Below are positions 1 through 64,000 of a stretch of DNA of 64,000 bases, in pieces. How positions within the stretch are numbered: position 1 is the first letter of the stretch; each line of letters opens with the position of its first letter. Source of the DNA: Gemmatimonadaceae bacterium. GTDB lineage: Bacteria > Gemmatimonadota > Gemmatimonadetes > Gemmatimonadales > Gemmatimonadaceae. The DNA lies in assembly GCA_020851455.1 (NCBI GenBank), contig JADZCT010000029.1, positions 62,001 to 126,000 of the forward strand, written 5' to 3'. A model generated the notes under the pieces. The model saw only the letters and a program-made list of their open reading frames with translations, ran no database searches and was not told the origin of the DNA. The translations under genes were made by a program, and so were the position numbers.

Positions 1-372
1 GGAGTCCTGCTTGGCGACCATACGCTTGCCCCGGAGTTCTCGGCAACGTGGCGCAAGCGGGTGATCAGGCCGGCGCAGCTTGGCGCCCGGGCGGCTGCGT
101 CGCCCGCGCGGGTGGGAGTCGTATGCGTGCTGGGAGATCGTACCGGGGAGCCCGAGCCGGCCCTCGTTCAGCTGCGCGGCTTCGAGGCGGTGCAGGCGCT
201 CATCCCGCACACGATGCCGGCGTGGCTTCAGGACGGCGCGCTGCGGGCCAGGGAGATGCGGGCACTCGCGGCGCTTGCGGCATCGGTGCCCGTTGTGCGG
301 CTCGTGGTGCCGCGGGACCCGGCCGCGCTCCCGCTGGTTGCGGATCTGGTTCGCGATGCCGCCGGCGTCTGA
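1..372 (+). CDS. HPr-kinase-like protein, C-terminal part (cut by window edge)
   Basis: The reading frame is open from the first base and stops at 370-372, so the 5' part lies outside the window; 123 residues are visible. The tail has the pattern of bacterial HPr-kinase-like proteins outside the PTS system: a short strand with valine-rich core, then a helix, then Val-Val-Arg-Leu-Val-Val-Pro-Arg-Asp near the end, followed by a short helix. The P-loop and catalytic residues are not visible. The next gene starts inside its last codons (overlap 356-372), and that neighbour is a PF14907-type nucleotidyltransferase; this pairing is known from lasso-peptide clusters that carry a peptide kinase. The kinase call is inference from the tail and the neighbour. 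Confidence 0.6.
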   Translation, partial: GVLLGDHTLAPEFSATWRKRVIRPAQLGARAAASPARVGVVCVLGDRTGEPEPALVQLRGFEAVQALIPHTMPAWLQDGALRAREMRALAALAASVPVVRLVVPRDPAALPLVADLVRDAAGV

Positions 373-1528
373 CCACTTCGACCTCATTCGCGCGTGCTGC
401 ATTCACTTTGTGCACGGCGGCGTGGGGGCGGGCGGTGGTGGCGGAACGGGCAGGGAAGAAATCGCGGCGCGCGTCGCTGAGGTCGCCGACTGGGAGGGCT
501 TGGTGCGCGCTGCTGCGTTGCACGGCGTTGCGCCGCTGGTTGCGCGCGAAGCCGTGAGTGTGGCGGGCGATGCGATCCGCGCCGACGGCAGGGACATTCT
601 GCGGCACGCTGAGCGGCGCGCAGCGCTCAACGGGCTGGCCGCCGTGCAGCAGATGGCGGGGCTGGCGCGTGGGTTCGAGGAAGCGGGGGTTGCCGCGCTT
701 CCGTACAAGGGTCCCCTCCTTGCGCTCGACGCCTACGGCGACGTCGCGATGCGGGAATACTTGGACCTCGACTTCGTCGTGCCGCCCGCGGATGTCGAGC
801 GCGCCGTGGCGGTGCTCGCCCAGGCCGGATACTCGCCGGCTGGCCGCCAGGACTGGCGTGCCGCGCGTTTCGGGAACGAGTGGACGGCGCAGGTGAGCTT
901 CACCTGCCCTGGCGGAGCGCTGCCGGTCGAGCTCCACTGGAGGTTCTGCGACCTGAAGTTGCCGTGGAATCCCGATGTCACGGCGGTCTTCGCGAGGGCC
1001 AGGGAGCGCGGACTCGCGGGCGCGCGCGTGCGCATTCCCTCCCGCGAAGACCAGTTGCTGCTCGTCCTGTTGCACGCCGCCCGGCACGCGTGGGACCGGC
1101 TGGATGCATTCGCCTGCGCGGGCGCGCTCCTCGCTGGCGGCGTGGATGCCCCGGAGCTGATCGAGCGCGCGGCATCGGTGGGCGGAACGCGCGCATTGCT
1201 CGTTGGCATGGCTGCGGCGTCGCGCCTCATCGGCGTGGCGCTGCCGGCGGAAATCCGCGCGGGCATTGCAGCCGACCGAGCCGTCGCGCCGCTAGCCGCG
1301 GACGCCGAGGCGCGCGCGCGGCGCGGAGGCGGCGATGCGCGCCGCCAAGCCCGGCTTCACCTTGCGCTCCTCAGCTCCGCGGGCGCCCGGGCAAGGTATC
1401 TCTCGCTCGCCGCCATCACGCCGACCGCGGCGGACGTAGAGGCGGTGCCACTTCCCGGCGCGCTGCGGTTCTTCTACCCCGTGGTTCGCGTGGCGCGAAT
1501 CGCGCTTCGCGGCGTCGCTAGACGTTGA
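356..1528 (+). CDS. Nucleotidyltransferase family protein (PF14907-like)
   Basis: A 390-residue protein. I chose the ATG at 356, which overlaps the end of the preceding kinase-like gene by 17 bases; the frame is open further upstream, but that part lies over the neighbour. The family signature is clear: Tyr-Lys-Gly-Pro at 117-120, then Tyr-Gly-Asp, Arg133 and Asp-Leu-Asp at 137-139, which form the nucleotidyltransferase palm with its two metal-binding aspartates. The remainder is helical with no further domain seen. Members are found in RiPP and surface-polysaccharide clusters; the substrate is not known. A Gly-rich stretch at 21-32 suggests a flexible loop. Its 3' end overlaps the convergent ychF by 11 bases. 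Confidence 0.82.
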   Translation: MPPASDHFDLIRACCIHFVHGGVGAGGGGGTGREEIAARVAEVADWEGLVRAAALHGVAPLVAREAVSVAGDAIRADGRDILRHAERRAALNGLAAVQQMAGLARGFEEAGVAALPYKGPLLALDAYGDVAMREYLDLDFVVPPADVERAVAVLAQAGYSPAGRQDWRAARFGNEWTAQVSFTCPGGALPVELHWRFCDLKLPWNPDVTAVFARARERGLAGARVRIPSREDQLLLVLLHAARHAWDRLDAFACAGALLAGGVDAPELIERAASVGGTRALLVGMAAASRLIGVALPAEIRAGIAADRAVAPLAADAEARARRGGGDARRQARLHLALLSSAGARARYLSLAAITPTAADVEAVPLPGALRFFYPVVRVARIALRGVARR

Positions 1529-2618
1529 AGCGGAAGAGCATCACGTCGCCGTCCTGCACGACGTAGTCCTTGCCCTCGCTTCTGACGACTCCCCTCTCGC
1601 GGGCGCCCTTCCACCCGTCGCACGCCACGAAGTCGTCGTAGCTCGCGGTCTCGGCGCGTATGAATCCCCGTTCGAAGTCGGTGTGGATGACGCCCGCCGC
1701 CCTGGGCGCCGTGTCGCCGCTGTGGATGGTCCACGCGCGGACTTCCTTCTCGCCCGCCGTGAAGTAAGTCTGCAGTCCCAGGAGGTGGTAGCCGGCGCGG
1801 ATGATGCGATCGAGTCCCGCCGACTCGATCCCGAGCGAGGCAAGGAACTCGGCACGGTCACCCGGGGCGAGCTGGGCCAGTTCGGCCTCGATCTTCGCAG
1901 AGAAGGTCACGACTTCCGCAGGTTCACGGTCGCGCGCGATTGCCGCGCGCAATGCCTGCACGTGAGGGCCTTCGCTGCCTTCGAGTTCCGCATCCGTGAC
2001 GTTGGCTGCGTAAAGGACGGGCTTGAGGGTGAGCAATTGAAGCGGCTGGAGCACCGCCCGTTCCGCTTCGGCCAGCCCGGCGTGCCAGAGCGCCTTGCCT
2101 TCCGCGAGCGCCGCATTGGCCTTCTCGAGCGCCGGGAGCTCGGCCTGCGCCTCCTTGTCACCGGTTCTCGCCGCCCTCTTCGCCTTGTCCAGGCGCTTTT
2201 CCACGGACGACAGGTCGGCCAGGGCGAGCTCGAATTCGATGACCTCACGGTCGCGCACCGGATCCACGCGGCCCATCACGTGCGTGACGTCGGGATCCTC
2301 GAAGCAGCGGACAACGTGCACGACTGCGTCGGTTTCGCGGATGTTCGACAGGAACTTGTTGCCGAGCCCCTCGCCCTGGGCCGCGCCCTTCACGAGCCCG
2401 GCGATGTCCACGAACTGCACCACCGCAGGCACGGTCTTCTCGGGCTTCACGATGCCGCTCAGCCGCCCGAGGCGCGCATCGGGCACCTCCACCATGCCGA
2501 TGTTCGGGTCAACCGTGCAGAACGGGTAGTTGGCCGCCTCGGCCTTGGCGGCGGTAAGCGCGTTGAAGAGACTCGATTTCCCGACGTTCGGGAGGCCTAC
2601 GATTCCTAGCGAGAGCAC
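1518..2618 (-). CDS. ychF: Redox-regulated ATPase YchF (Obg-like)
   Basis: 366 residues, the normal length for YchF. The P-loop Gly-Leu-Pro-Asn-Val-Gly-Lys-Ser lies at 8-15, the Asp-Ile-Ala-Gly switch II near 70, and the G4 position reads Asn-Val-Thr-Asp instead of Asn-Lys-x-Asp, as expected for this ATP-preferring branch of the Obg GTPases. A helical coiled coil (about 130-200) and a C-terminal TGS domain follow. It binds ribosomes and is implicated in translation and oxidative stress. Start is GTG at 2618. It is last in a minus-strand group with prs, rplY and pth, all linked to translation or nucleotide supply. The pth-ychF pair is common in bacteria. Confidence 0.97.
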   Translation of the reverse strand: MLSLGIVGLPNVGKSSLFNALTAAKAEAANYPFCTVDPNIGMVEVPDARLGRLSGIVKPEKTVPAVVQFVDIAGLVKGAAQGEGLGNKFLSNIRETDAVVHVVRCFEDPDVTHVMGRVDPVRDREVIEFELALADLSSVEKRLDKAKRAARTGDKEAQAELPALEKANAALAEGKALWHAGLAEAERAVLQPLQLLTLKPVLYAANVTDAELEGSEGPHVQALRAAIARDREPAEVVTFSAKIEAELAQLAPGDRAEFLASLGIESAGLDRIIRAGYHLLGLQTYFTAGEKEVRAWTIHSGDTAPRAAGVIHTDFERGFIRAETASYDDFVACDGWKGARERGVVRSEGKDYVVQDGDVMLFRFNV

Positions 2619-2679
2619 TTTGCGTGTTGTCGTGTGATGTGGGTGTCACCATGCCGTGGTTCGCTCGCGCGCGCCGGCA

Positions 2680-3273
2680 TCAGTCGCCTGCGTCCGCGGC
2701 CTTGCCCGTGTAGCGGTTCATCGTGCGCTTCATTCCTTCCTTCAGCCACAGCTCGATCGCCTCGGTGAGTTCCGGCAGGAGCGCCCGAACCGCGGCGGTG
2801 TCGGCCTTGCCGAGCGGTCCGAGGACGTAATCCGTGAGCGTCGTCGCGCGTTCGTATCCATCCGGCGGGCCGACGCCGATGCGCAGCCGGCCGTACTCCT
2901 GCGTTCCCAGATGGCGCTCGATGCTCTTCAGCCCGTTGTGTCCGCCGGCAGACCCTTTCTCGCGGAACCGGTAGCGGCCAGCGGGGAAGGCGACTTCGTC
3001 CACGACGACGAGGAGGTCGCTCGCGACGGAAAAGAACGGACGGCGTGCGTACGTGCGGACCGCCTCGCCCGAGAGGTTCATGTACGTGAGCGGCTTGACG
3101 AGGCGTACGCGCGTGCCGTGCACCGTGCCCGCGGCTACGCTGGCGTTCGCGTCCTTCTTCCATCCGCCGAGGTTCCACGCGTTGGCGAGGTGGTCCACCA
3201 CCCACCACCCGACGTTATGCCGAGTGCGCTCGTACTCACGGCCTGGGTTCCCGAGCCCGACGATGACTTTCAT
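2680..3273 (-). CDS. pth: Peptidyl-tRNA hydrolase
   Basis: 197 residues, typical of Pth. It cleaves the ester bond of peptidyl-tRNA released by stalled ribosomes. The N terminus shows Gly-Leu-Gly-Asn-Pro-Gly (6-11) with the substrate-binding Asn9 and the catalytic His19 in Thr-Arg-His-Asn-Val-Gly. The second signature with Asp in the Val-Val-Val-Asp-Glu segment and the Gly-Gly-His-Asn-Gly-Leu-Lys loop are also present. ATG start at 3273. It lies between rplY and ychF, the common rplY-pth order, 86 bases after rplY. Confidence 0.97.
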   Translation of the reverse strand: MKVIVGLGNPGREYERTRHNVGWWVVDHLANAWNLGGWKKDANASVAAGTVHGTRVRLVKPLTYMNLSGEAVRTYARRPFFSVASDLLVVVDEVAFPAGRYRFREKGSAGGHNGLKSIERHLGTQEYGRLRIGVGPPDGYERATTLTDYVLGPLGKADTAAVRALLPELTEAIELWLKEGMKRTMNRYTGKAADAGD

Positions 3274-3315
3274 ATTGCGCGACGAGCCCGCTCAGGCGGC
3301 GCGGCGCGCCACGCG

Positions 3316-3333
3316 CCGGGTGTCGCCACCCGG
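3316..3333 (-). terminator. Perfect GC hairpin between rplY and pth
   Basis: A 7-bp perfect stem with a 4-base loop (CCGGGTG / CACCCGG) sits in the 86-base rplY-pth gap. There is no U-run after it, so it may be a processing or partial attenuation hairpin and not a strong intrinsic terminator. Confidence 0.3.
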
Positions 3334-3359
3334 CCACGACGCGCCGCGCTGCGTTGCGG

Positions 3360-4040
3360 CTACTTCTTCTCCCCCTCGCCCTCGGCGCCTTCCTCATCCT
3401 CCGCCTTGGACTTGCGAATGAGCTCCGGCTCCGCCGGCGCAGTGGCTGCGGCCGCGGCCTCTCCTGGAGTCGGCTCTGCTACTTCCTTCGGCACCATGCA
3501 AACGCAGATCGTGCCGTCGGCGTCGTCGAGGACGTGCACGCCTTCGGGCACCGGCACGTCGCGCACGTGCAGCGACTTGCCAACCTGCAGCGCGGTGACG
3601 TCAACGTCGAGGTGGTTCGGGATCTGCGAGGGATCCACGCTGATGTGCAGTTCGCGCACCGTTTCGTCGAGGATGCCTCCGCCGTTCTTGACGCCGTCCG
3701 GTATGCCGACGAACCGGATTGGTACGCGCACGGTGATCTTCTCGCCGGCAACGAGTTCCTGGAAGTCAACGTGCAGCACGTCCCGCTTGACGGGGTGGCG
3801 CTGGAGTTCGCGGATGATCGTGCGGGCGACCGTGCCGGCAACGTCCAGCTCGATGACGGTGGTGGTGTAGCTGTGCTTCTCCAGCAGGCGGGTCAGCGCG
3901 TATGCGTCGAGCTGGAGACTCTGCGGCTCGCGCGCGTGTCCGTAGATGACCGCTGGGATCTCGCCGGCGGCGCGCAGTTTGCGCGCGGTGCCTTTGCCGG
4001 ACTTGGTGCGGGGGGAAGCAGAAAGTCGTGCCGTTGCCAT
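3360..4040 (-). CDS. rplY: 50S ribosomal protein L25/Ctc
   Basis: 226 residues, the long Ctc form with two domains: an N-terminal 5S rRNA-binding L25 barrel (about 1-95; Lys-Gly-Thr-Ala-Arg-Lys-Leu-Arg and Pro-Ala-Val-Ile-Tyr-Gly signatures) and a C-terminal TL5/CTC beta domain (about 100-190). The last 35 residues are an Ala/Glu/Lys-rich acidic tail, common in this form. ATG at 4040 is preceded by a GAGG ribosome-binding site. The gene follows prs, the classic prs-rplY-pth arrangement. Confidence 0.97.
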   Translation of the reverse strand: MATARLSASPRTKSGKGTARKLRAAGEIPAVIYGHAREPQSLQLDAYALTRLLEKHSYTTTVIELDVAGTVARTIIRELQRHPVKRDVLHVDFQELVAGEKITVRVPIRFVGIPDGVKNGGGILDETVRELHISVDPSQIPNHLDVDVTALQVGKSLHVRDVPVPEGVHVLDDADGTICVCMVPKEVAEPTPGEAAAAATAPAEPELIRKSKAEDEEGAEGEGEKK

Positions 4041-4131
4041 CTGTATTTACCTCTGCATAGCGGCGCGCTACGCGGGTTCCCGGACATTCGCCGGCCCGGC
4101 GGCGCGTCATGTGTCGAGCAGTGGCTGCGCG

Positions 4132-4151
4132 CGGCGGGCGAGCGCCCGCCG
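4132..4151 (-). terminator. Hairpin after prs
   Basis: A perfect 8-bp GC stem (CGGCGGGC / GCCCGCCG) with a 4-base loop starts 14 bases beyond the prs stop, inside the 125-base prs-rplY gap. No U-run follows, so it may only attenuate read-through into rplY. Confidence 0.4.
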
Positions 4152-4165
4152 ACGTGCCCTTCCGC

Positions 4166-5119
4166 TCAGTCGAACAAACTGCTCACGCTCTGGTCCGCGT
4201 GGGTGAACCTGATTGCCTTCGCCAGCAGCTCGCCAACGGAGAGCACGTTGAGCTGCGGGAACCGCCGCGACCCGGGAATCGCGATTGAGTTGGTCACGGT
4301 GACTTCCTTGATCGGCGAGCTCGCGAGCCGTTCCACCGCGGGGCCCGACAGCAGCGCGTGCGTCGCGCACGCGTAGATGTCCCGGGCTCCGAGGTTCTTC
4401 AGTGCGCGCGCGGCCTCCGACATCGAGCCGGCGGTGTCTATCATGTCGTCAACGAGGAGGCAGTCCCTTCCGGCGACCTCGCCCACGACGTTGACGACTT
4501 CGGCCACGTTCGGAGCAGGCCGGCGCTTGTCAATGATCGCGAACGACCCGTTGAGTCGCTTGGCGAATCCACGTGCCATCTTCGCGCTGCCTACGTCCGG
4601 CGCCACGACTGCGAGGTCCTGCAGCCCCTTCTTCCGGTAATGAGTCGCGAACACCGGCACGGCGTAGAGGTGGTCAACCGGGAGGTTGAACATTCCCTGA
4701 AGCTGGTGGGCGTGAAAATCCAGCCCCAGCACCCGGCTCGTTCCCGTCGCCTCGATGAGGTTGGCCATGAGCTTGGCGCCGATCGCGACGCGCGGCTGGT
4801 CCTTGCGGTCCTGGCGCGCGTAGCCGAAGTAGGGGATTACGGCGGTGACCCTGGCTGCCGAGGCCCGCCGCGCCGCGTCAACGAGGAGCAGCAGCTCGAG
4901 CAAGTTCTCCGCGGGCGGGTTGGTGGGCTGCACGATGAACACGTCGGCGCCCCGGACGTTCTCGTCAATCCGCACGAACACCTCGCCGTCCGCGAAGCGG
5001 CTCGTGGTGCACCTGGCCAGGTCAACGCCCAAGTGTTCCGCGATCTCCGTTGCGAGTTCGCGATTGCCCGTCCCGGTAAGTACCCGGAACGTATGGGAGG
5101 AGACCGCCAAGTCACTCAT
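4166..5119 (-). CDS. prs: Ribose-phosphate pyrophosphokinase
   Basis: 317 residues, standard for PRPP synthetase, which makes PRPP from ribose 5-phosphate and ATP for purine, pyrimidine, His, Trp and NAD synthesis. Visible motifs: Arg-Phe-Ala-Asp-Gly-Glu (41-46), the flexible-loop Tyr-Ala-Arg-Gln-Asp-Arg-Lys (100-106), His-Ala-His (136-138 region), and the PRPP-binding loop Val-Asp-Asp-Met-Ile-Asp-Thr-Ala-Gly-Ser at 223-232. The frame is open 48 codons further upstream, but that extension runs across tRNA-Gln, so ATG 5119 is the start. It heads the prs-rplY-pth-ychF group. Confidence 0.97.
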   Translation of the reverse strand: MSDLAVSSHTFRVLTGTGNRELATEIAEHLGVDLARCTTSRFADGEVFVRIDENVRGADVFIVQPTNPPAENLLELLLLVDAARRASAARVTAVIPYFGYARQDRKDQPRVAIGAKLMANLIEATGTSRVLGLDFHAHQLQGMFNLPVDHLYAVPVFATHYRKKGLQDLAVVAPDVGSAKMARGFAKRLNGSFAIIDKRRPAPNVAEVVNVVGEVAGRDCLLVDDMIDTAGSMSEAARALKNLGARDIYACATHALLSGPAVERLASSPIKEVTVTNSIAIPGSRRFPQLNVLSVGELLAKAIRFTHADQSVSSLFD

Positions 5120-5148
5120 CGGGGAGAGCCCTGAAAAATACCCAGTTT

Positions 5149-5171
5149 CGCCGGCGTCTTCAATGCCGGCG
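5149..5171 (-). terminator. Hairpin plus delayed T-run between tRNA-Gln and prs
   Basis: Reading on the minus strand, a 7-bp stem (CGCCGGC / GCCGGCG, 9-base loop) is followed ten bases later by TTTTT. It could end the tRNA-Gln transcript or attenuate entry into prs. The offset T-run makes this weak. Confidence 0.35.
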
Positions 5172-5186
5172 GCGGTGCGGCGGGAG

Positions 5187-5257
5187 TTGCCCCCGGTGGA
5201 TTCGAACCACCATTCTGCGGTCCAAAGCCGCATGTCCTGCCATTGGACGAGGGGGCA
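5187..5257 (-). tRNA. tRNA-Gln (UUG)
   Basis: A 71-base cloverleaf closes completely: acceptor TGCCCCC/GGGGGCA with discriminator A, D stem GTCC/GGAC, anticodon stem TGCGG/CCGCA with loop CTTTGGA (anticodon TTG), a 4-base variable loop and T stem GGTGG/CCACC with TTCGAAT. No CCA is encoded. It lies 67 bases upstream of prs on the same strand. Confidence 0.96.
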
Positions 5258-5330
5258 GTGCACGAAAGGTATCGGCGGACTGCCGGGCGCGCACGCGCGC
5301 GCCTTGCCCTCGCCCGCGCGACATCGTCGT

Positions 5331-6284
5331 TCAGGCGATCGTCACCGGGGCGGTACGGGTCGCCGTCTTGGCGTGCAGGACCGTGAAGCCCGGGGGGACG
5401 CCGACGAGCCCGACCGAGGGTCCGTCGGGGAATACGCCGAAGGCTGTGGAGCCAGAACCGGTCATCTGCGCTATTGGCGCGCCGGCGGCGCGCAGCAGCG
5501 CGATCGCCGTTCCTATCACGGGGTGCCGCTTCACGACGACATCCTGGAGGTCGTTGCCGCTGAGGGCCGCGATCTCCTGCCACGAAAAGTGGCGCTCCGG
5601 TGAGCCAGCGCCGGGCCGCTCCGGCGAGTGGGTTGCGGCGAGTGCAGCGTCGCCCGCGACAAGCCCGATCCCAGCGGCTGGCGTTGCCATCGGGTCTGGC
5701 TGGCGGCCGGCGGCCTCACGCGACGCTGCGTACCAGCCAAACGCGTCGCGTGACGAGACGCCGAACGGTGGCACGAGGAGGATCATATCGCGCGGTGGCG
5801 GCGGCGAGCACGCCGCGAAGACGTCTCCACGGACGAATCCGATCGCGGTCGGTGATTCGCCCGTGAGGAATGGCACGTCAGCTCCCAGCCCGCGCGCGAC
5901 CGCCAGGAGCGTCTCGTCGTCGAGACGGCGCGGCGCCATCGCGTTGAGCGCTCGGAGCACCGCGCCGGCGTCGGCGCTACCGCCGCCAAGGCCCCCGCCA
6001 ACGGGAATCGTCTTGTCCAGTTCTATCGCGAATGAATCTGGCCAGCCGGCGGCGTCGCGGAAGCCAGTTGCGGCGCGAAACGCCAGATTCGATTCTACCG
6101 GCCCAGCGTCCGCGCCGCGGCAGTCGAGCGAGCGGCCGGAAACGGCTGTGCGCACCACCACCGTGTCCGCCAGCGAAATACGCTGGTACAGCGTCTCGAT
6201 CCGGTGGTACCCGCTTTCCTCGCGCCCCAGGATCCGGAGGAAGAGGTTGACCTTGGCCTGGGCCTGAACGGTTGCCTCGGGCAC
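5331..6284 (-). CDS. ispE: 4-diphosphocytidyl-2-C-methyl-D-erythritol kinase
   Basis: 317 residues from a GTG at 6284, two bases after the stop of the upstream gene; a longer open frame exists but covers that gene. IspE phosphorylates CDP-methylerythritol at the 2-hydroxyl in the non-mevalonate isoprenoid pathway. GHMP-kinase marks: N-terminal Ala-Lys-Val-Asn-Leu-Phe-Leu (9-16), the Gly-rich ATP loop Pro-Val-Gly-Gly-Gly-Leu-Gly-Gly-Gly-Ser at 94-103, and the C-terminal Met-Thr-Gly-Ser-Gly-Ser motif. An Ala/Pro-rich insert of about 25 residues lies at roughly 200-225. It is last in the pdxJ-ispE minus-strand run. Confidence 0.95.
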   Translation of the reverse strand: MPEATVQAQAKVNLFLRILGREESGYHRIETLYQRISLADTVVVRTAVSGRSLDCRGADAGPVESNLAFRAATGFRDAAGWPDSFAIELDKTIPVGGGLGGGSADAGAVLRALNAMAPRRLDDETLLAVARGLGADVPFLTGESPTAIGFVRGDVFAACSPPPPRDMILLVPPFGVSSRDAFGWYAASREAAGRQPDPMATPAAGIGLVAGDAALAATHSPERPGAGSPERHFSWQEIAALSGNDLQDVVVKRHPVIGTAIALLRAAGAPIAQMTGSGSTAFGVFPDGPSVGLVGVPPGFTVLHAKTATRTAPVTIA

Positions 6285-6285
6285 G

Positions 6286-7365
6286 TCAGGCCCCGCGCGG
6301 CCCCTCGCCGCGACTGCCTGCCTCGTCCGCCGGCGACCCTGCCGGGGCAACGCCATCCGTCGCGCCGGCGGCGCGGATGAAATCCGTGAAGCGAAGCCGC
6401 ATGCGGGTCAGGTACCAGCCGCCGATGAGGGTGATCGGGATGTACGAGAGGATGTGGAACCCGAGCGCCCAGGCCACCGCGGGCGCTGCCGCGACGCCGT
6501 AGATGCCGAGGCCGATCGTGCCGGATGCCTCGAACAGGCCGAAGAACCCCGGCGACGACGGTGCGGCGACCGCAATGGCAATGAGACCTTGCAGCAGGAG
6601 CGCGGCGCTGAACGGCGCGGTGATGCCGAGCGCCTTGAAGCCGAGCCAGAAGGCGAAGGCGTTGCAGAGCCAGTGGATCAGGGTCCACGCGACGACCTCG
6701 GCCATCAGGCCGGGGCTGCGCAGCACGCGAAGTCCGTCAACGAAGCCGGCGAGGAGGGCGTGGATGCGCGGCGCGAGCTTCGGCGCGAGGGCGCCGGCGA
6801 CGGCATTCACGGTACGGGCGACGACTTGCGGTGCGAAGAGGAGAGTGAGCGCGCCAAGGAGCACAACGCCGAGGAATGCCGCAACCGGCCTGAGGTAGGC
6901 GGAGAGCGGAGTGCCGTTGATGGTCTGGCCAGCCGGGAAGGCGGGATCCAGCGTGGCTGCGAGCATGAGCAGGAGCACGATCGTTCCATCGAAGAGCCGG
7001 TCCACCGCGAGTGACCCGAACGCCGCCGCGAACTTCACCTCCGGGGCCGCGCGAGTGAGGGCGAAGGCGCGGGCGAACTCCCCGGCGCGCAGGGGCGCAA
7101 CGTTGTTCACCATCATACCCACCGCAGTGCTCTGCCAGAGCGCCGCGAGCGGAAGCCGTCCGTAGGTAGGAGCCAGCAGCGCCTGCCAGCGTCGCGCGCG
7201 GAGGGGGAAGATCAGCGTCGCGAAGACGGTGCAGGCCGCCCAGAGCGAGGCATTCGACCCGCGCAGGGCAATCCAGACGCGCGGCAGGTCGGCGTCCCTG
7301 AGGACCCACCACAGGAGTGCCGCGCTGACGAGGAGGCCGATCGCACCGCGCCAGCCCAGGCGCAC
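6286..7365 (-). CDS. Flippase-like LPG_synthase_TM family membrane protein
   Basis: About 359 residues from GTG 7365, four bases after the preceding stop. It is an integral membrane protein with some eight hydrophobic segments and the family marks Pro-Leu-Arg-Ala-Arg-Arg-Trp, Asn-Asn-Val-Ala-Pro-Leu-Arg-Ala-Gly-Glu, Asp-Arg-Leu-Phe-Asp and Ala-Pro-Ser-Ser-Pro-Gly-Phe-Phe-Gly. These define the UPF0104/PF03706 group, which includes the membrane half of lysylphosphatidylglycerol synthase (MprF) and probable lipid flippases. The catalytic aminoacyl-transferase half is absent, so substrate and activity are unknown. The last 40 residues are a Gly/Pro-rich soluble tail. ispE starts two bases after its stop. 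Confidence 0.85.
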   Translation of the reverse strand: MRLGWRGAIGLLVSAALLWWVLRDADLPRVWIALRGSNASLWAACTVFATLIFPLRARRWQALLAPTYGRLPLAALWQSTAVGMMVNNVAPLRAGEFARAFALTRAAPEVKFAAAFGSLAVDRLFDGTIVLLLMLAATLDPAFPAGQTINGTPLSAYLRPVAAFLGVVLLGALTLLFAPQVVARTVNAVAGALAPKLAPRIHALLAGFVDGLRVLRSPGLMAEVVAWTLIHWLCNAFAFWLGFKALGITAPFSAALLLQGLIAIAVAAPSSPGFFGLFEASGTIGLGIYGVAAAPAVAWALGFHILSYIPITLIGGWYLTRMRLRFTDFIRAAGATDGVAPAGSPADEAGSRGEGPRGA

Positions 7366-7369
7366 GAAC

Positions 7370-8887
7370 TTACTCCGTGGTCGCGAGTTCGAGCAGGTCG
7401 AACAGCTCCGCCAGGGCATCCTCGCCCGGGGCGCCTCCCGCCTTCATGACCGCGCCAACCTCGACTGCGCGCAGCAGGGCCGCGCGTCCGCGGTAGAGGA
7501 GTTCCTGGATAGGGACGACCCCGTCGTCCTCATCCACGATGGCGGGCTCGGCGAGCGGTTCCGCGCTCAGCCGCTCGAGGCTCGTGAGTCCCGAGGCGAG
7601 CGCCTGTTCGAGCGACGCCCCGGTTGGGGCAGGCATTACGATCGCGCCGGTGGCGCGTGAGAAGGCGGTGGCCGCGGCGGGCGCGGGCGCCGGCGGAGTT
7701 TCCGCTCGTGGGGTTGGCGGCGCCGCGGGCGTGCCGGGCGGCGTTGCCGGCCGGCCCGCTGCGAGAACCGCTGCTACGCGGTCGAGTTCGTCCAACGCGC
7801 GCAGCTCGAGCGCTGCCGCCGGCTCGACCAGCGCCTTCATGGTGAGCGCGACGGCCTGCTCACCGAAACTCTCGGCTGCGCGTTGCAGGGCGCGTGCTGC
7901 GGCTCGAAGGTCGGCGGCCGCGCGTTGTCGTGCAGGGTCCGCTGACGCGCTGCGCGCGGCCGCGACGAGGCCGCGCAGGTGCTCGGCGTGGCTCACCACC
8001 TCCAGCCGGAACCGCTCGGGTGGAGTCGTTGGCGGATCGGGGGCGGCGAATACCACGTTGTCGCGGTCCCCTTCGGGGAAGAGCGTACCGATCGGAACTA
8101 CGTAGTCGTTGTCTTCCGATCTGGCGACGAAGAGGGAGGCCGTGGAGTTGAAGGCCGCCATCGCGCTGCCCGTGGTCGCCGGCTTGCCTCCCGCGTGGAG
8201 CGCCTCCGCGGCTTCGCGGAGCACGTTGCCCGCTGCATGGAAGAGGTTCCGGTGAGCGTCAGCCGGCGCGGCGCCAAGCTCCAGCGACTTGGCGGCATCG
8301 TCAACCACCTCGACGACTTCCTTGAGCGGTGGCAGGTCCGCCAGCGCGGCTAGGCCCCGGAGGGCACGGATCCGCCTGACCGTATCGCCGAGCGCGTCGA
8401 ATCCAGTTCGCTGGCCTGCCCATCGCTGGAGGCCACTGCCGATTTCCGCCGCCTCCGATGCCACCCAGAGGCTGCCGCCGACGGCGACGATCGGGGTGAC
8501 GACGGAACGTCTGTGGAAGGCGGGCGCGAGGGCATCGAGTTCCGCAGCGCGAGCCGCCGCGCGCTCGTCATCGGCGCTCCCCCAGGTGCGGGCATTGCGG
8601 ACGAGGATCTTGACGTCGTCCACGGCGGCCACGATGGCCGCTCGCAGCTGCGGAGTCCACTGGAGGCTGCCATCCCGCAGGCCACGGCCGAGCCGCTCCA
8701 GCCCCGTGGCGACCCTGGCGACTCCGTCAACGCGCGCCATCGTGGCGCTGCCGCGGAGGGCGCGCGCGTTGCGCGTAAAGACTTCGAGGTCAGGCATCTT
8801 GCCCGAGGCGCGCGCGAGCGCGCCGTCAATCTGTTCGCTGTACTCGCCGGCCTCGAGCGCGAAGAAGTCCAGCAGTCCGGTGCCCAT
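7370..8887 (-). CDS. HPt-like domain protein lacking the phospho-histidine
   Basis: 505 residues, no signal peptide or membrane segment. The N terminus is laid out like a CheA/HPt helical bundle (Phe-x-Arg-Asn-Ala-Arg-Ala-Leu-Arg-Gly-Ser-Ala at 37-48), but the position that is His in the HxLKGSA motif is Arg42. Two further helical stretches follow (about 150-250 and 290-385), then a Pro/Ala-rich linker at about 390-425 and a last helical part ending acidic. No kinase, receiver or ATPase domain is seen. It could be a scaffold built from decayed HPt modules. It sits between pdxJ and the flippase-like gene, four bases before the latter. Confidence 0.7.
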   Translation of the reverse strand: MGTGLLDFFALEAGEYSEQIDGALARASGKMPDLEVFTRNARALRGSATMARVDGVARVATGLERLGRGLRDGSLQWTPQLRAAIVAAVDDVKILVRNARTWGSADDERAAARAAELDALAPAFHRRSVVTPIVAVGGSLWVASEAAEIGSGLQRWAGQRTGFDALGDTVRRIRALRGLAALADLPPLKEVVEVVDDAAKSLELGAAPADAHRNLFHAAGNVLREAAEALHAGGKPATTGSAMAAFNSTASLFVARSEDNDYVVPIGTLFPEGDRDNVVFAAPDPPTTPPERFRLEVVSHAEHLRGLVAAARSASADPARQRAAADLRAAARALQRAAESFGEQAVALTMKALVEPAAALELRALDELDRVAAVLAAGRPATPPGTPAAPPTPRAETPPAPAPAAATAFSRATGAIVMPAPTGASLEQALASGLTSLERLSAEPLAEPAIVDEDDGVVPIQELLYRGRAALLRAVEVGAVMKAGGAPGEDALAELFDLLELATTE

Positions 8888-8922
8888 GGTCGCGGGAAGT
8901 TAGCGCAGGCGCGGCGTGATGG

Positions 8923-9645
8923 TCAGGCTCGGCGTCCGGCGTCGATAGCGAGACGCATCGCGCGCACCGTGGCCGGGAGTCCAGCATAGATCGCGTTGCT
9001 GATGATGGAGTGCCCGATGTTGAGCTCCTCGATCTCCGGGATGCCCGCTACCGGCCCCACGTTGCCGGTGGTCAGTCCGTGGCCGGCATGGACGGCCAGG
9101 CCGAGCGTGGCTGCCTGGCTCGCGGCGTCGCGCAGCGCGCGAAGGGCGCGGTCGTCGTCCGGGTGCAGGCAGTAGTGCCCCGTGTGCAGTTCGATGGCAT
9201 CGGCGCCAAGCCAGTGGGCGCGCTCGACCATCACCGGGACGGGATCAATAAAGAGGCTGGTCCGGATGCCGGCTGCCCGGAGGCGCTTGATTGCAGACTC
9301 GATCCGTTCCGGTTCGCGCGTGACGTCGAGCCCTCCTTCGGTGGTAATCTCTTCGCGCTTCTCCGGGACAAGCGTTGCCTGATGCGGTTTCACGCGCTCG
9401 GCGATTGCGACCATCTCGGCGGTGCAGGCCATTTCCAGGTTGAACGGCGTCCGGCAGCGCTCCTTGAGGCGCTCCACATCGTGGTCCTGGATGTGCCGGC
9501 GATCCTCGCGCAGGTGCGCGGTGATGCCATCGGCACCTGCCTGTTCGCACAGGGTTGCCGCCTCGACCGGGTCGGGTTCGCTGGCTCGCCGCGCCTGTCG
9601 CACGGTGGCAACGTGGTCAACGTTCACGCAGAGCCGGATGTGCAT
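8923..9645 (-). CDS. pdxJ: Pyridoxine 5'-phosphate synthase
   Basis: 240 residues from ATG 9645, the usual PdxJ length; the frame is open further upstream but without homology. PdxJ condenses 1-deoxyxylulose 5-phosphate with 3-amino-2-oxopropyl phosphate to pyridoxine 5'-phosphate. Diagnostic parts: Val-Asn-Val-Asp-His-Val-Ala-Thr at the N terminus, Thr-Ala-His-Leu-Arg-Glu-Asp-Arg-Arg-His-Ile, the Glu-Met-Ala segment, Glu-Leu-His-Thr-Gly and the C-terminal Gly-His-Ser-Ile. An ATG seven codons upstream (9666) is the other option. It begins the minus-strand run to ispE. Confidence 0.96.
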   Translation of the reverse strand: MHIRLCVNVDHVATVRQARRASEPDPVEAATLCEQAGADGITAHLREDRRHIQDHDVERLKERCRTPFNLEMACTAEMVAIAERVKPHQATLVPEKREEITTEGGLDVTREPERIESAIKRLRAAGIRTSLFIDPVPVMVERAHWLGADAIELHTGHYCLHPDDDRALRALRDAASQAATLGLAVHAGHGLTTGNVGPVAGIPEIEELNIGHSIISNAIYAGLPATVRAMRLAIDAGRRA

Positions 9646-9720
9646 CTTCAGTTCGGAAGTTAGCATGCGCCGTGACGGCGTGCCGTTACGGTCGTCCGTA
9701 CGCCGGGAGGCATCTTCGAC

Positions 9721-10155
9721 ATGAAGCGACTGGTGATCGGACTGTGCGCCGCGGCGGCGTGCCACTCCGCGCCCCCGGGGATCCGGGTGGGCACGTCTGA
9801 CCCGCGCAGCGCAGTCGAGCAGATACTCGCCGCAGCCCGCGCGCAGGACCTTCAGGCCGTCACGGCGGTCTGGGGAGACGAGCGGGGTCTGCTGCGGGAC
9901 CGCATCTCACGCGAGGAAGTCGAGTCGCGGTCGTTCATTCTCGCGTGCCTCCTCCGCAGCGACACGCACACGCTCGGCGATCCGCTGCCGGCGCCCGGGG
10001 GCCACGTACTCATCACGGCCGACCTGACCCAGGGCAAGGCTCGCGGCAGCACGCGATTCGAGCTTGCGCAGACCCCCGAGCGGCGCTGGCTGGTGACAAA
10101 CGTGGACGTGCAGGCCCTGCAGAACGCCGGATTCTGCGCGCGGCCGGGCCGCTAG
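9721..10155 (+). CDS. Small exported (possibly lipid-anchored) protein of unknown function
   Basis: 144 residues, GGAGG 12 bases before the ATG. The first 16 residues are a short hydrophobic export signal ending Ala-Ala-Ala-Cys (Cys14), a plausible but minimal lipobox. The rest is an alpha/beta domain with Val-Glu-Gln-Ile-Leu-Ala-Ala-Ala-Arg-Ala and a final strand pair typical of small periplasmic NTF2-like proteins; that fold is a guess from the pattern. Divergent from pdxJ with 75 bases between. Confidence 0.65.
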   Translation: MKRLVIGLCAAAACHSAPPGIRVGTSDPRSAVEQILAAARAQDLQAVTAVWGDERGLLRDRISREEVESRSFILACLLRSDTHTLGDPLPAPGGHVLITADLTQGKARGSTRFELAQTPERRWLVTNVDVQALQNAGFCARPGR

Positions 10156-10187
10156 CGTCGAGCGACCCTGCGGGCTTGCCCGCCCGG

Positions 10188-10598
10188 TTACTTTTCAGTC
10201 AGTTCGATAAGGATTCCATCCGTGCTCCTGGGGTGGAGGAAGGCCACGCGCCGTCCCTCCGCGCCGGGGCGGGGAACCTGGTCCACCAGGACGACGCCCG
10301 CGTCGCGGCAGCGCTCGAGGGTGGCGTCCAGGTCGTCCACCGCAAAGCACAGGTGGTGGATGCCCGGACCGTGCCTGTCAACGAACTTGGCGATGGGGGT
10401 GCCGGGCTCGACGGGTTCGAGGAGTTCGACGAGCGCGCCGCCGGCCGCGAAGCCGGTGATGCGTGCCCCGTCGGAGCTGGACAGCGGGACTTCGGGGAGG
10501 CCGAGGATGCCGCCGAGGAGGGAGCGCAGGGCGGCGGTGGACCGGACGGCAAGTCCGGCGTGGGCGATCCTGGTGCCGCGAGGGGAGTTGGATGGCAT
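10188..10598 (-). CDS. mce: Methylmalonyl-CoA epimerase (VOC family)
   Basis: 136 residues from ATG 10598. It interconverts (R)- and (S)-methylmalonyl-CoA in propionate and branched-chain amino acid catabolism. It shows the VOC repeats and metal ligands: His13 in Ile-Ala-His-Ala-Gly-Leu-Ala-Val, His81/82 in Gly-Ile-His-His-Leu-Cys-Phe, Glu132 in Ile-Leu-Ile-Glu-Leu, plus the Glu-Leu-Leu-Glu-Pro strand and His-Pro before the last ligand. No mutase is visible nearby. It is convergent with the small secreted gene and divergent from trxA. Confidence 0.9.
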   Translation of the reverse strand: MPSNSPRGTRIAHAGLAVRSTAALRSLLGGILGLPEVPLSSSDGARITGFAAGGALVELLEPVEPGTPIAKFVDRHGPGIHHLCFAVDDLDATLERCRDAGVVLVDQVPRPGAEGRRVAFLHPRSTDGILIELTEK

Positions 10599-10690
10599 GG
10601 CAGGCGGAATGGACGCGCGGCGCAATGGGCGCCGTGAGGGAACACTACAGAATGGGCTTCGCGCGCGCGACGCGCGGGGCGTGGGAGAGC

Positions 10691-10694
10691 GAGG
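10691..10694 (+). promoter_or_regulatory. Ribosome-binding site of trxA
   Basis: GAGG five bases before ATG 10700 fixes the trxA start although the frame stays open upstream. Confidence 0.7.
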
Positions 10695-10699
10695 TAACG

Positions 10700-11026
10700 A
10701 TGTCGAATGCCTTTGCAGTGACGGACGCGGACTTCGAGGCGCAGGTGGAGAAGCAGCAGGGTCTGACCGTGGTGGATTTCTGGGCCGCGTGGTGCGGCCC
10801 GTGCAGAATGGTCGCGCCGATCCTCGACCAACTGGCGGCGGAGTATGCAGGGAAGGCGCGGGTGGCCAAGCTGGACGTGGACAGCAACCAGAAGACCGCG
10901 TCGCGGTTCAACGTCAGGTCAATCCCGGCGATGCTCTTCTTCAAGGATGGAAAGCTGGTGGACCAGGTGATTGGCGCGGTGCCGAAGGCAGTGCTCGCGG
11001 CCAAGTTCACGCAGCACGCGGCGTAG
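10700..11026 (+). CDS. trxA: Thioredoxin
   Basis: 108 residues, the size of classic thioredoxin. The redox site Trp-Cys-Gly-Pro-Cys lies at 31-35 within Phe-Trp-Ala-Ala-Trp, and the cis-proline loop Ile-Pro-Ala-Met-Leu-Phe-Phe and Lys-Asp-Gly follow. There is no signal peptide, so it reduces cytoplasmic protein disulfides. The frame is open upstream but ATG 10700 has a good GAGG site. It may head the long plus-strand run that continues with the next gene 42 bases on. Confidence 0.97.
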   Translation: MSNAFAVTDADFEAQVEKQQGLTVVDFWAAWCGPCRMVAPILDQLAAEYAGKARVAKLDVDSNQKTASRFNVRSIPAMLFFKDGKLVDQVIGAVPKAVLAAKFTQHAA

Positions 11027-11068
11027 TGCCTTGACGCGCGCGGCCAGCGACCCGGTGGCCAGCGGCAG

Positions 11069-12106
11069 GTGAGCCTGCCAGCCGCAGGGCTGCGGCTGCC
11101 GCGGTTCAGGGTGCTTCTGCCCCGGACGCGGCTTGCGTACGTCCACCTGCGCAATCTCTTCACCGACGCCAAGCGCGACCGCAAGGCGCGCGTGTTCGGT
11201 TACGTGTGCGTGTGGCTTCCGGACGACTTCCTGCTCTTCTACCTGCAGGAAGGCGAGGTCGTGAATGTGACGGCGAGCCCGGACGGCCAGCGCTTCCGTC
11301 CGATGGCCATTGCCGATGCAGTCGCGATGGTTCCGCGCGAGGCTGAGTACGGCGAGGTCTGCTTCCATGAAGCGGACGACGAGCAGCTGGCGATGATGTT
11401 CTGGACACAGTCGGGCGACGCGGCTCCATGGCCGCCGGACGTCAAGGGCGACGACGCGGACGCCGTGCTCCGATTCATGCGCGCGACCATGCACGACGGC
11501 GTGCTTGAAGTGATCTCCGACGAATCGCGCAGCTACGCGGTGGTGCGGGCCGGCGAGGTGGTGCGCGGTTATTTCAGCGACGATGTCTTCGGCGCGCCCG
11601 AAGCGCAATTGCGCGCATCGCTCTCGCAGCCGGGCCGCTGGGTCAGGGTGCGTCTCTGGCCGGTACCAGCGGCGCTGCCGGTTCAGGCAGCGCCGGCGCT
11701 CATCCGGGCGTACCGTGAGCTCATCATCGGCATAGTGCGACGGCTCCGCACGAGCGGCGTGGGCGGCGCGGCCGAGATCGCCGAGACGGCCCGCCGCAAC
11801 CTCGTTCACAAGCATCCGGCGCTGGACAGGTTTGGCGTGGACCCCGACCCGCTGCCGGCGGCGGTGAACGTGACGTCAACGCTCTCGTTCGGGCGCGCTC
11901 CTGCGTCCGCCACCAGGGACCCGATCTGCGACGCGGCGTCGCTGAGCGCCGCGATAGGCGCGTGGATCGCGGAACTGCTCTGGACCGCGCCGCCTGGCGA
12001 TGGAACGCCGTCCGAGCGTTTTCTCGAGGACGTGCTGCGCGAGCGCAGGCACATGTACCAGGTCGCCGGCCTGCTGGACTCGCTCCCCTGGCGCCTCTTC
12101 GTGTGA
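11069..12106 (+). CDS. Uncharacterised cytoplasmic protein coupled to rsmI
   Basis: 345 residues from GTG 11069. I do not recognise the family. There is no signal peptide or membrane span. The N-terminal third carries aromatic-rich beta strands (Phe-Gly-Tyr-Val-Cys-Val-Trp and Phe-Leu-Leu-Phe-Tyr-Leu), the middle is mixed, and the C terminus is helical with Glu-Arg-Phe-Leu-Glu-Asp-Val-Leu. rsmI starts inside its stop codon (GTGA overlap at 12103), so the two are translationally coupled. The start could lie a few codons away. Confidence 0.7.
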   Translation: MSLPAAGLRLPRFRVLLPRTRLAYVHLRNLFTDAKRDRKARVFGYVCVWLPDDFLLFYLQEGEVVNVTASPDGQRFRPMAIADAVAMVPREAEYGEVCFHEADDEQLAMMFWTQSGDAAPWPPDVKGDDADAVLRFMRATMHDGVLEVISDESRSYAVVRAGEVVRGYFSDDVFGAPEAQLRASLSQPGRWVRVRLWPVPAALPVQAAPALIRAYRELIIGIVRRLRTSGVGGAAEIAETARRNLVHKHPALDRFGVDPDPLPAAVNVTSTLSFGRAPASATRDPICDAASLSAAIGAWIAELLWTAPPGDGTPSERFLEDVLRERRHMYQVAGLLDSLPWRLFV

Positions 12107-12933
12107 CCGGCGCGCGCGGGGGGCTCTTCGTCGTCAGCACGCCTATCGGCAACCTGGGCGACATGAGCGCCCGCGCGATCGAGACGCTCCGCTCGGCCGA
12201 CCTGGTACTCGCAGAAGACACGCGCCACTCGGCGATCCTGACGTCGCACTTTGGCGTTCACTCGCGCGTGGAGGCCTATCACGAGCACAACGAGGCGAAG
12301 GCCACGCCGCGGGTGCTGCAGCGGCTTGCCGGCGGAGCCACGGTGGCGCTCGTATCGGACGCGGGAACGCCGCTCCTGTCGGATCCGGGCGCACGGCTGG
12401 TGCGCGCTGCGATCGAGGCGGGCTTCCGTGTAACCCCCGTGCCGGGCGCGTCGGCGATGCTGGCGGCGCTGGTGGGGTCTGGCCTGCCGATGGATCGCTT
12501 CACGTTCATGGGCTTTGTGGGACGGAAGGGGCGTGACCGCTCGGAGGCCGTGCGCGGCATAGTCGAGTCGAGCGTGACGACGGTGATCTACGAGGCGCCG
12601 GGGAGGGCCGCCGCGCTGCTTGCGGCGTTGCGGGATGCCGGCGCGGGGGGCAGGGCGGCCGCAGTGGCGCGCGAGCTGACCAAGCAGTTCGAGGAGTTCC
12701 GCCGCGGCACCGTATCGGAACTGGCGGAGGGGTGCGCCGCGGAGCCGCCGCGCGGCGAGGTGGTGATCGTGGTCGCGGGCGCCGCCGAGGCGCCGGAGCC
12801 GGACGAGGCGGCGCTGTCCCGACGGGTGGGCGAGTTGCGGGCCGCCGGATTGAGCGCCCGGGAGGTCGCCCGCGTACTTTCTGATGAGATGGGAGCGTCG
12901 CGCAACACCGCCTACCGGCTGGCACACGAATGA
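12103..12933 (+). CDS. rsmI: 16S rRNA (cytidine-1402 2'-O)-methyltransferase
   Basis: 276 residues from GTG 12103, which overlaps the previous stop by four bases. RsmI methylates the ribose of C1402 in the 16S P-site decoding region using SAM. The tetrapyrrole-methylase fold shows Ser-Thr-Pro-Ile-Gly-Asn-Leu-Gly-Asp, Ala-Glu-Asp-Thr-Arg, Ser-Asp-Ala-Gly-Thr-Pro and Pro-Gly-Ala-Ser-Ala. A C-terminal HTH-like module (about 230-275) ending Asn-Thr-Ala-Tyr-Arg-Leu is typical. The next gene overlaps its stop (ATGA). Confidence 0.96.
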   Translation: MTGARGGLFVVSTPIGNLGDMSARAIETLRSADLVLAEDTRHSAILTSHFGVHSRVEAYHEHNEAKATPRVLQRLAGGATVALVSDAGTPLLSDPGARLVRAAIEAGFRVTPVPGASAMLAALVGSGLPMDRFTFMGFVGRKGRDRSEAVRGIVESSVTTVIYEAPGRAAALLAALRDAGAGGRAAAVARELTKQFEEFRRGTVSELAEGCAAEPPRGEVVIVVAGAAEAPEPDEAALSRRVGELRAAGLSAREVARVLSDEMGASRNTAYRLAHE

Positions 12934-13664
12934 AGATCCGCAACGGCGCGGCGCTTGCCGCGGCTGTCCTGAGCGTTGGCCTGGCGGCGCGGGCATGGCG
13001 CGCCGCGGAGGCGCGTCCTGTCGGCCGGCTGACGGGGGCAGCGACGCCCCCGGCGCCCCGGCTTGCCATCGCGCGGCTTCAGTACGACGGCGGCGGTGAC
13101 TGGTACGCGAATCCATCGAGCCTGCCCAACCTCATCAAGGCCATTCGGGAACGGACGTCGTTCGCGATTGACCCAAACGAGGGACGCGTAACCCTGATGG
13201 ACGAACGGCTGTGGGAGTATCCGTTCATCCACATGACTGGGCACGGGAACGTGACTTTCTCGGATGCCGAGGCCGTGCGGCTGCGCGAATATCTTGCGCG
13301 GGGCGGCTTCCTGCATGTGGACGACAACTACGGGCTCGACGAGAGCATACGGCGCGAGATGAAGAAGGTGTTTCCGGACCGCGAGTTGGTTGACGTACCG
13401 CTGTCGCACCCCATCTATCACGTGGTGTACGACTTCCCGAAGGGCGTACCGAAGATTCACGAGCACGACGCGAAGCCGGCGCGCGGGTTCGGGATTTTTC
13501 TGGGCGACCGCCTGGCGGTGTACTACACATGGGAGAGCGACCTTGGCAACGGGTGGGAGGATGTCGGGACGTACCCGAGCGATCCGCCTGAGCTGCACGA
13601 GCAGGCACTGAGGATGGGGGTGAATCTGTTCACGTACGCGGTCACGAGCCGCCCGACGCCATGA
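12930..13664 (+). CDS. Exported DUF4159 protein
   Basis: 244 residues. A Sec-type hydrophobic start (about 5-25) precedes a DUF4159 domain with a GATase-like Rossmann shape: Leu-Ile-Lys-x-Ile-Arg-Glu-Arg-Thr-Ser, Tyr-Pro-Phe-Ile-His-Met-Thr-Gly-His-Gly, the Arg-Gly-Gly-Phe-Leu-His-Val-Asp-Asp strand, and Gly-Trp-Glu-Asp near the end. DUF4159 genes usually lie beside MoxR/DUF58/VWA envelope clusters; here only the DUF4175-like and TPR genes are at hand. Starts by ATGA overlap with rsmI and ends by ATGA overlap with the next gene. Function unknown; probably periplasmic. Confidence 0.88.
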   Translation: MKIRNGAALAAAVLSVGLAARAWRAAEARPVGRLTGAATPPAPRLAIARLQYDGGGDWYANPSSLPNLIKAIRERTSFAIDPNEGRVTLMDERLWEYPFIHMTGHGNVTFSDAEAVRLREYLARGGFLHVDDNYGLDESIRREMKKVFPDRELVDVPLSHPIYHVVYDFPKGVPKIHEHDAKPARGFGIFLGDRLAVYYTWESDLGNGWEDVGTYPSDPPELHEQALRMGVNLFTYAVTSRPTP

Positions 13665-16600
13665 CGCTGCTCCAGATCGTGGACCGGGAGCGGCGCGGCG
13701 CACTGCGGCTGCTGCAGTTGTCGGTGCTGGCGCGCTCGGCGGCCGCCTTGGTGGCAGTGCTGTCGCTCGGCGCGTTGGCGCTTGGCGGTTCGCACTGGAT
13801 CGTGCTACCGCGCGTCGTGCCGTTCGTGATCTGGGGCGGAGCGCTGGGCCTGGCCGGGTGGATCGTTGCGCGGTACGTCCGAGCGGTGCGTCGCGAGGCG
13901 TCGCCGGTGGCGATTGCGGGTGCGGTGGAGAGTGAGCAGCAATTGCGCCGCGGCTCGCTGCGCGGCCTGGTGGAGCTGGCTGACAACCGGACCGCGTTCG
14001 TGCAGCGCGCGTCCGAGCGGCTCGCCGAGCGGCTCGCGCCGCTGCCGGCACCGCTCGCGCCGGGGTTGCGGCGTACGCTGGCTCGGGGCGTGCTGCGCGG
14101 CGGGGCTGTTATCGTCGGCGCCGCGGTAATCGCGACCATCGTTGCCGCGCGTTCCGGAGACGGCTGGCGCGCCCTCGCGCACCCCGTGGACGCCTGGCGC
14201 GGGGCGCTGTTGTCGCCGATCAGCATGGTTGACGTGCCGACGCGGCTGCTGCGCGGGTCGTCGTTCAGGCTGACGATTCGTGCGGACGGCAGGCAGGCCG
14301 TGCGGCTCATGCGTCGGAGCACAGGGAACGCGTGGGTGGAGACGCCGCTGTCGCTCACGGCCGGGACGGTCACCACCGAACTGGGACCGCTCGACGCCGA
14401 CCTCACGCTCGTGGCGAGCGACGGGCGGGCTGCGAGCGACACGGCTGTCATCCGCGTTGTGGACCGGCCGTTCCTTGGCGATGTCTCGGTGACGATGTCG
14501 TTCCCGGCGTACCTCAAGCGGGCGCCGGAGACGGTGCCCGCCGACGCGATGCTGCGGCTGCCAGAGGGGACGTCGCTCGCGATCCAGGGGCACTCGTCGG
14601 AAGCGCTCGCAGCCGTGATGCTCGCGCGCGGGCCGGATTCGCTCCGCCTTGCCCCGGACGGACGGCGTTTCAGCGGCCGGTTCCTCCCGGTGGCAAGCGG
14701 CAGCTGGGAGTGGGTGGCCCGCGGCGTTACGACGCAGATCGCGGACGTCCCGCCGCCGCTTTCGATCGAGGTGGTGCCGGACTCCGCCCCGGTGGCCGAA
14801 ATCATGGCTCCGATGGCTGACTCGCTAGTGGAGCCCGACGGGAGGGTGGCCGTCGAACTGCTTGCGAGCGACGACCACGCGCTCGAGTCGGTGGCGCTGC
14901 GCCTCGTCCGCGTGGACGCGGCGGGGCGCGCAGACGAGCCGTCCGTCCAGGTGCTCGGCGGTGCAGGACTCGCGGACTGGGCCGGATCGTTCACGCTCGA
15001 CCTTGCGAAGTTCCGGCTTGGCGCGGGGGACGCTGTGCGGTTGCAACTGGTGGCGTTCGACGCTTCGCCGAAGCGCATGCGGGGGGCAAGTCGCGAGGTG
15101 ACGCTCAAGGTGCCGGCCACGGAGGAGCAGCGGTCGGCGGCGCGCGCGGCGGCTGACTCCGCGGCGGCGCGCGTAGCGGCGCTCTCCAAGGCAGTCGCCG
15201 ACCTGCAGCAGCGCACGGAGCAGGCGGCGAACCAGCGTGCCGCGCAGGGGGCCGGCCAGCAGCCGATGGAGTTCGACAAGGCGCAGCAGGCTCAGAAGCT
15301 GGCGCAGCAGCAGAAGGAGATGTCGCAGCAGGTGCGCGACGTATCGCAGGCCGCGAAGGACATCGAGAAGCGACTCCGCGATGCCGGCGCCCTCGATACG
15401 TCGCTGGCGCGCCAGCTCCAGCAGGCGCAGGACCTCATGCGGCAAGCGCTGACGCCCGAGATGCTCGACGCGCTCAAGAAGCTCGAGAACTCGTCGCAGC
15501 AGCTTGCCGGCGACCAGGCACGGCAGTCGCTGGGCGAGCTTTCGGAGCAGCAGAAAAAGATGCGCGAGGCGCTCGAGAAGAGCACCGAGATCCTGAAGCG
15601 CGCCGCGCTCGAGGGCGCGATGCAGACGCTGAAGGACGAAGCGAACGAACTCGCCAGACAGCAGCGCGCCCGCGCCGACAGCGGGCGAAACGCGACTCCG
15701 GACGAGCTGAAGCGGCTCGACCAGCGCACTCAGCAACTGTCGAAGGATCTGGAATCGCTGCGCGACAAGCTCGAGAAAGCCCAGGCGGACACCGCCGCGA
15801 AGCAGGCGAACGCCGCGCTCGACGAGGCGCAACGCGCCGCGGAGGCGCTCGATCGCGCGATGCAGAACAAGAGCCAGCAGCAGGGGCAGCAGCAGGCGGG
15901 CGCGCAGGGCCAGCAAGGTGGCGCACAGCAGCAGGGTGGCGCACAGCAGCAGGGTGGCGGGCAGGGGGGGCAACAGCAAGGCCAGCAGGGGCAGCAGCAG
16001 GGTGGCGCGAAGGGGCAGCAGGGCGGTCAGTCGCAGGACGGGAAACAGCAAGGCGCTCCGAACGCCGGAGACGCGGCCGACGCCCTGCAGCGGGCAGCCG
16101 ACGCCCTCGCCGAGGGTCGGAAGGCGCAGGTCGAGGAGTGGAAGAGCGAGGTGACTGGCGAGATTGACCAGTCGCTGCAGGAAATGCTGCAGCTTGCGCG
16201 CCAGCAGGACGACCTTGCCAGCAAGGCGCGCCGGGACCCGGGGAACGCTACGCTGCGTTCCGAGCAGGGCGCGATCGAGCAGGGCGTCGAGAAGGCTGCA
16301 CAGCGGCTGGCGAACGAGTCCAGGCGGTCGGCGCTGGTTTCGCAGGGTTCGCAGCGGGCGATGGAGGAGGCGCGGCAGCGTGTATCGCAGGCGGCGCGGG
16401 AAGCGGGGGATCCTCAGGCGATGAGCGCTGCGCCAGCGAGCATGGCCGATGCCGCTGCCGCGCTCCGGCAGGTGGCCTCGGCGCTGGCGCGCGACCGGGA
16501 GCGGGCCAATACGTCGCAGTCCGCCTCCGGGCTGGGTGAGTTGCTTGCGCAACTGCAGCAGCTTGCCCAGCAGCAGGGCGGGCTGAACGGACAGATGCAG

Positions 16601-17077
16601 GGGTTGCTGCAGATGGCGCAGCAGGCACAGGCAGGCCAGGCTGCAGAGGGTGTTCGCACCCAGGCGCGAGAGTTGAGCCGCGCCCAGCGGGATGTGGCGC
16701 AGCAGCTCGCGGAAGTCGGCGATGCCGACCAGTCGGGCCGTGCGGCCGAGCTTGCGCGCGAAGCGAAACAACTTGCGCAGGCGCTCGAGCAGGGCGCCGT
16801 GGATCCCGCCGTGCTCGAACGGCAGCAGCGCCTGTTCAGGCGGATGCTCGACGCCGGCCGCACGCTCCAGAACGAAAAGCAGGACGAGTCGGCCAAGCGC
16901 GAGTCGAAGCCCGGCGACCAGTCGAACCCGTTCCTTCCTCCCGGCGGGCCGGTGGCGGGCCGTTCGGCGCTGAAGTACCGGGTTCCCGAGTGGAACGAGC
17001 TCCGCGGCCTGAGTCCCGAGGAGCGGCGTCTCGTCATTGACTACTTCCGTCGCCTCAACGGCGACACCCGCCCCTGA
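13661..17077 (+). CDS. Giant DUF4175-like membrane protein with Gln-rich coiled coil
   Basis: 1138 residues. Three membrane segments (about 21-42, 52-74, 146-163) are followed by beta-rich domains (about 170-480) and a very long predicted coiled coil from about 490 to 1090. At about 740-800 it breaks into a Gly/Gln-rich low-complexity stretch. This is the layout of DUF4175 proteins, which occur in envelope operons with MoxR/DUF58-type genes; no enzyme motif is visible. The tail ends Glu-Arg-Arg-Leu-Val-Ile-Asp-Tyr-Phe-Arg-Arg-Leu-Asn. Overlaps the DUF4159 gene by four bases. It may form a large periplasm-spanning rod; that is inference. Confidence 0.85.
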   Translation: MTLLQIVDRERRGALRLLQLSVLARSAAALVAVLSLGALALGGSHWIVLPRVVPFVIWGGALGLAGWIVARYVRAVRREASPVAIAGAVESEQQLRRGSLRGLVELADNRTAFVQRASERLAERLAPLPAPLAPGLRRTLARGVLRGGAVIVGAAVIATIVAARSGDGWRALAHPVDAWRGALLSPISMVDVPTRLLRGSSFRLTIRADGRQAVRLMRRSTGNAWVETPLSLTAGTVTTELGPLDADLTLVASDGRAASDTAVIRVVDRPFLGDVSVTMSFPAYLKRAPETVPADAMLRLPEGTSLAIQGHSSEALAAVMLARGPDSLRLAPDGRRFSGRFLPVASGSWEWVARGVTTQIADVPPPLSIEVVPDSAPVAEIMAPMADSLVEPDGRVAVELLASDDHALESVALRLVRVDAAGRADEPSVQVLGGAGLADWAGSFTLDLAKFRLGAGDAVRLQLVAFDASPKRMRGASREVTLKVPATEEQRSAARAAADSAAARVAALSKAVADLQQRTEQAANQRAAQGAGQQPMEFDKAQQAQKLAQQQKEMSQQVRDVSQAAKDIEKRLRDAGALDTSLARQLQQAQDLMRQALTPEMLDALKKLENSSQQLAGDQARQSLGELSEQQKKMREALEKSTEILKRAALEGAMQTLKDEANELARQQRARADSGRNATPDELKRLDQRTQQLSKDLESLRDKLEKAQADTAAKQANAALDEAQRAAEALDRAMQNKSQQQGQQQAGAQGQQGGAQQQGGAQQQGGGQGGQQQGQQGQQQGGAKGQQGGQSQDGKQQGAPNAGDAADALQRAADALAEGRKAQVEEWKSEVTGEIDQSLQEMLQLARQQDDLASKARRDPGNATLRSEQGAIEQGVEKAAQRLANESRRSALVSQGSQRAMEEARQRVSQAAREAGDPQAMSAAPASMADAAAALRQVASALARDRERANTSQSASGLGELLAQLQQLAQQQGGLNGQMQGLLQMAQQAQAGQAAEGVRTQARELSRAQRDVAQQLAEVGDADQSGRAAELAREAKQLAQALEQGAVDPAVLERQQRLFRRMLDAGRTLQNEKQDESAKRESKPGDQSNPFLPPGGPVAGRSALKYRVPEWNELRGLSPEERRLVIDYFRRLNGDTRP
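15917..15952 (+). repeat. Tandem 18-base repeat in the Gln-rich linker
   Basis: GGTGGCGCACAGCAGCAG occurs twice in a row (15917-15934 and 15935-15952), then a degenerate third start. It encodes Gly-Gly-Ala-Gln-Gln-Gln units, in frame, inside the low-complexity linker of the DUF4175-like protein. Confidence 0.85.
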
Positions 17078-17105
17078 GGATCGCGCGGCGCGGGTGGCGA
17101 TAGTG

Positions 17106-18938
17106 ATGCGGGCAGGGGAGGCATCGTGGCGGCTGGTGCTTGCGCGCGTAGCTGGGCGCACGGCTCTGGCTGTGCGCTGCGCATCCGCAATGGCTTCGGT
17201 GGCGGCAGTTGCCGTGGTTGCAGGGCCGGCGTCTGCGTCCGCGGCCGCGCAGGCGCAGCAGGCGCAGCAGGCGCAGCAGGCGCAGCAGGCGCAGCAGGCG
17301 CAGCAGGCGCAGCAGGCGCAGCAGGCGCAGCAGGCGGCGATAGGCAAGGCGGTGGACCTCGAACAGTCCGGGCGCTGGGTTGACGCGATTGCCGCGTGGC
17401 GCGGCGTGCTCGCGGCCGGCGAGGTGGAGCAGGCCGCGCTTGGCCTCGAACGTGGGTTCTCCCAGCTTGGCCAGGAAGACTCCATCCGCGCCCTGGCCGA
17501 CAGCCTGGTGGCAACGCGGCCCGCCAACCGCGTGCTGCGTTCGATCCAGATCAGGACGCTCCGGTCGCTCGGCCGGCTCGACGACGAGGGGCGAGCGTTC
17601 GAGGCGTGGGTTGCGGCGGCGCCGGGCGAGGCAGCTCCGTACCAGGTGTACGGGAACCAGTTGCTGATGGACGGGCGTGCCGCGCGCGCCGATACGATCC
17701 TCCGGCGCGGCGTGCAGCAAGCCGGGGCAGCGGCGTTCCAGCTCGAGCTGGCGCAACTCTACGTGTCGCTTGGGCGCTGGGCGCGCGGGGCTGCGGCGTG
17801 GCGTGAGATCGTCGCCGCGGAGCCGTACATGGACCAGTCGGCGCTGTTCTCGCTGGGGGCGGTGCCTGCGGGCGAGCGCGATTCCGTGCGCGCGGCTCTG
17901 TCGGCGGCGCCGATGTCGGCCGGCGCGCGGAAGGTTCTGGGTATGCTCGAACTGCAGTGGCTCGATGCGAGGGAGGGATGGCGGATCCTCTCCGCGCTGG
18001 GCGTCGCCGATTCGGCCTATGCCACCTGGGCGGACTTTGCGTCCGGGGCCGAGCGGCAGGGCGCGTGGATACCGGCGCGCGAAGCGTTGCTGAGAATGTC
18101 GTCCACGAAGCCGGAACTGTCGGTGCTCCTGCGCGCCGCCGCGGCCTCGGTGTCGGGCGGCGAGCCAGCGGCGGCCCTTCCAATACTCGCAGGCGCGCGG
18201 CGGCTGGCCGACGGAACCGCGTTGCGCACGCGGGTGGTTCCGCTCGAGGTCCGAGCGTTGACGACGATGGGCCGGGCCGGCGAGGCGGAGGCGCTCGTGC
18301 GCAAGGATGGCGCGCAGGCCGATGAAGGGACGAGGCAGGCGTACGCGCGCCAGATCGCGTGGGGCTGGGTGCGCGCCGGCGAGGTGGAGAAGGCGCGCGC
18401 CGCGCTGGCCGGTGCGAGCGCCGACGACGACGAAGAAGTCTCCGGGTGGATTGCGCTGTTCGAGGGCAACCTCGTGCAGGCACGTGCCGGACTGCGTCGC
18501 CCGGCAGATGCCACGCCGGATGTCGTCACCGCGATGGCGATGCTTGGGCGAACCCGCGCCGACACCAACGCTGACGTTGGCGCCGCATTCCTCGCGTTGG
18601 CCCGCCGTGACACTGCGGCGGCGGCCAACGGGTTCGAGCGCGCGGCGGGCGAGCTCGGTGGAGCGGCACCGCTGATGCTTGCGTTCGCGGCGCGCCTGTG
18701 GGCGGCGAAGAAGTCGGATGCGGCGGCGATCGCGCTGTGGGGCCGGATTGTCGAGCGGTACCCGAAATCGCCAGAGGCGCCCGAAAGCGACCTCGAGTGG
18801 GCGCGCACGCTCCGGCGCAAGGGTGACGCAAGTGGCGCGCGGGAACGCCTGGAGCACCTGGTAATCAGCTATCCTGAGAGTGCGCTGGTTCCTCAGGCGC
18901 GGCGTGAACTGGAATCGTTGCAGGGGGGTGCGTCGTGA
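17106..18938 (+). CDS. Exported TPR protein with Ala-Gln-Gln repeat
   Basis: 610 residues from ATG 17106 (GTG 17094 is also possible), 28 bases after the previous gene. A Sec signal of about 45 residues ends in an Ala-rich stretch, then nine Ala-Gln-Gln repeats, then helical TPR-like repeats to the end, with a clear canonical pair in the last 80 residues (Pro-Lys-Ser-Pro-Glu-Ala, then Tyr-Pro-Glu-Ser). Ala/Leu-rich helices and conserved Gly/Trp positions in between suggest about ten repeats. It is probably a periplasmic scaffold for the DUF4159/DUF4175 set; the next gene starts by GTGA overlap. Confidence 0.8.
   Translation: MRAGEASWRLVLARVAGRTALAVRCASAMASVAAVAVVAGPASASAAAQAQQAQQAQQAQQAQQAQQAQQAQQAQQAAIGKAVDLEQSGRWVDAIAAWRGVLAAGEVEQAALGLERGFSQLGQEDSIRALADSLVATRPANRVLRSIQIRTLRSLGRLDDEGRAFEAWVAAAPGEAAPYQVYGNQLLMDGRAARADTILRRGVQQAGAAAFQLELAQLYVSLGRWARGAAAWREIVAAEPYMDQSALFSLGAVPAGERDSVRAALSAAPMSAGARKVLGMLELQWLDAREGWRILSALGVADSAYATWADFASGAERQGAWIPAREALLRMSSTKPELSVLLRAAAASVSGGEPAAALPILAGARRLADGTALRTRVVPLEVRALTTMGRAGEAEALVRKDGAQADEGTRQAYARQIAWGWVRAGEVEKARAALAGASADDDEEVSGWIALFEGNLVQARAGLRRPADATPDVVTAMAMLGRTRADTNADVGAAFLALARRDTAAAANGFERAAGELGGAAPLMLAFAARLWAAKKSDAAAIALWGRIVERYPKSPEAPESDLEWARTLRRKGDASGARERLEHLVISYPESALVPQARRELESLQGGAS
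17253..17333 (+). repeat. Nine copies of a 9-base repeat (GCGCAGCAG)
   Basis: Nine perfect head-to-tail copies of GCGCAGCAG encode nine Ala-Gln-Gln units just after the signal peptide of the TPR protein. Because the unit is nine bases, copy-number change would keep the frame and only alter linker length. Confidence 0.97.
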
Positions 18939-20251
18939 TCTGGTGGATGAGCGATGGGGCCAAGACGCCGCAGCGGGGCGGACGGCGGTTCCCGGCAGCG
19001 CTGTGGCTTGCCGTACTGGCCTCGACGCTGGTGTCGGGCGCGGTACGCGCGCAGAACCTCTTGGTCCCGATGGACGAGGCGCAGCAGAACCACCTGCGTG
19101 CGTACGGGCTTACGTACTTCGCCCTGAAAGAAGGCGACCGCGCGGAATGGTGGCTCAACTACCGCGGCGGCAGCTTCCTGCTGCCCGACAACCCAGGGCT
19201 GCGCCGGAAGGCCGCGCTCGACGGGGTGACGGTGCAGCCGATTGACGCCGCTGGCGTTGCGGAGGCGCGGCGCGAGATCGCGCAGAGCAACATGGACGCG
19301 ATCCCGCTGGAGAAGGCGCCGCACGTGGCGATCTACTCTCCGCCGAAGTCGCCGCCGTGGGACGACGCCGTGACGCTGGCTCTCCGGTACGCCGGGATTG
19401 ACTACACGCAGATCTGGGACGACGACGTGCTCACGGAGGACCTGTCGAAGTACGACTGGATTCACTTGTTTCACGAAGACTTCACCGGGCAGTTCAACAA
19501 GCTTTACCTCACCTACCGGAATGAACCGTGGTTCATCGAGGAGCGCGATCGCGACCTCACCACGGCTCAGCGTCACGGGTACGCCACAGTGCCCGCGCTG
19601 AAGAAGGCGGTCGCCGCGCGGCTGCGCGATTTCGTTGACCGCGGAGGGTTCATCTTCGCGATGTGCGGCGCCACGGAGACGCTCGAACTCGCGCTCGCGG
19701 GGCAGAACGTGGACATTGCCGCCCCGTTTCTCGACGGCACGCCCATAGACCCGGACGCGGACGCGAAGATGGACTGGACCAGGTCGTTCGCGTTCCAGGG
19801 AGCGCACATCGAGATGAACCTCGGCGTGAACGCGATGAGCGACATTGACGGCCACCAGGTGAACGTTCCATCGAGGCGTCAGAGTCTCGGGACCTTCACG
19901 CTCTTCAACTTCTCGGCGAAGTTCGACCCCGTGGCGACGATGCTCGTGCAGGATCACCGCACCGTAATCCCCGACTTCTACGGCGTGACCACGTCGTTCG
20001 TGAAGGCGCGCCTCAAGCCAGGCGTTACCGTGCTTGCCACGGAGGAGGGCACCCCGTGGGTGAAGTACATCCACGGCGACTATGGCAAGGGATCGTGGAC
20101 CTACCTTGGCGGGCACGACCCCGAGGATCCGCAGCACAACATCGGCGCGCCTCCGACCGATCTGGCCCAGCGGCCGAACTCGCCGGGCTACCGCCTCATC
20201 CTCAACAACGTACTTTTCCCGGCCGCGAAGAAGAAGCCGCTGAAGACGTGA
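18935..20251 (+). CDS. Exported GATase-like protein of unknown function
   Basis: 438 residues from GTG 18935 (ATG four codons on is possible). A Sec signal ends at about Ala-Arg-Ala-Gln40. The body looks like a class I glutamine-amidotransferase/ThuA-type Rossmann fold: Trp-Ile-His-Leu-Phe-His (175-180), an Ala-Arg-Leu-Arg-Asp-Phe-Val-Asp-Arg-Gly-Gly-Phe helix-strand unit (228-239), then Phe-Ala-Met-Cys-Gly-Ala-Thr-Glu, placing Cys244 at the nucleophile elbow. The helix-strand unit resembles that of the DUF4159 protein upstream. Some databases may label such proteins asparagine synthetase B; no such domain is visible. The helicase follows by GTGA overlap. Confidence 0.75.
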   Translation: MIWWMSDGAKTPQRGGRRFPAALWLAVLASTLVSGAVRAQNLLVPMDEAQQNHLRAYGLTYFALKEGDRAEWWLNYRGGSFLLPDNPGLRRKAALDGVTVQPIDAAGVAEARREIAQSNMDAIPLEKAPHVAIYSPPKSPPWDDAVTLALRYAGIDYTQIWDDDVLTEDLSKYDWIHLFHEDFTGQFNKLYLTYRNEPWFIEERDRDLTTAQRHGYATVPALKKAVAARLRDFVDRGGFIFAMCGATETLELALAGQNVDIAAPFLDGTPIDPDADAKMDWTRSFAFQGAHIEMNLGVNAMSDIDGHQVNVPSRRQSLGTFTLFNFSAKFDPVATMLVQDHRTVIPDFYGVTTSFVKARLKPGVTVLATEEGTPWVKYIHGDYGKGSWTYLGGHDPEDPQHNIGAPPTDLAQRPNSPGYRLILNNVLFPAAKKKPLKT

Positions 20252-22836
20252 GGAGCGCGCTTCCCGCGAAGGCAGCGGCCGCGGCAGGGCCGCCGGCATC
20301 GCGGCTTTCCCCGACGGCAGCCCGCGCCATCCGCACGGCGATCGTCCTCGCGGGCGGGCGCGAGGTGTGTTTCACCTGCGAGGTGGACGGCTCGGGGGGC
20401 GTCGTCGCCGCCCGCGTCGTGGCGCGCGGCGACGCGACTAGCGTGCTGGCCCTGCCCGGGTTTGCGAAGCGCGGAGAAATTCTCGTTCACAACCATCCTT
20501 CCGGCGTTCTCGATCCGTCGGGGCCCGACCTTGACGTCGCCGCGCGCATGCACGACGAAGGGGTCGGGTTCGCCATCGTGGATAATGACGCGACGCGGTT
20601 CTACGTCGTGGTCGAAGTTCCGGAAGCGCCAGAGATCGTCCAACTGGATGGGGGCGAGGTTGCCTCGCTCCTGGGGTCCGATGGACCTGTCGCCGCCCTG
20701 CTTGGGCGCTACGAGGACCGTCCGGCGCAGCGGGAGATGGCCAGCCGCGTCGCTCGCCTCTACTCGCTGGGCGGAATCGGGCTCATCGAGGCAGGCACCG
20801 GCGTTGGCAAGTCGCTCGGGTACCTCGTGCCGGCTCTGCGGTGGGCGGCAGCCAACGGAGAACGCACGATCGTGAGCACCAACACGATCACGCTGCAGGA
20901 GCAGCTCGTAGGAAAGGACCTGCCGTTCCTCGCCGAGGCGCTCGACGATCAGCCGGTACGCTTCGCGCTGCTCAAGGGCTGGCGCAACTACGTGTGCCTG
21001 CAGCGGCTGGAGCAGGCGCGCAGCGCGGCGGGGTCGTTGTTCGAGCCGGAGCTGATGGGTGAGTTCGACGCCATTGACCGGTGGGCCGCGCGCACGAGCG
21101 ACGGGTCGCTCGGCGACCTGCCGGCGCCCCCGCGCGCGGAAGTGTGGGACGAGGTTGCCGCAGAATCGGACCTCTGCACGCGGCTCAGGTGCCCCTACTT
21201 CGATCGCTGCTTCGTGTTCAGGGCGCGCCGGGCGGCTGCGCAGGCCGATGTCATCGTCGTGAACCATCACCTGCTGATGGCCGACCTCGCGGTGCGCCGC
21301 GCGTCGCAGAACTGGGACGACGCCGCGGTGCTGCCGTCGTACTCGCGGCTGGTGATTGACGAGGGGCACCATCTCGAGGACGCGGCTGCCTCGCACCTTG
21401 CGAGCAGGGCGTCCCGGCGCGGCGTGCAGCGGCTGCTCTCCCGCATCGAGCGCAAGGGCAGAGGGCTCCTGCCCGCGCTCGAGACGATGCTCGGGCGGTC
21501 GAACGACCTTCTGTCGGTAGCGAGTCTCGACTTGGTGCGGGTGCGCCTCTACGGCACGCTGCAGTCCGCGCGGCAGAGCGCCGAGCGGCTGTTCGACGTG
21601 CTCGACGGCTGGATGGCGTCGCAGCCGGACTCGCAAGTGCGCCTCACCGACGCGTTCGACGACGAAGGCGTCTGGCGCGCCGGGCTCGGCGACGCGCTCG
21701 ACGGCCTCCTTCGCGAGCTGGACGCGCTTGGCGACGGACTCACGCTCGTGCGTGACCGCGTCGAGCTCGATGAATCGCGCGCCGAGGAACTGGCGCCGCT
21801 GATGGGCGAACTGCGCGGCGTGATTCGCCGGCTCGAAGGTGCGGGCGACGCGCTGCGCGGCGCGCTGAGGCCAGATGGCGGCGAGCACGAGCGGATCCGC
21901 TGGATCGAGTCGAAGGGCTCGGCCGGGTCGTCGGGCGGCAATGCCGGGGCGGGCGCTGGCCGCCAGCGGCAACTCGGCGTGGCCAGCGTTCCGCTGGATC
22001 TCGCGCCCATCCTCCGCGACGACCTCTTCCGTAAGGTTGACACCTGCGTCGTGACGAGCGCGACGCTTGCCGTTGGCGACGGCTTCGGCTTCATCGCGCG
22101 GCGGCTCGGGCTCGACCAGGACGACGTCGAGCCGGACACTGCGATCCTCGGGTCGCCGTTCGATTTCGCCGCCCAGGCCGTTCTTGCGATCCCCGACGAC
22201 CTCCCCGCGCCGGCGCAGGGCGACCGCGCGCACGCGGCGCGCACCGCCGAGGTGGCCGCCGACCTCATCCGCCTTGCCGGAGGAGGGGTGTTCGTCCTGT
22301 GCACGAGCCATCGCGACGTGCACGACATCGCGCGGCTGTTGCGCGAGGGCGGGGCCGGTCGCGCAGCGGGCCCACTCCTCGTGCATGGCGAGGACGGGCG
22401 CGACCAGATGCTGCGGCGGTTCCGCGACCATGGCGACGCCGTGCTCGTGGGTACGGCATCGTTCTGGGAAGGCGTGGACGTCGCGGGCCGGGCGCTCCGC
22501 GGGCTGGTGCTGGCCAAGATTCCATTTCGCGTTCCCACCGAGCCGGTCACTGCGGCGCACTGCGAGGCAATCGAGGCGGCGGGACGGGATGCATTCGCCG
22601 AGTACATGGTGCCGCACGCAGCGCTGCGCCTCAAGCAGGGGTTCGGCCGCCTCATCCGTTCCACGCGAGACCGGGGCGCGGTCGTGATCTGCGATCCGCG
22701 CGTCCTGAGGCGCGGGTACGGGGCGTCGCTGCTGGCGGGCCTTCCGCCGGCAAAGCGCCTGCAGGGCTCATGGGCGTCTCTCCGCCCGCAGCTTGCGGCG
22801 TTCTACGGGGAGTCCGATTCGTCGGATGAGGGGTAG
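20248..22836 (+). CDS. JAB/RadC-like metalloprotease domain fused to DinG-type Fe-S helicase
   Basis: 862 residues from GTG 20248 (GTGA overlap). Residues about 25-125 form a JAB/RadC-like domain with the full JAMM pattern: His81-Asn-His83, Ser91 and Asp94. From about 160 an XPD/DinG superfamily 2 helicase follows: Walker A Glu-Ala-Gly-Thr-Gly-Val-Gly-Lys-Ser (181-189), four Cys for a 4Fe-4S cluster (250, 310, 315, 321), Asp-Glu-Gly-His (371-374, in place of DEAH), motif IV-VI including Gly-Phe-Gly-Arg-Leu-Ile-Arg. The helicase unwinds DNA 5' to 3'; the role of the JAB domain is unknown. Long DinG homologues often carry an N-terminal exonuclease, which is replaced here. Confidence 0.9.
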   Translation: MRSALPAKAAAAAGPPASRLSPTAARAIRTAIVLAGGREVCFTCEVDGSGGVVAARVVARGDATSVLALPGFAKRGEILVHNHPSGVLDPSGPDLDVAARMHDEGVGFAIVDNDATRFYVVVEVPEAPEIVQLDGGEVASLLGSDGPVAALLGRYEDRPAQREMASRVARLYSLGGIGLIEAGTGVGKSLGYLVPALRWAAANGERTIVSTNTITLQEQLVGKDLPFLAEALDDQPVRFALLKGWRNYVCLQRLEQARSAAGSLFEPELMGEFDAIDRWAARTSDGSLGDLPAPPRAEVWDEVAAESDLCTRLRCPYFDRCFVFRARRAAAQADVIVVNHHLLMADLAVRRASQNWDDAAVLPSYSRLVIDEGHHLEDAAASHLASRASRRGVQRLLSRIERKGRGLLPALETMLGRSNDLLSVASLDLVRVRLYGTLQSARQSAERLFDVLDGWMASQPDSQVRLTDAFDDEGVWRAGLGDALDGLLRELDALGDGLTLVRDRVELDESRAEELAPLMGELRGVIRRLEGAGDALRGALRPDGGEHERIRWIESKGSAGSSGGNAGAGAGRQRQLGVASVPLDLAPILRDDLFRKVDTCVVTSATLAVGDGFGFIARRLGLDQDDVEPDTAILGSPFDFAAQAVLAIPDDLPAPAQGDRAHAARTAEVAADLIRLAGGGVFVLCTSHRDVHDIARLLREGGAGRAAGPLLVHGEDGRDQMLRRFRDHGDAVLVGTASFWEGVDVAGRALRGLVLAKIPFRVPTEPVTAAHCEAIEAAGRDAFAEYMVPHAALRLKQGFGRLIRSTRDRGAVVICDPRVLRRGYGASLLAGLPPAKRLQGSWASLRPQLAAFYGESDSSDEG

Positions 22837-22846
22837 ATTCACTCGG

Positions 22847-23461
22847 ATGCAAAGGCCTGGGAAGATCGTCTGCGTTGGCCGGAACTACCGCGCGCACGCG
22901 AAGGAGATGGGTAACGACGTGCCCGCCGAGCCGCTCCTGTTCCTCAAACCCCCGTCAAGCGTGATTGGCGGCGGCGAGGCGATCATGCTCCCAGCGGACG
23001 CCGGCCGCGTTGATTTCGAGGGCGAGATCGGCGTCGTGGTCGGAGCGATCCTGCGTCGAGCGACCGAAGAGGAGGCGTCGAGGGCCATACGGGGGATCGT
23101 CGCGGCCAACGACGTTTCCGCGCGCGACTGGCAGAAGAAGGACGGCCAGTGGGCGCGGGCCAAGGGTTCCGACACGTTCCTCCCGCTCGGGCTTGAAGCG
23201 CCGGTTCCCCGGGACCATTCCACGCTGGAGGTCGTGACTCGCCACAACGGCGTTGAGCGGCAGCGCGCAAGCGCAAGCGAGATGGTTTTCCCAATTCCGT
23301 TTCTGCTCTCGTACGTGTCGCGTTACATCACGCTGGAGCCGGGGGACGTGCTGCTCACCGGTACTCCCGCCGGTGTCGCGCAACTTGCTCCCGGCGACAC
23401 GGTTGAGGTCGAAGTCGTGGGGCTTTCGCGCGTGTCGAATCCGGTGATGGCCGGGGGGTGA
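22847..23461 (+). CDS. Fumarylacetoacetate hydrolase family protein
   Basis: 204 residues from ATG 22847, ten bases after the helicase stop; an in-frame ATG at 22826 would overlap it. FAH-fold signs: Cys-Val-Gly-Arg-Asn-Tyr, Phe-Leu-Lys-Pro-Pro-Ser-Ser, Asp-Phe-Glu-Gly-Glu (metal-binding acidic residues), Asn-Asp-Val-Ser-Ala-Arg-Asp, Lys-Gly-Ser-Asp-Thr-Phe and Thr-Gly-Thr-Pro-Ala-Gly-Val. The family includes acylpyruvate hydrolases and oxaloacetate tautomerases; the small single-domain form resembles YcgM-type enzymes. Substrate not determined. Confidence 0.92.
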   Translation: MQRPGKIVCVGRNYRAHAKEMGNDVPAEPLLFLKPPSSVIGGGEAIMLPADAGRVDFEGEIGVVVGAILRRATEEEASRAIRGIVAANDVSARDWQKKDGQWARAKGSDTFLPLGLEAPVPRDHSTLEVVTRHNGVERQRASASEMVFPIPFLLSYVSRYITLEPGDVLLTGTPAGVAQLAPGDTVEVEVVGLSRVSNPVMAGG

Positions 23462-23464
23462 CCC

Positions 23465-24340
23465 GTGGCTGAGCGTCGCCGCCGTGTGATCAGCACGCCC
23501 GGGGAGAGGCGCGAGTCGCGTTCTCCGGGGTCGGTGGCGCTGTCCATCTCCCTCCACGTCATACTCGTGGTGGTGCTGCTGCAGATCGCGGTCGCGCCGA
23601 TGGACTGGATCAACCTGCTCATGCGGGTCGAGCCGCCGCCGGTCGAGCGAATCGGCTTCCTGCAGTTGCCGCGCGGCGAAGAGACTGGCGAGGCGCCGCG
23701 GCGCGGTGGAAACGACAGGCCAATAACGACCGCGGTTCCTCCGCGGGTTTTCGTGCCTCGGGTGACGCCATCGGAGGCGCCGAGCGGCCTCCCGTCCATT
23801 CCGGTGTCGCCCCCGCGCACGGCGCCCGACCTCGGCACCGGTCCGCTCGTAGGCGGAGGAGGGGACACGCGTGGCGTGCGGCCCTCGTACGCCGACCCGA
23901 GGCTCTGGACGCCCGTGGCGCCGGAGGTCACGGCGCCGCTTACGTACAGTGAAAAGGCCGACAGCGTGATGGCGCCGATCTACCGCATGATTGCCGACTC
24001 GATGAAGGCGGCGATGGCGGCAGGGCGCGACCCGACGGACTGGACCTTCAAGGTGGGCGGGCAGAAGTTCGGGATGGACCAGAAGTTCATCCGGCTCGGG
24101 CCCGTTTCGATCCCAACTGCTGCCCTGGCGTTCCTGCCGCTGAACGTGACGGGGAACCCGTCGTTGATTGACCGCGACAGGCGCCTTGCGGCCATGCGGT
24201 CGGAGATCATGGAGCAGGCAGCGCGCGCCTCGCGCGACGACGACTTCAAGCGGGCGGTGCAGGCGCTCCGTGAGCGCAAACAGAAGGAGCGCGACGACGA
24301 GCGGGCGAAGAAGGCCGCTCCTCCTTCGATCACGCCGTAG
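23465..24340 (+). CDS. Pro-rich single-pass membrane protein, TonB-like layout
   Basis: 291 residues from GTG 23465. A basic N terminus precedes one membrane helix (about 25-46), then a Pro/Arg-rich stretch (about 55-150) and a C-terminal helical domain with a charged Lys/Arg/Glu end. The topology is that of a TonB-like or anchored periplasmic protein, but no TonB C-terminal domain is recognisable. Family unknown. It ends convergently with the LexA-like gene, overlapping by 11 bases. Confidence 0.68.
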   Translation: MAERRRRVISTPGERRESRSPGSVALSISLHVILVVVLLQIAVAPMDWINLLMRVEPPPVERIGFLQLPRGEETGEAPRRGGNDRPITTAVPPRVFVPRVTPSEAPSGLPSIPVSPPRTAPDLGTGPLVGGGGDTRGVRPSYADPRLWTPVAPEVTAPLTYSEKADSVMAPIYRMIADSMKAAMAAGRDPTDWTFKVGGQKFGMDQKFIRLGPVSIPTAALAFLPLNVTGNPSLIDRDRRLAAMRSEIMEQAARASRDDDFKRAVQALRERKQKERDDERAKKAAPPSITP

Positions 24341-24953
24341 CGCCGCGCCGCGGTGGCCTGATCACCCCGACGGCGACGCCGAGTATTTCGAAGTCGTCTT
24401 CGCGCGACAGGTGCAGGTCGCCCGGTCCCGCTGCGCCGGTCAGGACCAGGCCCGCGCCGCGGCGTATCATTGCGCTCACGAGGATGGCTCGCGCGACCCG
24501 CGCCACCACGACGTCGCCATCATTCGCGCGCGCCGACGGGTGGACGATCACCAGGTCGTTCGCGTTGATGCCGTGCGCGGGCAGGCCGAACGGGAGTGCG
24601 CGTACGAGGCACGCATCGCTGGCGCCGGCCACGCGTCGGTCCACGGTCACATAGTCTTCGGCGACGAAGCTCCCGGTGAGCGGATCGAGCGCCAGCAGCG
24701 GCAACGGCACCGTACCCATCGCCCCGGCAAAGCCAACGAGCGACACGCCGCGGGAGCGGCCCGGATGACGGCGGACATAGCCCTTGAGGGCGAGAGCGTC
24801 GAGGATGTCGGTAACCGACTTCGTGCTCGGGATGCGCAGGGCCCTGCCGATCTCGCGTACGCTGGGCTGGAACGTATGCTCGGCGAGAAAATCGAGCAGG
24901 AACTCGTAGAGCCGCTGCTCGACTGGGGTGAGGGGCTGGCGCGGGGCGGTCAC
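24330..24953 (-). CDS. LexA-like repressor without catalytic dyad
   Basis: 207 residues. Residues 1-70 form the LexA winged helix (Thr-Pro-Val-Glu-Gln-Arg-Leu-Tyr-Glu-Phe; Gln-Pro-Ser-Val-Arg-Glu-Ile-Gly). The C-terminal part follows the S24 peptidase fold (Gly-Asp-Val-Val-Val-Ala-Arg-Val; Leu-Gly-Val-Ala-Val-Gly-Val-Ile-Arg). Aligned by eye to E. coli LexA, the catalytic Ser is Gly123 and the catalytic Lys is Ser160; the scissile Ala-Gly position is Ala78-Met79, although another Ala-Gly lies at 76-77. It should bind DNA but not self-cleave. Starts by ATGA overlap with gltX. Confidence 0.85.
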   Translation of the reverse strand: MTAPRQPLTPVEQRLYEFLLDFLAEHTFQPSVREIGRALRIPSTKSVTDILDALALKGYVRRHPGRSRGVSLVGFAGAMGTVPLPLLALDPLTGSFVAEDYVTVDRRVAGASDACLVRALPFGLPAHGINANDLVIVHPSARANDGDVVVARVARAILVSAMIRRGAGLVLTGAAGPGDLHLSREDDFEILGVAVGVIRPPRRGATA

Positions 24954-26398
24954 GCCGAAGTCGTGGCGAGGTACGGGTGGGCGAGCGCCGTGTCAATGCG
25001 TCGCAGCGACGCGTCACGCCCGAGCAGCATGAGGACGTCGAAAATGCCGGGGCTGGCGGCGAGGCCGGTAAGGGCCACACGGAGCGGCTGGAGCAGCTTC
25101 CCCGCGCCCACGCCCTCGCGTGCGGCGAGCGAGCGCATCGCTTCTTCCATTGGCGCCGCTTCCCACGCCGCGAGTCCGGCAAGCGTCTCGCGCGAGGCGG
25201 CCAACAGACGCCTTGTGGCGCCCGCGTCCTTCCACTGCTTTGCGACCGAGGCAGGATCGTACTCGACGGCGTCCACGAGGTACGGCAGCGCCTGGTGCAC
25301 GAGTTCGACGACCGTCCGCGCGCGGACGCGCAGCAGGTCAACGAGGCGATTGACCCATGCCGGGCCGCGCGAGGCGAGGTCCGCTTCGGTCGCGAGCCCG
25401 GCCGCCACGAGCGCAGCCCCCACGATTGGCGTCAGCTCGGCAAGGGGCATGCGCGCCATGTGCTGTCCGTTCATCCACTCCAGCTTTGCAGGGTCGAACA
25501 CGGACGCCTTGGCGAGGAATCCGGCCTCACCGAACGCATCGAGCAGCTCTGCGCGGCTCATGACCTCGCGATCGCCCCCCGGGCTCCAGCCCAGGAGAGC
25601 CAGGAAGTTGCACATGGCGTCGGGGAGGATGCCGAGGTGGCGGTAATCGCCAACCGCCGTGGCCCCGTGCCGCTTGGAGAGCTTCTTCCCGTCGGTGCCG
25701 TGGATCATCGGGAAATGCGCGAACACCGGCGGCGGGGCGCCAAGCGCGCGGTAAAGGAGGATCTGCTTTGGCGTGTTCGAGACATGGTCGTCGCCACGCA
25801 TGACGTGCGTGATGCGCATCGCGATGTCGTCCGACACGACGGCGAGGTTGTAGATCGGCGTGCCATCGGAGCGGAGGATCACCAGATCGTCGAGCTCTCC
25901 GTTGGCGAACGCGATCTCGCCGTGCACCATATCGCGCCATGCCGTCGTGCCGTCGGGTACGCGAAAACGGATGGCGTACGGCTCGCCGGCTTGCACGCGC
26001 CGCTCGACTTCGGCCGGGTCGAGGCGGTCGCAACGGCGGTCGTAGCGGAACGCTCCCTTTTGCGCCACCGCCTCGGCGCGACGCGCGTCGAGGTCGGCAG
26101 ACGTGCAGAAGCAGCGGTACGCCCCGCCAGTGGCAAGCAACGCCATCGCGTCGCGCCGGTGGCGCTCGAGATTCGCGCCCTGGTAGACGACATCTTCGTC
26201 CCAGTCGAGGCCAAGCCAGTCGAGCCCGTCGAAGATCGCCCGCGTGGACTCGGTCGTGCTGCGGGTACGGTCGGTGTCTTCGATCCGGAGCAGGAAGCTC
26301 CCGCCGTGCTTGCGGGCATAGAGCCAGTTGAAGAGCGCGGTACGCGCTCCGCCGACATGCAGGTACCCGGTCGGCGACGGGGCGAATCTGACTCTCAT
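24950..26398 (-). CDS. gltX: Glutamyl-tRNA synthetase
   Basis: 482 residues from ATG 26398. It charges tRNA-Glu with glutamate. The class I signatures are clear: Phe-Ala-Pro-Ser-Pro-Thr-Gly-Tyr-Leu-His-Val-Gly near the start (HIGH equivalent) and Lys-Lys-Leu-Ser-Lys-Arg (KMSKS). A helical anticodon-binding domain fills the C-terminal half. A GTG two codons earlier is possible, but the AAGGA site at 26407-26411 spaces properly (8 bases) only to ATG 26398. It follows two tRNA-Ser genes and overlaps the LexA-like gene. Whether it also charges tRNA-Gln cannot be read from the sequence. Confidence 0.97.
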   Translation of the reverse strand: MRVRFAPSPTGYLHVGGARTALFNWLYARKHGGSFLLRIEDTDRTRSTTESTRAIFDGLDWLGLDWDEDVVYQGANLERHRRDAMALLATGGAYRCFCTSADLDARRAEAVAQKGAFRYDRRCDRLDPAEVERRVQAGEPYAIRFRVPDGTTAWRDMVHGEIAFANGELDDLVILRSDGTPIYNLAVVSDDIAMRITHVMRGDDHVSNTPKQILLYRALGAPPPVFAHFPMIHGTDGKKLSKRHGATAVGDYRHLGILPDAMCNFLALLGWSPGGDREVMSRAELLDAFGEAGFLAKASVFDPAKLEWMNGQHMARMPLAELTPIVGAALVAAGLATEADLASRGPAWVNRLVDLLRVRARTVVELVHQALPYLVDAVEYDPASVAKQWKDAGATRRLLAASRETLAGLAAWEAAPMEEAMRSLAAREGVGAGKLLQPLRVALTGLAASPGIFDVLMLLGRDASLRRIDTALAHPYLATTSA

Positions 26399-26406
26399 GG
26401 GCACGA

Positions 26407-26411
26407 TCCTT
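26407..26411 (-). promoter_or_regulatory. Ribosome-binding site deciding the gltX start
   Basis: AAGGA eight bases before ATG 26398; only two bases separate it from the alternative GTG 26404. Confidence 0.75.
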
Positions 26412-26440
26412 CGCCCCGCTGGTAGTGCAACGTTGAACCA

Positions 26441-26531
26441 CGGAGACGGAGGGATTCGAACCCTCGATACAGGTATAAGCCCGTATAACGGTTTAGCAAA
26501 CCGCCGCCTTCAGCCTCTCGGCCACGTCTCC
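26441..26531 (-). tRNA. tRNA-Ser (GCU)
   Basis: A 91-base class II tRNA: acceptor GGAGACG/CGTCTCC with discriminator G, anticodon loop TTGCTAA (anticodon GCT) on a GCGGT/ACCGT stem, a long variable arm (TATACGGGC to GTAT) and T stem GAGGG/CCCTC with TTCGAAT. No CCA encoded. It lies 43 bases before gltX. Confidence 0.95.
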
Positions 26532-26606
26532 CATGAACGAATAGAGCGAAAACTAGGCGGGTGACGGATGGTGATGCAAACCGCCCCCGCGATGCACGCC
26601 TTCGAG

Positions 26607-26692
26607 CGGAGGGCACAGGACTCGAACCTGTAAGCGGCTTTCACCGCGGCGGTTTTCAAGACCGCTGCCTTACCAATTAGGACTAGCCCTCC
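26607..26692 (-). tRNA. tRNA-Ser (UGA)
   Basis: An 86-base class II tRNA: acceptor GGAGGGC/GCCCTCC with discriminator G, anticodon stem GCGGT/ACCGC with loop CTTGAAA (anticodon TGA), a long variable arm (GCGG-TGAAAG-CCGC) and T stem ACAGG/CCTGT with TTCGAGT. No CCA encoded. It is 75 bases upstream of tRNA-Ser(GCU) on the same strand. Confidence 0.95.
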
Positions 26693-26700
26693 CGACCCGA

Positions 26701-26729
26701 AATCTCGCCCGGAACATCGGGGCTGACAA
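26701..26729 (-). promoter_or_regulatory. Possible promoter of the tRNA-Ser/gltX run
   Basis: On the minus strand TTGTCA is followed after 17 bases by GAGATT; transcription would start next to the tRNA-Ser(UGA) 5' end at 26692. The -10 is poor (3 of 6). Confidence 0.4.
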
Positions 26730-26746
26730 TACAGCGCGGCGAGCAG

Positions 26747-26775
26747 TTGGCCGGTTGCGGCGTCCGGTCTAGGTT
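26747..26775 (+). promoter_or_regulatory. Possible promoter of the HPt gene
   Basis: TTGGCC and TAGGTT with 17 bases between; a start near 26782 would lie about 28 bases before ATG 26810. Both boxes are weak. Confidence 0.35.
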
Positions 26776-26809
26776 TCAGCCAGCCGGTCAACCCATCCTT
26801 CTGTCCCGC

Positions 26810-27169
26810 ATGCCTGAAATCCCCGAAGCGGCAAGGCCAGCGCTCGACATGCTCCGCGGCGTCGGCGGCGACGGCATGATCTCGATGCTGATGCGCACGT
26901 TCCTCGACTTTGCGACGGAGCGGATGGCCCGGCTTGCCGAGGAGGCCGACAAGGGCCGTTGGGATGAAGTCGCCAGCGTAGCGCACGCGCTCAAGTCGAG
27001 CGCTCGCCAGCTTGGAGCCGTGCAGCTCGCGGATGCGTGCGCGGTTGCGGAGGCGGCCGGGCGGGCCGGCGACGGCGCAACCGCGGCCAGCGGCGTAGCG
27101 GCGATGCGCGAAGCGTTCGCCGCCGCGCGCCCCTGGATGCAGGAGCTTGCGGCGGCGGCTTCGAGCTAG
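26810..27169 (+). CDS. HPt phosphotransfer protein
   Basis: 119 residues from ATG 26810. A single HPt domain: the helix Asp-Glu-Val-Ala-Ser-Val-Ala-His-Ala-Leu-Lys-Ser-Ser-Ala carries the phospho-accepting His in the HxLKxSA motif, followed by Leu-Gly-Ala and a second helix rich in Ala. HPt proteins carry phosphate between the receiver of a hybrid kinase and a response regulator. No kinase or regulator is adjacent, so its partners are unknown. It is divergent from the tRNA-Ser/gltX run and convergent with the DUF2723 gene. Confidence 0.9.
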   Translation: MPEIPEAARPALDMLRGVGGDGMISMLMRTFLDFATERMARLAEEADKGRWDEVASVAHALKSSARQLGAVQLADACAVAEAAGRAGDGATAASGVAAMREAFAAARPWMQELAAAASS

Positions 27170-27233
27170 CGCGATGCGGGAAACTCGCCGGGGATGACGC
27201 GGAGAGACTCGGCGTTTCCCGGCTGGCTGGCCG

Positions 27234-29534
27234 TCAGGGTGTCTTCTTCGCGGGCGCCTTCTTCGCGGGTACCTCGACCGCGTTCGCAGCCGTATCTCCC
27301 CCCGGGAGGAACGGAGGCTCGTCGCCCGCGCCTTCCATGAGGCCCGCCGATTCGAGGTGCGCTGCGCGCGCTACAGCCGCTGCGCGCCTGAGTGTGGCGG
27401 CGGCTTCGGCCTTCTGGCCATGCGCGCGCTCGACTGACGACAGGATGTACCCCAGATTCACATAGAGGTACGGAATCCCAACCGACGGCCGGTCAACCCA
27501 GTCGCCCTTGAACACCAGCGCATCGGGCGCCTTGAACCCGTCCCAGAGCGCCTGCGTGCGCCGGAGGTCGAGGAATCCGTCGCCGGGGACGTCAACGATG
27601 TCGCCGCCGGCCTTCACGGAGTCCGGCATCACACGCCGCGCGAGTCCTTCGGTCACGAGATAGGCGCTGAGACCGAGGTTATCGAAGGGGTACCCAGCGG
27701 CGGTGCGGCTGAAGTACACGGGCCTGTTGCCGTCCTTGATCATCTGGAGGACGAGCACGTCGGCCTTCTGGAGGAACTGCTTCGGGACGACAGCGCGAAT
27801 CTTCCCAGCCTCGAAGAGCTGGGCCTGCGGCAGGTCATATCCCAGCGGGATGGCGTCCACCTGATCGAGCGTCAGGGTGAGCGCCGGTCCCTTCGGCTTG
27901 TCCCACTTCTTTCCCTTGTATGCCGGCGGCCCCTTTGCCTCGTCGTAGTCCTCCACGGGGCGCCGGACCATCTGCCGCGCGTACCAGTCGGTATTGAGCA
28001 GCGAGGTGTTGGCGACGAGGACATCGCGCCGCACTCCGAGCACTTCCTGCGCGTACCAGAGGGGGAACGTGTCGTTGTCGCCCACGGTGACCAGGATCCC
28101 ATACGGCTCGACCGAGTTGAGCAGGTCGGTCGCAAAGTCCGCGGTATCGGTCTGTCCGCGCCTCGATGAGGCGCTCCAGTTTCCGACCAGGGGCACGAGA
28201 GCCAGCAACAGAATTGGCGACGTGGCCAGCCAGTTGCGTCGCGGGGGCAGTTCCTCCGCCTTGCCGCCAACCGTGCGGGTCTCGGTGCCGAGTAGTGCCG
28301 CGAGCGACTCCCAAAGGTACGTGAAGCCGAGTGCCGCCCAGACGCTCCACGCGGAGAAGCTCCACAGGTAGAAATAGTCGCGATCGCGCACCTCCCTCGG
28401 GACACTTTCGCCGAGTTCGGGCGCCTGCGATGCCCCGTAGAGGAAGTTCAGGTAGTAGATCAGGACCAGCGTGAGCGTGAACATCAGCGGTCCGAAGAAG
28501 GTGAAGCTTCTACGGTCGCGTTTGTAGTGCACCCAGCCGCCGAGCAGCCCGAGTATGAAGAAGATTGCCGCGAGGGCCCCCTGAAGGCCGGCTCGTTCGC
28601 CGTGGGCGTCGCGGAGCCACTGCCACTTGAAGTAGTACCACCACATTCCGATCTGCGCCGAGAATGGCACGCCGCGGCGGTCGGAGAGTGACGGCTTCCC
28701 GTACTGCTCGCGGTTGAAGTTGTACATGAAGGCGTTGTACGTGCCCTTCGAGAAGGTGCAGCCGACGCTGATCGTATCGCGGCAGGCCGTGGGCTCGCCT
28801 TCGTTGATGGCAGGGAAGTACGCGGCCCTGATGGGCTGGGTCGCGAACGACGAGCCGCCGAGAGCCAGCATCGCGATGCAGAGCGCTAGGATCTTGCCGC
28901 GCAGGATGGTCCTCGGGCGGCGTATGAGTACGGCGAGGCCGACGGCGGGCGCAGGCAGCATTCCTGCCATGTGCACACCGTAGCCGAGCCCCAACAGGTA
29001 GGCAATGAGGATGAGAGTCTTGTCGGCTTTGGGGCCGTCCGGGTCGTCGCACCAGCGCACCGTGAGCCATGCAACGACCGCGAGGAGGGCCAGCGAGACC
29101 GTGTACACCTTCTCGTTGACCACCGACTGCGCCCAGACGGTGAACGAAGTCGCTCCGATAAGAACGGCGAGCGACCCGCCGGCGATGCGCTGCCACCGCT
29201 CCGTGAACCAGCCCACCAGCACGCGCTCGGTGATGAGGAACCACATGCCCGCGGCGATTGCGCTCGAGACCGCCGCGAGCAGGTTCACCCGCATCGCCAC
29301 GGTGGGGGCGATGGGCAGGATGCTGAAGACGCGCCCGATGAGGACGAACATCGGGTTGCCGGGCGGATGCGGGATGCCCAGGGTGTACGCGGCCGCGATG
29401 TACTCGCTCGTATCCCACATCGCCGTCTCTGGAGCGAGTGTGACGATGTAGAGCGCCAGCACCGCCAGCGACGCAATCGTCGCCGCGAGGTAGCTGGGTC
29501 GGTGGTCGAGAGTGGTGGAGGCGCTGGTAGCCAT
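27234..29534 (-). CDS. DUF2723 membrane protein with C-terminal TPR-like tail
   Basis: 766 residues from ATG 29534 (an in-frame TTG at 29567 would add 11 residues). The N terminus is DUF2723: a hydrophobic helix, then Pro-Glu-Thr-Ala-Met-Trp-Asp-Thr-Ser-Glu-Tyr-Ile and His-Pro-Pro-Gly-Asn-Pro, the glycosyltransferase-like loop with acidic residues, followed by some ten membrane segments up to about 460. The soluble second half has periplasmic mixed domains and ends with a TPR-like helix pair and a Lys/Ala/Pro tail. DUF2723 proteins are thought to be membrane glycosyltransferases of the GT-C fold. Substrate unknown. Confidence 0.88.
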   Translation of the reverse strand: MATSASTTLDHRPSYLAATIASLAVLALYIVTLAPETAMWDTSEYIAAAYTLGIPHPPGNPMFVLIGRVFSILPIAPTVAMRVNLLAAVSSAIAAGMWFLITERVLVGWFTERWQRIAGGSLAVLIGATSFTVWAQSVVNEKVYTVSLALLAVVAWLTVRWCDDPDGPKADKTLILIAYLLGLGYGVHMAGMLPAPAVGLAVLIRRPRTILRGKILALCIAMLALGGSSFATQPIRAAYFPAINEGEPTACRDTISVGCTFSKGTYNAFMYNFNREQYGKPSLSDRRGVPFSAQIGMWWYYFKWQWLRDAHGERAGLQGALAAIFFILGLLGGWVHYKRDRRSFTFFGPLMFTLTLVLIYYLNFLYGASQAPELGESVPREVRDRDYFYLWSFSAWSVWAALGFTYLWESLAALLGTETRTVGGKAEELPPRRNWLATSPILLLALVPLVGNWSASSRRGQTDTADFATDLLNSVEPYGILVTVGDNDTFPLWYAQEVLGVRRDVLVANTSLLNTDWYARQMVRRPVEDYDEAKGPPAYKGKKWDKPKGPALTLTLDQVDAIPLGYDLPQAQLFEAGKIRAVVPKQFLQKADVLVLQMIKDGNRPVYFSRTAAGYPFDNLGLSAYLVTEGLARRVMPDSVKAGGDIVDVPGDGFLDLRRTQALWDGFKAPDALVFKGDWVDRPSVGIPYLYVNLGYILSSVERAHGQKAEAAATLRRAAAVARAAHLESAGLMEGAGDEPPFLPGGDTAANAVEVPAKKAPAKKTP

Positions 29535-29620
29535 CAGCCTGGTTCGTGTCCGGAGGGGCGCAAGCAACCAATTTCGTACTGCGGGGGCTCCTTCCGGTAG
29601 TCTGCGCTTCCCGGAGGGCG

Positions 29621-31150
29621 CTAGTGCCGGAAGGTTCTCCGCCCGGTGAACAGCATCGCAATGCCATGTTCATCCGCAGCGGCGATGACTTCGGCGTCGC
29701 GCACGGAGCCGCCTGGCTGGACGATGGCACGCACCCCGGCCTCGGCTGCCTGATCCACGCCGTCGCGGAACGGGAAGAATGCGTCTGAGCCCAGGGCGGC
29801 GCCCACCGGGTCGTGCCCGGCCGCGCGCGCCTTGTGAACCGCGAGGAAGGAGGCGTCCACGCGCGACATCTGGCCGGCGCCGATGCCCATCGTGGCTCCG
29901 TTCCGCGCCAGTACGATCGCATTCGACTTCACGCCGGCGACCGCGCGCCACGCGAAGAGCAGATCGGCGCGCTCTTCGGGCGTGGGCGAGCGCTTCGTAA
30001 CCTGTGTCCAGTCGGTGTCGTCGAAACGGAGCGACGGCCGCTGCTGCACGAGGAGTCCGCCGCGCACGCGCTTGTAGTCGTGCGGGGCGGACGGGCCCGG
30101 CCGGCCAACGAGGACGCGGAGGTTCTTCTTGGCGGCCAGCGTCGCCAGCGCTCCCTCGGAAAACTCCGGCGCGACGACGCACTCCACGAAGAGCGAGGCG
30201 ACCAGCCCTGCCGCCTCGTCATCCACCGGCGTCGAGAACGCGATGACGGATCCGAACGCGCTGGCAGGATCGCACGCGAACGCCTTGCGGTACGCGTCGG
30301 CGGGTGTTGGGCCGGTGGCGAGGCCGCAGGGCGTGGTGTGTTTGACGATCGCGCAGGCGCAGCCCGAGCCGAACGGGTCGAGCGCCAGCAGCGCGCCCTC
30401 GAGGTCCAGCAGGTTGTTGAACGAAAGCTCCTTGCCGCCGCGCTGTTCGATGCCGGCGAGCCCCGCGCCTGCCGCTTCCACGTAGAACGCGGCTTCCTGC
30501 TCCGGGTTCTCGCCGTAGCGAAGCGGCTGACGCCGCTCGAAGGCGAGCGCGAGGCGCTGAGGAAACTCGTCGGCCCGCTGTGCCGCGAACCACGCCGCGA
30601 TAGCCGCGTCGTAGGCAGCCGTGTGCGCGTACACTTTGGCCGCGAGCTCTCGCCGGAGTTCCGCACCGTTGCCGCCGGTCTTCAGCGCCGCGGCCACGCG
30701 CTTGTAGTCGGCCGGGTCAACCACGACGGTGACCGCGGCGAAGTTCTTTGCCGCGGACCTCAGCATCGAGGGCCCGCCAATGTCTATCTGCTCGATTACG
30801 TCACCGGGCGCGGCGTCTGCGTTGCGCGCCGTCTCGCGGAACGGGTAGAGGTTCACGCAAACCACGTCTATGGGCGCAATGCCGTGGCCCGCGATTGCCT
30901 GCATGTGCTCCGGGAGGTCGCGGCGCGCGAGCAGGCCCCCGTGGATCGCGGGGTGCAGCGTCTTCACCCTGCCGTCGAGCATCTCGGGGAAGCCAGTGAC
31001 ATCGGCGACGTCACGGCAGGCGAGGCCTGCATCGCGAAGCGCGCGGGCGGTGCCGCCGGTGGAGACGAGTTCGTATCCGAGCGTGACGAGTTCACGCGCG
31101 AAATCCGCGAGTCCTGTCTTGTCGGAGACCGATAGGAGGGCAGTGGGCAT
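29621..31150 (-). CDS. purH: Bifunctional AICAR formyltransferase/IMP cyclohydrolase
   Basis: 509 residues from ATG 31150; a TTG two codons before is also in frame. It performs the last two steps of IMP synthesis. The N-terminal MGS-like cyclohydrolase (about 1-190) shows Ser-Val-Ser-Asp-Lys-Thr-Gly, Ser-Thr-Gly-Gly-Thr and [10 protein letters not shown]; the AICARFT half shows Leu-Ser-Phe-Asn-Asn and the catalytic Lys-His in Ile-Val-Lys-His-Thr-Thr-Pro-Cys-Gly. It follows purN directly, the upstream stop lying at 31153-31155. Confidence 0.97.
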
Positions 31151-31152
31151 CG

Positions 31153-31857
31153 TCAATCTCGATGTGCGGGGGCAGGGGCCAGTTCAACCTGCACGCCGGC
31201 CGGGGGGTGATCGAACAGCGCCGCGGCAGAAAGATCTACCGTCGCCGCGCCGTCTGCATGGAGCCGCACCAGCCCGGCGGCAAGCGCGTGCACGGCGCGC
31301 GGCAGGACGAAGTGCTCCCCAACGAGCACGCGCCCGGCGAGTGCTTCAGCGGTATCGCCTGCCAGTACCGGCACGCGAGCCCGGACGATCGCGGCGCCCC
31401 GGTCGTACTCCGCGTCCACGAAGTGCACCGTCGCCCCGGACGCGGTATCGCCAGCGGCGAGGACCGCGCGGTGAACACGCGCGCCGTGCATGCCCCGGCC
31501 GCCGTGACGCGGCAACAGGGCAGGGTGCACGTTCACGATCCGGCCGGCATAGTGCGCGGCAACCGCCGCCGGCACGAGGCGCAGGTAGCCGGCGAGCACG
31601 ACGATGTCTACGTCATGGCGGCGCAGAGCCTCGTCGAGCGAGCGCGCGTCACCGGGATCACCGATGACTTCCGCGGGCACGCCGGCGGCCGACGCGCGGC
31701 CAAGCGCGCCGGCGTCGGGGCGGTCGCTCATGACCACGCACACGCGCGCGACCGGTGATTCGGCGGCGTTGAAGTACGAGAGCAGCGCGGCGAGGTTGGA
31801 TCCACCACCCGATGCCAGCACCGCGATGCGCCGGGGTGGACTGGCCGGCTCGGTCAC
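31153..31857 (-). CDS. purN: Phosphoribosylglycinamide formyltransferase
   Basis: 234 residues from GTG 31857 (GTGA overlap with gmhB). PurN transfers the formyl group of 10-formyl-THF to GAR. Signatures: Leu-Ala-Ser-Gly-Gly-Gly-Ser-Asn-Leu near the start, Ala-Gly-Tyr-Leu-Arg, the catalytic Asn and His in Asn-Val-His-Pro-Ala-Leu-Leu-Pro and the catalytic Asp in Val-His-Phe-Val-Asp-Ala-Glu-Tyr-Asp. It is followed by purH, an obvious purine pair. Confidence 0.95.
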   Translation of the reverse strand: MTEPASPPRRIAVLASGGGSNLAALLSYFNAAESPVARVCVVMSDRPDAGALGRASAAGVPAEVIGDPGDARSLDEALRRHDVDIVVLAGYLRLVPAAVAAHYAGRIVNVHPALLPRHGGRGMHGARVHRAVLAAGDTASGATVHFVDAEYDRGAAIVRARVPVLAGDTAEALAGRVLVGEHFVLPRAVHALAAGLVRLHADGAATVDLSAAALFDHPPAGVQVELAPAPAHRD

Positions 31858-32531
31858 TTGCCCACGGCCGCCTCGACGGCCGCGATCAGCGAAGGAATGA
31901 CGAGCATTTCCGACTGCGCGCGCGCAACCTCCTCTGGGGGCGTTGCTTCGGATGGAACGAGGATGCCGCGCGCGCCATAGTGGCGGGCCGGCTCGATGTC
32001 GCGCCACCGGTCGCCGATGAACGCCGAAGCCGCGGGATCCACTCCCTGCTCCGTCGCGGCGCGTTCGAACAGTGCGATGCCCGGTTTGCGGCAATCGCAG
32101 GGGCCGGTGAAGTCGGGGTGATGCGGGCAGTGATACTCGGCGTCTACGAACGCGCCCGCCTCTCCGAGGAGCGAGGTCACGCGACGTCTGACCGCGTCGT
32201 ATTCGTGCTCGCTGAACATGCCCCGCGCGATCCCGGACTGATTCGTCACTACGATCACCGGGAACTGGCGGTTGTTCGCGATCCGGATTGCCAGGGCGGC
32301 GCCCGGCATGAGTTCCACCTCCTCCGGCCTGCGCACGTACCCGGTGTCCCTGATGATGGTGCCGTCGCGGTCGAGGAAGACGGCGGCGCGGGTTTCGCGC
32401 AGGGCTTCGCCGATGGCTACGCTCTTGATGAGGGACGCGCGCCGGCGCGGCCCGGACGTCGGCCCCGATCCGGTGGACCCGCTCGACCCGGCCGGCTCGG
32501 GCGCTGTGTACCGGGTGCCTGGATGGGTCAC
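31854..32531 (-). CDS. gmhB: D-glycero-D-manno-heptose 1,7-bisphosphate phosphatase-like HAD
   Basis: 225 residues from GTG 32531 (GTGA overlap with selA). HAD motif Phe-Leu-Asp-Arg-Asp-Gly-Thr lies at about residue 45, after a Pro/Gly-rich leader that may not all be translated; motif II Thr-Asn-Gln-Ser-Gly, a zinc site Cys-Pro-His-His with Cys-Asp-Cys and the Arg-Lys-Pro-Gly loop match GmhB, which removes the 7-phosphate in the LPS heptose pathway. The other heptose genes are not in the window. It overlaps purN. Confidence 0.85.
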   Translation of the reverse strand: MTHPGTRYTAPEPAGSSGSTGSGPTSGPRRRASLIKSVAIGEALRETRAAVFLDRDGTIIRDTGYVRRPEEVELMPGAALAIRIANNRQFPVIVVTNQSGIARGMFSEHEYDAVRRRVTSLLGEAGAFVDAEYHCPHHPDFTGPCDCRKPGIALFERAATEQGVDPAASAFIGDRWRDIEPARHYGARGILVPSEATPPEEVARAQSEMLVIPSLIAAVEAAVGK

Positions 32532-33901
32532 TGGGCTGTCCCGCCGAGCGCATCGGCGACTGCGCCCACGAGCAGGTCGTCCTGGGCTTCCGGCACGCTC
32601 CGTAAGTCGAGCTGAAGGCGGTCGTCGAGCACACGGCCGACCACCGGCACGCTGGCCGCACGCAGCATGGCGTCGGCTCGGGCGGCGCTTGCCGCTTCGA
32701 TCCGTACCGCGGCCGACGCGATGCGCGCCGAGGGGAAGGCGCCGCCGCCCACAGCGGATTCCGACGCCACCGACACGCATTCGATGCCGCCCTTTCGCAA
32801 GCGCGCGGCAACGGCTTCCGAGCGGCGCCGGATAACTTCGGCAGGAGCGGTGAGCATCCTGAGCGTGGGTAGCTCCGCGACCGCTGCCGCAGGGTCGCGA
32901 TAGAGTTCGAGCGTTGCCTCGAGCGCCGCCAGCGTGAGCTTGTCAACGCGCATGGCGCGCGCGAGCGGATGCTTTCGCATCGCGTCCACGGCCTCCGCGC
33001 GTCCCAGCACGATCCCGGCCTGCGGGCCGCCCAGGAGTTTGTCGCCGCTCATGACGACGAGCGTGGCGCCGCTCCTCACCGCTTCGGGGGCCGTGGGCTC
33101 GCCGCTCAGGCCCCACGGCGAGAGGTCGAGCATGAGGCCGCTCCCGAAGTCGTGGATGAGCGGCACACCTGCGCGCGCGGCAACCGGCGCCAGTTCCGCA
33201 GGCCCGACGGACGCGACGAAGCCCTCCTGCACGAAGTTGCTGCGGTGCACGGAGAGTATCGCAGCCGTCCGGGGCGTGATGGCGTTCACATAGTCGGCTG
33301 CGTGGGTGCGGTTGGTGGTACCCACCTCGACCAGCAGCGCGCCGCTTGCGGCCATGATCTCCGGAACGCGGAAGCTGCCGCCGATCTCCACCAGCTCACC
33401 GCGCGAGATGATCGCTTCGCGCCCGTCGGCGAGCGCCGCGAGCGCAAGGACGAGCGCGGCTGCGCAGTTGTTCACAACCATTGCGTCTTCCGCGCCTGTG
33501 AGCTCGCGGAGCAGCGCGGCGCAGTGAATGTGGCGGGAGCCGCGTACGCCGGCGTCGAGGTCGTACTCGATGTTCGAGTATCCCGCGGCAATCTGCGCGA
33601 TCGCCGCGAGCGCTCGCTCTGCAAGCGGGGCGCGGCCGAGGTTCGTGTGGAGCACGACGCCCGTCGCGTTGACGACGCGCCTGAGCGAGCGTGTCATCGT
33701 GCGTTCCACTTCGGCTGCAATCAGCGCCCCCCATCCTGGGAGGTCATGGGCGCCTTGGCTGCGGTTGCTCCTTGCGGCCTCTATGACTCGCCGCGTGGCC
33801 GACGCAACCACGTCCCGCGGGGCGCGCGCGGTGAGGGCGCGCACTGCGTCGGACTCGAGCAACGTGCCGACGGCCGGAAGGTCGCGCCGTGCGTCGGTCA
33901 C
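32528..33901 (-). CDS. selA: L-seryl-tRNA(Sec) selenium transferase
   Basis: 457 residues from GTG 33901 (GTGA overlap with the lipoprotein gene upstream). SelA converts Ser-tRNA(Sec) to Sec-tRNA with selenophosphate. It shows the N-terminal SelA extension, Val-Leu-His-Thr-Asn-Leu-Gly-Arg-Ala-Pro-Leu, Asn-Asn-Cys-Ala-Ala-Ala and the PLP-binding Lys in Met-Ser-Gly-Asp-Lys-Leu-Leu-Gly-Gly-Pro-Gln-Ala-Gly. selB, selD and the selenocysteine tRNA are not in the window, though selA and selB often adjoin. The genome is expected to use selenocysteine elsewhere. Confidence 0.95.
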   Translation of the reverse strand: MTDARRDLPAVGTLLESDAVRALTARAPRDVVASATRRVIEAARSNRSQGAHDLPGWGALIAAEVERTMTRSLRRVVNATGVVLHTNLGRAPLAERALAAIAQIAAGYSNIEYDLDAGVRGSRHIHCAALLRELTGAEDAMVVNNCAAALVLALAALADGREAIISRGELVEIGGSFRVPEIMAASGALLVEVGTTNRTHAADYVNAITPRTAAILSVHRSNFVQEGFVASVGPAELAPVAARAGVPLIHDFGSGLMLDLSPWGLSGEPTAPEAVRSGATLVVMSGDKLLGGPQAGIVLGRAEAVDAMRKHPLARAMRVDKLTLAALEATLELYRDPAAAVAELPTLRMLTAPAEVIRRRSEAVAARLRKGGIECVSVASESAVGGGAFPSARIASAAVRIEAASAARADAMLRAASVPVVGRVLDDRLQLDLRSVPEAQDDLLVGAVADALGGTAQ

Positions 33902-35223
33902 GTGCCCCCCGGCGGCGGACGGCGTTGCGTGGTGTCGCGGGGGGCGGGGCGTGGGCGCGCAACGACCCGGTCGCTGCTGCGCGGAGGGCCGACGACGGCC
34001 TGGACATCTCTCGCCGTGAGCCGGACGGCCTCGCCCGCGGAAACGGGTTCGGCGAGGACGATTACGAACTCCGTCGGCGGCGCGGGCCTGCGGAGCACAG
34101 GCGCCGGGGCCTTCTTCGCCGTGTCGCGCATCGCCCGGAGCGAGTCAATCTGCGCGCGAGCGAGCGAATCGCGCTGCGCAGCGATGCGCAGGGAATCCCG
34201 GCGCGCCAGGGCCTGGCGGCCCTTTGTCGTCGTATCGGCACGGAGCGCGGAGTCTTCGCGCGCGGCCTTCGCCAGCGCCTGGGCGGAGTCGAACGCGGCA
34301 GCGGTGGCAACGGAGCCTACGGCGATCGCCGACGAGTCACGGTACCTTCGCACGGTGACCTGCGACGGAACGAGCGGCGGCGCGCCGCGAAGGCCGTGGT
34401 CGAACTTCAGCCGTATGGTCGTCGAGTCGCCGAACGCGGCCTCGGCAATGTGAGCGCCAAGCGTGTCGCGAGGGATCATGTAGAAATCGTGACGCGCCGA
34501 ATCCACGACTGTGACGGTCGCGGTATCCCACGGTTCACGCGGGTCGCGCGTGCCGTTGTTGTTGGCGTCAATCCACGCGCGCACGAGGTACCTGGCGGGG
34601 GGCAGCGTGCCGAGCGCGAACCAGCCAAGCGAATCGGCCGCGATGCTGTAAGTGAGGATCGTATCCGGGGGGATCGTCGCGTCAATGCGCGCCCGCGGGG
34701 CCGGCTTCCCGGCCATCCAGTCGAAGGCGGCTCCGCGCATGGCGCCGTCGGGAATCGCGTTGCCGGTGGCAAACACGGTGCGGAAGGCCGTCGTGGTCGC
34801 GTTCGTGCGGAGGTCCGTGAGGCCCGGCAGGATGGTGACCGCGTACGCCGTGTTCTGCCGCCAGCCGCCGCGCGGACGGATGACTATGCGGTTCCGCGCC
34901 CAGTCAACTTCTGGTTTTCCGCTGCCGGGCGAGATAACCACGATGCTGCGCAGATCGGGAGCGCCGCGTGGGCGTTCACTGACCACTTCGTCGAAGGTGA
35001 ACTCGACGGCGCGCGGCATCACTCCCACCGACCCGCTCTCCGGGGTGATCTTCAGCAGCGCGGGCGGAGTGGTGTCGGGCGGGCCGCCGGGGGGCATTCC
35101 CTGAGAGGCGCACGCAAGCACGATCGCTGCGACCGCCAGGGCGGCGACCGGCGCGGGCCGTACCCGCGCAGAGCGCGCCGACCCCGGGCGACGCACTGCG
35201 TATGCTGCCGGAGCAGGGGTCAC
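33898..35223 (-). CDS. Big_5-domain lipoprotein of unknown function
   Basis: 441 residues from GTG 35223 (GTGA overlap with valS). A lipobox (Val-Leu-Ala-Cys38) implies an anchored lipoprotein after signal removal. The first domain (about 45-130) has the Big_5/SbsA pattern Pro-Pro-Ala-Leu-Leu-Lys-Ile-Thr-Pro-Glu and Val-Glu-Phe-Thr-Phe-Asp-Glu. A second beta domain follows (Trp-Phe-Ala-Leu-Gly-Thr; Asp-Ala-Asn-Asn-Asn-Gly at about 210, a calcium-like loop), then a charged Ala/Arg/Asp-rich helix (about 310-365) and a Pro/Arg-rich end. Such Big_5 lipoproteins may be surface proteins. Probably cotranscribed with valS and selA. Confidence 0.78.
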   Translation of the reverse strand: MTPAPAAYAVRRPGSARSARVRPAPVAALAVAAIVLACASQGMPPGGPPDTTPPALLKITPESGSVGVMPRAVEFTFDEVVSERPRGAPDLRSIVVISPGSGKPEVDWARNRIVIRPRGGWRQNTAYAVTILPGLTDLRTNATTTAFRTVFATGNAIPDGAMRGAAFDWMAGKPAPRARIDATIPPDTILTYSIAADSLGWFALGTLPPARYLVRAWIDANNNGTRDPREPWDTATVTVVDSARHDFYMIPRDTLGAHIAEAAFGDSTTIRLKFDHGLRGAPPLVPSQVTVRRYRDSSAIAVGSVATAAAFDSAQALAKAAREDSALRADTTTKGRQALARRDSLRIAAQRDSLARAQIDSLRAMRDTAKKAPAPVLRRPAPPTEFVIVLAEPVSAGEAVRLTARDVQAVVGPPRSSDRVVARPRPAPRDTTQRRPPPGGT

Positions 35224-38060
35224 TGAGTGGCCAGCGCGGCCAGCTTAGCCGCGAGCTGCCCGGCGCGCTCCGCCCACTCGCGCTCCTTGGCGCGTTCGGC
35301 TTCTACAACCGCAGCCGGCGCCTTCCCCGTGAACTTCTCGTTGGCCAACCGGCCGCGCAGCGCGGCGAGTTGCTTCGTGAGGCCCTCGAGTTCAGTCGCG
35401 ATCTTTCCGCGTTCCCTGCTGAGGTCAACGACCCCCGCGAGCGACACGATGACCTCGAAGTCGTTTGCGACAAGCTTGCGCGCGGCGCCCCCGTGCGGGA
35501 TATCGCCCTGCGGCACGAGCGAGCACTTCGCCATCCGCGTGATGAACGCCGACTCCGCCGCGACGGCCGCGGCATGGGATGGGCTGGAAGTTGCCGCCGC
35601 GACCCGGACCGTCTCGCCGGCGGGAACGACGTATTCGTTGCGAATCTCGCGCACGGCGGTGATCGTCGCGCGCGCGATGTCGAACCCGCGGCCGTCATCC
35701 TCCTGCGACTGGCCGCTCCTCACCGGCCATGCGGCGGTCGCGAGAAACCCGCTGCCGTCCATGCCGCGCTCCGGCAGTCGCGCCCAGAGCGCCTCGGTCA
35801 CGAACGGCATTATCGGATGGATGAGGCGTAGCGCCCGGTCGAATGCATGCACGAGCACCGCCCGCGCGACGTCCCGCTGTGGGTGGCCGGGGGCGAGCCG
35901 CGTCTTGGCATGCTCGAGGTACCAGTCGGCGAGCTCGGTCCAGACGAACGCGCGCGCGGCTTCGGCGTACTCGTCGAGGCGAAGCCCGGCGTGGCGTTCG
36001 GCTTCGGGCCAGGCGCCGTCCCCGGGAGGGCGCGCGGGGCCGAGCGAGGAATCGGCCCGTGCGATTGCCGCGTCGAGCCGCGCGAGAATCCAGTGGTCCG
36101 CCGGCCGCAGGTCGTCGTTGTTCATGTCGCGCAGAGCCCGCACCGGCTCGGTTCCCGCCTGGAGCAGGAGGAACCGCCCGATGTTCCAGAGCTTCGTGGC
36201 GAAGTTGCGTCCGGTCGCGAACGATTGCTCGATGTTTTCGTGGTCGAGGAGCAGGTCGGAGCCGAGTCCCATTCCCGCGATGACCGTCCAGCGCAGCGCG
36301 TCGGCGCCAAAGCGCTCCACCACGTCGAGCGGGTCAATGCCGTTGCCCAGCGATTTGGACATGCGCCGGTGCTGCGCGTCGCGCGCGGTGCCGTGCAGGT
36401 ACACCGTGTGGAATGGCGCGACGCCGTCCGGGCCGCTCGCGGCGGGCACTGCGGGCACGAACGATCCGCGCTTGTCTGGCCGCGTTACGTACATGCCGCT
36501 CATGATCATCCGCGCCACCCAGAAGAACAGGATCTCAGGCGCGGTGACGAGCACGTCGGTGGGGTAGAACGCGTCGAGGTCGGGCGTGGCGTCCGGCCAG
36601 CCGAGCGTGGAGAACGGCCAGAGCTGCGAAGAGAACCACGTGTCGAGGACATCGTCGTCCTGGCGGGCCGGGCCGCCGCAGCCGGGGCACCTCGGATGGT
36701 CGTCGCGGTGGGCGAAGTGCGGCGGGCAGCCGGGCGTCGGCGACTTGCAATAGAAGACCGGAATCCGGTGTCCCCACCAGATCTGCCTGCTGATGTTCCA
36801 GTCGCGGATGTTCTCCATCCAGTTCACGTACACCGCCTCCCACCGCTCTGGGAGGATGCGTACGCGGCCGTCCTTCACCGCCTGGAGGGCGGGCGCCGCG
36901 AGCGGTGCCATCTTCACGAACCACTGCTCGGAGAGGCGCGGCTCGACGATCGTGTTGCAGCGATAGCAGCGGCGCACCGCATGCGCATGCTGTTCGACCT
37001 TCACCAGGGCGCCGGCAGCTTCGAGCGCCTTCACGACTTTCTTGCGGGCGTCGGCGCGGTCCATGCCCCGGTACTCCGGCGGCACCCGGCCGGCTGCGTT
37101 GGCGTATTCCGCCATGTTGCCCTCGGGGGTCATCACGAGGGGCATCGGCAGGTCGTGGCGCCTTCCGACATCGAAGTCGTTCGCGTCGTGGGCGGGCGTG
37201 ATCTTGAGGGCACCGGTGCCGAAGGTTCGGTCAACGTAGGAGTCGGCGATTACCGTGAGCTCGACGCCGTTCGCCGGGTTGACCACCCGCGCGCCCACGA
37301 ATCCCGCGTAGCGGTCGTCTTCAGGGTGCACCGCTATGGCGACGTCGCCGAACATCGTTTCGGGGCGCGTCGTCGCGACCACGATGGCGCGCGAAGGGTC
37401 GCCCGCGACCCGGTACCGGACATGGTACAGGTTGCCCTGCGCGTCGTGGTGCTCCGCTTCTTCGTCCGAGAGTGCGGTCAGGCAGCGCGGGCACCAGTGG
37501 ATCACGCGGTGGCCGCGGTAGATCAGCCCGTCCTCGTACCAGCGCACGAAGATCTCGCGCACGGCGCGTGAGAGCTCTGGCGAGAAGGTGTAGGCGGCGC
37601 GGCTCCAGTCGCAGCTCGCGCCGATCGCCCTCAGCTGGCTTAGGATCACGCCGCCCTTCTCGGCGACGAACTCTTTCACTTCTTCGACAAACGCCTCGCG
37701 GCCCAGGTCCTGGCGGGTCTTTCCGCGCCTGGCGAGTTCGCGCTCGACCACGTTTTGGGTTGCGATCCCGGCGTGGTCGGTGCCGGGTACCCACAGTGCT
37801 GCGTCCCCCGACATGCGGCGCCACCGGATGAGCACGTCCTGGACCGCGTTGTTGAGCCCGTGCCCCATGTGGAGCACGCCCGTCACGTTGGGCGGCGGCA
37901 TCACGATCACGAACGGGTCGCGGGGGCCGCTGGCCCGGCGCGATGCCTCCGGAGCCGCCCCGAACACGCCCGCCGTCTCCCACTTCCTGTATAGTGGCGG
38001 GTCGGAAGTAGCGGGTTCGTAGCGCGAGGGGATGCTTTCGGCGGAGTGGTCTGGAGCCAT
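35220..38060 (-). CDS. valS: Valyl-tRNA synthetase
   Basis: 946 residues, ATG 38060. Class I enzyme charging tRNA-Val, with editing domain. HIGH is Asn-Val-Thr-Gly-Val-Leu-His-Met-Gly-His, KMSKS is Arg-Arg-Met-Ser-Lys-Ser-Leu-Gly-Asn, and the C-terminal coiled-coil arm (last 65 residues) is present. A Cys cluster in Cys-Pro-x-Cys-x-Gly form occurs after Pro-Pro-His-Phe-Ala-His, a zinc-binding loop also seen in long bacterial ValS. It begins the minus-strand run valS-lipoprotein-selA-gmhB-purN-purH and is divergent from thrS. Confidence 0.97.
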   Translation of the reverse strand: MAPDHSAESIPSRYEPATSDPPLYRKWETAGVFGAAPEASRRASGPRDPFVIVMPPPNVTGVLHMGHGLNNAVQDVLIRWRRMSGDAALWVPGTDHAGIATQNVVERELARRGKTRQDLGREAFVEEVKEFVAEKGGVILSQLRAIGASCDWSRAAYTFSPELSRAVREIFVRWYEDGLIYRGHRVIHWCPRCLTALSDEEAEHHDAQGNLYHVRYRVAGDPSRAIVVATTRPETMFGDVAIAVHPEDDRYAGFVGARVVNPANGVELTVIADSYVDRTFGTGALKITPAHDANDFDVGRRHDLPMPLVMTPEGNMAEYANAAGRVPPEYRGMDRADARKKVVKALEAAGALVKVEQHAHAVRRCYRCNTIVEPRLSEQWFVKMAPLAAPALQAVKDGRVRILPERWEAVYVNWMENIRDWNISRQIWWGHRIPVFYCKSPTPGCPPHFAHRDDHPRCPGCGGPARQDDDVLDTWFSSQLWPFSTLGWPDATPDLDAFYPTDVLVTAPEILFFWVARMIMSGMYVTRPDKRGSFVPAVPAASGPDGVAPFHTVYLHGTARDAQHRRMSKSLGNGIDPLDVVERFGADALRWTVIAGMGLGSDLLLDHENIEQSFATGRNFATKLWNIGRFLLLQAGTEPVRALRDMNNDDLRPADHWILARLDAAIARADSSLGPARPPGDGAWPEAERHAGLRLDEYAEAARAFVWTELADWYLEHAKTRLAPGHPQRDVARAVLVHAFDRALRLIHPIMPFVTEALWARLPERGMDGSGFLATAAWPVRSGQSQEDDGRGFDIARATITAVREIRNEYVVPAGETVRVAAATSSPSHAAAVAAESAFITRMAKCSLVPQGDIPHGGAARKLVANDFEVIVSLAGVVDLSRERGKIATELEGLTKQLAALRGRLANEKFTGKAPAAVVEAERAKEREWAERAGQLAAKLAALATQ

Positions 38061-38217
38061 GGAACCATGAAAACTAGCGTCACGGTGGCGATGGGCGCGA
38101 CGGCCCGGTTAGCTTCCAATGCGCTATCCCGCCGTGAGTTGCGTGTCTCGCGCGGGGTGCGGACGGCCGGCCGCATGGGGCGGCCCGGACGCCATCCATG
38201 CAGGGGTTCCCAGTCCC

Positions 38218-40152
38218 GTGGCGACAGAAACACTCCAATTAGTGCTTCCCAACGGTGCGACCCGCGACGTTGCCGCTGGCACGCTCGCGCGCGACGTCGT
38301 CGCATCCATCGGCCCGGGCCTGCTCAAGGCCGCGATCGCCGTCGCCGTGGATGGCGACGTCCAGGATCTCATGACGCCCATCCGTACAGGCGGCGCCTTC
38401 GTCGTCCTCAAGGAGAGCGACCCGCGCTCCCTTGCGGTGCTGCGCCACTCGGGGGCGCACATCCTGGCGACGGCCGTGCGCCGGCTGCGGCCGGACGCCA
38501 GGATCGGCTTCGGACCCGCGATTGACGACGGCTTCTACTACGACTTCGAGGTGGAGAAGCCGTTCACCCCGGAAGACCTCGCCGCGTTCGAAGCGGAGAT
38601 GCACAAGGTGGTCGCCGAGAAGTATCCGTTCGTGCGCGCGGAGATCTCGCGCGCCGAGGGTGAGAAGGTGTTCGCGGACGATCCCCTCAAGCTCGAGCGG
38701 CTCGCCGAGCTCGGCGAGAGCGAGGTGATTTCCACGTATACGGACGGCCCGTTCACGGATCTCTGCCGCGGTCCACACGTCCCCGACACGTCGTACGTGA
38801 AGAACTTCAGGCTGCTCTCGACCGCGGGCGCGTACTGGCGCGGCGACGAGAGGCGCCAGATGCTGCAGCGTATCTACGCGACGGCATTCTGGAAGAAGGA
38901 AGATCTCGACGCCCACATCCACCGCCTCGAGGAAGCGCGCAAGCGCGACCATCGCGTCGTCGGCAAGCAGCTCGACCTCTTCATGTTTCACCACTTCGCG
39001 CCCGGCGCGGCCTTCTGGACAGAGCGCGGAACATTCATCATAAACACGCTGAACGAATACCTGCGCGAGCTGCAGCGCGACGGCTATCAGGAGATCAAGA
39101 CACCGCTCCTCTACAACAAGGGGCTCTGGGAGATCTCCGGCCACTGGGGCAAGTACCGCGAGAACATGTTCCTTGTGCTCGACAACGAGACCAAAGAGCA
39201 CGACTTCTCGCTGAAGCCGATGAACTGCCCGTCGCACTATCTGATGTACAACTCGCGGAAACATTCCTACCGCGAGCTGCCGCTCAGGTTCAGCACCTAC
39301 GACGTGCTGCACCGGAACGAAGTGAGCGGCTCGCTCTCGGGGCTGACGCGCGTGCGGCAGTTCCAGCAGGACGACTGTCACATCTTCCTGATGGAGAGCC
39401 AGATCGCCGACGAGGTGAGGCGGCTCACCGACTTCATCCTCGGCTACTATCGCACCTTCGGCCTCAGCGCCGCGCTCAGGTTCGCGACCCGCCCGCCGGT
39501 GCGGATCGGGTCGGACGAGATGTGGGACCGTGCCGAGGGCGCGCTCAGGGCAGCGCTCGAGGAGACAGGAGAGCCATACGAGCTCAAGGAAGGCGACGGC
39601 GCGTTCTACGGCCCCAAGGTTGACTTCGACGTCACCGATTCGATAGGCCGGCACTGGCAGTTGGGCACGATCCAGCTCGACTATGCCGCGCCCGAGCGAT
39701 TCGACCTGTCGTACACCGGCGAGGATAACGCCACGCACAGGCCTGTCGTGATCCATCGCGCGGTGAGCGGCTCGTTCGAGCGGTTCATCGCGATCCTGAT
39801 CGAGCACTTCGCGGGCGCTTTCCCCGTGTGGCTCTCGCCCGAGCAGGTTCGTGTGCTTCCCATCGCCGACGATCTTGCCGCAACGGCGCACGAGGTGACC
39901 GCGCGGCTCCGGGCGGCTGGAATCCGCGCTTCCTGCGACGACCGGAGCGAGACGCTCAACTACCGGATCCGCGAAGGCGAGACGATGAAGGTTCCGTACA
40001 TGGCCGTCATCGGCAAGCGCGAAGCCGAGGCGGGCACGCTGGCCGTGCGTGAGCGCGGCCAGGGGAAGAAGCAGGAGGTCGTCGCGGTTGACGCCTTCAC
40101 TGCGCGCGTGCAGGAGGAGATACGCGCGCGCGCGCTGCCAGCGGCCGGGTGA
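38218..40152 (+). CDS. thrS: Threonyl-tRNA synthetase
   Basis: 644 residues from GTG 38218, where homology to ThrRS begins; the frame is open 33 codons upstream, without homology. It charges tRNA-Thr. An N-terminal TGS domain (about 1-62), the editing domain with Arg-His-Ser-Gly-Ala-His-Ile-Leu-Ala-Thr-Ala, the catalytic core with zinc-binding Cys in Met-Asn-Cys-Pro-Ser-His, and an anticodon-binding domain follow. The 157 bases before the gene hold no T-box I can recognise. The next gene overlaps its stop (GTGATG). Confidence 0.96.
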   Translation: MATETLQLVLPNGATRDVAAGTLARDVVASIGPGLLKAAIAVAVDGDVQDLMTPIRTGGAFVVLKESDPRSLAVLRHSGAHILATAVRRLRPDARIGFGPAIDDGFYYDFEVEKPFTPEDLAAFEAEMHKVVAEKYPFVRAEISRAEGEKVFADDPLKLERLAELGESEVISTYTDGPFTDLCRGPHVPDTSYVKNFRLLSTAGAYWRGDERRQMLQRIYATAFWKKEDLDAHIHRLEEARKRDHRVVGKQLDLFMFHHFAPGAAFWTERGTFIINTLNEYLRELQRDGYQEIKTPLLYNKGLWEISGHWGKYRENMFLVLDNETKEHDFSLKPMNCPSHYLMYNSRKHSYRELPLRFSTYDVLHRNEVSGSLSGLTRVRQFQQDDCHIFLMESQIADEVRRLTDFILGYYRTFGLSAALRFATRPPVRIGSDEMWDRAEGALRAALEETGEPYELKEGDGAFYGPKVDFDVTDSIGRHWQLGTIQLDYAAPERFDLSYTGEDNATHRPVVIHRAVSGSFERFIAILIEHFAGAFPVWLSPEQVRVLPIADDLAATAHEVTARLRAAGIRASCDDRSETLNYRIREGETMKVPYMAVIGKREAEAGTLAVRERGQGKKQEVVAVDAFTARVQEEIRARALPAAG

Positions 40153-40733
40153 TGGATCGGCTGCTCGCTGGCTCGCTTCTTGCCGCTATGGCCGGGCTGG
40201 CGCCGGTCATCGCGGGCGCGCAGGTGCCGTCGGCGCGCGCGGCGCGCGCCGGCATTGGCGCCCCTTTCCTCGCAGCCGCGACCGACCCGGACGCAGGGAG
40301 CGCCAAGCCCTCCGTGGAGCCGGCGCGGGTGTTTGGCGAGATCTTCGCGGGCGCGTATGCTGGCGTTGCCGGGTACTTCGTCGGCACGTGGGTGGGCAGC
40401 GCAATTGCCGAAGGACTGGGCACGGAGTCGCCCGAGAACCGCGAGCGGATCGGGTACGTCGTCGGCATTCTGAGCGCAACGTTCGCCACAGCCGGTAGCG
40501 TCGCCGCCGTCGGGAACATCGGCGACCAGACCGGCTCGTATCCCGCGGCGCTCGTCGGCACGGCGGCTGGCGTGGCGGTCGGCGTCCTCTTCGACCAGAT
40601 GATCTACGGACACGCCCGACTTCCGTCGGAGACGGGCTCGTCGCGAATGCGCTGGGTGTCGGCCTCGATCGAGGCGCTGCTTCCCTCCTTCGGCGCAACC
40701 ATTGCTTTCAACTCGACACGAAGGTTCAAATGA
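40149..40733 (+). CDS. Small exported/membrane protein of unknown function
   Basis: 194 residues from GTG 40149 (ATG 40152 equally possible). A Sec signal ends at about Gly-Ala-Gln25. The mature part has three Gly/Ala-rich hydrophobic stretches (about 64-85, 100-120, 130-148) with Gly-x-x-x-Gly spacing, suggesting an envelope membrane protein. The C terminus ends Arg-Arg-Phe-Lys. Family not recognised. It bridges thrS and the thiolase gene by four-base overlaps at both ends. Confidence 0.66.
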   Translation: MMDRLLAGSLLAAMAGLAPVIAGAQVPSARAARAGIGAPFLAAATDPDAGSAKPSVEPARVFGEIFAGAYAGVAGYFVGTWVGSAIAEGLGTESPENRERIGYVVGILSATFATAGSVAAVGNIGDQTGSYPAALVGTAAGVAVGVLFDQMIYGHARLPSETGSSRMRWVSASIEALLPSFGATIAFNSTRRFK

Positions 40734-41947
40734 CCGACAGTTCAACGAATCCCGTAATCGTCTCGGCTGTTCGCACCCCGATCGGCAAGTTCCTCGGCGG
40801 ATTGAGCGCGTTGAGCGCGCCGCAACTCGGCGCCGCCGCCATCAGGGCCGCGGTTGAGCGCTCGAACGTGGACGCGGCCGCGTTCGACGAAGTGATCATG
40901 GGGAACGTGGTGCAGGGCGGGGTGGGGCAGGCCCCGGCGCGGCAGGCAGCCATACATGGCGGCGTTGCCGCGACCGTCCCCGCGTATACCGTGAACAAGG
41001 TCTGCGGATCGGGACTGCAGGCTGTGATGCTCGCGGCCCAGGCGATACGTGCCGACGACGCGCAGGCGCTCGTCGCGGGCGGCATGGAGTCAATGAGCAA
41101 TGCCCCGTATTACGTGTACGGCATGCGGACCGGCGTGAAGTTCGGACAGCAGGCGCTCGTTGACGGCGTGATCCGCGACGGACTCTGGTGCTCGTTTGGC
41201 AACAACCACATGGGCGGGTACGCCGAATACACGGCAAAGAAGGCCGGCATCACGCGTGCGCGGCAGGATGAGTTCGCGCTCGAGTCGCATCGTAAGGCAG
41301 TGGCGGCAATCGAGTCGGGCGCGTTCGCCGCGGAGATCGCCGCGGTCGAGATCGCCGGGCGCAAGGGGTCAACCGTGATCTCGACCGACGAGGGCCCGCG
41401 AAAGGACACGTCTCTCGACCTTCTCGCGAAGCTCAAGCCCGCGTTCCCGGGCGACGCGCCGAAAGACATGCGCCCCGACGAGCTCACGGTGACCGCCGGC
41501 AACGCGCCCGGCCTTTCCGATGGCGCGGCTGCGCTCGTGGTGACGAGCGAGGCATTCGCGAGGGCCCATGGGCTAGGGGTGCTTGCGCGCATTACCGGTT
41601 ATGCGTCCGGCGGGACGGAGCCGAAGGATCTCTTCTTCGCCCCGATAGTGGCAGTGCGGAACCTCATGAAGAAGACAGGCGCGAAGATCGGCGATTACGA
41701 TCTGATCGAGGCCAACGAGGCGTTCGCGAGTCAGGCTCTTGCCGACGGCGACGGCCTTGGCTGGGACTGGGACCGCGTCAACGTGAACGGCGGCGCGATC
41801 GCGCTCGGGCACCCGATCGGGTCGAGCGGCGCGCGCATCCTTGCGACGCTGCTCCATGCCCTGCGTGCGCGCGGCAAACGCACCGGGCTCGCCACGCTCT
41901 GTCTCGGCGGCGGCAACGCCGTCGCGCTCAGCATCGAGCTCGCGTAA
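40730..41947 (+). CDS. Acetyl-CoA acetyltransferase (thiolase)
   Basis: 405 residues. Thiolase joins or splits acetyl-CoA units. The nucleophile Cys is in Asn-Lys-Val-Cys-Gly-Ser-Gly (about 91), Asn-Glu-Ala-Phe-Ala and [11 protein letters not shown] hold the other catalytic residues, and the second Cys is in Leu-Cys-Leu-Gly-Gly-Gly-Asn (usually Gly-Gly-Gly-Met/Glu-Gly; here Asn replaces the usual residue). It begins a short lipid/ketone module with the 3-hydroxyacyl-CoA and acyl-CoA dehydrogenases. Direction (biosynthesis or degradation) is not readable. Confidence 0.94.
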
Positions 41948-42055
41948 CCAGCATCGCTTGAACCGTCGCATGCGCTAGTTTTCCGTGCGCGGCGCCGGAG
42001 TGCGCTGCGCATCGGACGATCGCGTCGCTGCCTGACTTGCAAACCGGAACGGAGC

Positions 42056-42907
<852 letters not shown>

Positions 42908-42919
42908 GGACTGGGCCGG

Positions 42920-44080
42920 ATGCTCGACTGCCTCACCCCACTGACCGAGAGCCAGCGCGCGATTCGCGATCTGGCGCGCGACTTTGCGCGGCGCGAACTG
43001 GCGCCGCATGCTGCCGCGTGGGACCGCGCAGCGCAGGCCGATCCCGCGATCCGTGCCAAGCTTGGCGAACTCGGCTTCCTGGGCATGACGCTGCCGGAGG
43101 AGTACGGCGGGCAGGGACTGGACATGCTCAGTCTTCTGCTCGCGATCGAGGAGATCGCGAGGGCCGACGCCTCGACCGCCATCCTCCTTTCCGTCCACAA
43201 CTCGCTTCCGACCCGCATGATCCTCAAGTTCGGCTCGGATGCGCAGAAGGCTGAATACCTGCCACGAATGGCGTCGGGCGAGTTGCTCGGCGCCTTCGCG
43301 CTTTCGGAGCCCGACGCCGGGTCCGACGCGTCGGCGGTAGCAACGCAGGCAGTTCGCAGCGGCGACCACTGGATCCTCAACGGGACCAAGGCGTGGGTGT
43401 CGAATGGGAACGTTGCCGACGTGATACTGACTCTCGCGCGCACCGATGCGCCCGACGCGAGGCGCGGGTCGCGGGGCATCTCGGCGTTCGTCGTCACGCC
43501 GGATTTGCCGGGGTTCAGCGTTGGCAAGAAGGAAGACAAGATGGGGATGCGGGCGTCGCCGACCGTTCAGTTGCGGTTCGATGACCTGCGCGTGCCATCC
43601 GGCCGGCTGCTTGGCGCGGAAGGCGACGGCTTCCACTATGCAATGCAGTCGCTCGAGTCGGGCCGGCTCGGCATCGCGGCGCAGTCGGTGGGCATCGCTC
43701 ACGCCGCGCTCGACCACGCGACCGCCTACGCCAGGGAGCGGCGGCAGTTCGGCAAGCCGCTCATCGAGTTCCAGTCCATGGAGTTCAAGCTCGCCGACAT
43801 GGCCACCCGCGTGCACTCCGCGCGCGCAATTCTCCATGCGACCGCCGGCGCCATAGACCGCGGCGAACCGGTGGGCGCGCACGCCGCCATGTGCAAGCTC
43901 GTGGCGAGCGAGGCCGCCATGTGGGTTACGACGCAGGCGATCCAGGTCTTTGGCGGCTACGGGTACGTGACCGACTACCCGGTGGAGCGCCTCTTCCGCG
44001 ACGCGAAGGTAACGGAGATATACGAAGGAACCTCGGAAATCCAGCGAATCGTCATCGGGCGCGCGGTCGCCGCCGGTTGA
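42920..44080 (+). CDS. Acyl-CoA dehydrogenase (short-chain type)
   Basis: 386 residues, ATG 12 bases after the dehydrogenase stop. Flavoenzyme of the butyryl/short-chain acyl-CoA dehydrogenase type: Leu-Pro-Glu-Glu-Tyr-Gly-Gly, Ala-Leu-Ser-Glu-Pro-Asp-Ala-Gly-Ser-Asp, Trp-Val-Ser-Asn-Gly, Arg-Arg-Gln-Phe-Gly-Lys-Pro-Leu, Gln-Val-Phe-Gly-Gly-Tyr-Gly-Tyr and the catalytic Glu in Ile-Tyr-Glu-Gly-Thr-Ser-Glu-Ile-Gln. Neighbours suggest beta-oxidation or branched-chain acyl-CoA oxidation. Confidence 0.94.
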   Translation: MLDCLTPLTESQRAIRDLARDFARRELAPHAAAWDRAAQADPAIRAKLGELGFLGMTLPEEYGGQGLDMLSLLLAIEEIARADASTAILLSVHNSLPTRMILKFGSDAQKAEYLPRMASGELLGAFALSEPDAGSDASAVATQAVRSGDHWILNGTKAWVSNGNVADVILTLARTDAPDARRGSRGISAFVVTPDLPGFSVGKKEDKMGMRASPTVQLRFDDLRVPSGRLLGAEGDGFHYAMQSLESGRLGIAAQSVGIAHAALDHATAYARERRQFGKPLIEFQSMEFKLADMATRVHSARAILHATAGAIDRGEPVGAHAAMCKLVASEAAMWVTTQAIQVFGGYGYVTDYPVERLFRDAKVTEIYEGTSEIQRIVIGRAVAAG

Positions 44081-44129
44081 CCGTTCGCGTCATCTGACAC
44101 TCGCAACCGATCACCAGCGGAACCATTCC

Positions 44130-45206
44130 ATGAGACTCTTCGAAAGCATCGTCGAGCAGGGCCACGAGCAGGTCGTCACCTGCTTCGACAAGGCGTCCGG
44201 CTACAAGGGCATCATCGCCATCCACGACACGACCCTTGGCCCGGCGCTTGGCGGCACACGGCTGTGGAACTACAGGACGGAAGACGAAGCGTTCTTCGAT
44301 GTGCTCCGTCTTGCGCGGGGAATGACGTACAAGAATGCCGTCGCGGGGCTCAACTTGGGCGGCGGAAAGGCGGTGATCATCGCCGACAACCCATCGGCGA
44401 ACCGCGAGCTCATCTTCCGCGCGCACGGCCGCTTCGTCGAGTCGCTTGGGGGCCGTTACGTTACCGCGGAGGACGTCGGCACGAGCCCGTCCGACATGGA
44501 CTACGTGCGGATGGAGACAGACTACGTTGCGGGGCTCGCCACCAAGTCGGGCGACCCGTCGCCAGTCACCGCGCACGGCGTGTTCCGCTCCATCGAGGCG
44601 TCCGCCAGGTGGCGCTGGGGTTCTCCGTCGCTCGCCGGCAAGACGGTGATCGTGCAGGGACTCGGCCACGTAGGCCGCTACCTCTGCAAGGAGCTTCATG
44701 AAGCCGGCGCGAAGCTCGTCGTGGCCGATATCCGCCAGGATAAGGTTGACCAGGTCGTGAAGGAATTCGGCGCGCGCGCCACGACCGATGCGAACGTGTA
44801 CGGCGAGAAGGGCGACATCTTCGCGCCCTGCGCGCTCGGCGCGATCATCAACGACGACACGATTCCACAGCTCAGGGTCGAGATCGTCTGCGGCGCCGCG
44901 AACAACCAGCTCCTCGATGCGGCGAAGCATGGCGAGGCCCTGGACAAGCGGAACATACTGTACGCTCCCGACTACGTCGCGAACGCCGGCGGCGTGATCA
45001 ACGTTTACAGCGAACTCGCCGGCTGGTCGAGCGAACGGTCGCTCCGCAAGGCGGACGAAATCTTCGACACTATCCTGGGCGTGTACGCGATCGCCAAGGA
45101 GCAGGGGATCCTCACTTACCTCGCGGCCGATCGGCTCGCCGAGCGTCGGTTGAAGGCGGTCGGATCCCTCACCCGCACGTGGCCCCAGTGGCCGCGCAAG
45201 GGCTGA
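44130..45206 (+). CDS. Glu/Leu/Phe/Val dehydrogenase
   Basis: 358 residues. NAD-dependent deaminating dehydrogenase of the leucine/valine/phenylalanine dehydrogenase branch: Gly-Pro-Ala-Leu-Gly-Gly-Thr-Arg, the catalytic Lys in Tyr-Lys-Asn-Ala-Val-Ala-Gly, the Gly-Gly-Gly-Lys-Ala substrate loop and Gly-Leu-Gly-His-Val-Gly-Arg for the cofactor. Beside acyl-CoA dehydrogenase and thiolase it may feed branched-chain amino acids to CoA esters. Its stop overlaps the start of rpiB by one base (TGATG). Confidence 0.92.
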   Translation: MRLFESIVEQGHEQVVTCFDKASGYKGIIAIHDTTLGPALGGTRLWNYRTEDEAFFDVLRLARGMTYKNAVAGLNLGGGKAVIIADNPSANRELIFRAHGRFVESLGGRYVTAEDVGTSPSDMDYVRMETDYVAGLATKSGDPSPVTAHGVFRSIEASARWRWGSPSLAGKTVIVQGLGHVGRYLCKELHEAGAKLVVADIRQDKVDQVVKEFGARATTDANVYGEKGDIFAPCALGAIINDDTIPQLRVEIVCGAANNQLLDAAKHGEALDKRNILYAPDYVANAGGVINVYSELAGWSSERSLRKADEIFDTILGVYAIAKEQGILTYLAADRLAERRLKAVGSLTRTWPQWPRKG

Positions 45207-45652
45207 TGGCCGAGCGCATCCCGATCGCCTCGGACCATGCCGGGTTCGAGATGAAGGAGAAGCTCAAGGCCGTGCTCGCTGCGAAGGGGTTCGAGGTGCA
45301 GGACCTCGGCACGAACTCGGCGGCGAGCGCCGATTATCCCGATTACGCGCACGCGCTGGCCCGCGAAATCGAGAAGGGCGGGGCGAAACGCGGGGTGCTG
45401 CTCTGCGGCACCGGGCTAGGCATGGCGTACGCGGCCAACCGGCATGCGCACGTGCGGGCGGCGGTGGCATGGACGCCCGAGATCGCCGAGCTTGCCCGGA
45501 GGCACAACGACGCGAACGTCCTGTCGCTGCCTGCGCGATTCGTGTCTGAAACCGATGCGGAAGCGATCCTGGCTGCGTTTCTGTCCACGCCGTTTGACGG
45601 CGGCCGGCACGAGGCGCGTATCCGGAAAATCGAACTTGGAGACGAGCAATGA
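45206..45652 (+). CDS. rpiB: Ribose 5-phosphate isomerase B
   Basis: 148 residues from ATG 45206. RpiB interconverts ribose 5-phosphate and ribulose 5-phosphate. It shows Ala-Ser-Asp-His-Ala-Gly-Phe near the start, catalytic Cys in [10 protein letters not shown] and Arg-His-Asn-Asp-Ala-Asn-Val-Leu. Overlaps glyA by four bases; the rpiB-glyA pair is common in bacteria. It links ribose supply to the one-carbon step. Confidence 0.95.
45638..45641 (+). promoter_or_regulatory. Ribosome-binding site of glyA
   Basis: GGAG seven bases before ATG 45649, inside the end of rpiB, confirming the overlapping start. Confidence 0.65.
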
Positions 45653-46926
45653 AAGGATGGAGCGATTGGGGTCGTGTCACGCCCGGCAAGGCGCTGAGCG
45701 CGGTTGACCCGGAGATTGCGAAGCTCATTGCGGAGGAGACCGCCAGGCAGGCGAACGGTATCGAGCTCATCGCGAGCGAGAACTTCGTCTCGCCCGCGGT
45801 GCTGGAGGCGATGGGATCGCCCCTGACCAACACGTACGCCGAGGGACTGCCGGGCAAGCGGTATTACGGCGGGTGCGAGGTGGTGGATAAGATCGAGCAG
45901 ATCGCGATTGACCGCGCGAAGAGGCTCTTCGGCGCCGAGCACGCGAACGTGCAGGCGCATTCGGGCGCGCAGGCCAACGCCGCCGTATACCTGGCATTCC
46001 TCAAGCCGGGCGATACGGTGCTGGGACTCGACCTTTCGCAGGGCGGCCACCTCACGCACGGCTCGCCCGTAAACTTTTCCGGCCTCCTGTATCGTGCCGT
46101 TCACTACGGCGTAAACGACGACGGCGTCATTGACATGGACCGCGTGCGCGCCGCGGCGCACGAGCACGGCCCGCGGATGATCATTGCCGGTTACAGTGCC
46201 TACTCCCGCGTGCTCGACTTTGCCGCGTTCGCCGGGATCGCGAAGGAAGTGGACGCCATACTGATGGTTGACATGGCGCATTTCGCCGGCCTCGTCGCGA
46301 CGGGTGTGTATCCCTCGCCCGTCCCGCACGCGGACGTCGTCACCACCACTACGCACAAGACGCTCCGCGGGCCGCGGGGCGGCCTCATACTCTGCAAGGC
46401 CGAGCATGCGAAGGCGATAGACAAGGCGATGTTTCCCGGCACTCAGGGTGGCCCGCTCGAGCACGTGATCGCCGCCAAGGCGGTGTCGTTTCACGAGGCG
46501 CTGGATCCCTCGTTCGCCGACTACTGCCGCGCGGTCGTCGCGAATGCGCGCGCACTGGCCGCCGCGCTCGGCAACCACGGCTTCCACATCGTGAGCGGCG
46601 GCACCGACAATCACCTCATGCTCGTGGACCTCAGGTCGAAGGGCCTAACCGGCAAGATCGCCGAGGAGGCGCTGGACAAGGCCGGGATCACCGTCAACAA
46701 GAACACCGTGCCGCGCGAGACCCAATCGCCGTTCGTGACGAGCGGAATCCGCATCGGCACGCCCGCGGCCACAACGCGCGGCATGGGTGTGCGCGAGATG
46801 GAGGAGGTGGCCGCGCTGATCAACACAGTGCTGGGCGCGCCTGCCGACGCCGGTGTGCACGCGAAGGTGCGTGAGCAGGTGCGCGCTCTTGCGGCGCGCT
46901 TTCCCCTGTACGGTGCCGCGGGATGA
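45649..46926 (+). CDS. glyA: Serine hydroxymethyltransferase
   Basis: 425 residues. PLP enzyme making glycine and methylene-THF from serine. The PLP Lys is in [14 protein letters not shown]; Ile-Ala-Ser-Glu-Asn-Phe, Tyr-Tyr-Gly-Gly-Cys and Val-Asp-Met-Ala-His-Phe-Ala-Gly are all intact. Starts by ATGA overlap with rpiB. The frameshifted secreted-protein gene follows after 114 bases. Confidence 0.97.
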
Positions 46927-47028
46927 GGAGTGGCGCGGGGCGCCCGGAACTGCTACTATTGCGCGGCAATCGGCGGCCCGCTGTGGCGCGTCGAGAGAGC
47001 GGGCTTCGCTGCGACCCTACCTGCCTAC

Positions 47029-47034
47029 GGAGGG
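47029..47034 (+). promoter_or_regulatory. Ribosome-binding site of the frameshifted gene
   Basis: GGAGGG six bases before ATG 47041, showing that the broken gene had a proper start. Confidence 0.7.
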
Positions 47035-47040
47035 ATGCAC

Positions 47041-47524
47041 ATGCGTACGAGGGGAGCTCTCGTCGGATTGCTTGCATGCACCGGCGGCGCCGTCATGCCG
47101 CGGGCCGCTCAAGGCAACGTGGGCGAAACGCCACGCGATGCGCGGTACGAGTTCACGGCGCATGTCGGGAACGGCGACGCGGTACGAGGCACCATCCGCC
47201 TGTACTAAGGACAGCGCCTTCGTCACGACCGAATACGGAGTGGACTGCAAGCCGGAACGGTCCGGGATCCCGAGCCCCGGTGTTGCGCGTTTCGACTGCC
47301 TTGCTGCCGGACGGTACGACAGGCTGACAATATATCTGGACAAGAAGCTTGTGGCGAACTCCAGGTGGGCGTCGTCCATCAGCGAGCCGAAACAGGTCGC
47401 GGAGTGCGAAGCGTATAAGGTGGACTCGCTTGGCAGGCGCGCGGGCTGCGCGAAGACCGTGACGCGGATTGTGTACGTGTCCAAGGTATTGCGCGGCACC
47501 CTTGTAGTGGTGGCATTGAAGTGA
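47041..47524 (+). pseudogene. Secreted protein gene broken by a frameshift
   Basis: From ATG 47041 (good GGAGGG site) 55 codons run with an N-terminal export signal (about 1-22) and a beta strand (Tyr-Glu-Phe-Thr-Ala-His-Val), then stop at TAA 47206-47208. In another frame the sequence resumes at once with Lys-Asp-Ser-Ala-Phe-Val-Thr-Thr-Glu-Tyr-Gly-Val and continues to TGA 47522-47524, giving about 160 residues in all with Cys residues and a C-terminal beta strand pair. A single missing base near 47205 explains it. It is real decay or a sequencing/assembly error. Function unknown. Confidence 0.75.
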
Positions 47525-47574
47525 CGCAAGAGGGACACCCCCTGCCGGCGCGATCGTATACGCCATCGCCATCA

Positions 47575-47596
47575 CTGTTCTACAGGCAGTAAACAG
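47575..47596. other. Inverted repeat before the CocE-like gene
   Basis: CTGTT and AACAG face each other across 12 bases in the 155-base gap before the hydrolase gene. This may be an operator, or chance. Confidence 0.2.
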
Positions 47597-47666
47597 GGGC
47601 CGAGACGGACGGCATCGCCGTGAAGCTCACGGACGCGGCGAGCAGGCCACCCGTCAAACACATAGC

Positions 47667-47671
47667 GGAGG
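47667..47671 (+). promoter_or_regulatory. Ribosome-binding site deciding the hydrolase start
   Basis: GGAGG eight bases before ATG 47680; a frame open 20 codons further upstream is less likely translated. Confidence 0.75.
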
Positions 47672-47679
47672 TTGCCACC

Positions 47680-49554
47680 ATGCGTTGTGTGCCCCTTGGA
47701 ATTGTGGCTGTGACGCTCACGCTTGTGCTGTCGTCCGGTTCTGCCGCGGCGCACGCGCAACAGGAGGCACGCCACTCACCAGAGCCCGACTCCGTGACAC
47801 ACGACTGCCGCAACCTGATGGTCCCGATGCGCGATGGCGTGCGCCTTCACACGCGTATCTGCGAAATGCGCGGTGCCAGCGAACCGTTACCGATCCTCCT
47901 CCTGCGGACACCGTACGGCATTGACGGCCTGATGGATATCGGCGGTACGCTGCAGGCGCTCACCGGCGACGGCTATCAATTCGTCTCACAGGACAGTCGG
48001 GGCCGCAACAAGAGCGAGGGTGTCTTCACGATGGTCGAGCCACTCCGGCGTTTGGGGGATGCCCGCCAGACCGACGAAAGCACCGACGCCTACGACACTA
48101 TTGACTGGCTCGTGAAGAACGTACGGAACAACAACGGCCGGGTGGGGATGTGGGGGGTGTCGTACGATGGCTTCCTCACGACGATGGCCGGCGTCAACCC
48201 GCACCCGGCGCTCAAGGCAATCTCGCCGCAGGCGCCGGTAGCCGATATGTGGATGGGCGACGACTTCTTTCATCAAGGGGCGTTCCGCCTGTCGTACGGT
48301 TTCGAGTACTCGGCGATGATGGAACTCTCGAGCGACCAGTCGGTGCCGGTTCCGATCGGTGCGTGGGATACGTATCAGTGGTACCTTGACCTTGGCCCGC
48401 TGTCCAACATTGACCGCAGGTACCTCAAGGGAAAGGCACCGACGTGGACCGCGTTCGTCACCCATCCCACGTACGACGCGTTCTGGCAGGCGCGCGCGGT
48501 GCAAGCGCAACTGCAACGGGCTGATGTGGCGACTCTCACGGTTGGCGGGTGGTGGGACCAGGAGGATCGCTTCGGGCCGCTTGCGACTTACCGGGCACTG
48601 GAGAGATCGGATTCAGCCGGGCGCAACTTCCTTGTGATGGGCCCGTGGATGCACGGGGGGTGGCGGGAGCCGGAAGCCCGGATTCCGGTGGTTGATCCTG
48701 GGACAGCCGACGGGTACCTGCGAAGCATCGAGCGCGCTTTCTTCGCGAAGTACCTGAAGAATGAGTCCGGTGTGACGGTACCCGAGGCCGAACTTTATGA
48801 CGCTGGAGCGCGCGAGTGGCGCACGTTTCAAACGTGGCCGCCGCGTGAGCATGTTGCGCAGAAAAATCTCTACCTGCGTGCGGGCGGCCTGCTGTCCTTC
48901 GATCCGCCGACCCCGGGCGAAACCGCCTTCGACCAGTTCGTATCTGACCCCGCTCGCCCTGTGCCGTACCGGGCACGACCCGTGGAGGAGACTTATAACA
49001 AGCGCGGGTCGCACTGGTATAAATGGGAGGCTGCGGACCAGCGATTCGTGGACGGCCGGCCCGACGTCCTGACGTACCGTTCAGGGTTACTCGCAGAAGA
49101 TGTGACCATTGCAGGCGACGTTATCGCTCGCCTGGTCGCCGCCACTACGGGGCGCGACGCCGATTGGGTGGTTAAGCTGATTGACGTCTTCCCCGACAGT
49201 ATGCCCGGTCAGTGGGAGCAGGGCGGCTATGAGCTGATGGTCGCGCACGACATCCTGCGCGGCCGTTACCGGAAGAGCTTCACGGACCCTGAACCGCTGC
49301 AGCCGAACACCGCGACGCAGTTTACCGTGGACCTTCACCAGCAGGCATACACGTTCCGGAAAGGTCATCGTATGATGGTGCAGGTGCAGAGTACGTGGTT
49401 CCCCCTCTACGACCGGAATCCGCAGAGCTGGGTGCCGAACATTTTCGAGGCGCGGGCGGTTGACTACAAGGCCGAGACGCATCGCGTGTGGCACGCGCCG
49501 TCGCGGGCGTCGCGGATCGAGGTGAGCGTGCTGACGGGGCCAGCGGGCGGTTGA
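47680..49554 (+). CDS. Exported CocE/NonD-family (X-Pro peptidase S15-like) hydrolase
   Basis: 624 residues from ATG 47680. A Sec signal (about 1-25, ending near Ala-His-Ala-Gln-Gln) precedes the alpha/beta hydrolase: Met-Arg-Asp-Gly-Val-Arg-Leu-His, nucleophile Ser in Gly-Val-Ser-Tyr-Asp-Gly, catalytic Asp in the Asp-x-Arg loop region and His in Gly-Pro-Trp-Met-His-Gly-Gly-Trp, then the jellyroll-type C-terminal domain. Alpha-amino-acid ester hydrolases and cocaine esterase belong here; it may act on periplasmic peptides or esters. Flanked by a broken gene and a hairpin. Confidence 0.92.
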   Translation: MRCVPLGIVAVTLTLVLSSGSAAAHAQQEARHSPEPDSVTHDCRNLMVPMRDGVRLHTRICEMRGASEPLPILLLRTPYGIDGLMDIGGTLQALTGDGYQFVSQDSRGRNKSEGVFTMVEPLRRLGDARQTDESTDAYDTIDWLVKNVRNNNGRVGMWGVSYDGFLTTMAGVNPHPALKAISPQAPVADMWMGDDFFHQGAFRLSYGFEYSAMMELSSDQSVPVPIGAWDTYQWYLDLGPLSNIDRRYLKGKAPTWTAFVTHPTYDAFWQARAVQAQLQRADVATLTVGGWWDQEDRFGPLATYRALERSDSAGRNFLVMGPWMHGGWREPEARIPVVDPGTADGYLRSIERAFFAKYLKNESGVTVPEAELYDAGAREWRTFQTWPPREHVAQKNLYLRAGGLLSFDPPTPGETAFDQFVSDPARPVPYRARPVEETYNKRGSHWYKWEAADQRFVDGRPDVLTYRSGLLAEDVTIAGDVIARLVAATTGRDADWVVKLIDVFPDSMPGQWEQGGYELMVAHDILRGRYRKSFTDPEPLQPNTATQFTVDLHQQAYTFRKGHRMMVQVQSTWFPLYDRNPQSWVPNIFEARAVDYKAETHRVWHAPSRASRIEVSVLTGPAGG

Positions 49555-49559
49555 CCAAG

Positions 49560-49611
49560 CCGGCGCCAGGGCACTCAATCCCCGCTATTTCATTGAGCCG
49601 CCTGGCACCGG
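49560..49611. terminator. Nested inverted repeat between convergent genes
   Basis: CCGGCGCCAGG pairs with CCTGGCACCGG (10 of 11) and, inside it, CTCAAT pairs with ATTGAG, around a 12-base loop. It lies exactly between the hydrolase stop and the TPR-fragment stop, so a bidirectional terminator is likely. There is no T-run. Confidence 0.65.
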
Positions 49612-50481
49612 TTAGCCCTCCTTGCGCCGCAGGTATGCGAGCCGTTTGCGCGCCGCCGTTACCATCGGCTGAAGATCGGGATCGGCGTGGCTCCAGAGCG
49701 CCACGAAGCTCGAGTAGTGTTGGATCGCGCGGGCGCGGTCACCCCTTGCATCATACAGCTCGGCGAGGCGCTTGTGGGCGATGGCCGGCAAGTCGTACGG
49801 ATCCTCGTTATCGGAGGTGTACCACGAGAGCATCTGTCCTGGCGCCTTTCGCTTGAGGTTCAGTTCGAGGTACGCAATTGCCGAGTCAGCCATGCCTGCT
49901 TCGTCGAACGCCCGCGCGAGCGGAGCGGTGGCGTCGCCGGCATTGACTCCGAGCGCCGCGCGGGCGGCAACGACCTTGCGCAACGACGCGATGGCATCCT
50001 TGGGCCGCCGCTCGGCGAGCGCGATCACACCGTCTACCCGCGGTTGCGTGAAGCGCTTTGAATCGGGTGAACTAGCTGAGGAGTCTTCGGCAAGCATGGC
50101 ACTGCGCACGTCGCGTGCCCAGTTCGGCAGGCCGGCGAGGGCGAAAGCAGCGGCCACCAGCGAGTACGGCCTTCTAACGGGGGGAAGCCGTCGCCAATCG
50201 GGCAACTTCGTGATGGCCTCCAGCTCCTTGCCGATGCTGTCTGCATTTGCCCCGTGGAGCAGTGCCACGCGCAGGCCAAACAAGCGAGTGTACACATCGG
50301 AGCCAGGGGATGGCTTGGCGTACGCCCGCGCGAAGAAGGGCGCGTACACGGCGCTTGCCTCCCTGAGCTGTCCCGTCGCGACGAGCACGGGCCCCAGTGT
50401 GGCGACTGGGGCAGTGGATCTGGTGGCGGGATCCTGCGAGCGTGCAAGCGCGCGGGCGTACGCCACAGTGCCGGTCACCAC
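49612..50481 (-). pseudogene. Fragment of a TPR-containing protein (likely remnant)
   Basis: 289 residues from GTG 50481. It consists only of TPR-like helix pairs (Ala-Glu-Leu-Tyr-Asp-Ala-Arg-Gly-Asp-Arg-Ala-Arg-Ala-Ile-Gln-His-Tyr is canonical) and ends Arg-Arg-Lys-Glu-Gly. Such tails occur in Ser/Thr kinases and LuxR-type or BTAD regulators of this lineage; no N-terminal domain, signal peptide or good start is present. I therefore think it is the truncated 3' end of a larger gene; it could still be expressed as a small soluble TPR protein. Confidence 0.5.
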
Positions 50482-50630
50482 CGTGCCGCGATGCAGCAGG
50501 ATCGCCCCCCTGCATCGGCCGGACGCGAAGAACGTACGATTTCGCCGGAGAGGACGCCAGCCTGCTCTGCCCCGCCGGTACCCCGCCGATACTTATCATG
50601 CACGGGCGTCCCCATCTCAATCCACGCCAG

Positions 50631-51707
50631 ATGATCTGCCACCGCACCCAGTCCCGCACCGCCGGTTCCATCGTACCGTGTTTCGCGACCGCCCTCCGGC
50701 GGCCTGCGGTCGCGCTCGCCCTCTGTGCGCTCGCCGCCCAGGCCGCCCGCGCGCAGCAGGCCCAGCCATCGGTTTCCGTGAGCGGCGTCGTCTATGCACA
50801 CTACGCCTTCCAACTGAGCGACACCGCCAACCACGCGAACGCGTTCGACATCACGCGCGCGCTGATGAGCGTGAACGGCAAGTTTGCCGGCGGCCTCACG
50901 GCGCGCGTGAGCAGCGACATCTACCGCGCCGCCGACAGCTCCACCGTTTTCCGCCTTAAGTTCGCATACCTGGCATGGACCCCGGACGGGAGCCACCTCA
51001 CATACCGCTTCGGGCTCACGCAGACCCTGTGGATTGACTACGCCGACCAGCTCTGGGACTACCGCATGCAGGGCCCCACCGTCCTCGACCGGAACGGGAT
51101 CCTCTTCCCGGCGGACTTCGGGGCTGCCGTTGACGGCAGCTTTCGCCACGACGGGCTCACCTTCCAGGCCGGCATCTACGACGGCGAAGGATACGCCAGG
51201 GGCACGGGCGACCGGCACAAGGACGTTTCGGCACGCGCGTCGGTGCGGCTCCTCGACTCGGACGACTCGAGTCGCGTCGGGGGCCTCCGGCTGACCGCGT
51301 TCGCGCTGCTGGGCACGCCGTCAGGCGGTGGCACGCGCAACCGCTATACCGGACAGGTGTCGTGGCGCGCCAGGCGCCTCACGCTGGGAGGCGAGTTTAC
51401 CATCGCCAGCGATTCCGTGCGGACGGCGCGCGTAACGAGTCGCGAGAGCAGCGCCATCAGCGCCTTCGGTGTTCTCAGGCTTTCCGAGAGCAAGGCGGCG
51501 CTCGTGCTCCGTACCGACATCTACGACCCGAATACGGGGAAGGGCGGCGACAGGCAGACGCGGTTCATCGCCGGCGTATCGTACCAGGTCACGCCGAACT
51601 GGCGCACGATGCTCGACCTCGACCGAGTCTCCTACGAGGGAACGCCAGACGCCGCGCAGCAGGCGCGGCGCTCGACGCTCTACTTCCACAACCAGCTGGT
51701 GTTCTAG
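50631..51707 (+). CDS. Outer-membrane beta-barrel (porin-like) protein
   Basis: 358 residues from ATG 50631 (ATG 50598 possible). A Sec signal ends at Ala-Arg-Ala-Gln-Gln (about 42). The rest alternates short hydrophobic/polar strands, with Gly and aromatic girdle residues, and ends in Phe (Asn-Gln-Leu-Val-Phe), as needed for BAM insertion. It resembles phosphate-selective or general porins (OprP/O-like). No ribosome site is obvious. Its neighbours are a TPR remnant (-) and the efflux operon (convergent). Confidence 0.8.
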   Translation: MICHRTQSRTAGSIVPCFATALRRPAVALALCALAAQAARAQQAQPSVSVSGVVYAHYAFQLSDTANHANAFDITRALMSVNGKFAGGLTARVSSDIYRAADSSTVFRLKFAYLAWTPDGSHLTYRFGLTQTLWIDYADQLWDYRMQGPTVLDRNGILFPADFGAAVDGSFRHDGLTFQAGIYDGEGYARGTGDRHKDVSARASVRLLDSDDSSRVGGLRLTAFALLGTPSGGGTRNRYTGQVSWRARRLTLGGEFTIASDSVRTARVTSRESSAISAFGVLRLSESKAALVLRTDIYDPNTGKGGDRQTRFIAGVSYQVTPNWRTMLDLDRVSYEGTPDAAQQARRSTLYFHNQLVF

Positions 51708-51744
51708 CGACCTCCACGACGATCCGGCGTTGCAGCCAGCGCTC

Positions 51745-54700
51745 TCAGTCGCCCGACATCGAGTGCCGCAGTCCGGACGCCTCCTGCTCAGCCGTGATCT
51801 CCATTTCGCGTTGTTCGTCAACGAAGAATCGCTTGACCCACGTGCCGAAGTCGTCGAGATAGGTGTAGGCAACGGGGATCACCACGAGGGTCAGCGCCGT
51901 TGACGTGATCAGGCCGCCGATCACCGCCCGCGCCATCGGCGCGCGGAACTCGCCGCCCTCGCCCAGCGCCAGCGCGATCGGGAGCATGCCGGCGATCATT
52001 GCCAGCGTGGTCATCATGATGGGGCGAAGACGCACGGCGCCGGCCTCGACCAGCGCGTCGAACCGGTGGGCGCCCTCACGGCGTCGCTCGTTGGCGTTGT
52101 CCACGAGCAGGATCGCGTTCTTCGTCACCAGCCCCATGAGCATGATGATGCCGATCATGCTCATCATGCTCAGCGTCGAGCGCGTAAGCAGCAGCGCGAG
52201 GAACACGCCGACCAGCGAGAGCGGCAGCGATATCATGATTGCCACCGGGTGCGTGAACGACTCGAACTGCGACGCGAGGATCAGGAAGATGAGGATCACC
52301 GCTAGCAGGATTGCCTCGATCACGTACCCGAATGTCTCGACCAGCATCTGCGTATCGCCGCCGAGCGACACTGAATAGCCGGGCGGAAGCGTCTGGCGCG
52401 CGGCGAGCGCCTCGATCGCGGACGATGCCTCGGAGAGACTGTAGCCGGGCACCATGTTGCCGGAGATAGTCGCGACGCGCTCGAGCTGCGCGCGGTCAAT
52501 CTCCGCCGGCGCGCTCGACAAAGTCACTTCCGCGATGTCGCCGAGGCGCGCGAACGCCACGCCGTTGGGGCCGATCCTTGCCGTCGGGACGGGAAGCGCT
52601 CTCACGTCGGCGATCGAGCGCCTGAGCTCAGGGGCCAGCTGAACGCGGACGTCGCGCTCTTCGCCCGTGGGATCCTCCCACCGGGTCGCAACGTCGCCGG
52701 CGAACAGCGGACGCAGCGTCGCCGCGATGCCGCCGATGTCGAGCCCGACCTGGTTGGCCGTATTGCGATCAACCTCGACACGGAGCTCTGGCTTCGGCGC
52801 GCCCATCGAAGACTTCACGTCTACGATCCCGGGCAGGTGGGCGATCGAATCGGCGACGGCGGACGCGAGCCGTTGGAGCTCGTCCATGTCCGGCCCGCGG
52901 AGTTCCACCTGGAGCGGAGCGCGCGCCATCCCGCCCATTGACGGCACCTGCACGAACGAGCGCACCCCGTACAGGCGGGAGAGCTTCTCGCGCGCCACCA
53001 TCATGAGTTCGTTGGCCTTGAGCCTGCGCTCGTGCCGCGGTACCAGGCGCACGTACATCTCGCCGGTGCGGACGGTCCCCGTGGCGCCCGCGCCGATCGT
53101 GGCGTAGGTGTAGGAGACCTCGGGCATCGAGCGCAGCGCTGCGATGATCTGCTCCGCCTTCTCCTGCGTCTGCGCGATGCTCGACCCTTCGGGTGTCTCG
53201 AAGTTGACCATGAACTCGCTGTTGTCCGACTGCGGCGCGAACTCGCCCCCGATGAACGGCACCAGCGCGAAGGCGGCAACGAGACTCGCCACGGCGAGCG
53301 CAAGGGTGGTCTTGCGCTTCCTCAGCGCCCATTCGATCAGCCGCCGGTAGCGATGCGCCATTTCGTCGAACCATGCGTTGAACCGGGCAACGCCCCTCAC
53401 GACGAAGTTGCCGCCCGCAGCGCCATGCTCGTGCGGGTTCACGCCCCACCATGCGCTCAGCATCGGGGTCAGCGTGAACGACACGAACAGCGAAACGAGC
53501 ACCGCCCACGCCACAGTGAGGCCGAAGGCGTAGAAGAAGCGGCCGATGATGCCGCCCATGAACGCCACGGGTACGAACACGGCGACGATCGAGAGCGTGG
53601 TCGCCATCACGGCAAGGATGATCTCCCGCGTACCGCGCCCCGCTGCGGAAAAATGGTCTTCGCCCAACTGCCGGTGCCGGACGATGTTCTCCACCACCAC
53701 GATGGCATCGTCAATCAGAATGCCGATGGAGAGCGAGAGCGCCATCAGCGTGATCACGTTGATGGTGAACCCGAGCGCCCGCATGAGGACGAACGCCGAG
53801 ATGACCGACACCGGGAGCGAGAACGCGGTTATCGCCGTGGCCTTCCAGTCGTTCAGGAAGAGCATGACGATCACGACGGTCAGCAGCGCGCCGAGCATCA
53901 GCTCGTCTATGACATCGTTCACAGAGTTGCGGATGGTCACCGAATTGTCGCGTACCACGCGAAGCGCGGTGCCCTGGGGAAGCGTCGGCTGGAGGTTCGC
54001 GATGGCCTTCTGGATGCCGTCGGCTACCTCGACCGTGTTGGCGCCTGAAACCTTGATCAGGTCAATGCCGATGCTGCGCGCTCCGTCCACGAGAGCAAGC
54101 GACCGCTCTTCTTCCGTCGCGTCCTCCACGCGCGCGATGTCGCCGAGCCGGACAGTCTGGCCGTTGCGCGTGGCTATGATGACGTCGTTGAACTGCGCGG
54201 GATCCTTGATGCGCCCGCTGATGCGCACGAGTTGCTCGCGGGCGCCGGAGAGCACCCGGCCCGCGGGGACATCCGCATTCTGGCGCGCCAGCGCGGCTTC
54301 GACCTGCGGCACCGTGATACCAAGCGCTTCCATCCGCACAGGCTGGATGTAAACCTTCACCTCGCGCTTCAGCCCGCCGGAAACGCGCACCTCGCCCACG
54401 CCCGACACCGACTCCAGCCGCCGCCTGATCGTCTCGTCAGCCAGCGAAGTGAGCTGCGCCGCGGGCAGGTGCGGGTTCGACACGGCGATCGAGATGATCG
54501 GCATCGCGGCGAAATCAATCTTCTGCACGAGCGGCGGCTCCACGCCGTCAGGGAGATCGCGCCGAATGACGTCAATCTTCGACCGCAGATCCTGCGCGGC
54601 GGCGTCAACGTTGCGCTGGAGCTGGAACTCGACGATCACCTGCGAGATGCCCTCGAGCGAGATGGACGTGATCTTCTTCACGTCCTGCACCGAGTTGAAC

Positions 54701-54960
54701 GCTTCCTCGAGCCGCCTGGTCACCTCGCGCTCCACGGTGCCCGCGCCGGCGCCGGGATACACCGTCTGCACGGTGACGATGGGCATGTCAACCGACGGGA
54801 ATTGATCAATCGGGAGCCGCCTGAAACTGAAGACGCCGAGCACGAGCAGCGCCAGCATCATCATTGTCGTGAAGACCGGCCGGCGGATCGCCACGGCGCT
54901 CAGCCCGCCGCCCACACCCCCCGCCGTGGGCGCGCTCTTGCGCTTCGCTTCCACGGTCAC
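51745..54960 (-). CDS. RND multidrug efflux transporter (AcrB/HAE1 type)
   Basis: 1071 residues, ending just before the porin gene. Inner-membrane drug/proton antiporter of the RND family: 12 membrane segments, two periplasmic porter/docking loops, the TM4 Asp-Asp in Gly-Ile-Leu-Ile-Asp-Asp-Ala-Ile-Val-Val-Val-Glu-Asn and the Arg/Lys in Leu-Met-Gly-Leu-Val-Thr-Lys-Asn-Ala-Ile-Leu. The Met-rich copper/silver signatures of CusA-type pumps are absent, so I favour the HAE1 drug-efflux branch. GTG 54960 overlaps the MFP stop. Operon: tetR-tolC-MFP-RND. Confidence 0.96.
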   Translation of the reverse strand: MTVEAKRKSAPTAGGVGGGLSAVAIRRPVFTTMMMLALLVLGVFSFRRLPIDQFPSVDMPIVTVQTVYPGAGAGTVEREVTRRLEEAFNSVQDVKKITSISLEGISQVIVEFQLQRNVDAAAQDLRSKIDVIRRDLPDGVEPPLVQKIDFAAMPIISIAVSNPHLPAAQLTSLADETIRRRLESVSGVGEVRVSGGLKREVKVYIQPVRMEALGITVPQVEAALARQNADVPAGRVLSGAREQLVRISGRIKDPAQFNDVIIATRNGQTVRLGDIARVEDATEEERSLALVDGARSIGIDLIKVSGANTVEVADGIQKAIANLQPTLPQGTALRVVRDNSVTIRNSVNDVIDELMLGALLTVVIVMLFLNDWKATAITAFSLPVSVISAFVLMRALGFTINVITLMALSLSIGILIDDAIVVVENIVRHRQLGEDHFSAAGRGTREIILAVMATTLSIVAVFVPVAFMGGIIGRFFYAFGLTVAWAVLVSLFVSFTLTPMLSAWWGVNPHEHGAAGGNFVVRGVARFNAWFDEMAHRYRRLIEWALRKRKTTLALAVASLVAAFALVPFIGGEFAPQSDNSEFMVNFETPEGSSIAQTQEKAEQIIAALRSMPEVSYTYATIGAGATGTVRTGEMYVRLVPRHERRLKANELMMVAREKLSRLYGVRSFVQVPSMGGMARAPLQVELRGPDMDELQRLASAVADSIAHLPGIVDVKSSMGAPKPELRVEVDRNTANQVGLDIGGIAATLRPLFAGDVATRWEDPTGEERDVRVQLAPELRRSIADVRALPVPTARIGPNGVAFARLGDIAEVTLSSAPAEIDRAQLERVATISGNMVPGYSLSEASSAIEALAARQTLPPGYSVSLGGDTQMLVETFGYVIEAILLAVILIFLILASQFESFTHPVAIMISLPLSLVGVFLALLLTRSTLSMMSMIGIIMLMGLVTKNAILLVDNANERRREGAHRFDALVEAGAVRLRPIMMTTLAMIAGMLPIALALGEGGEFRAPMARAVIGGLITSTALTLVVIPVAYTYLDDFGTWVKRFFVDEQREMEITAEQEASGLRHSMSGD

Positions 54961-56078
54961 TTCTCCCCGCTCGCCGTCACCTTCGTTCCGTCCCCGATCT
55001 CCACGCCGGCCGTCACGACGATACGCTCGCCTGCCCTGAGCCCGCTCGTCACGGCGATGATTCCGGCATCGTCGTTCCGCTCGCCGGTCGTCACCGTGCG
55101 GCGGCGCACCACGCCGCCGTCAACCACCAGCACGTACGTATCCTTGCCAGCGCCGTGCACCGCGGCCACCGGCGCCACCACGCTCTTCGCGGCTCGTGCC
55201 GTCTGGATGCGGCCGTGGGCGAACTGGCCCGCCACCACCTTGCCGTCGGCGTTGGGCAGCCGCGCGAACACTCCGACCTGGCGCGTTGCTGCGCTGGCGA
55301 CGGGGTCAACCCGCGCCACGGTTCCGCGGAACTCCTGTCCGGGGAACGCGTCTATCGTGAACGTCACCGGCTGGCCGGGCCGCACGCTCGCGGCCTCTGC
55401 CACCCCGACCTGGCCCTTCAGCTCGAGCGTGCGCGGATCCACGACGGTGAAGACCGGGTCTTCGCCCTTTACGCTCTCGCCTTCCTCGGCCGCTCTGTCG
55501 CTTACCCAGCCGTCGAATGGTGCGATGAGCAGCGTGCGCCCGGCTGCTTCGCTGGCGCTCGCGAACGCCGCCCTGGCAGCCGCAACCTGAGCTACGGAGG
55601 CGTCGTACCCCGCCTGCGCGGTTTTCATGTCAACCGAGGAGAGAGCGCCCGCTGCGAACAGCTTCTTCGAACCTTCGAGCTTCTGCGAGGCTACAGCGAG
55701 CCCGGCTTCGGCGCTCGCGACGTTTGCCTTCGCGCTCTCAACGCCGCTCGTGATGCCCTGCGCCTCGATCCGCGCCAGAACCTCGCCCTTCGATACCTTC
55801 GAGCCCCGGTCAACCTTCACGTCGCGGAGCGTGCCGCCTACCTGGGCACGGACCCGCACCACGTCGGCAGGATCGAGTGCGCCGGTTACGACTACCGTGG
55901 GGCCGATGTCGGCCTCGGCCACGGTGGCGACGTCGCTCGCGGAAAGCGTAACGCCGGGCGTCGCTTGCGATTCTTCCGGCTTCGCCTTGCAGCCCGCGAG
56001 CGCGGCCGTAGCCAGAAGCAGGGCGAGACTGCGTGCGGCCGGAGTGCGGCCGCGGGTAGTGATGCTCATGGAGTTCAT
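54957..56078 (-). CDS. RND efflux periplasmic adaptor (lipoprotein)
   Basis: 373 residues. Membrane fusion protein bridging the RND pump and TolC. Lipobox Leu-Ala-Gly-Cys30 marks lipid anchoring in the inner membrane. The barrel-sandwich hybrid (Val-Gly-Gly-Thr-Leu-Arg-Asp-Val), an alpha hairpin (about 105-165), lipoyl half (Ala-Pro-Phe-Asp-Gly-Trp-Val), beta-barrel and C-terminal domain follow in order. ATG 56078 is used (an ATG three codons on is possible). It sits three bases after tolC. Confidence 0.94.
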   Translation of the reverse strand: MNSMSITTRGRTPAARSLALLLATAALAGCKAKPEESQATPGVTLSASDVATVAEADIGPTVVVTGALDPADVVRVRAQVGGTLRDVKVDRGSKVSKGEVLARIEAQGITSGVESAKANVASAEAGLAVASQKLEGSKKLFAAGALSSVDMKTAQAGYDASVAQVAAARAAFASASEAAGRTLLIAPFDGWVSDRAAEEGESVKGEDPVFTVVDPRTLELKGQVGVAEAASVRPGQPVTFTIDAFPGQEFRGTVARVDPVASAATRQVGVFARLPNADGKVVAGQFAHGRIQTARAAKSVVAPVAAVHGAGKDTYVLVVDGGVVRRRTVTTGERNDDAGIIAVTSGLRAGERIVVTAGVEIGDGTKVTASGEK

Positions 56079-56081
56079 TGG

Positions 56082-57479
56082 TTAGCGAGCCTGGTTCAGT
56101 GCGGCGGAGCTGATCCCCAGCGCGCGCTGGAGCCCCGCATCGGCGATGTAGTACTGCGCGACTGCCTGCGCGAAGTTGGAGCGCGCCGTGAGGAGTCCCA
56201 GACGCGCGTCGCTCACGTCCAGGTGCGTCGCCAGTCCCTGGTCATAGCGAAGGACCGTGAGGTCGTACACCTTCTGCGCCTGGTCAACGGTGCGCTGGCG
56301 GGCGTCAACCGATGCCGCCGCGCGCGCACGCTCCCCCCGTGCCTGCTCGTACTGCATCTGCACGGACTCGCGGAGCTGCGCCAGCCGCAGTTGTTCCTGT
56401 TCCAGGCCGAGCCGGGCCTGCGTGAGGTCGGCCCCCCGCTTGAAGCCGTTGAAGATCGGAACCTTGACCGTGAGCGACGCGTTCCAGTCGGTGAGCCAGT
56501 CGCGGCCATTCAGGCCCCATACCGCAAGAGGGTACATGAGCCGGCCGAAGCTCATGCGGAAGTCGAGCCCCGGGATGTAGGCCGCGATCGCCTGCTTCAC
56601 CAGCTCCTTCGCGATGTTCACCTGCTGCTCTTCCGCCTTCACCGCAGGGCGGTCGTCGGCGGCCGTGCCGAGGTTCGCCGCCGGGGCCGACGCGGCGCGC
56701 GGCGGATCGAGATGCGTCGTGAGCACGATGGGCGCTGCCGCGGGCACGTTGACGAGCCGCTTCATGTCGAGCGATGCGATGGCCGCGGCATTCTGCGCGT
56801 CCACGAGTTGCGGCTTGAGGTTCTCGAGCGCGACTTCGGCGCGCAGCAGGTCAAGGTCGGAACTCGTCCCGGCCTGAACCCGCAGCTTCTCCTGATCGAG
56901 GAAGCGCTGTGCCTGCTCGACCGCCTCGCGCGCGCTCGCCTCGAGCTCCGCGGCGAGCTGCGCCCGGGCGTACGCCGCGCGCACCTGGTACTCGGTCTCC
57001 GCGAGCTGCTCGCGCAGGGTCATCTGCGACGCGCCCTCGAAGTGATTCGCTATGCGCAACGCGCTGCCCAGCCGCGGCGAGTAGATCGTCTGCGTCGCGG
57101 TGAGGTTCGCCGTGTACTGGTTGACGCGGCCGAAGGGGAGATTCGCGAACATCTTCGCCAGGGGCGCGAGCGACGAGTCCACCGGCTCCGAACTCGGCTT
57201 CGTCTGGAACGGCGAGGCGTAAGTGCGCAAGTAAGTGAAGCTGCCGTCGAGCGACGGCAGCGCGGCCGACCGCGCCGCCTTCACCTGCGTCCCGGCGATT
57301 CCCACGTTCGCCCGCGCGATGCGCGCCTCCTCGCCAATCGTGCCTGCGCGGCGCAGCGCGTCGTCGAGCGAAATGCGGACGGTGTCGGTACCGGGCCCGG
57401 CCTGCGCGGAACCGCGCGCGGTTGGCGCAATGGCGATGGCGAGTACGGCCAGGCGGAGAATGAGAGGTCTTGTGGTCAC
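56082..57479 (-). CDS. TolC-family outer-membrane efflux protein
   Basis: 465 residues from GTG 57479, overlapping tetR by four bases. A Sec signal ends near Gly-Ser-Ala-Gln. Two TolC repeats of long helices and beta strands are visible, with Ser-Leu-Asp-Asp-Ala-Leu-Arg-Arg-Ala at the start and Ala-Arg-Leu-Gly-Leu-Leu-Thr-Ala-Arg near the end. It forms the outer-membrane exit duct of the pump encoded downstream. Confidence 0.94.
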   Translation of the reverse strand: MTTRPLILRLAVLAIAIAPTARGSAQAGPGTDTVRISLDDALRRAGTIGEEARIARANVGIAGTQVKAARSAALPSLDGSFTYLRTYASPFQTKPSSEPVDSSLAPLAKMFANLPFGRVNQYTANLTATQTIYSPRLGSALRIANHFEGASQMTLREQLAETEYQVRAAYARAQLAAELEASAREAVEQAQRFLDQEKLRVQAGTSSDLDLLRAEVALENLKPQLVDAQNAAAIASLDMKRLVNVPAAAPIVLTTHLDPPRAASAPAANLGTAADDRPAVKAEEQQVNIAKELVKQAIAAYIPGLDFRMSFGRLMYPLAVWGLNGRDWLTDWNASLTVKVPIFNGFKRGADLTQARLGLEQEQLRLAQLRESVQMQYEQARGERARAAASVDARQRTVDQAQKVYDLTVLRYDQGLATHLDVSDARLGLLTARSNFAQAVAQYYIADAGLQRALGISSAALNQAR

Positions 57480-58171
57480 GACTCGGTTGCCATGCGCCTG
57501 CCGGCGGCCGCACCAATGCGGACCGCGGGGCGCAGGCTGTGAAGGAAGAGTTCGATGGTGGAGTCCACCATCCGCGCGTCGTCGAATGGGTCGAGCGAGG
57601 CAAGGTCCGTCGTTTGCCGCCAGAGCATCTGCACCACGAGGCCGGCGGTGAAGACCCGGGCGGCGACCTGGGCGTCTGCGTCCTGCCGGAACTCGCCCGT
57701 CGCCTTGCCGCGTTCGATGAGCTTCACGATGAGCGACCAGGCACGGATGAGCGTCTGCTGGATGGCGCGGGCAAAGAGGCGGGGCGCGTCGGAGTGCAGG
57801 CCCACGTACACCACCCGCAGTTGGCGCCGCGATTCGTCCCTGGGTTCCGCGAACCCGCGGCGAAGCACGAGGCGCAACTGGGACGATACCGGCCCCGGGT
57901 TCCCGCGGACGATTGCCTCGAGTTCGCCCACCGCCTCGCGGTCGTTCACCTCCGCGAGGCGCGCGAGCAGCGTCTCCTTGTTTCGGAAGTAGTAGTAGAC
58001 GGTCCCCTTGGTCACGCCGGCAGCCTTCGCGATATCAACGAGCGTCGTGGCCGTGTAGCCCTTGCTGGCGAACAGCCGCAAGGCCGCCGCGAGGATCTCG
58101 CGGGGCCGCTCTTCGGGACGGCGCGCCCACCTTGGCTCAGGGGCGCGTGCAGTTTGCTTCTTGACCGCCAA
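57476..58171 (-). CDS. TetR-family repressor of the efflux operon
   Basis: 231 residues from TTG 58171, which has a GAGGG site eight bases upstream; a GTG frame to 58252 would add 27 residues without homology. The TetR N-terminal helix-turn-helix (about 25-70) shows Leu-Phe-Ala-Ser-Lys-Gly-Tyr-Thr-Ala-Thr-Thr and Gly-Val-Thr-Lys-Gly-Thr-Val-Tyr-Tyr-Tyr-Phe. The C-terminal ligand domain is unlike any I recognise. It is first in the operon, downstream of a promoter at 58287-58315 that overlaps a palindrome, so it probably represses itself and the pump genes. Confidence 0.9.
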   Translation of the reverse strand: MAVKKQTARAPEPRWARRPEERPREILAAALRLFASKGYTATTLVDIAKAAGVTKGTVYYYFRNKETLLARLAEVNDREAVGELEAIVRGNPGPVSSQLRLVLRRGFAEPRDESRRQLRVVYVGLHSDAPRLFARAIQQTLIRAWSLIVKLIERGKATGEFRQDADAQVAARVFTAGLVVQMLWRQTTDLASLDPFDDARMVDSTIELFLHSLRPAVRIGAAAGRRMATES

Positions 58172-58284
58172 GCTTAATACCCTCGATGGCCGCCGCACCG
58201 CGGTATCGGCGCGCCATGAATACGCGCCCTCGTCACCGGTGTCGCAGCCCAACCGCGTTGGTGCGAAATGGAATTATCCGAGCG

Positions 58285-58293
58285 GTATAATAC
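58285..58293. promoter_or_regulatory. Palindrome GTATAATAC over the -10 box
   Basis: A perfect 9-base palindrome covers the -10 region of the efflux-operon promoter. It could be part of a TetR operator. Confidence 0.35.
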
Positions 58294-58315
58294 GCGTGAC
58301 ACACAGCACGGTCAA
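58287..58315 (-). promoter_or_regulatory. Promoter of the tetR-tolC-MFP-RND operon
   Basis: On the minus strand TTGACC (58315-58310) and TATTAT (58292-58287) are separated by 17 bases, close to the sigma-70 consensus. Transcription would start near 58280 and leave a leader of about 100 bases before tetR. Confidence 0.75.
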
Positions 58316-58444
58316 GCGGCAAACCGGCGCCCGACCGGCCCGGCCGGACGGCGAATCCAAGCGCCTGGATCCAGTTGAGAAGCTGTACCCCGGCCGACAC
58401 GTTAAATATTACATACTTCGCAACACCAAACCTCTATTCGACCT

Positions 58445-58831
58445 GTGGCTGAACTGGCGTTTCGCGATGGCGTGATGGATCGGATCCGGCTCAAGGAACC
58501 ACGGTTCCACGAGCACGCGTACCTCTTCGTGCTCTCCGCGCTCGAGTACTGCCAGGCCCGGCTGCCCGAACGCAGGCACCTCGCCGGCCGCGAACTCCTC
58601 GACGGCTGCCGTGCGCTGGCGCTGGAACGCTACGGCGTGCTCGCCCGCACGGTGCTTGGCTACTGGGGTGTGACCTGTACCGGGGACCTGGGCGATGTCG
58701 TCTTCACGCTTGTTGACCTCGGCCTCCTCCAAAGCCAGGCGTCCGACACCAAGGCGGACTTCGAGCACGTATTCGATTTCGAGGACGCGTTCGACCGCGA
58801 CTACCCCTGGAAAGGCGCGTCGGCCACCTAG
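58445..58831 (+). CDS. Minf_1886-family protein (conserved, unknown)
   Basis: 128 residues from GTG 58445. Matches the small Planctomycetes/Verrucomicrobia/Gemmatimonadota family known as Minf_1886: Arg-Phe-His-Glu-His-Ala-Tyr-Leu-Phe-Val-Leu, Gly-Arg-Glu-Leu-Leu-Asp-Gly-Cys, Ala-Leu-Glu-Arg-Tyr-Gly, Arg-Thr-Val-Leu-x-Tyr-Trp-Gly-Val and Val-Phe-x-Phe-Glu-Asp-Ala-Phe. The fold is helical and cytoplasmic. No function is known. The 273 bases before it hold the efflux promoter on the other strand; no promoter for this gene is clear. Confidence 0.85.
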   Translation: MAELAFRDGVMDRIRLKEPRFHEHAYLFVLSALEYCQARLPERRHLAGRELLDGCRALALERYGVLARTVLGYWGVTCTGDLGDVVFTLVDLGLLQSQASDTKADFEHVFDFEDAFDRDYPWKGASAT

Positions 58832-58861
58832 GCCGGGCCACGGCGGGAACGGCGCTTGACA

Positions 58862-60463
58862 GTGCGTGTCACCAAGGCGGCAGAGGCCGCCGCAATGGAT
58901 CGGCGCGCCAACGAGGCCGGCACGGCGTCGTGGTCGTTGATGGAAGCGGCCGGCCGCGGCGCCGCCACCGTCATCCGCGAGCGATTCCGCGCGCGACTCG
59001 AGGGCGAGGTCGTGGTACTCGCAGGCGGCGGCAATAATGGCGGCGATGGCTACGTCGTTGCCTCCGAACTCGCGGCCGCTGGAGCGCGCGTCACTGTCGT
59101 TGCCACCGCCCCCCCGGGCACCGACGACTCGCGACGCGCGCGCGCCGAGCTGCCTGCCGCCGTGCGGGTCCAGGCGTGGGCCGACGGCGCCTCGGCGCTC
59201 CAACGCGCATCGCTCGTCATAGACGCCATGCTCGGCACCGGCGCGGCCGGCGCGCCGCGCGCCGAAGTCGGCGAGGCGATCGCCGCCGTCGCGCGGGCGC
59301 GCGGCGCGGGCGCATCGGTGGCAGCGCTCGACGTTCCTTCCGGAGTCAACGCGACTACGGGTGAGGTGCCTGGCGGGCTGCTGTCACCGGCGAGTGATAT
59401 CGCCCAGGATGGCTCTTCGGCAGGCGTTGCACCTGCCGCATCCGTGACCGCCGACATCACCGTCGCTTTCGGGACGGTGAAGCGCGGGCTCCTGCGGAAC
59501 CGCGATGCCGCGGGCGAGATCGTCGTCGTGGATATCGGCCTCGGGGCCGCCGCGCACGACCAAACGATCCCCCGCCTCGTGGACGCAACGTACGCGCTGA
59601 GCGCCGTGCCTCCGATCGCGGCCGGCGCCAACAAGGGTACGCGCCGCAAGCTGCTCATCGTGGGCGGCGCGGCGGGCATGGCGGGCGCGCCGATCCTTGC
59701 CGCCCGTGGCGCGCTCCGGTCGGGCATCGGAATGGTTCGCGTGTGCGTCGAACCGCCAAGTATCGTGCCGGTGCAGGCGGCGGAACCGTCCGCCCTGGTC
59801 GTGCCCTGGCCAGTGGACGACGCCGCGCTCGCCGACTACCTCGGCTGGACGCACGCCGTCCTCCTCGGCCCGGGACTCGGCCCTGGTCGCGCTGAGCGCG
59901 AACTGGCCGCGCGCGTCCTCTCTGAGTGGAAAGGCCCGGTGGTCGTTGACGCAGACGCACTGAATGCATTCGAGGGACGCGCCGCCGAGCTCGGACGCCT
60001 TCTCCGGGGACGGCCCGCGGTGATCACTCCCCACCCGGTTGAGGCCCAGCGCCTCACGGGCCGGAGTGCCGGTGAAATCGACGCCGCGCGCTTCGACAGC
60101 GCGCGCGAGATCGCGAAACAGGTGAACGCGACCGTTCTGCTGAAGGGCGTCCCGACGGTTATCTCCGATGGCGCACACACGCTGATCGTCGCAAGCGGAA
60201 CGCCGGTACTGGCCACCGGGGGAAGCGGTGACATGCTCGGCGGGATCGTCGCCACGCTCCTCGCGCAAACCGGCGATGCGACCGCGAGCGCGGCCGCGGG
60301 CGCGTGGGTGCATGGTCGCGCCGCGGAGCTCGCTGGAGCAGGCCAGGTGCGCGGTGTGACGCTCGACGATGTACTCGCGTCGCTGCGCGAGGCCTGGCGT
60401 GCGCCGCCCCAGCCGCGGTTGCCCGTGCTCACCGAGCTTCCGTGCCCTGGCGGTGCGCGGTGA
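58862..60463 (+). CDS. nnr: Bifunctional NAD(P)H-hydrate epimerase/dehydratase
   Basis: 533 residues from GTG 58862 (TTG two codons earlier is possible). It repairs hydrated NAD(P)H. The YjeF_N epimerase (about 1-220) has Gly-Gly-Gly-Asn-Asn-Gly-Gly-Asp-Gly; the YjeF_C kinase-fold dehydratase (about 225-515) has Leu-Leu-Gly-Pro-Gly-Leu-Gly, Thr-Pro-His-Pro and Thr-Gly-Gly-Ser-Gly-Asp-Met-Leu-Gly-Gly. Starts 30 bases after the previous gene. thiL starts inside its stop (GTGA). Confidence 0.95.
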   Translation: MRVTKAAEAAAMDRRANEAGTASWSLMEAAGRGAATVIRERFRARLEGEVVVLAGGGNNGGDGYVVASELAAAGARVTVVATAPPGTDDSRRARAELPAAVRVQAWADGASALQRASLVIDAMLGTGAAGAPRAEVGEAIAAVARARGAGASVAALDVPSGVNATTGEVPGGLLSPASDIAQDGSSAGVAPAASVTADITVAFGTVKRGLLRNRDAAGEIVVVDIGLGAAAHDQTIPRLVDATYALSAVPPIAAGANKGTRRKLLIVGGAAGMAGAPILAARGALRSGIGMVRVCVEPPSIVPVQAAEPSALVVPWPVDDAALADYLGWTHAVLLGPGLGPGRAERELAARVLSEWKGPVVVDADALNAFEGRAAELGRLLRGRPAVITPHPVEAQRLTGRSAGEIDAARFDSAREIAKQVNATVLLKGVPTVISDGAHTLIVASGTPVLATGGSGDMLGGIVATLLAQTGDATASAAAGAWVHGRAAELAGAGQVRGVTLDDVLASLREAWRAPPQPRLPVLTELPCPGGAR

Positions 60464-61446
60464 ACCAGACAGGGATGGGCGGCGGCGTGGAGTTCGACCT
60501 CATCCGCTCGATCCTTGCCCGCTACGGCGACGTTGCCGAAGGCGTGGGCGACGACGCCGGCGCGGTGCGCGTGCCCGGCGGCGAGACGCTCTATGCCAGC
60601 ACTGACGTCTCGGTCGAGAACGTGCACTTTCGCGCCGAATGGATTTCGCCCGATGCAATTGGCTACCGAGCCGCGATGGCTGCGCTTTCCGACCTCGCCG
60701 CGATGGCCGCCACGCCGCGCGCGATGCTCGTGACCCTCGTCCTTCCCGACGCGTGGCGCAACGAGACCGATGCCATCGCCGGCGGGCTGGCGCGAGCTGC
60801 GCGCGACCTGTCGGCCCCGATCGTGGGCGGTGACGTGAGCCGCGGCGATGCGCTTGCGGTATCCGTGACCGTGCTTGGCTCCACCGCGCGGCCGCTCCTG
60901 CGCTCGGGCGCGAAACCGCGCGATTCGGTCTGGGTTACCGGGCGTCTGGGCGGCCCGGGGCTCGCGCTCGACGCCCTGCGCCGCGGGCTGCAACCCGATC
61001 GCCTGCACATGCAGCGCTTTGCTGCACCACGCGCGCGAATTCGCGAAGCGCTCTGGCTCGAGGCGCATGGCGCCAGCGCCGCGGTGGATATCTCCGACGG
61101 CCTCGCGGCCGACCTTGGTCACCTTGCCGCCGCGAGCGGCGTGCAGGTAGTGCTCGACCTCGATCGCGTTCCCGTCGTGAACGGCGCGTCCCCGGAGGTC
61201 GCGGCTGCGAGCGGGGAAGAGTATGAACTTGCGGTTGCCGTGCCGCACGCGCTCGACGCCGCTGCATTCGAGAGCGCGTTCGGGCTGCCGCTCACGTGTG
61301 TGGGAACCGTGGATGCCGTGCATTCCGCCGGGGCCGGCGGCGCCTCCGTTGGCGCGCCGGGGACCCAGGGCCGCGATGGTGTTCGCGTAATCAGGAGCGG
61401 CGCGGCAGTCGCCCCGCCGGCCGGCTTCGACCACTTCGCCCGATGA
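60460..61446 (+). CDS. thiL: Thiamine-monophosphate kinase
   Basis: 328 residues from GTG 60460 (ATG 60475 possible). ThiL makes thiamine diphosphate from thiamine phosphate. AIR-synthase-like fold: Gly-Asp-Asp-Ala-Gly with metal Asp, Ser-Thr-Asp-Val-Ser-Val-Glu-Asn-Val-His-Phe, Leu-Ser-Asp-Leu-Ala-Ala-Met, Gly-Gly-Asp and Asp-Ile-Ser-Asp-Gly-Leu-Ala. A Gly/Ala-rich insert lies near 285-305. It starts in the nnr stop and ends in the next start (ATGA). Confidence 0.94.
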   Translation: MNQTGMGGGVEFDLIRSILARYGDVAEGVGDDAGAVRVPGGETLYASTDVSVENVHFRAEWISPDAIGYRAAMAALSDLAAMAATPRAMLVTLVLPDAWRNETDAIAGGLARAARDLSAPIVGGDVSRGDALAVSVTVLGSTARPLLRSGAKPRDSVWVTGRLGGPGLALDALRRGLQPDRLHMQRFAAPRARIREALWLEAHGASAAVDISDGLAADLGHLAAASGVQVVLDLDRVPVVNGASPEVAAASGEEYELAVAVPHALDAAAFESAFGLPLTCVGTVDAVHSAGAGGASVGAPGTQGRDGVRVIRSGAAVAPPAGFDHFAR

Positions 61447-62204
61447 TCCGCACTGCGTTCGTCCTCCTCGTCGCGATCCCCGTGACGATCGTCTGCGCTG
61501 GCACGGTCGTCGTTGCCGGATTGCTCGGCGTCAGGAACCGCGAAGGCGGTGTGTACGACGTGATGCAGCAGGCGTGGGCGCGCGGACTCGTATGGGCCGC
61601 GGGCGTGCGCGTGGTGTTGCACAACGCCGAGTATGCGAGGGCAGGGCGGCAGATCCTCGTCGGGAACCATGTGTCGTGGTACGACGTCCTTGCCGTTGCC
61701 GCCGCCATTCCCCGCGCGCGCTTCGTCGCCAAGCGCGAAGTACGCCGCATCCCGCTCGTCGGTTCCGCGGCGGCGGCCGCTGGCCATGTGTACATCGAGC
61801 GCGAGAACCGGATGGCTGCTCTCGAACAGTACAAGAGCGTCGCCGAGCGCATCCAGGCCGGCTCGCGCGTGATCGTGTTCGCCGAGGGTACGAGGGGAAA
61901 GAGTTACGCGCTCCGCCCGTTCAAGAAGGGGCCGTTCGTGCTGGCCGTGAGCGCGGCGGTGCCGATCGTGCCCATGCTGGTGCACGGCGCGGCGGAGGTG
62001 ATGCCCAAAGGGTCGTTCCGCATCAAAGGGGGGCGCGTGGACATTCACTTTCTTCCGCCGATCCCCACCGAGGGGCTCACCTACGACGACCGCGACCGCC
62101 TCGCCGTCGAGACGCGCGATGCGATCGCGGGCCTGCTCGAGCGCGAGTACGGCGTTGCGAGCCCGCCGTGGAATCCACGTGGACCGTCGTCACCCGCTCC
62201 CTGA
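61443..62204 (+). CDS. plsC: 1-acyl-sn-glycerol-3-phosphate acyltransferase-like
   Basis: 253 residues. Membrane-bound acyltransferase transferring acyl chains in phospholipid synthesis. An N-terminal membrane helix (about 3-28) precedes the PlsC domain with His-Val-Ser-Trp-Tyr-Asp (HX4D) and Phe-Ala-Glu-Gly-Thr-Arg-Gly-Lys-Ser, where the usual Glu-Gly-Thr-Arg-Ser has an extra Gly-Lys. Starts by ATGA overlap with thiL. Family members also acylate other lipids. Confidence 0.9.
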   Translation: MIRTAFVLLVAIPVTIVCAGTVVVAGLLGVRNREGGVYDVMQQAWARGLVWAAGVRVVLHNAEYARAGRQILVGNHVSWYDVLAVAAAIPRARFVAKREVRRIPLVGSAAAAAGHVYIERENRMAALEQYKSVAERIQAGSRVIVFAEGTRGKSYALRPFKKGPFVLAVSAAVPIVPMLVHGAAEVMPKGSFRIKGGRVDIHFLPPIPTEGLTYDDRDRLAVETRDAIAGLLEREYGVASPPWNPRGPSSPAP

Positions 62205-62309
62205 ACACGGTGCGCGCCGGGCACCGGGCGCGCGCATGCGCAGGGGTTGACGCTCGATGCCACGGCTGCCTGCCCCATGCCATCGCGAAACCCGATTGGC
62301 CATCTTTAA

Positions 62310-63644
<1,335 letters not shown>

Positions 63645-63719
63645 GCGCCACGGGCGACGCGCACGGCATGGCGGGGTGACCGCCGAGCGTCGCGGGGCGT
63701 CTTGAGGTTGGTTCCCAGG

Positions 63720-64000
63720 ATGCCACCGCGCAAGAGTTCTCCGTCATCAACCTCCGTCGGCCGCGTGGCCGTCCGCGTGGCGATTGCCGCTGCCTGCCTG
63801 GCGGTTGCCGGCTTTGCCATCCAGGGCGGAGAATGGAGCACGTCCGACCTCATCGCGCAGAAGAGGCGCATTGCCCGGCTCGAGACCTCGGTTGATTCGT
63901 TGCAGCACGTGGTGGACTCGCTCAAGGCGTACCGCCACAGGATCCAGACCGACCCGGCGCTGCAGGAGCGAATAGCCCGCGAGGAGTTCGGCATGGTGAA
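63720..64000 (+). CDS. FtsB/DivIC-like septum-formation protein (cut by window edge)
   Basis: 93 codons are visible from ATG 63720; the gene runs past the right edge. One membrane helix (about 14-34), a leucine-zipper-like coiled coil (about 45-75) and Arg-Glu-Glu-Phe-Gly-Met-Val at the end fit FtsB/DivIC proteins, which connect FtsL and FtsQ in the divisome. The position just after eno, as in many bacteria, supports this. Confidence 0.85.
   Translation, partial: MPPRKSSPSSTSVGRVAVRVAIAAACLAVAGFAIQGGEWSTSDLIAQKRRIARLETSVDSLQHVVDSLKAYRHRIQTDPALQERIAREEFGMV

What the first reader, a model, noticed from the sequence alone, without database searches (positions are those of the whole stretch)
12103..20251. 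Envelope operon with two GATase-like proteins, a giant coiled-coil membrane protein and a TPR protein
rsmI, DUF4159, DUF4175-like, TPR and a secreted GATase-like gene are nearly fully overlapping, so made together. DUF4159/DUF4175 genes normally accompany MoxR, DUF58 and VWA proteins, none of which is here. Exported proteins plus a rod-like membrane protein suggest a periplasmic complex of unknown role.
Basis: partly seen in the sequence, partly recalled or inferred. Interest (0 to 1): 0.55.

Follow-up and report, generated by a model that had tools for sequence, protein, structure and literature searches.

The report
Conserved four-gene exported envelope block
Four neighbouring bacterial genes, two of them for exported proteins with an amidotransferase-like shape, travel as one block across a bacterial phylum and beyond, and were lost as one block several times, which points to an undescribed job in the cell envelope.

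Summary
rsmI, DUF4159, a DUF4175-like protein, a TPR protein and a GATase-like protein lie in tight array at 12103-20251. The overlapping array does not end there: a JAB-DinG helicase gene overlaps GAT by 4 bp. The functional unit is smaller, the four genes DUF4159-DUF4175-TPR-GAT (12930-20251). GAT is in 218 of 249 genomes of the phylum, and it is present or absent together with DUF4175 in 239 of 249. Whole genera lack the block while keeping rsmI and its neighbours, and a tree needs at least 3-4 changes. The same block occurs without rsmI/dinG in Neomarinimicrobiota, KSB1, Krumholzibacteriota and Eisenbacteria. MoxR/DUF58/BatA are absent from the window but present elsewhere in the genome, including one canonical MoxR-DUF58-BatA-DUF4159-DUF4175 set. 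Drop-outs keep such sets, so this block behaves as a separate, MoxR-free module. Both GATase-like proteins have the class I GATase fold. GAT has an invariant Cys (63 of 63) at the expected elbow and an invariant HDPED motif; DUF4159 has no Cys. Best reading: GAT is an exported Cys-hydrolase held by a membrane-anchored Ig/coiled-coil protein and a TPR scaffold, with DUF4159 as a second, non-Cys subunit. The substrate is unknown; peptidoglycan peptides are a guess.

The parts
12103..12933 (+). rsmI, 16S rRNA 2'-O-methyltransferase; conserved left neighbour, not part of the module
   Evidence: TIGR00096 220 bits; kept in 19 of 20 genomes without a GAT hit
12930..13664 (+). DUF4159 protein (PF13709), N-terminal hydrophobic helix, class I GATase-like fold, no Cys in the protein
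   Evidence: Pfam 230 bits; model pLDDT 88, 4i66 Z 26.1, HisH Z 10.6; alignment A3
13661..17077 (+). DUF4175-like protein: three hydrophobic segments (about 20-40, 47-70, 144-162), then a region homologous to DUF4175, then a Q/A-rich, coiled-coil-like part with a Q/G-rich insert (736-818)
   Evidence: PF13779 25.6 bits for the N-half; hhalign to L005:13840 100% probability over 488 columns; hydropathy and composition
17190..18938 (+). exported TPR protein (start uncertain, 17037-17190), AQQ repeat just after the signal-like segment
   Evidence: profile A5 against PDB TPR chains, best 2e-76; repeat 17249-17345
18935..20251 (+). GAT: exported GATase-like protein, invariant Cys244 and HDPED (394-398)
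   Evidence: 63 of 63 rows invariant; AF2 pLDDT 88.1, residues 127-434 GATase-like, Z up to 12.7
20248..22836 (+). DinG/XPD-type helicase with N-terminal JAB/RadC-like domain; overlaps GAT by 4 bp; conserved right neighbour, not part of the module
   Evidence: Pfam Helicase_C_2 133.8 bits, RadC 21.3 bits just under its cut-off; kept next to rsmI in several genomes without the block

Best explanation
The block is a four-gene, MoxR-free envelope module. Shown: the four genes are kept and lost as a unit, and both GATase-like proteins have the class I GATase fold. Inferred: GAT is exported and works as a Cys-dependent amidohydrolase, with C244 as nucleophile and H394 with E397 or D395 as partners, on an amide bond of an envelope molecule. 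The DUF4175-like protein is anchored in the inner membrane by three N-terminal helices and reaches into the periplasm with Ig-like and coiled-coil parts. The TPR protein is the adaptor or scaffold for GAT. DUF4159 is a second GATase-like subunit that cannot use a Cys and binds a ligand or metal through its invariant GHG, DD and HEHD residues. No AAA+ ATPase is needed at this locus. The substrate is unknown; peptidoglycan peptides are the first candidate to test.
For: GAT is in 218 of 249 phylum genomes and the DUF4175 N-half in 210 of 249. Comparing the listed handles gives both 209, GAT only 9, DUF4175 only 1, neither 30; Fisher p 1e-29 ignoring relatedness. Of 16 rsmI regions from genomes without a GAT hit, 14 lack the block with neighbours in place, and 2 are contigs that end inside it. 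A tree needs 4 changes, and starred branches force 3. Window-type DUF4159 is in 12 of 12 keepers and 0 of 12 drop-outs. The full block is in 14 of 33 non-Gemmatimonadota loci and 11 of 13 Gemmatimonadota loci with at least 7 kb upstream. Over families f2, f4, f5, f7 and f9 GAT keeps 60-64% and DUF4159 53-61% (none in f7) mean identity where rsmI keeps 46-51%. Cys244, H177, H180, E181, D182, H341, H394, D395, E397, D398 and H401 are each 63 of 63. The GAT and DUF4159 folds match class I GATases.
Against: No activity, localisation or interaction is shown. The GATase region of GAT also resembles non-catalytic GH42 trimerisation domains. Family f7 has the block without DUF4159 (2 of 2 loci), and many non-Gemmatimonadota loci have GAT without any of the three partners upstream (13 of 33), so GAT does not always need them. 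H-D-P-E is one residue longer than the usual H-x-E of class I GATases (recalled motif). DUF4175 and TPR are poorly conserved.
Confidence: 0.4

Rival explanations
1. The block is a scattered part of the MoxR-DUF58-BatA (Bat-type) machinery, and one of the genome's MoxR ATPases acts on it in trans.
For: The genome has 4 strong MoxR and 5 DUF58 genes. The DUF4175-like protein is homologous to the one in the canonical set of the same genome. One Latescibacterota locus, L124, has DUF4175-GAT followed by MoxR-DUF58 within 4 kb. Drop-outs have fewer strong MoxR genes (1-4) than keepers (3-5).
Against: MoxR or DUF58 lies within the fetched locus in 1 of 80 GAT loci. Window-type DUF4159 is near MoxR in 0 of 12 genomes. 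Drop-outs keep MoxR-linked DUF4159 genes (11 of their 16 lie within 10 kb of MoxR), and all 24 genomes have MoxR.
Confidence: 0.2
2. GAT and DUF4159 are binding proteins (glycan or peptide recognition in a GATase-like or GIFT-like fold), not enzymes, and the block is a structural envelope scaffold.
For: The nearest folds include GH42 trimerisation domains (Z 12.7) and, for DUF4159, the IFT52 GIFT domain (Z 10.1). DUF4159 has no Cys.
Against: GAT has eleven checked His/Cys/Asp/Glu positions unchanged in 63 of 63 sequences across many phyla, typical of an active site.
Confidence: 0.2
3. GAT, or both GATase-like proteins, are metal-dependent hydrolases in a GATase-like fold.
For: Many invariant His/Asp/Glu in GAT and in DUF4159 (GHG, DD, HEHD). 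Three GAT relatives (L082, L083, L127) begin with Tat-like RRxFL signals, a route used for folded, often cofactor-bearing proteins.
Against: Cys at the strand-helix elbow and His-x-x-Glu before the last helix fit the Cys mechanism.
Confidence: 0.12
4. A housekeeping super-operon (trx-rsmI-...-dinG-FAH) that happens to hold four unrelated genes.
For: Genes overlap on both sides and the order is conserved.
Against: The four genes leave together while the flanks stay, and they occur together without rsmI/dinG in other phyla.
Confidence: 0.05

Closest known systems
MoxR-DUF58-BatA clusters with DUF4159 and DUF4175 (canonical set in the same genome: L005, G000:C56:54000-73900)
   Same: DUF4159 plus a homologous DUF4175 protein with the same N-terminal membrane and Ig-like region; TPR and GATase-like or peptidase-like exported proteins nearby
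   Different: no MoxR, DUF58 or BatA/VWA at the window locus; has GAT, which the canonical set lacks; lost independently of the MoxR-linked sets
Class I glutamine amidotransferase fold (HisH, PdxT, GMP synthetase glutaminase, ThuA-like 1t0b, GatD)
   Same: fold of GAT 127-434 and of DUF4159 44-239; Cys at the elbow and His/Glu before the last helix in GAT
   Different: exported, extra N-terminal part of about 90 residues, HHED in the loop after a central strand, HDPE instead of HxE; no sequence match in Pfam, NCBIfam or PDB
Hoch_4089 of Haliangium ochraceum (PDB 4i66)
   Same: solved relative of DUF4159: sequence E 3.8e-22 with a profile, Z 26.1, rmsd 1.9 over 186 residues
   Different: several motif residues (GHG, HEHD) are not kept in its alignment; function unknown, and no paper found
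LbcA (PA4667), TPR lipoprotein that carries the CtpA protease (role recalled, not read)
   Same: works-like analogy only: an exported TPR solenoid beside an exported hydrolase; PA4667 is among the TPR chains hit by the profile (6e-25)
   Different: generic TPR similarity; GAT is not a CtpA-type protease

Membership tests
DUF4159 (PF13709) | score over the curated cut-off | tested here: met
   230 bits against 25.9
DUF4175 (PF13779) | score over the curated cut-off | tested here: inconclusive
   25.6 against 27.3 bits for the N-half; full protein no hit at E 0.01; its same-genome homologue L005:13840 scores 34.2, over the cut-off, and aligns to it by hhalign with 100% probability
Class I glutamine amidotransferase (GAT) | class I GATase fold | tested here: met
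   VIA-align Z 12.2 to ThuA-like 1t0b (193 residues, 3.3 A), 10.8 to GATase PH1346 1wl8 (181 residues, 3.2 A)
Class I glutamine amidotransferase (GAT) | nucleophile Cys at the strand-helix elbow with His and Glu/Asp near the C-end | tested here: inconclusive
   C244 follows strand 239-243 and precedes helix 245-255; H394/D395/E397 follow strand 386-391; all 63 of 63. Geometry not measured
Class I glutamine amidotransferase (GAT) | glutaminase activity with a synthase partner | not testable with these tools
   needs biochemistry; an exported glutaminase domain without a synthase would be unusual
Class I glutamine amidotransferase (DUF4159) | catalytic Cys | tested here: not met
   fold met (HisH Z 10.6) but the window protein has no Cys in its 244 residues (sequence; A3)
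MoxR-DUF58-BatA (Bat-type) operon | MoxR AAA+ and DUF58 genes at the locus | tested here: not met
   none in the window; within fetched flanks in 1 of 80 GAT loci
MoxR-DUF58-BatA (Bat-type) operon | VWA/BatA protein | tested here: not met
   no BatA match in the window with local profiles at E 0.01; L005:11734 matches BatA and VWA_2
TPR protein | TPR repeats | tested here: met
   profile A5 hits TPR chains, best 2e-76; no Pfam TPR hit for the single sequence at E 0.01

The most novel reading that the evidence does not exclude
GAT is an active exported Cys-amidohydrolase, present across the FCB superphylum and conserved more strongly than rRNA methyltransferase or glutamyl-tRNA synthetase. With its TPR partner, and in many lineages with DUF4159 and DUF4175, it forms an undescribed envelope-processing machine that dispenses with MoxR. 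In class f10 it sits directly beside a Mur ligase, so peptidoglycan peptides may be its substrate.
Probability: 0.25. Interest if true: 0.75.

Novelty: new variant of a known kind. Interest (0 to 1): 0.5.

Why it matters
DUF4159 and DUF4175 clusters are widespread and unexplained. Here a MoxR-free form offers natural drop-out genera, a very slowly changing enzyme-like protein with a testable catalytic Cys, and a partner set that can be deleted gene by gene. If GAT is an exported amidohydrolase, it would give a first biochemical handle on this class of envelope cluster across many phyla that are mostly uncultured.

Tried and rejected
Pfam, NCBIfam and PADLOC scans gave no family for GAT, and PDB sequence searches gave none. 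PADLOC hits on the dinG gene are generic DinG similarity, so a defence role was not pursued. Profile comparison of DUF4159 with GAT aligned only 16 columns at 39% probability, so common descent of the two is not claimed from sequence; the shared fold rests on models. The MurT/GatD idea (GatD appears in the DUF4159 fold list) was set aside for GAT because GAT carries a signal-like segment and the f10 neighbour has ordinary Mur ligase domains. The FCB signature protein PG0081 (Gupta and Lorenzini 2007, PMC1887533, passages read) is 725 aa and therefore not GAT. AdvA of Acinetobacter, a DUF4175-annotated division protein (PMC7481262, two passages read), differs in layout. IFT52 GIFT plus TPR plus coiled coil (PMC10191852, one passage read) is an architectural likeness only. 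The plasmid collection holds no GAT match. Literature: DUF4159 gives 0 papers, Hoch_4089/4I66 0, a combined Gemmatimonadota query 0. Bacteroidota relatives of GAT are, as I recall, often named 'asparagine synthetase B'; the one search for this gave no paper on such a protein in its listing.

Rows dropped or weak: my own gene caller left GAT uncalled in 6 of 80 loci, so the counts come from six-frame profiles (80 of 80). L060 and L072 were miscalled on the wrong strand and are not used as evidence, except that L072 is one row (has) of the tree. Absence in unfinished genomes can be a contig break: G131 and G231 are. Eleven of the 31 GAT-negative genomes are not listed by handle and were not looked at.
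Full report
What is there. Around the finding the order is trx, an unnamed gene (u331), rsmI, DUF4159, DUF4175-like, TPR, GAT, dinG, FAH-type hydrolase. Four-base overlaps join rsmI/DUF4159, DUF4159/DUF4175, TPR/GAT and GAT/dinG, so the overlapping array is longer than the finding. No MoxR, DUF58 or BatA profile matches in the window.

Where it comes from. The window is part of a 2.96-Mb assembly.

The rest of the genome. It holds 3 DUF4159 genes, 5 DUF58 genes and 4 strong MoxR genes. One region, L005, has the canonical set: exported VWA/GATase-like and TPR/peptidase genes, then DUF4159, MoxR, DUF58, BatA-VWA and a 1253-aa DUF4175. So MoxR-linked and MoxR-free forms live side by side, and the two DUF4175 proteins are homologous over the first about 490 residues.

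Conservation in the phylum. GAT is found in 218 of 249 sampled genomes and the DUF4175 N-half in 210 of 249. Comparing the handle lists: both 209, GAT only 9, DUF4175 only 1, neither 30. Several exceptions are technical: G166 and G097 carry a DUF4175-like or unlabelled long gene in place, and G131's contig ends. Forty fetched stretches show the order kept over families f1, f2, f4, f5 and f9; f7 lacks DUF4159 and dinG there (L073, L074); f10, in another class, has only TPR-GAT, followed by a Mur ligase.

Loss as a unit. Of 20 listed genomes without a GAT hit, 19 keep rsmI. Sixteen rsmI regions were read. Fourteen lack the four genes: in 6 rsmI is followed directly by dinG, in 2 (family f6) by one or two small genes and then dinG, and in 6 dinG is gone too but the FAH or aminotransferase and later genes follow (in one of these, L178, my caller did not call rsmI). 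Two are contigs ending inside the block. The TPR orthologue is absent from the drop-outs apart from weak generic TPR matches. A tree of four neighbouring housekeeping proteins needs 4 changes of the label, and 3 are forced by starred branches (quick method, 45 rows). In 12 drop-outs and 12 keepers, window-type DUF4159 (over 211 bits) is in 12 of 12 keepers and 0 of 12 drop-outs; other DUF4159 genes remain in 11 of 12 drop-outs, and 11 of those 16 genes lie within 10 kb of MoxR. Hence the block is lost without the MoxR-linked sets. Against a full separation, drop-outs have fewer strong MoxR genes (1-4 against 3-5).

Beyond the phylum. With six-frame profiles, of 13 Gemmatimonadota loci with at least 7 kb upstream, 11 have all four genes, 1 has DUF4175+TPR and 1 TPR only; of 33 others with that room, 14 have all four, 1 has DUF4175+TPR, 5 have TPR only, 13 have none. 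MoxR or DUF58 is in 1 of 80 (L124, Latescibacterota). So the block is not a by-product of the rsmI-dinG neighbourhood, but GAT can also stand without the other three.

Rates. Mean identity to the window over families f2, f4, f5, f7 and f9 is 60-64% for GAT and 53-61% for DUF4159 (none in f7), against 46-51% for rsmI and 53-62% for thioredoxin; gltX is 44% (f2 only). DUF4175 and TPR fall to 30-35%. The two GATase-like proteins are under strong constraint, the scaffold-like ones are not.

Structure. GAT's model (pLDDT 88.1) has a class I GATase-like part at 127-434 (best Z 12.7, rmsd 3.5, 189 residues; ThuA-like 1t0b Z 12.2) and an N-terminal part barely tested by the search. DUF4159's model (pLDDT 88.0) matches its solved relative 4i66 (Z 26.1), then HisH (Z 10.6) and IFT52 (Z 10.1). 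In GAT, C244 lies between strand 239-243 and helix 245-255, and H394-D395-P396-E397-D398 follows strand 386-391; with H177, H180, E181, D182, H341 and H401, the residues C244, H394, D395, E397 and D398 are the same in 63 of 63 sequences. DUF4159 has no Cys but invariant GHG, DD and HEHD. The DUF4175-like protein has three hydrophobic segments in its first 162 residues; the outward direction of the rest is inferred from charge, not shown. GAT's N-end looks like a signal peptide, and three relatives start with Tat-like RRxFL.

How it most likely works. Shown: co-inheritance, block loss, folds (by models), invariant residues. Inferred: export, Cys catalysis, scaffolding and the substrate. My reading is an exported Cys-amidohydrolase (GAT) with a TPR adaptor, tethered near the inner membrane by the DUF4175-like rod, with DUF4159 as a binding or metal subunit. 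I put 0.4 on this as a whole. MoxR in trans, pure binding function and a metal mechanism are the main rivals.

What is known. No paper in the held library mentions DUF4159. DUF4175 appears in one paper, for a different protein. The Bat operon literature (PMC11834572, passages read) ties MoxR, DUF58, VWA and TPR genes to oxidative and heat stress. I file the block as a new variant of the DUF4159/DUF4175 cluster, not as a Bat-type operon, because MoxR, DUF58 and VWA were tested and not met.

Noticed in passing
window 20248-22836: DinG-type helicase with an N-terminal JAB/RadC-like domain (HNHPSG..PSG.D.D); in block-lacking genera g3 and g5 the protein is about 110 residues shorter (732-751 aa), while f6 without the block keeps the long form.
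   Followed up: partly
window 17249-17345: Perfect 9-bp repeat (GCGCAGCAG, about nine copies; AQQ in the protein) just after the signal-like segment of the TPR protein; length change would stay in frame.
   Followed up: no
window 11111-12106: Conserved gene upstream of rsmI (u331) with no Pfam match, overlapping rsmI by 4 bp, patchily kept in the phylum.
   Followed up: no
window 23534-24340: Fast-changing secreted or TonB-like protein without Pfam match that stays at this place in most relatives, with or without the block.
   Followed up: no
L005 2655-17601: Canonical MoxR set preceded by an exported peptidase C13-like gene (353 aa, Pfam E 0.0012, under cut-off) and a TPR protein with a peptidase MA domain.
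   Followed up: no
L004 9168-9935: Third DUF4159 of the genome has a Tat-like RRAFL start and stands beside an amidohydrolase-like gene, with the nearest MoxR on that contig about 17 kb away.
   Followed up: no
L078-L080: In class f10 the TPR-GAT pair is followed by a Mur ligase, with an MraY-like gene (my reading of the sequence) and a polysaccharide flippase-family gene nearby.
   Followed up: partly
L097, L109, L128: In three Cloacimonadota loci GAT is followed by the same two genes: an MlaD-like protein and a peptidase MA/beta-propeller/Omp85-like protein (Pfam run on L097 only).
   Followed up: no

Follow-up and report, generated by a model that had tools for sequence, protein, structure and literature searches.

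The window, meaning here the whole 64,000-nucleotide stretch of Gemmatimonadaceae bacterium DNA that was analyzed, contains a gene for a RadC-like DinG that we refer to as JAB-DinG (Table 1). Its GTG start shares a four-base overlap with the stop of the upstream gene, and the product has a JAB domain at about residues 19-123 and, behind it, a helicase of DinG/YoaA type that carries four cluster cysteines. In most of the Gemmatimonadota sampled, a 438-residue protein that matches neither Pfam nor NCBIfam models is encoded directly upstream, and a conserved FAA-hydrolase gene lies downstream of JAB-DinG. We also observed in the window a TPR-like protein that has a run of about ten QQA repeats close to its N-terminus and a LexA-like repressor (DNA-binding domain E 7e-16) that seemingly lacks the self-cleavage Ser and Lys; the same genome encodes another LexA (L167), which looks normal and has GNSM and TVKR. 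None of the window's neighbour genes was detected beside JAB-DinG in other phyla. The association with the 438-residue protein and the FAA hydrolase is thus limited to Gemmatimonadota, and we rejected the idea of a functional partner among the gene neighbours.

Table 1 The JAB-DinG gene, its conserved elements and its neighbours in the window.
Feature	Position	Strand	Evidence or remarks
TPR-like protein	17037..18938	+	
438-aa protein	18935..20251	+	
JAB-DinG (RadC-like DinG) gene	20248..22836	+	862 aa, GTG start; full-length AlphaFold2 pLDDT 88.3, pTM 0.85
N-terminal JAB/RadC domain, residues about 19-123	20302..20616	+	AlphaFold2 pLDDT 89.5; Foldseek; VIA; Pfam RadC
E39, JAMM glutamate, first strand of domain	20362..20364	+	E in 64/65 Gemmatimonadota rows and all JAMM-bearing wide-set rows
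H81-N-H83-P-S-G...S91..D94, predicted metal-ligand and oxyanion part of JAMM	20488..20529	+	Motif, alignments
Linker and Q-motif region LGxDGP...YEDRPAQ, JAB to helicase	20665..20790	+	Conserved in alignments A1/A2
Walker A EAGTGVGKS, residues 181-189	20788..20814	+	G183, T184, G185, G187, K188 invariant
Fe-S module C250, C310, C315, C321	20995..21210	+	Sequence, alignment
DEGH box, residues 371-374	21358..21369	+	Alignment
Helicase_C_2 motor domain 2, residues 672-834	22261..22752	+	Pfam PF13307 E 8.1e-39
LexA-like repressor	24330..24953	-	

The first-pass annotation of this DNA had described a JAB/RadC-type domain fused to a complete DinG-type Fe-S helicase with four cluster cysteines, and this description holds: both modules are intact in sequence, the N-terminal one is predicted to have a JAB fold and matches RadC, and the helicase has its Walker A, DEGH box, Helicase_C_2 domain and all four cysteines. 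The best NCBIfam model is YoaA at 541.4 bits, which is below the equivalog cut-off of 680 for NF053712. With the full-length structure model, the best Foldseek match is E. coli DinG with ssDNA (6fwr, E 5.9e-39), and a helix at residues 842-860 of the model corresponds to the YoaA-like C-terminal helix of motor domain 2. JAB-DinG has the motor, Arch and four-cysteine Fe-S module in common with E. coli YoaA and DinG, whereas the JAB domain is absent from both, and in our tree the JAB-DinG clade is separate from the YoaA row. We rejected an assignment to the type IV CRISPR DinG (Csf4), because the PADLOC typeIV_DinG matches fall in the helicase part and no Cas genes were found among the flanking genes examined.

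Within the helicase part, three JAB-DinG lineages have a single Fe-S cysteine replaced, only ever by Ser or Thr, with the other three cysteines kept. C250 is changed to Ser in families f4-f6 of the Gemmatimonadota sampled and in part of the Planctomycetota, and C310 to Ser or Thr in ten rows from KSB1, Calditrichota and related bacteria (variant loci L047, L048, L055-L073, L093, L110, L115-L117, L125, L130, L131, L141, L142, L149, L151 and L156). Single C-to-H, S or D variants of DinG are already described in a 2025 review of DinG-like proteins (PMC11981726), and we therefore treat this variation as a detail of distribution.

The reading frame and residues H81, H83, S91 and D94 were found as first annotated, with canonical HxH-x7-S-x2-D spacing. 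The "full JAMM pattern" claimed for these four residues, however, omitted the catalytic glutamate, which we assign to E39; E77, beside the HNH, was rejected for this role as it is variable in the alignment. The set E39-H81-H83-S91-D94 is invariant in 64 of the 65 aligned Gemmatimonadota rows, and each of the 127 JAMM-bearing proteins checked has E39 together with HNH...S..D (one missed the scripted pattern, and its glutamate was found by reading). The JAMM residues are invariant across every intact copy. When the first 150 residues were shuffled 20,000 times, an HxHP..S..D motif arose by chance only once. The domain is compact, with 41 residues between E39 and H81.

Searching the PDB by sequence with the domain returned a single weak match, the Chlorobium tepidum RadC structure 2qlc (E 0.06), and a structure comparison was therefore needed. 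We modelled the domain with AlphaFold2 using an alignment of relatives, and Foldseek and VIA-align found a JAB fold, as the annotation had predicted, and not a non-JAB one. The first Foldseek matches are all chains of 2qlc (E from 1.7e-5), followed by CSN5, BRISC and Rpn11; VIA-align gave a Z-score of 9.8 to Rpn11 and 8.3 to 2qlc. Comparison of profiles with the stand-alone RadC proteins of the same family gave 96% probability. Pfam RadC scores slightly under its cut-off with the whole protein (residues 78-103, 21.3 vs 22.1 bits) and above it with the isolated domain (26.9 bits), and it is matched by 58/58 relatives in alignment A2. By sequence and predicted structure, we assign the domain to the RadC clade of JAB.

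We then have two known groups with which the domain can be compared. With stand-alone RadC (PF04002; C. tepidum 2qlc) it shares the HNHPSG..PS..D core and the closest Foldseek match. Full-length RadC is made up of an N-terminal part and JAB over about 220 residues, and, unlike in RadC, that N-terminal region is absent from JAB-DinG: the full-length models TIGR00608 and NF000642 match residues 78-104 only, far below cut-off. With the JAMM isopeptidases Rpn11, CSN5, BRCC36 and AfJAMM it shares the JAB fold and a complete JAMM with E...H-x-H-x7-S-x2-D, but it has a RadC-type HNH instead of HS/TH. The same substitution, N between the histidines where there is S/T, sets JAB-DinG apart from the proven JAMM metalloproteases, whose H-x-H-x7-S-x2-D spacing (PMC300881) it otherwise follows.

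In Gemmatimonadota, this fusion is the form that DinG normally takes. Matches to the protein at E 1e-30 were found in 248 of 298 genomes of the phylum, and JAB-DinG is the usual form in its families f1-f6; the survey proposed with the first annotation confirms that the fusion is conserved in Gemmatimonadota. In the source genome it is the sole DinG-like helicase, and an intact, separate full-length RadC is kept on contig C4; a second RadC gene is present in the same genome as a fragment that contains a stop codon (G000, contig C80:4543-4773). We also scanned the GTDB species genomes with a degenerate DNA pattern, HNHP separated by 259-319 bases from a Walker A ending in T, that was designed to leave out most Gemmatimonadota. 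All 75 stretches recovered encode an in-frame JAB-DinG. Beyond Gemmatimonadota, the protein thus occurs in a minimum of eight named phyla; judged by record title, the matches come from KSB1, Calditrichota, Dadabacteria, Planctomycetota, Fusobacteriota, Nitrospinota, Thermodesulfobacteriales, Deltaproteobacteria, Dependentiae and Spirochaetes bins; Actinomycetota and Bacteroidetes are each represented by a single metagenome bin that may be misassigned. A phage origin was rejected, as the domain had no match in the phage collection at E 1e-3. In the plasmid collection the best DinG matches cover the helicase part only, except for one Fusobacterium record, in fact 2.1 Mb long, whose JAB domain has decayed.

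The history of the domain was followed in a helicase-only tree of 107 proteins, with six other DinG/YoaA proteins as outgroups. All JAB-DinGs fall in one clade (SH-aLRT 98) apart from these six, and the JAB state changes five times, for which one gain and four losses is the simplest reading. A single origin of the fusion is supported rather than proven by this tree, since there are only six outgroups and the motif was used to select the wide set. Within the clade, the domain was lost or decayed at least four separate times while the helicase was kept. In genera g3, g5 and g8 of the source's own family the domain has disappeared, leaving a short linker, and further losses were found in g71, in g65 with g78, and in Fusobacterium vincentii. 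In g78 (L073) and F. vincentii (L085, DinG at 3812-6280) a region of domain length is retained without the histidine ligands (LLLSQESGHIGVSHDE and VVIRTTKPKQLYPSDM); F. mortiferum (L088), unlike its relative F. vincentii, keeps the full JAMM set. Most domain-less Gemmatimonadota copies still have their neighbour genes in place and so occupy the same locus. A separate JAB gene upstream of these copies was rejected: no H-x-HP...S/T..D was found in any frame of the locus DNA examined in the domain-less lineages. Because the domain is repeatedly lost or decayed with helicase and locus retained, it is separable although conserved where kept, and it is therefore dispensable for the core role of the helicase. 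Taken with the invariant JAMM residues, the sequences suggest a conserved, separable and probably active metal hydrolase.

This architecture is already described and not new. A RadC-DinG fusion was discussed in 2017 (PMC5512222), and the 2025 review delineates a subgroup, 'RadC-like DinG', by the four catalytic residues E, H, H and D that our protein also carries and describes it as experimentally unstudied (PMC11981726). As in its example from Desulfuromonas soudanensis, our protein has an N-terminal RadC-like domain with E39, H81, H83 and D94, a YoaA-like motor, Arch and Fe-S domains, conserved ATP- and DNA-binding motifs and the C-terminal helix; no feature among those compared speaks against membership, and from sequence and model we class the protein as a RadC-like DinG. 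Gemmatimonadota do not appear in the review's main text, and we did not meet JAB losses or pseudo-JAB members in that text, while part of the phylum spread may already stand in its supplementary table. Relative to the review text, our analysis adds a Gemmatimonadota member, the phylum spread, the series of losses and the pseudo-JAB forms. The likeness to ExoDinG (S. aureus/B. subtilis type; TIGR01407, PRK08074) lies in an extra enzymatic domain in front of the helicase, but this is a DnaQ-type exonuclease in ExoDinG and JAB here. Accordingly, the ExoDinG models match only the helicase part, from about residue 151-156, and no N-terminal exonuclease was found by Pfam, NCBIfam or structure comparison. 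The JAB domain thus fills the slot of the exonuclease of Bacillota-type DinG, as the first-pass annotation had noted.

For the function, we put at about an even chance the reading that JAB-DinG is a 5'-3' Fe-S helicase of DinG/YoaA type whose RadC-clade JAB has nucleic acid, and not a ubiquitin-like protein, as its most likely substrate. One metal, probably zinc, would be bound through H81, H83 and D94, E39 would activate water, and the domain would hydrolyse something on the strand or junction opened by the motor, possibly cutting or trimming nucleic acid at a stalled or damaged structure. A nucleic-acid substrate is favoured by the domain's place in the RadC clade and by its position, which is the slot of exonuclease or endonuclease domains in other DinG proteins (PMC5512222; PMC3482391), and a nuclease hypothesis for RadC-type JAB has been put forward before (PMC5512222, PMC3482391, PMC11981726). 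Against this reading count the structural matches to Rpn11 and CSN5, with Rpn11 ranked above RadC by VIA, the repeated loss of the domain, and the fact that no published activity for any RadC-type JAB was found in the literature searched.

Those same VIA Z-scores, best to the JAMM peptidases Rpn11 and CSN5, and the metalloprotease spacing of the motif are what would speak for an active metallopeptidase that clears protein roadblocks or covalent adducts from DNA during unwinding, comparable in role to the Spartan protease, which is of a different family. We consider this unlikely, as the sequence is of the RadC clade, which a published analysis describes as having no ubiquitin-tail groove (PMC5512222); the source genome also has no match to a ubiquitin-like E2, a weak argument since a control search was equally empty. 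The isopeptidase or protein-removal role proposed at first annotation accordingly found no direct support, and we moderately favour DNA-strand processing over isopeptidase action. It is also rather improbable that the domain is no longer enzymatic and serves as a structural or DNA- or protein-docking module: its absence or decay in several lineages that retain the helicase, and the fold-like region that persists without His ligands in F. vincentii and genus g78, would fit such a role, but docking would not demand that five JAMM residues stay invariant across many phyla wherever the domain is kept. That the motif arose by chance in a linker and no JAB domain exists could draw on the sub-threshold whole-protein Pfam score, and is refuted by the high-confidence fold, the invariance, the in-frame recovery of every scan match and the RadC matches of the relatives; we give it next to no weight.

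Going beyond nucleic-acid processing as such, we tentatively raise the possibility, itself somewhat doubtful, that JAB-DinG is a helicase-coupled JAMM enzyme with an activity new for the RadC clade, cutting DNA or DNA-bound proteins as the motor passes. The fusion would then be ancient and shared by many phyla, and natural versions would exist in which the domain is dead or missing. The question whether RadC-type JAB domains act as nuclease, peptidase or neither dates from their recognition, and a helicase of known polarity provides one of them with a defined context. Since close relatives with intact, decayed and absent domains can serve as controls, the question becomes testable in one protein family.
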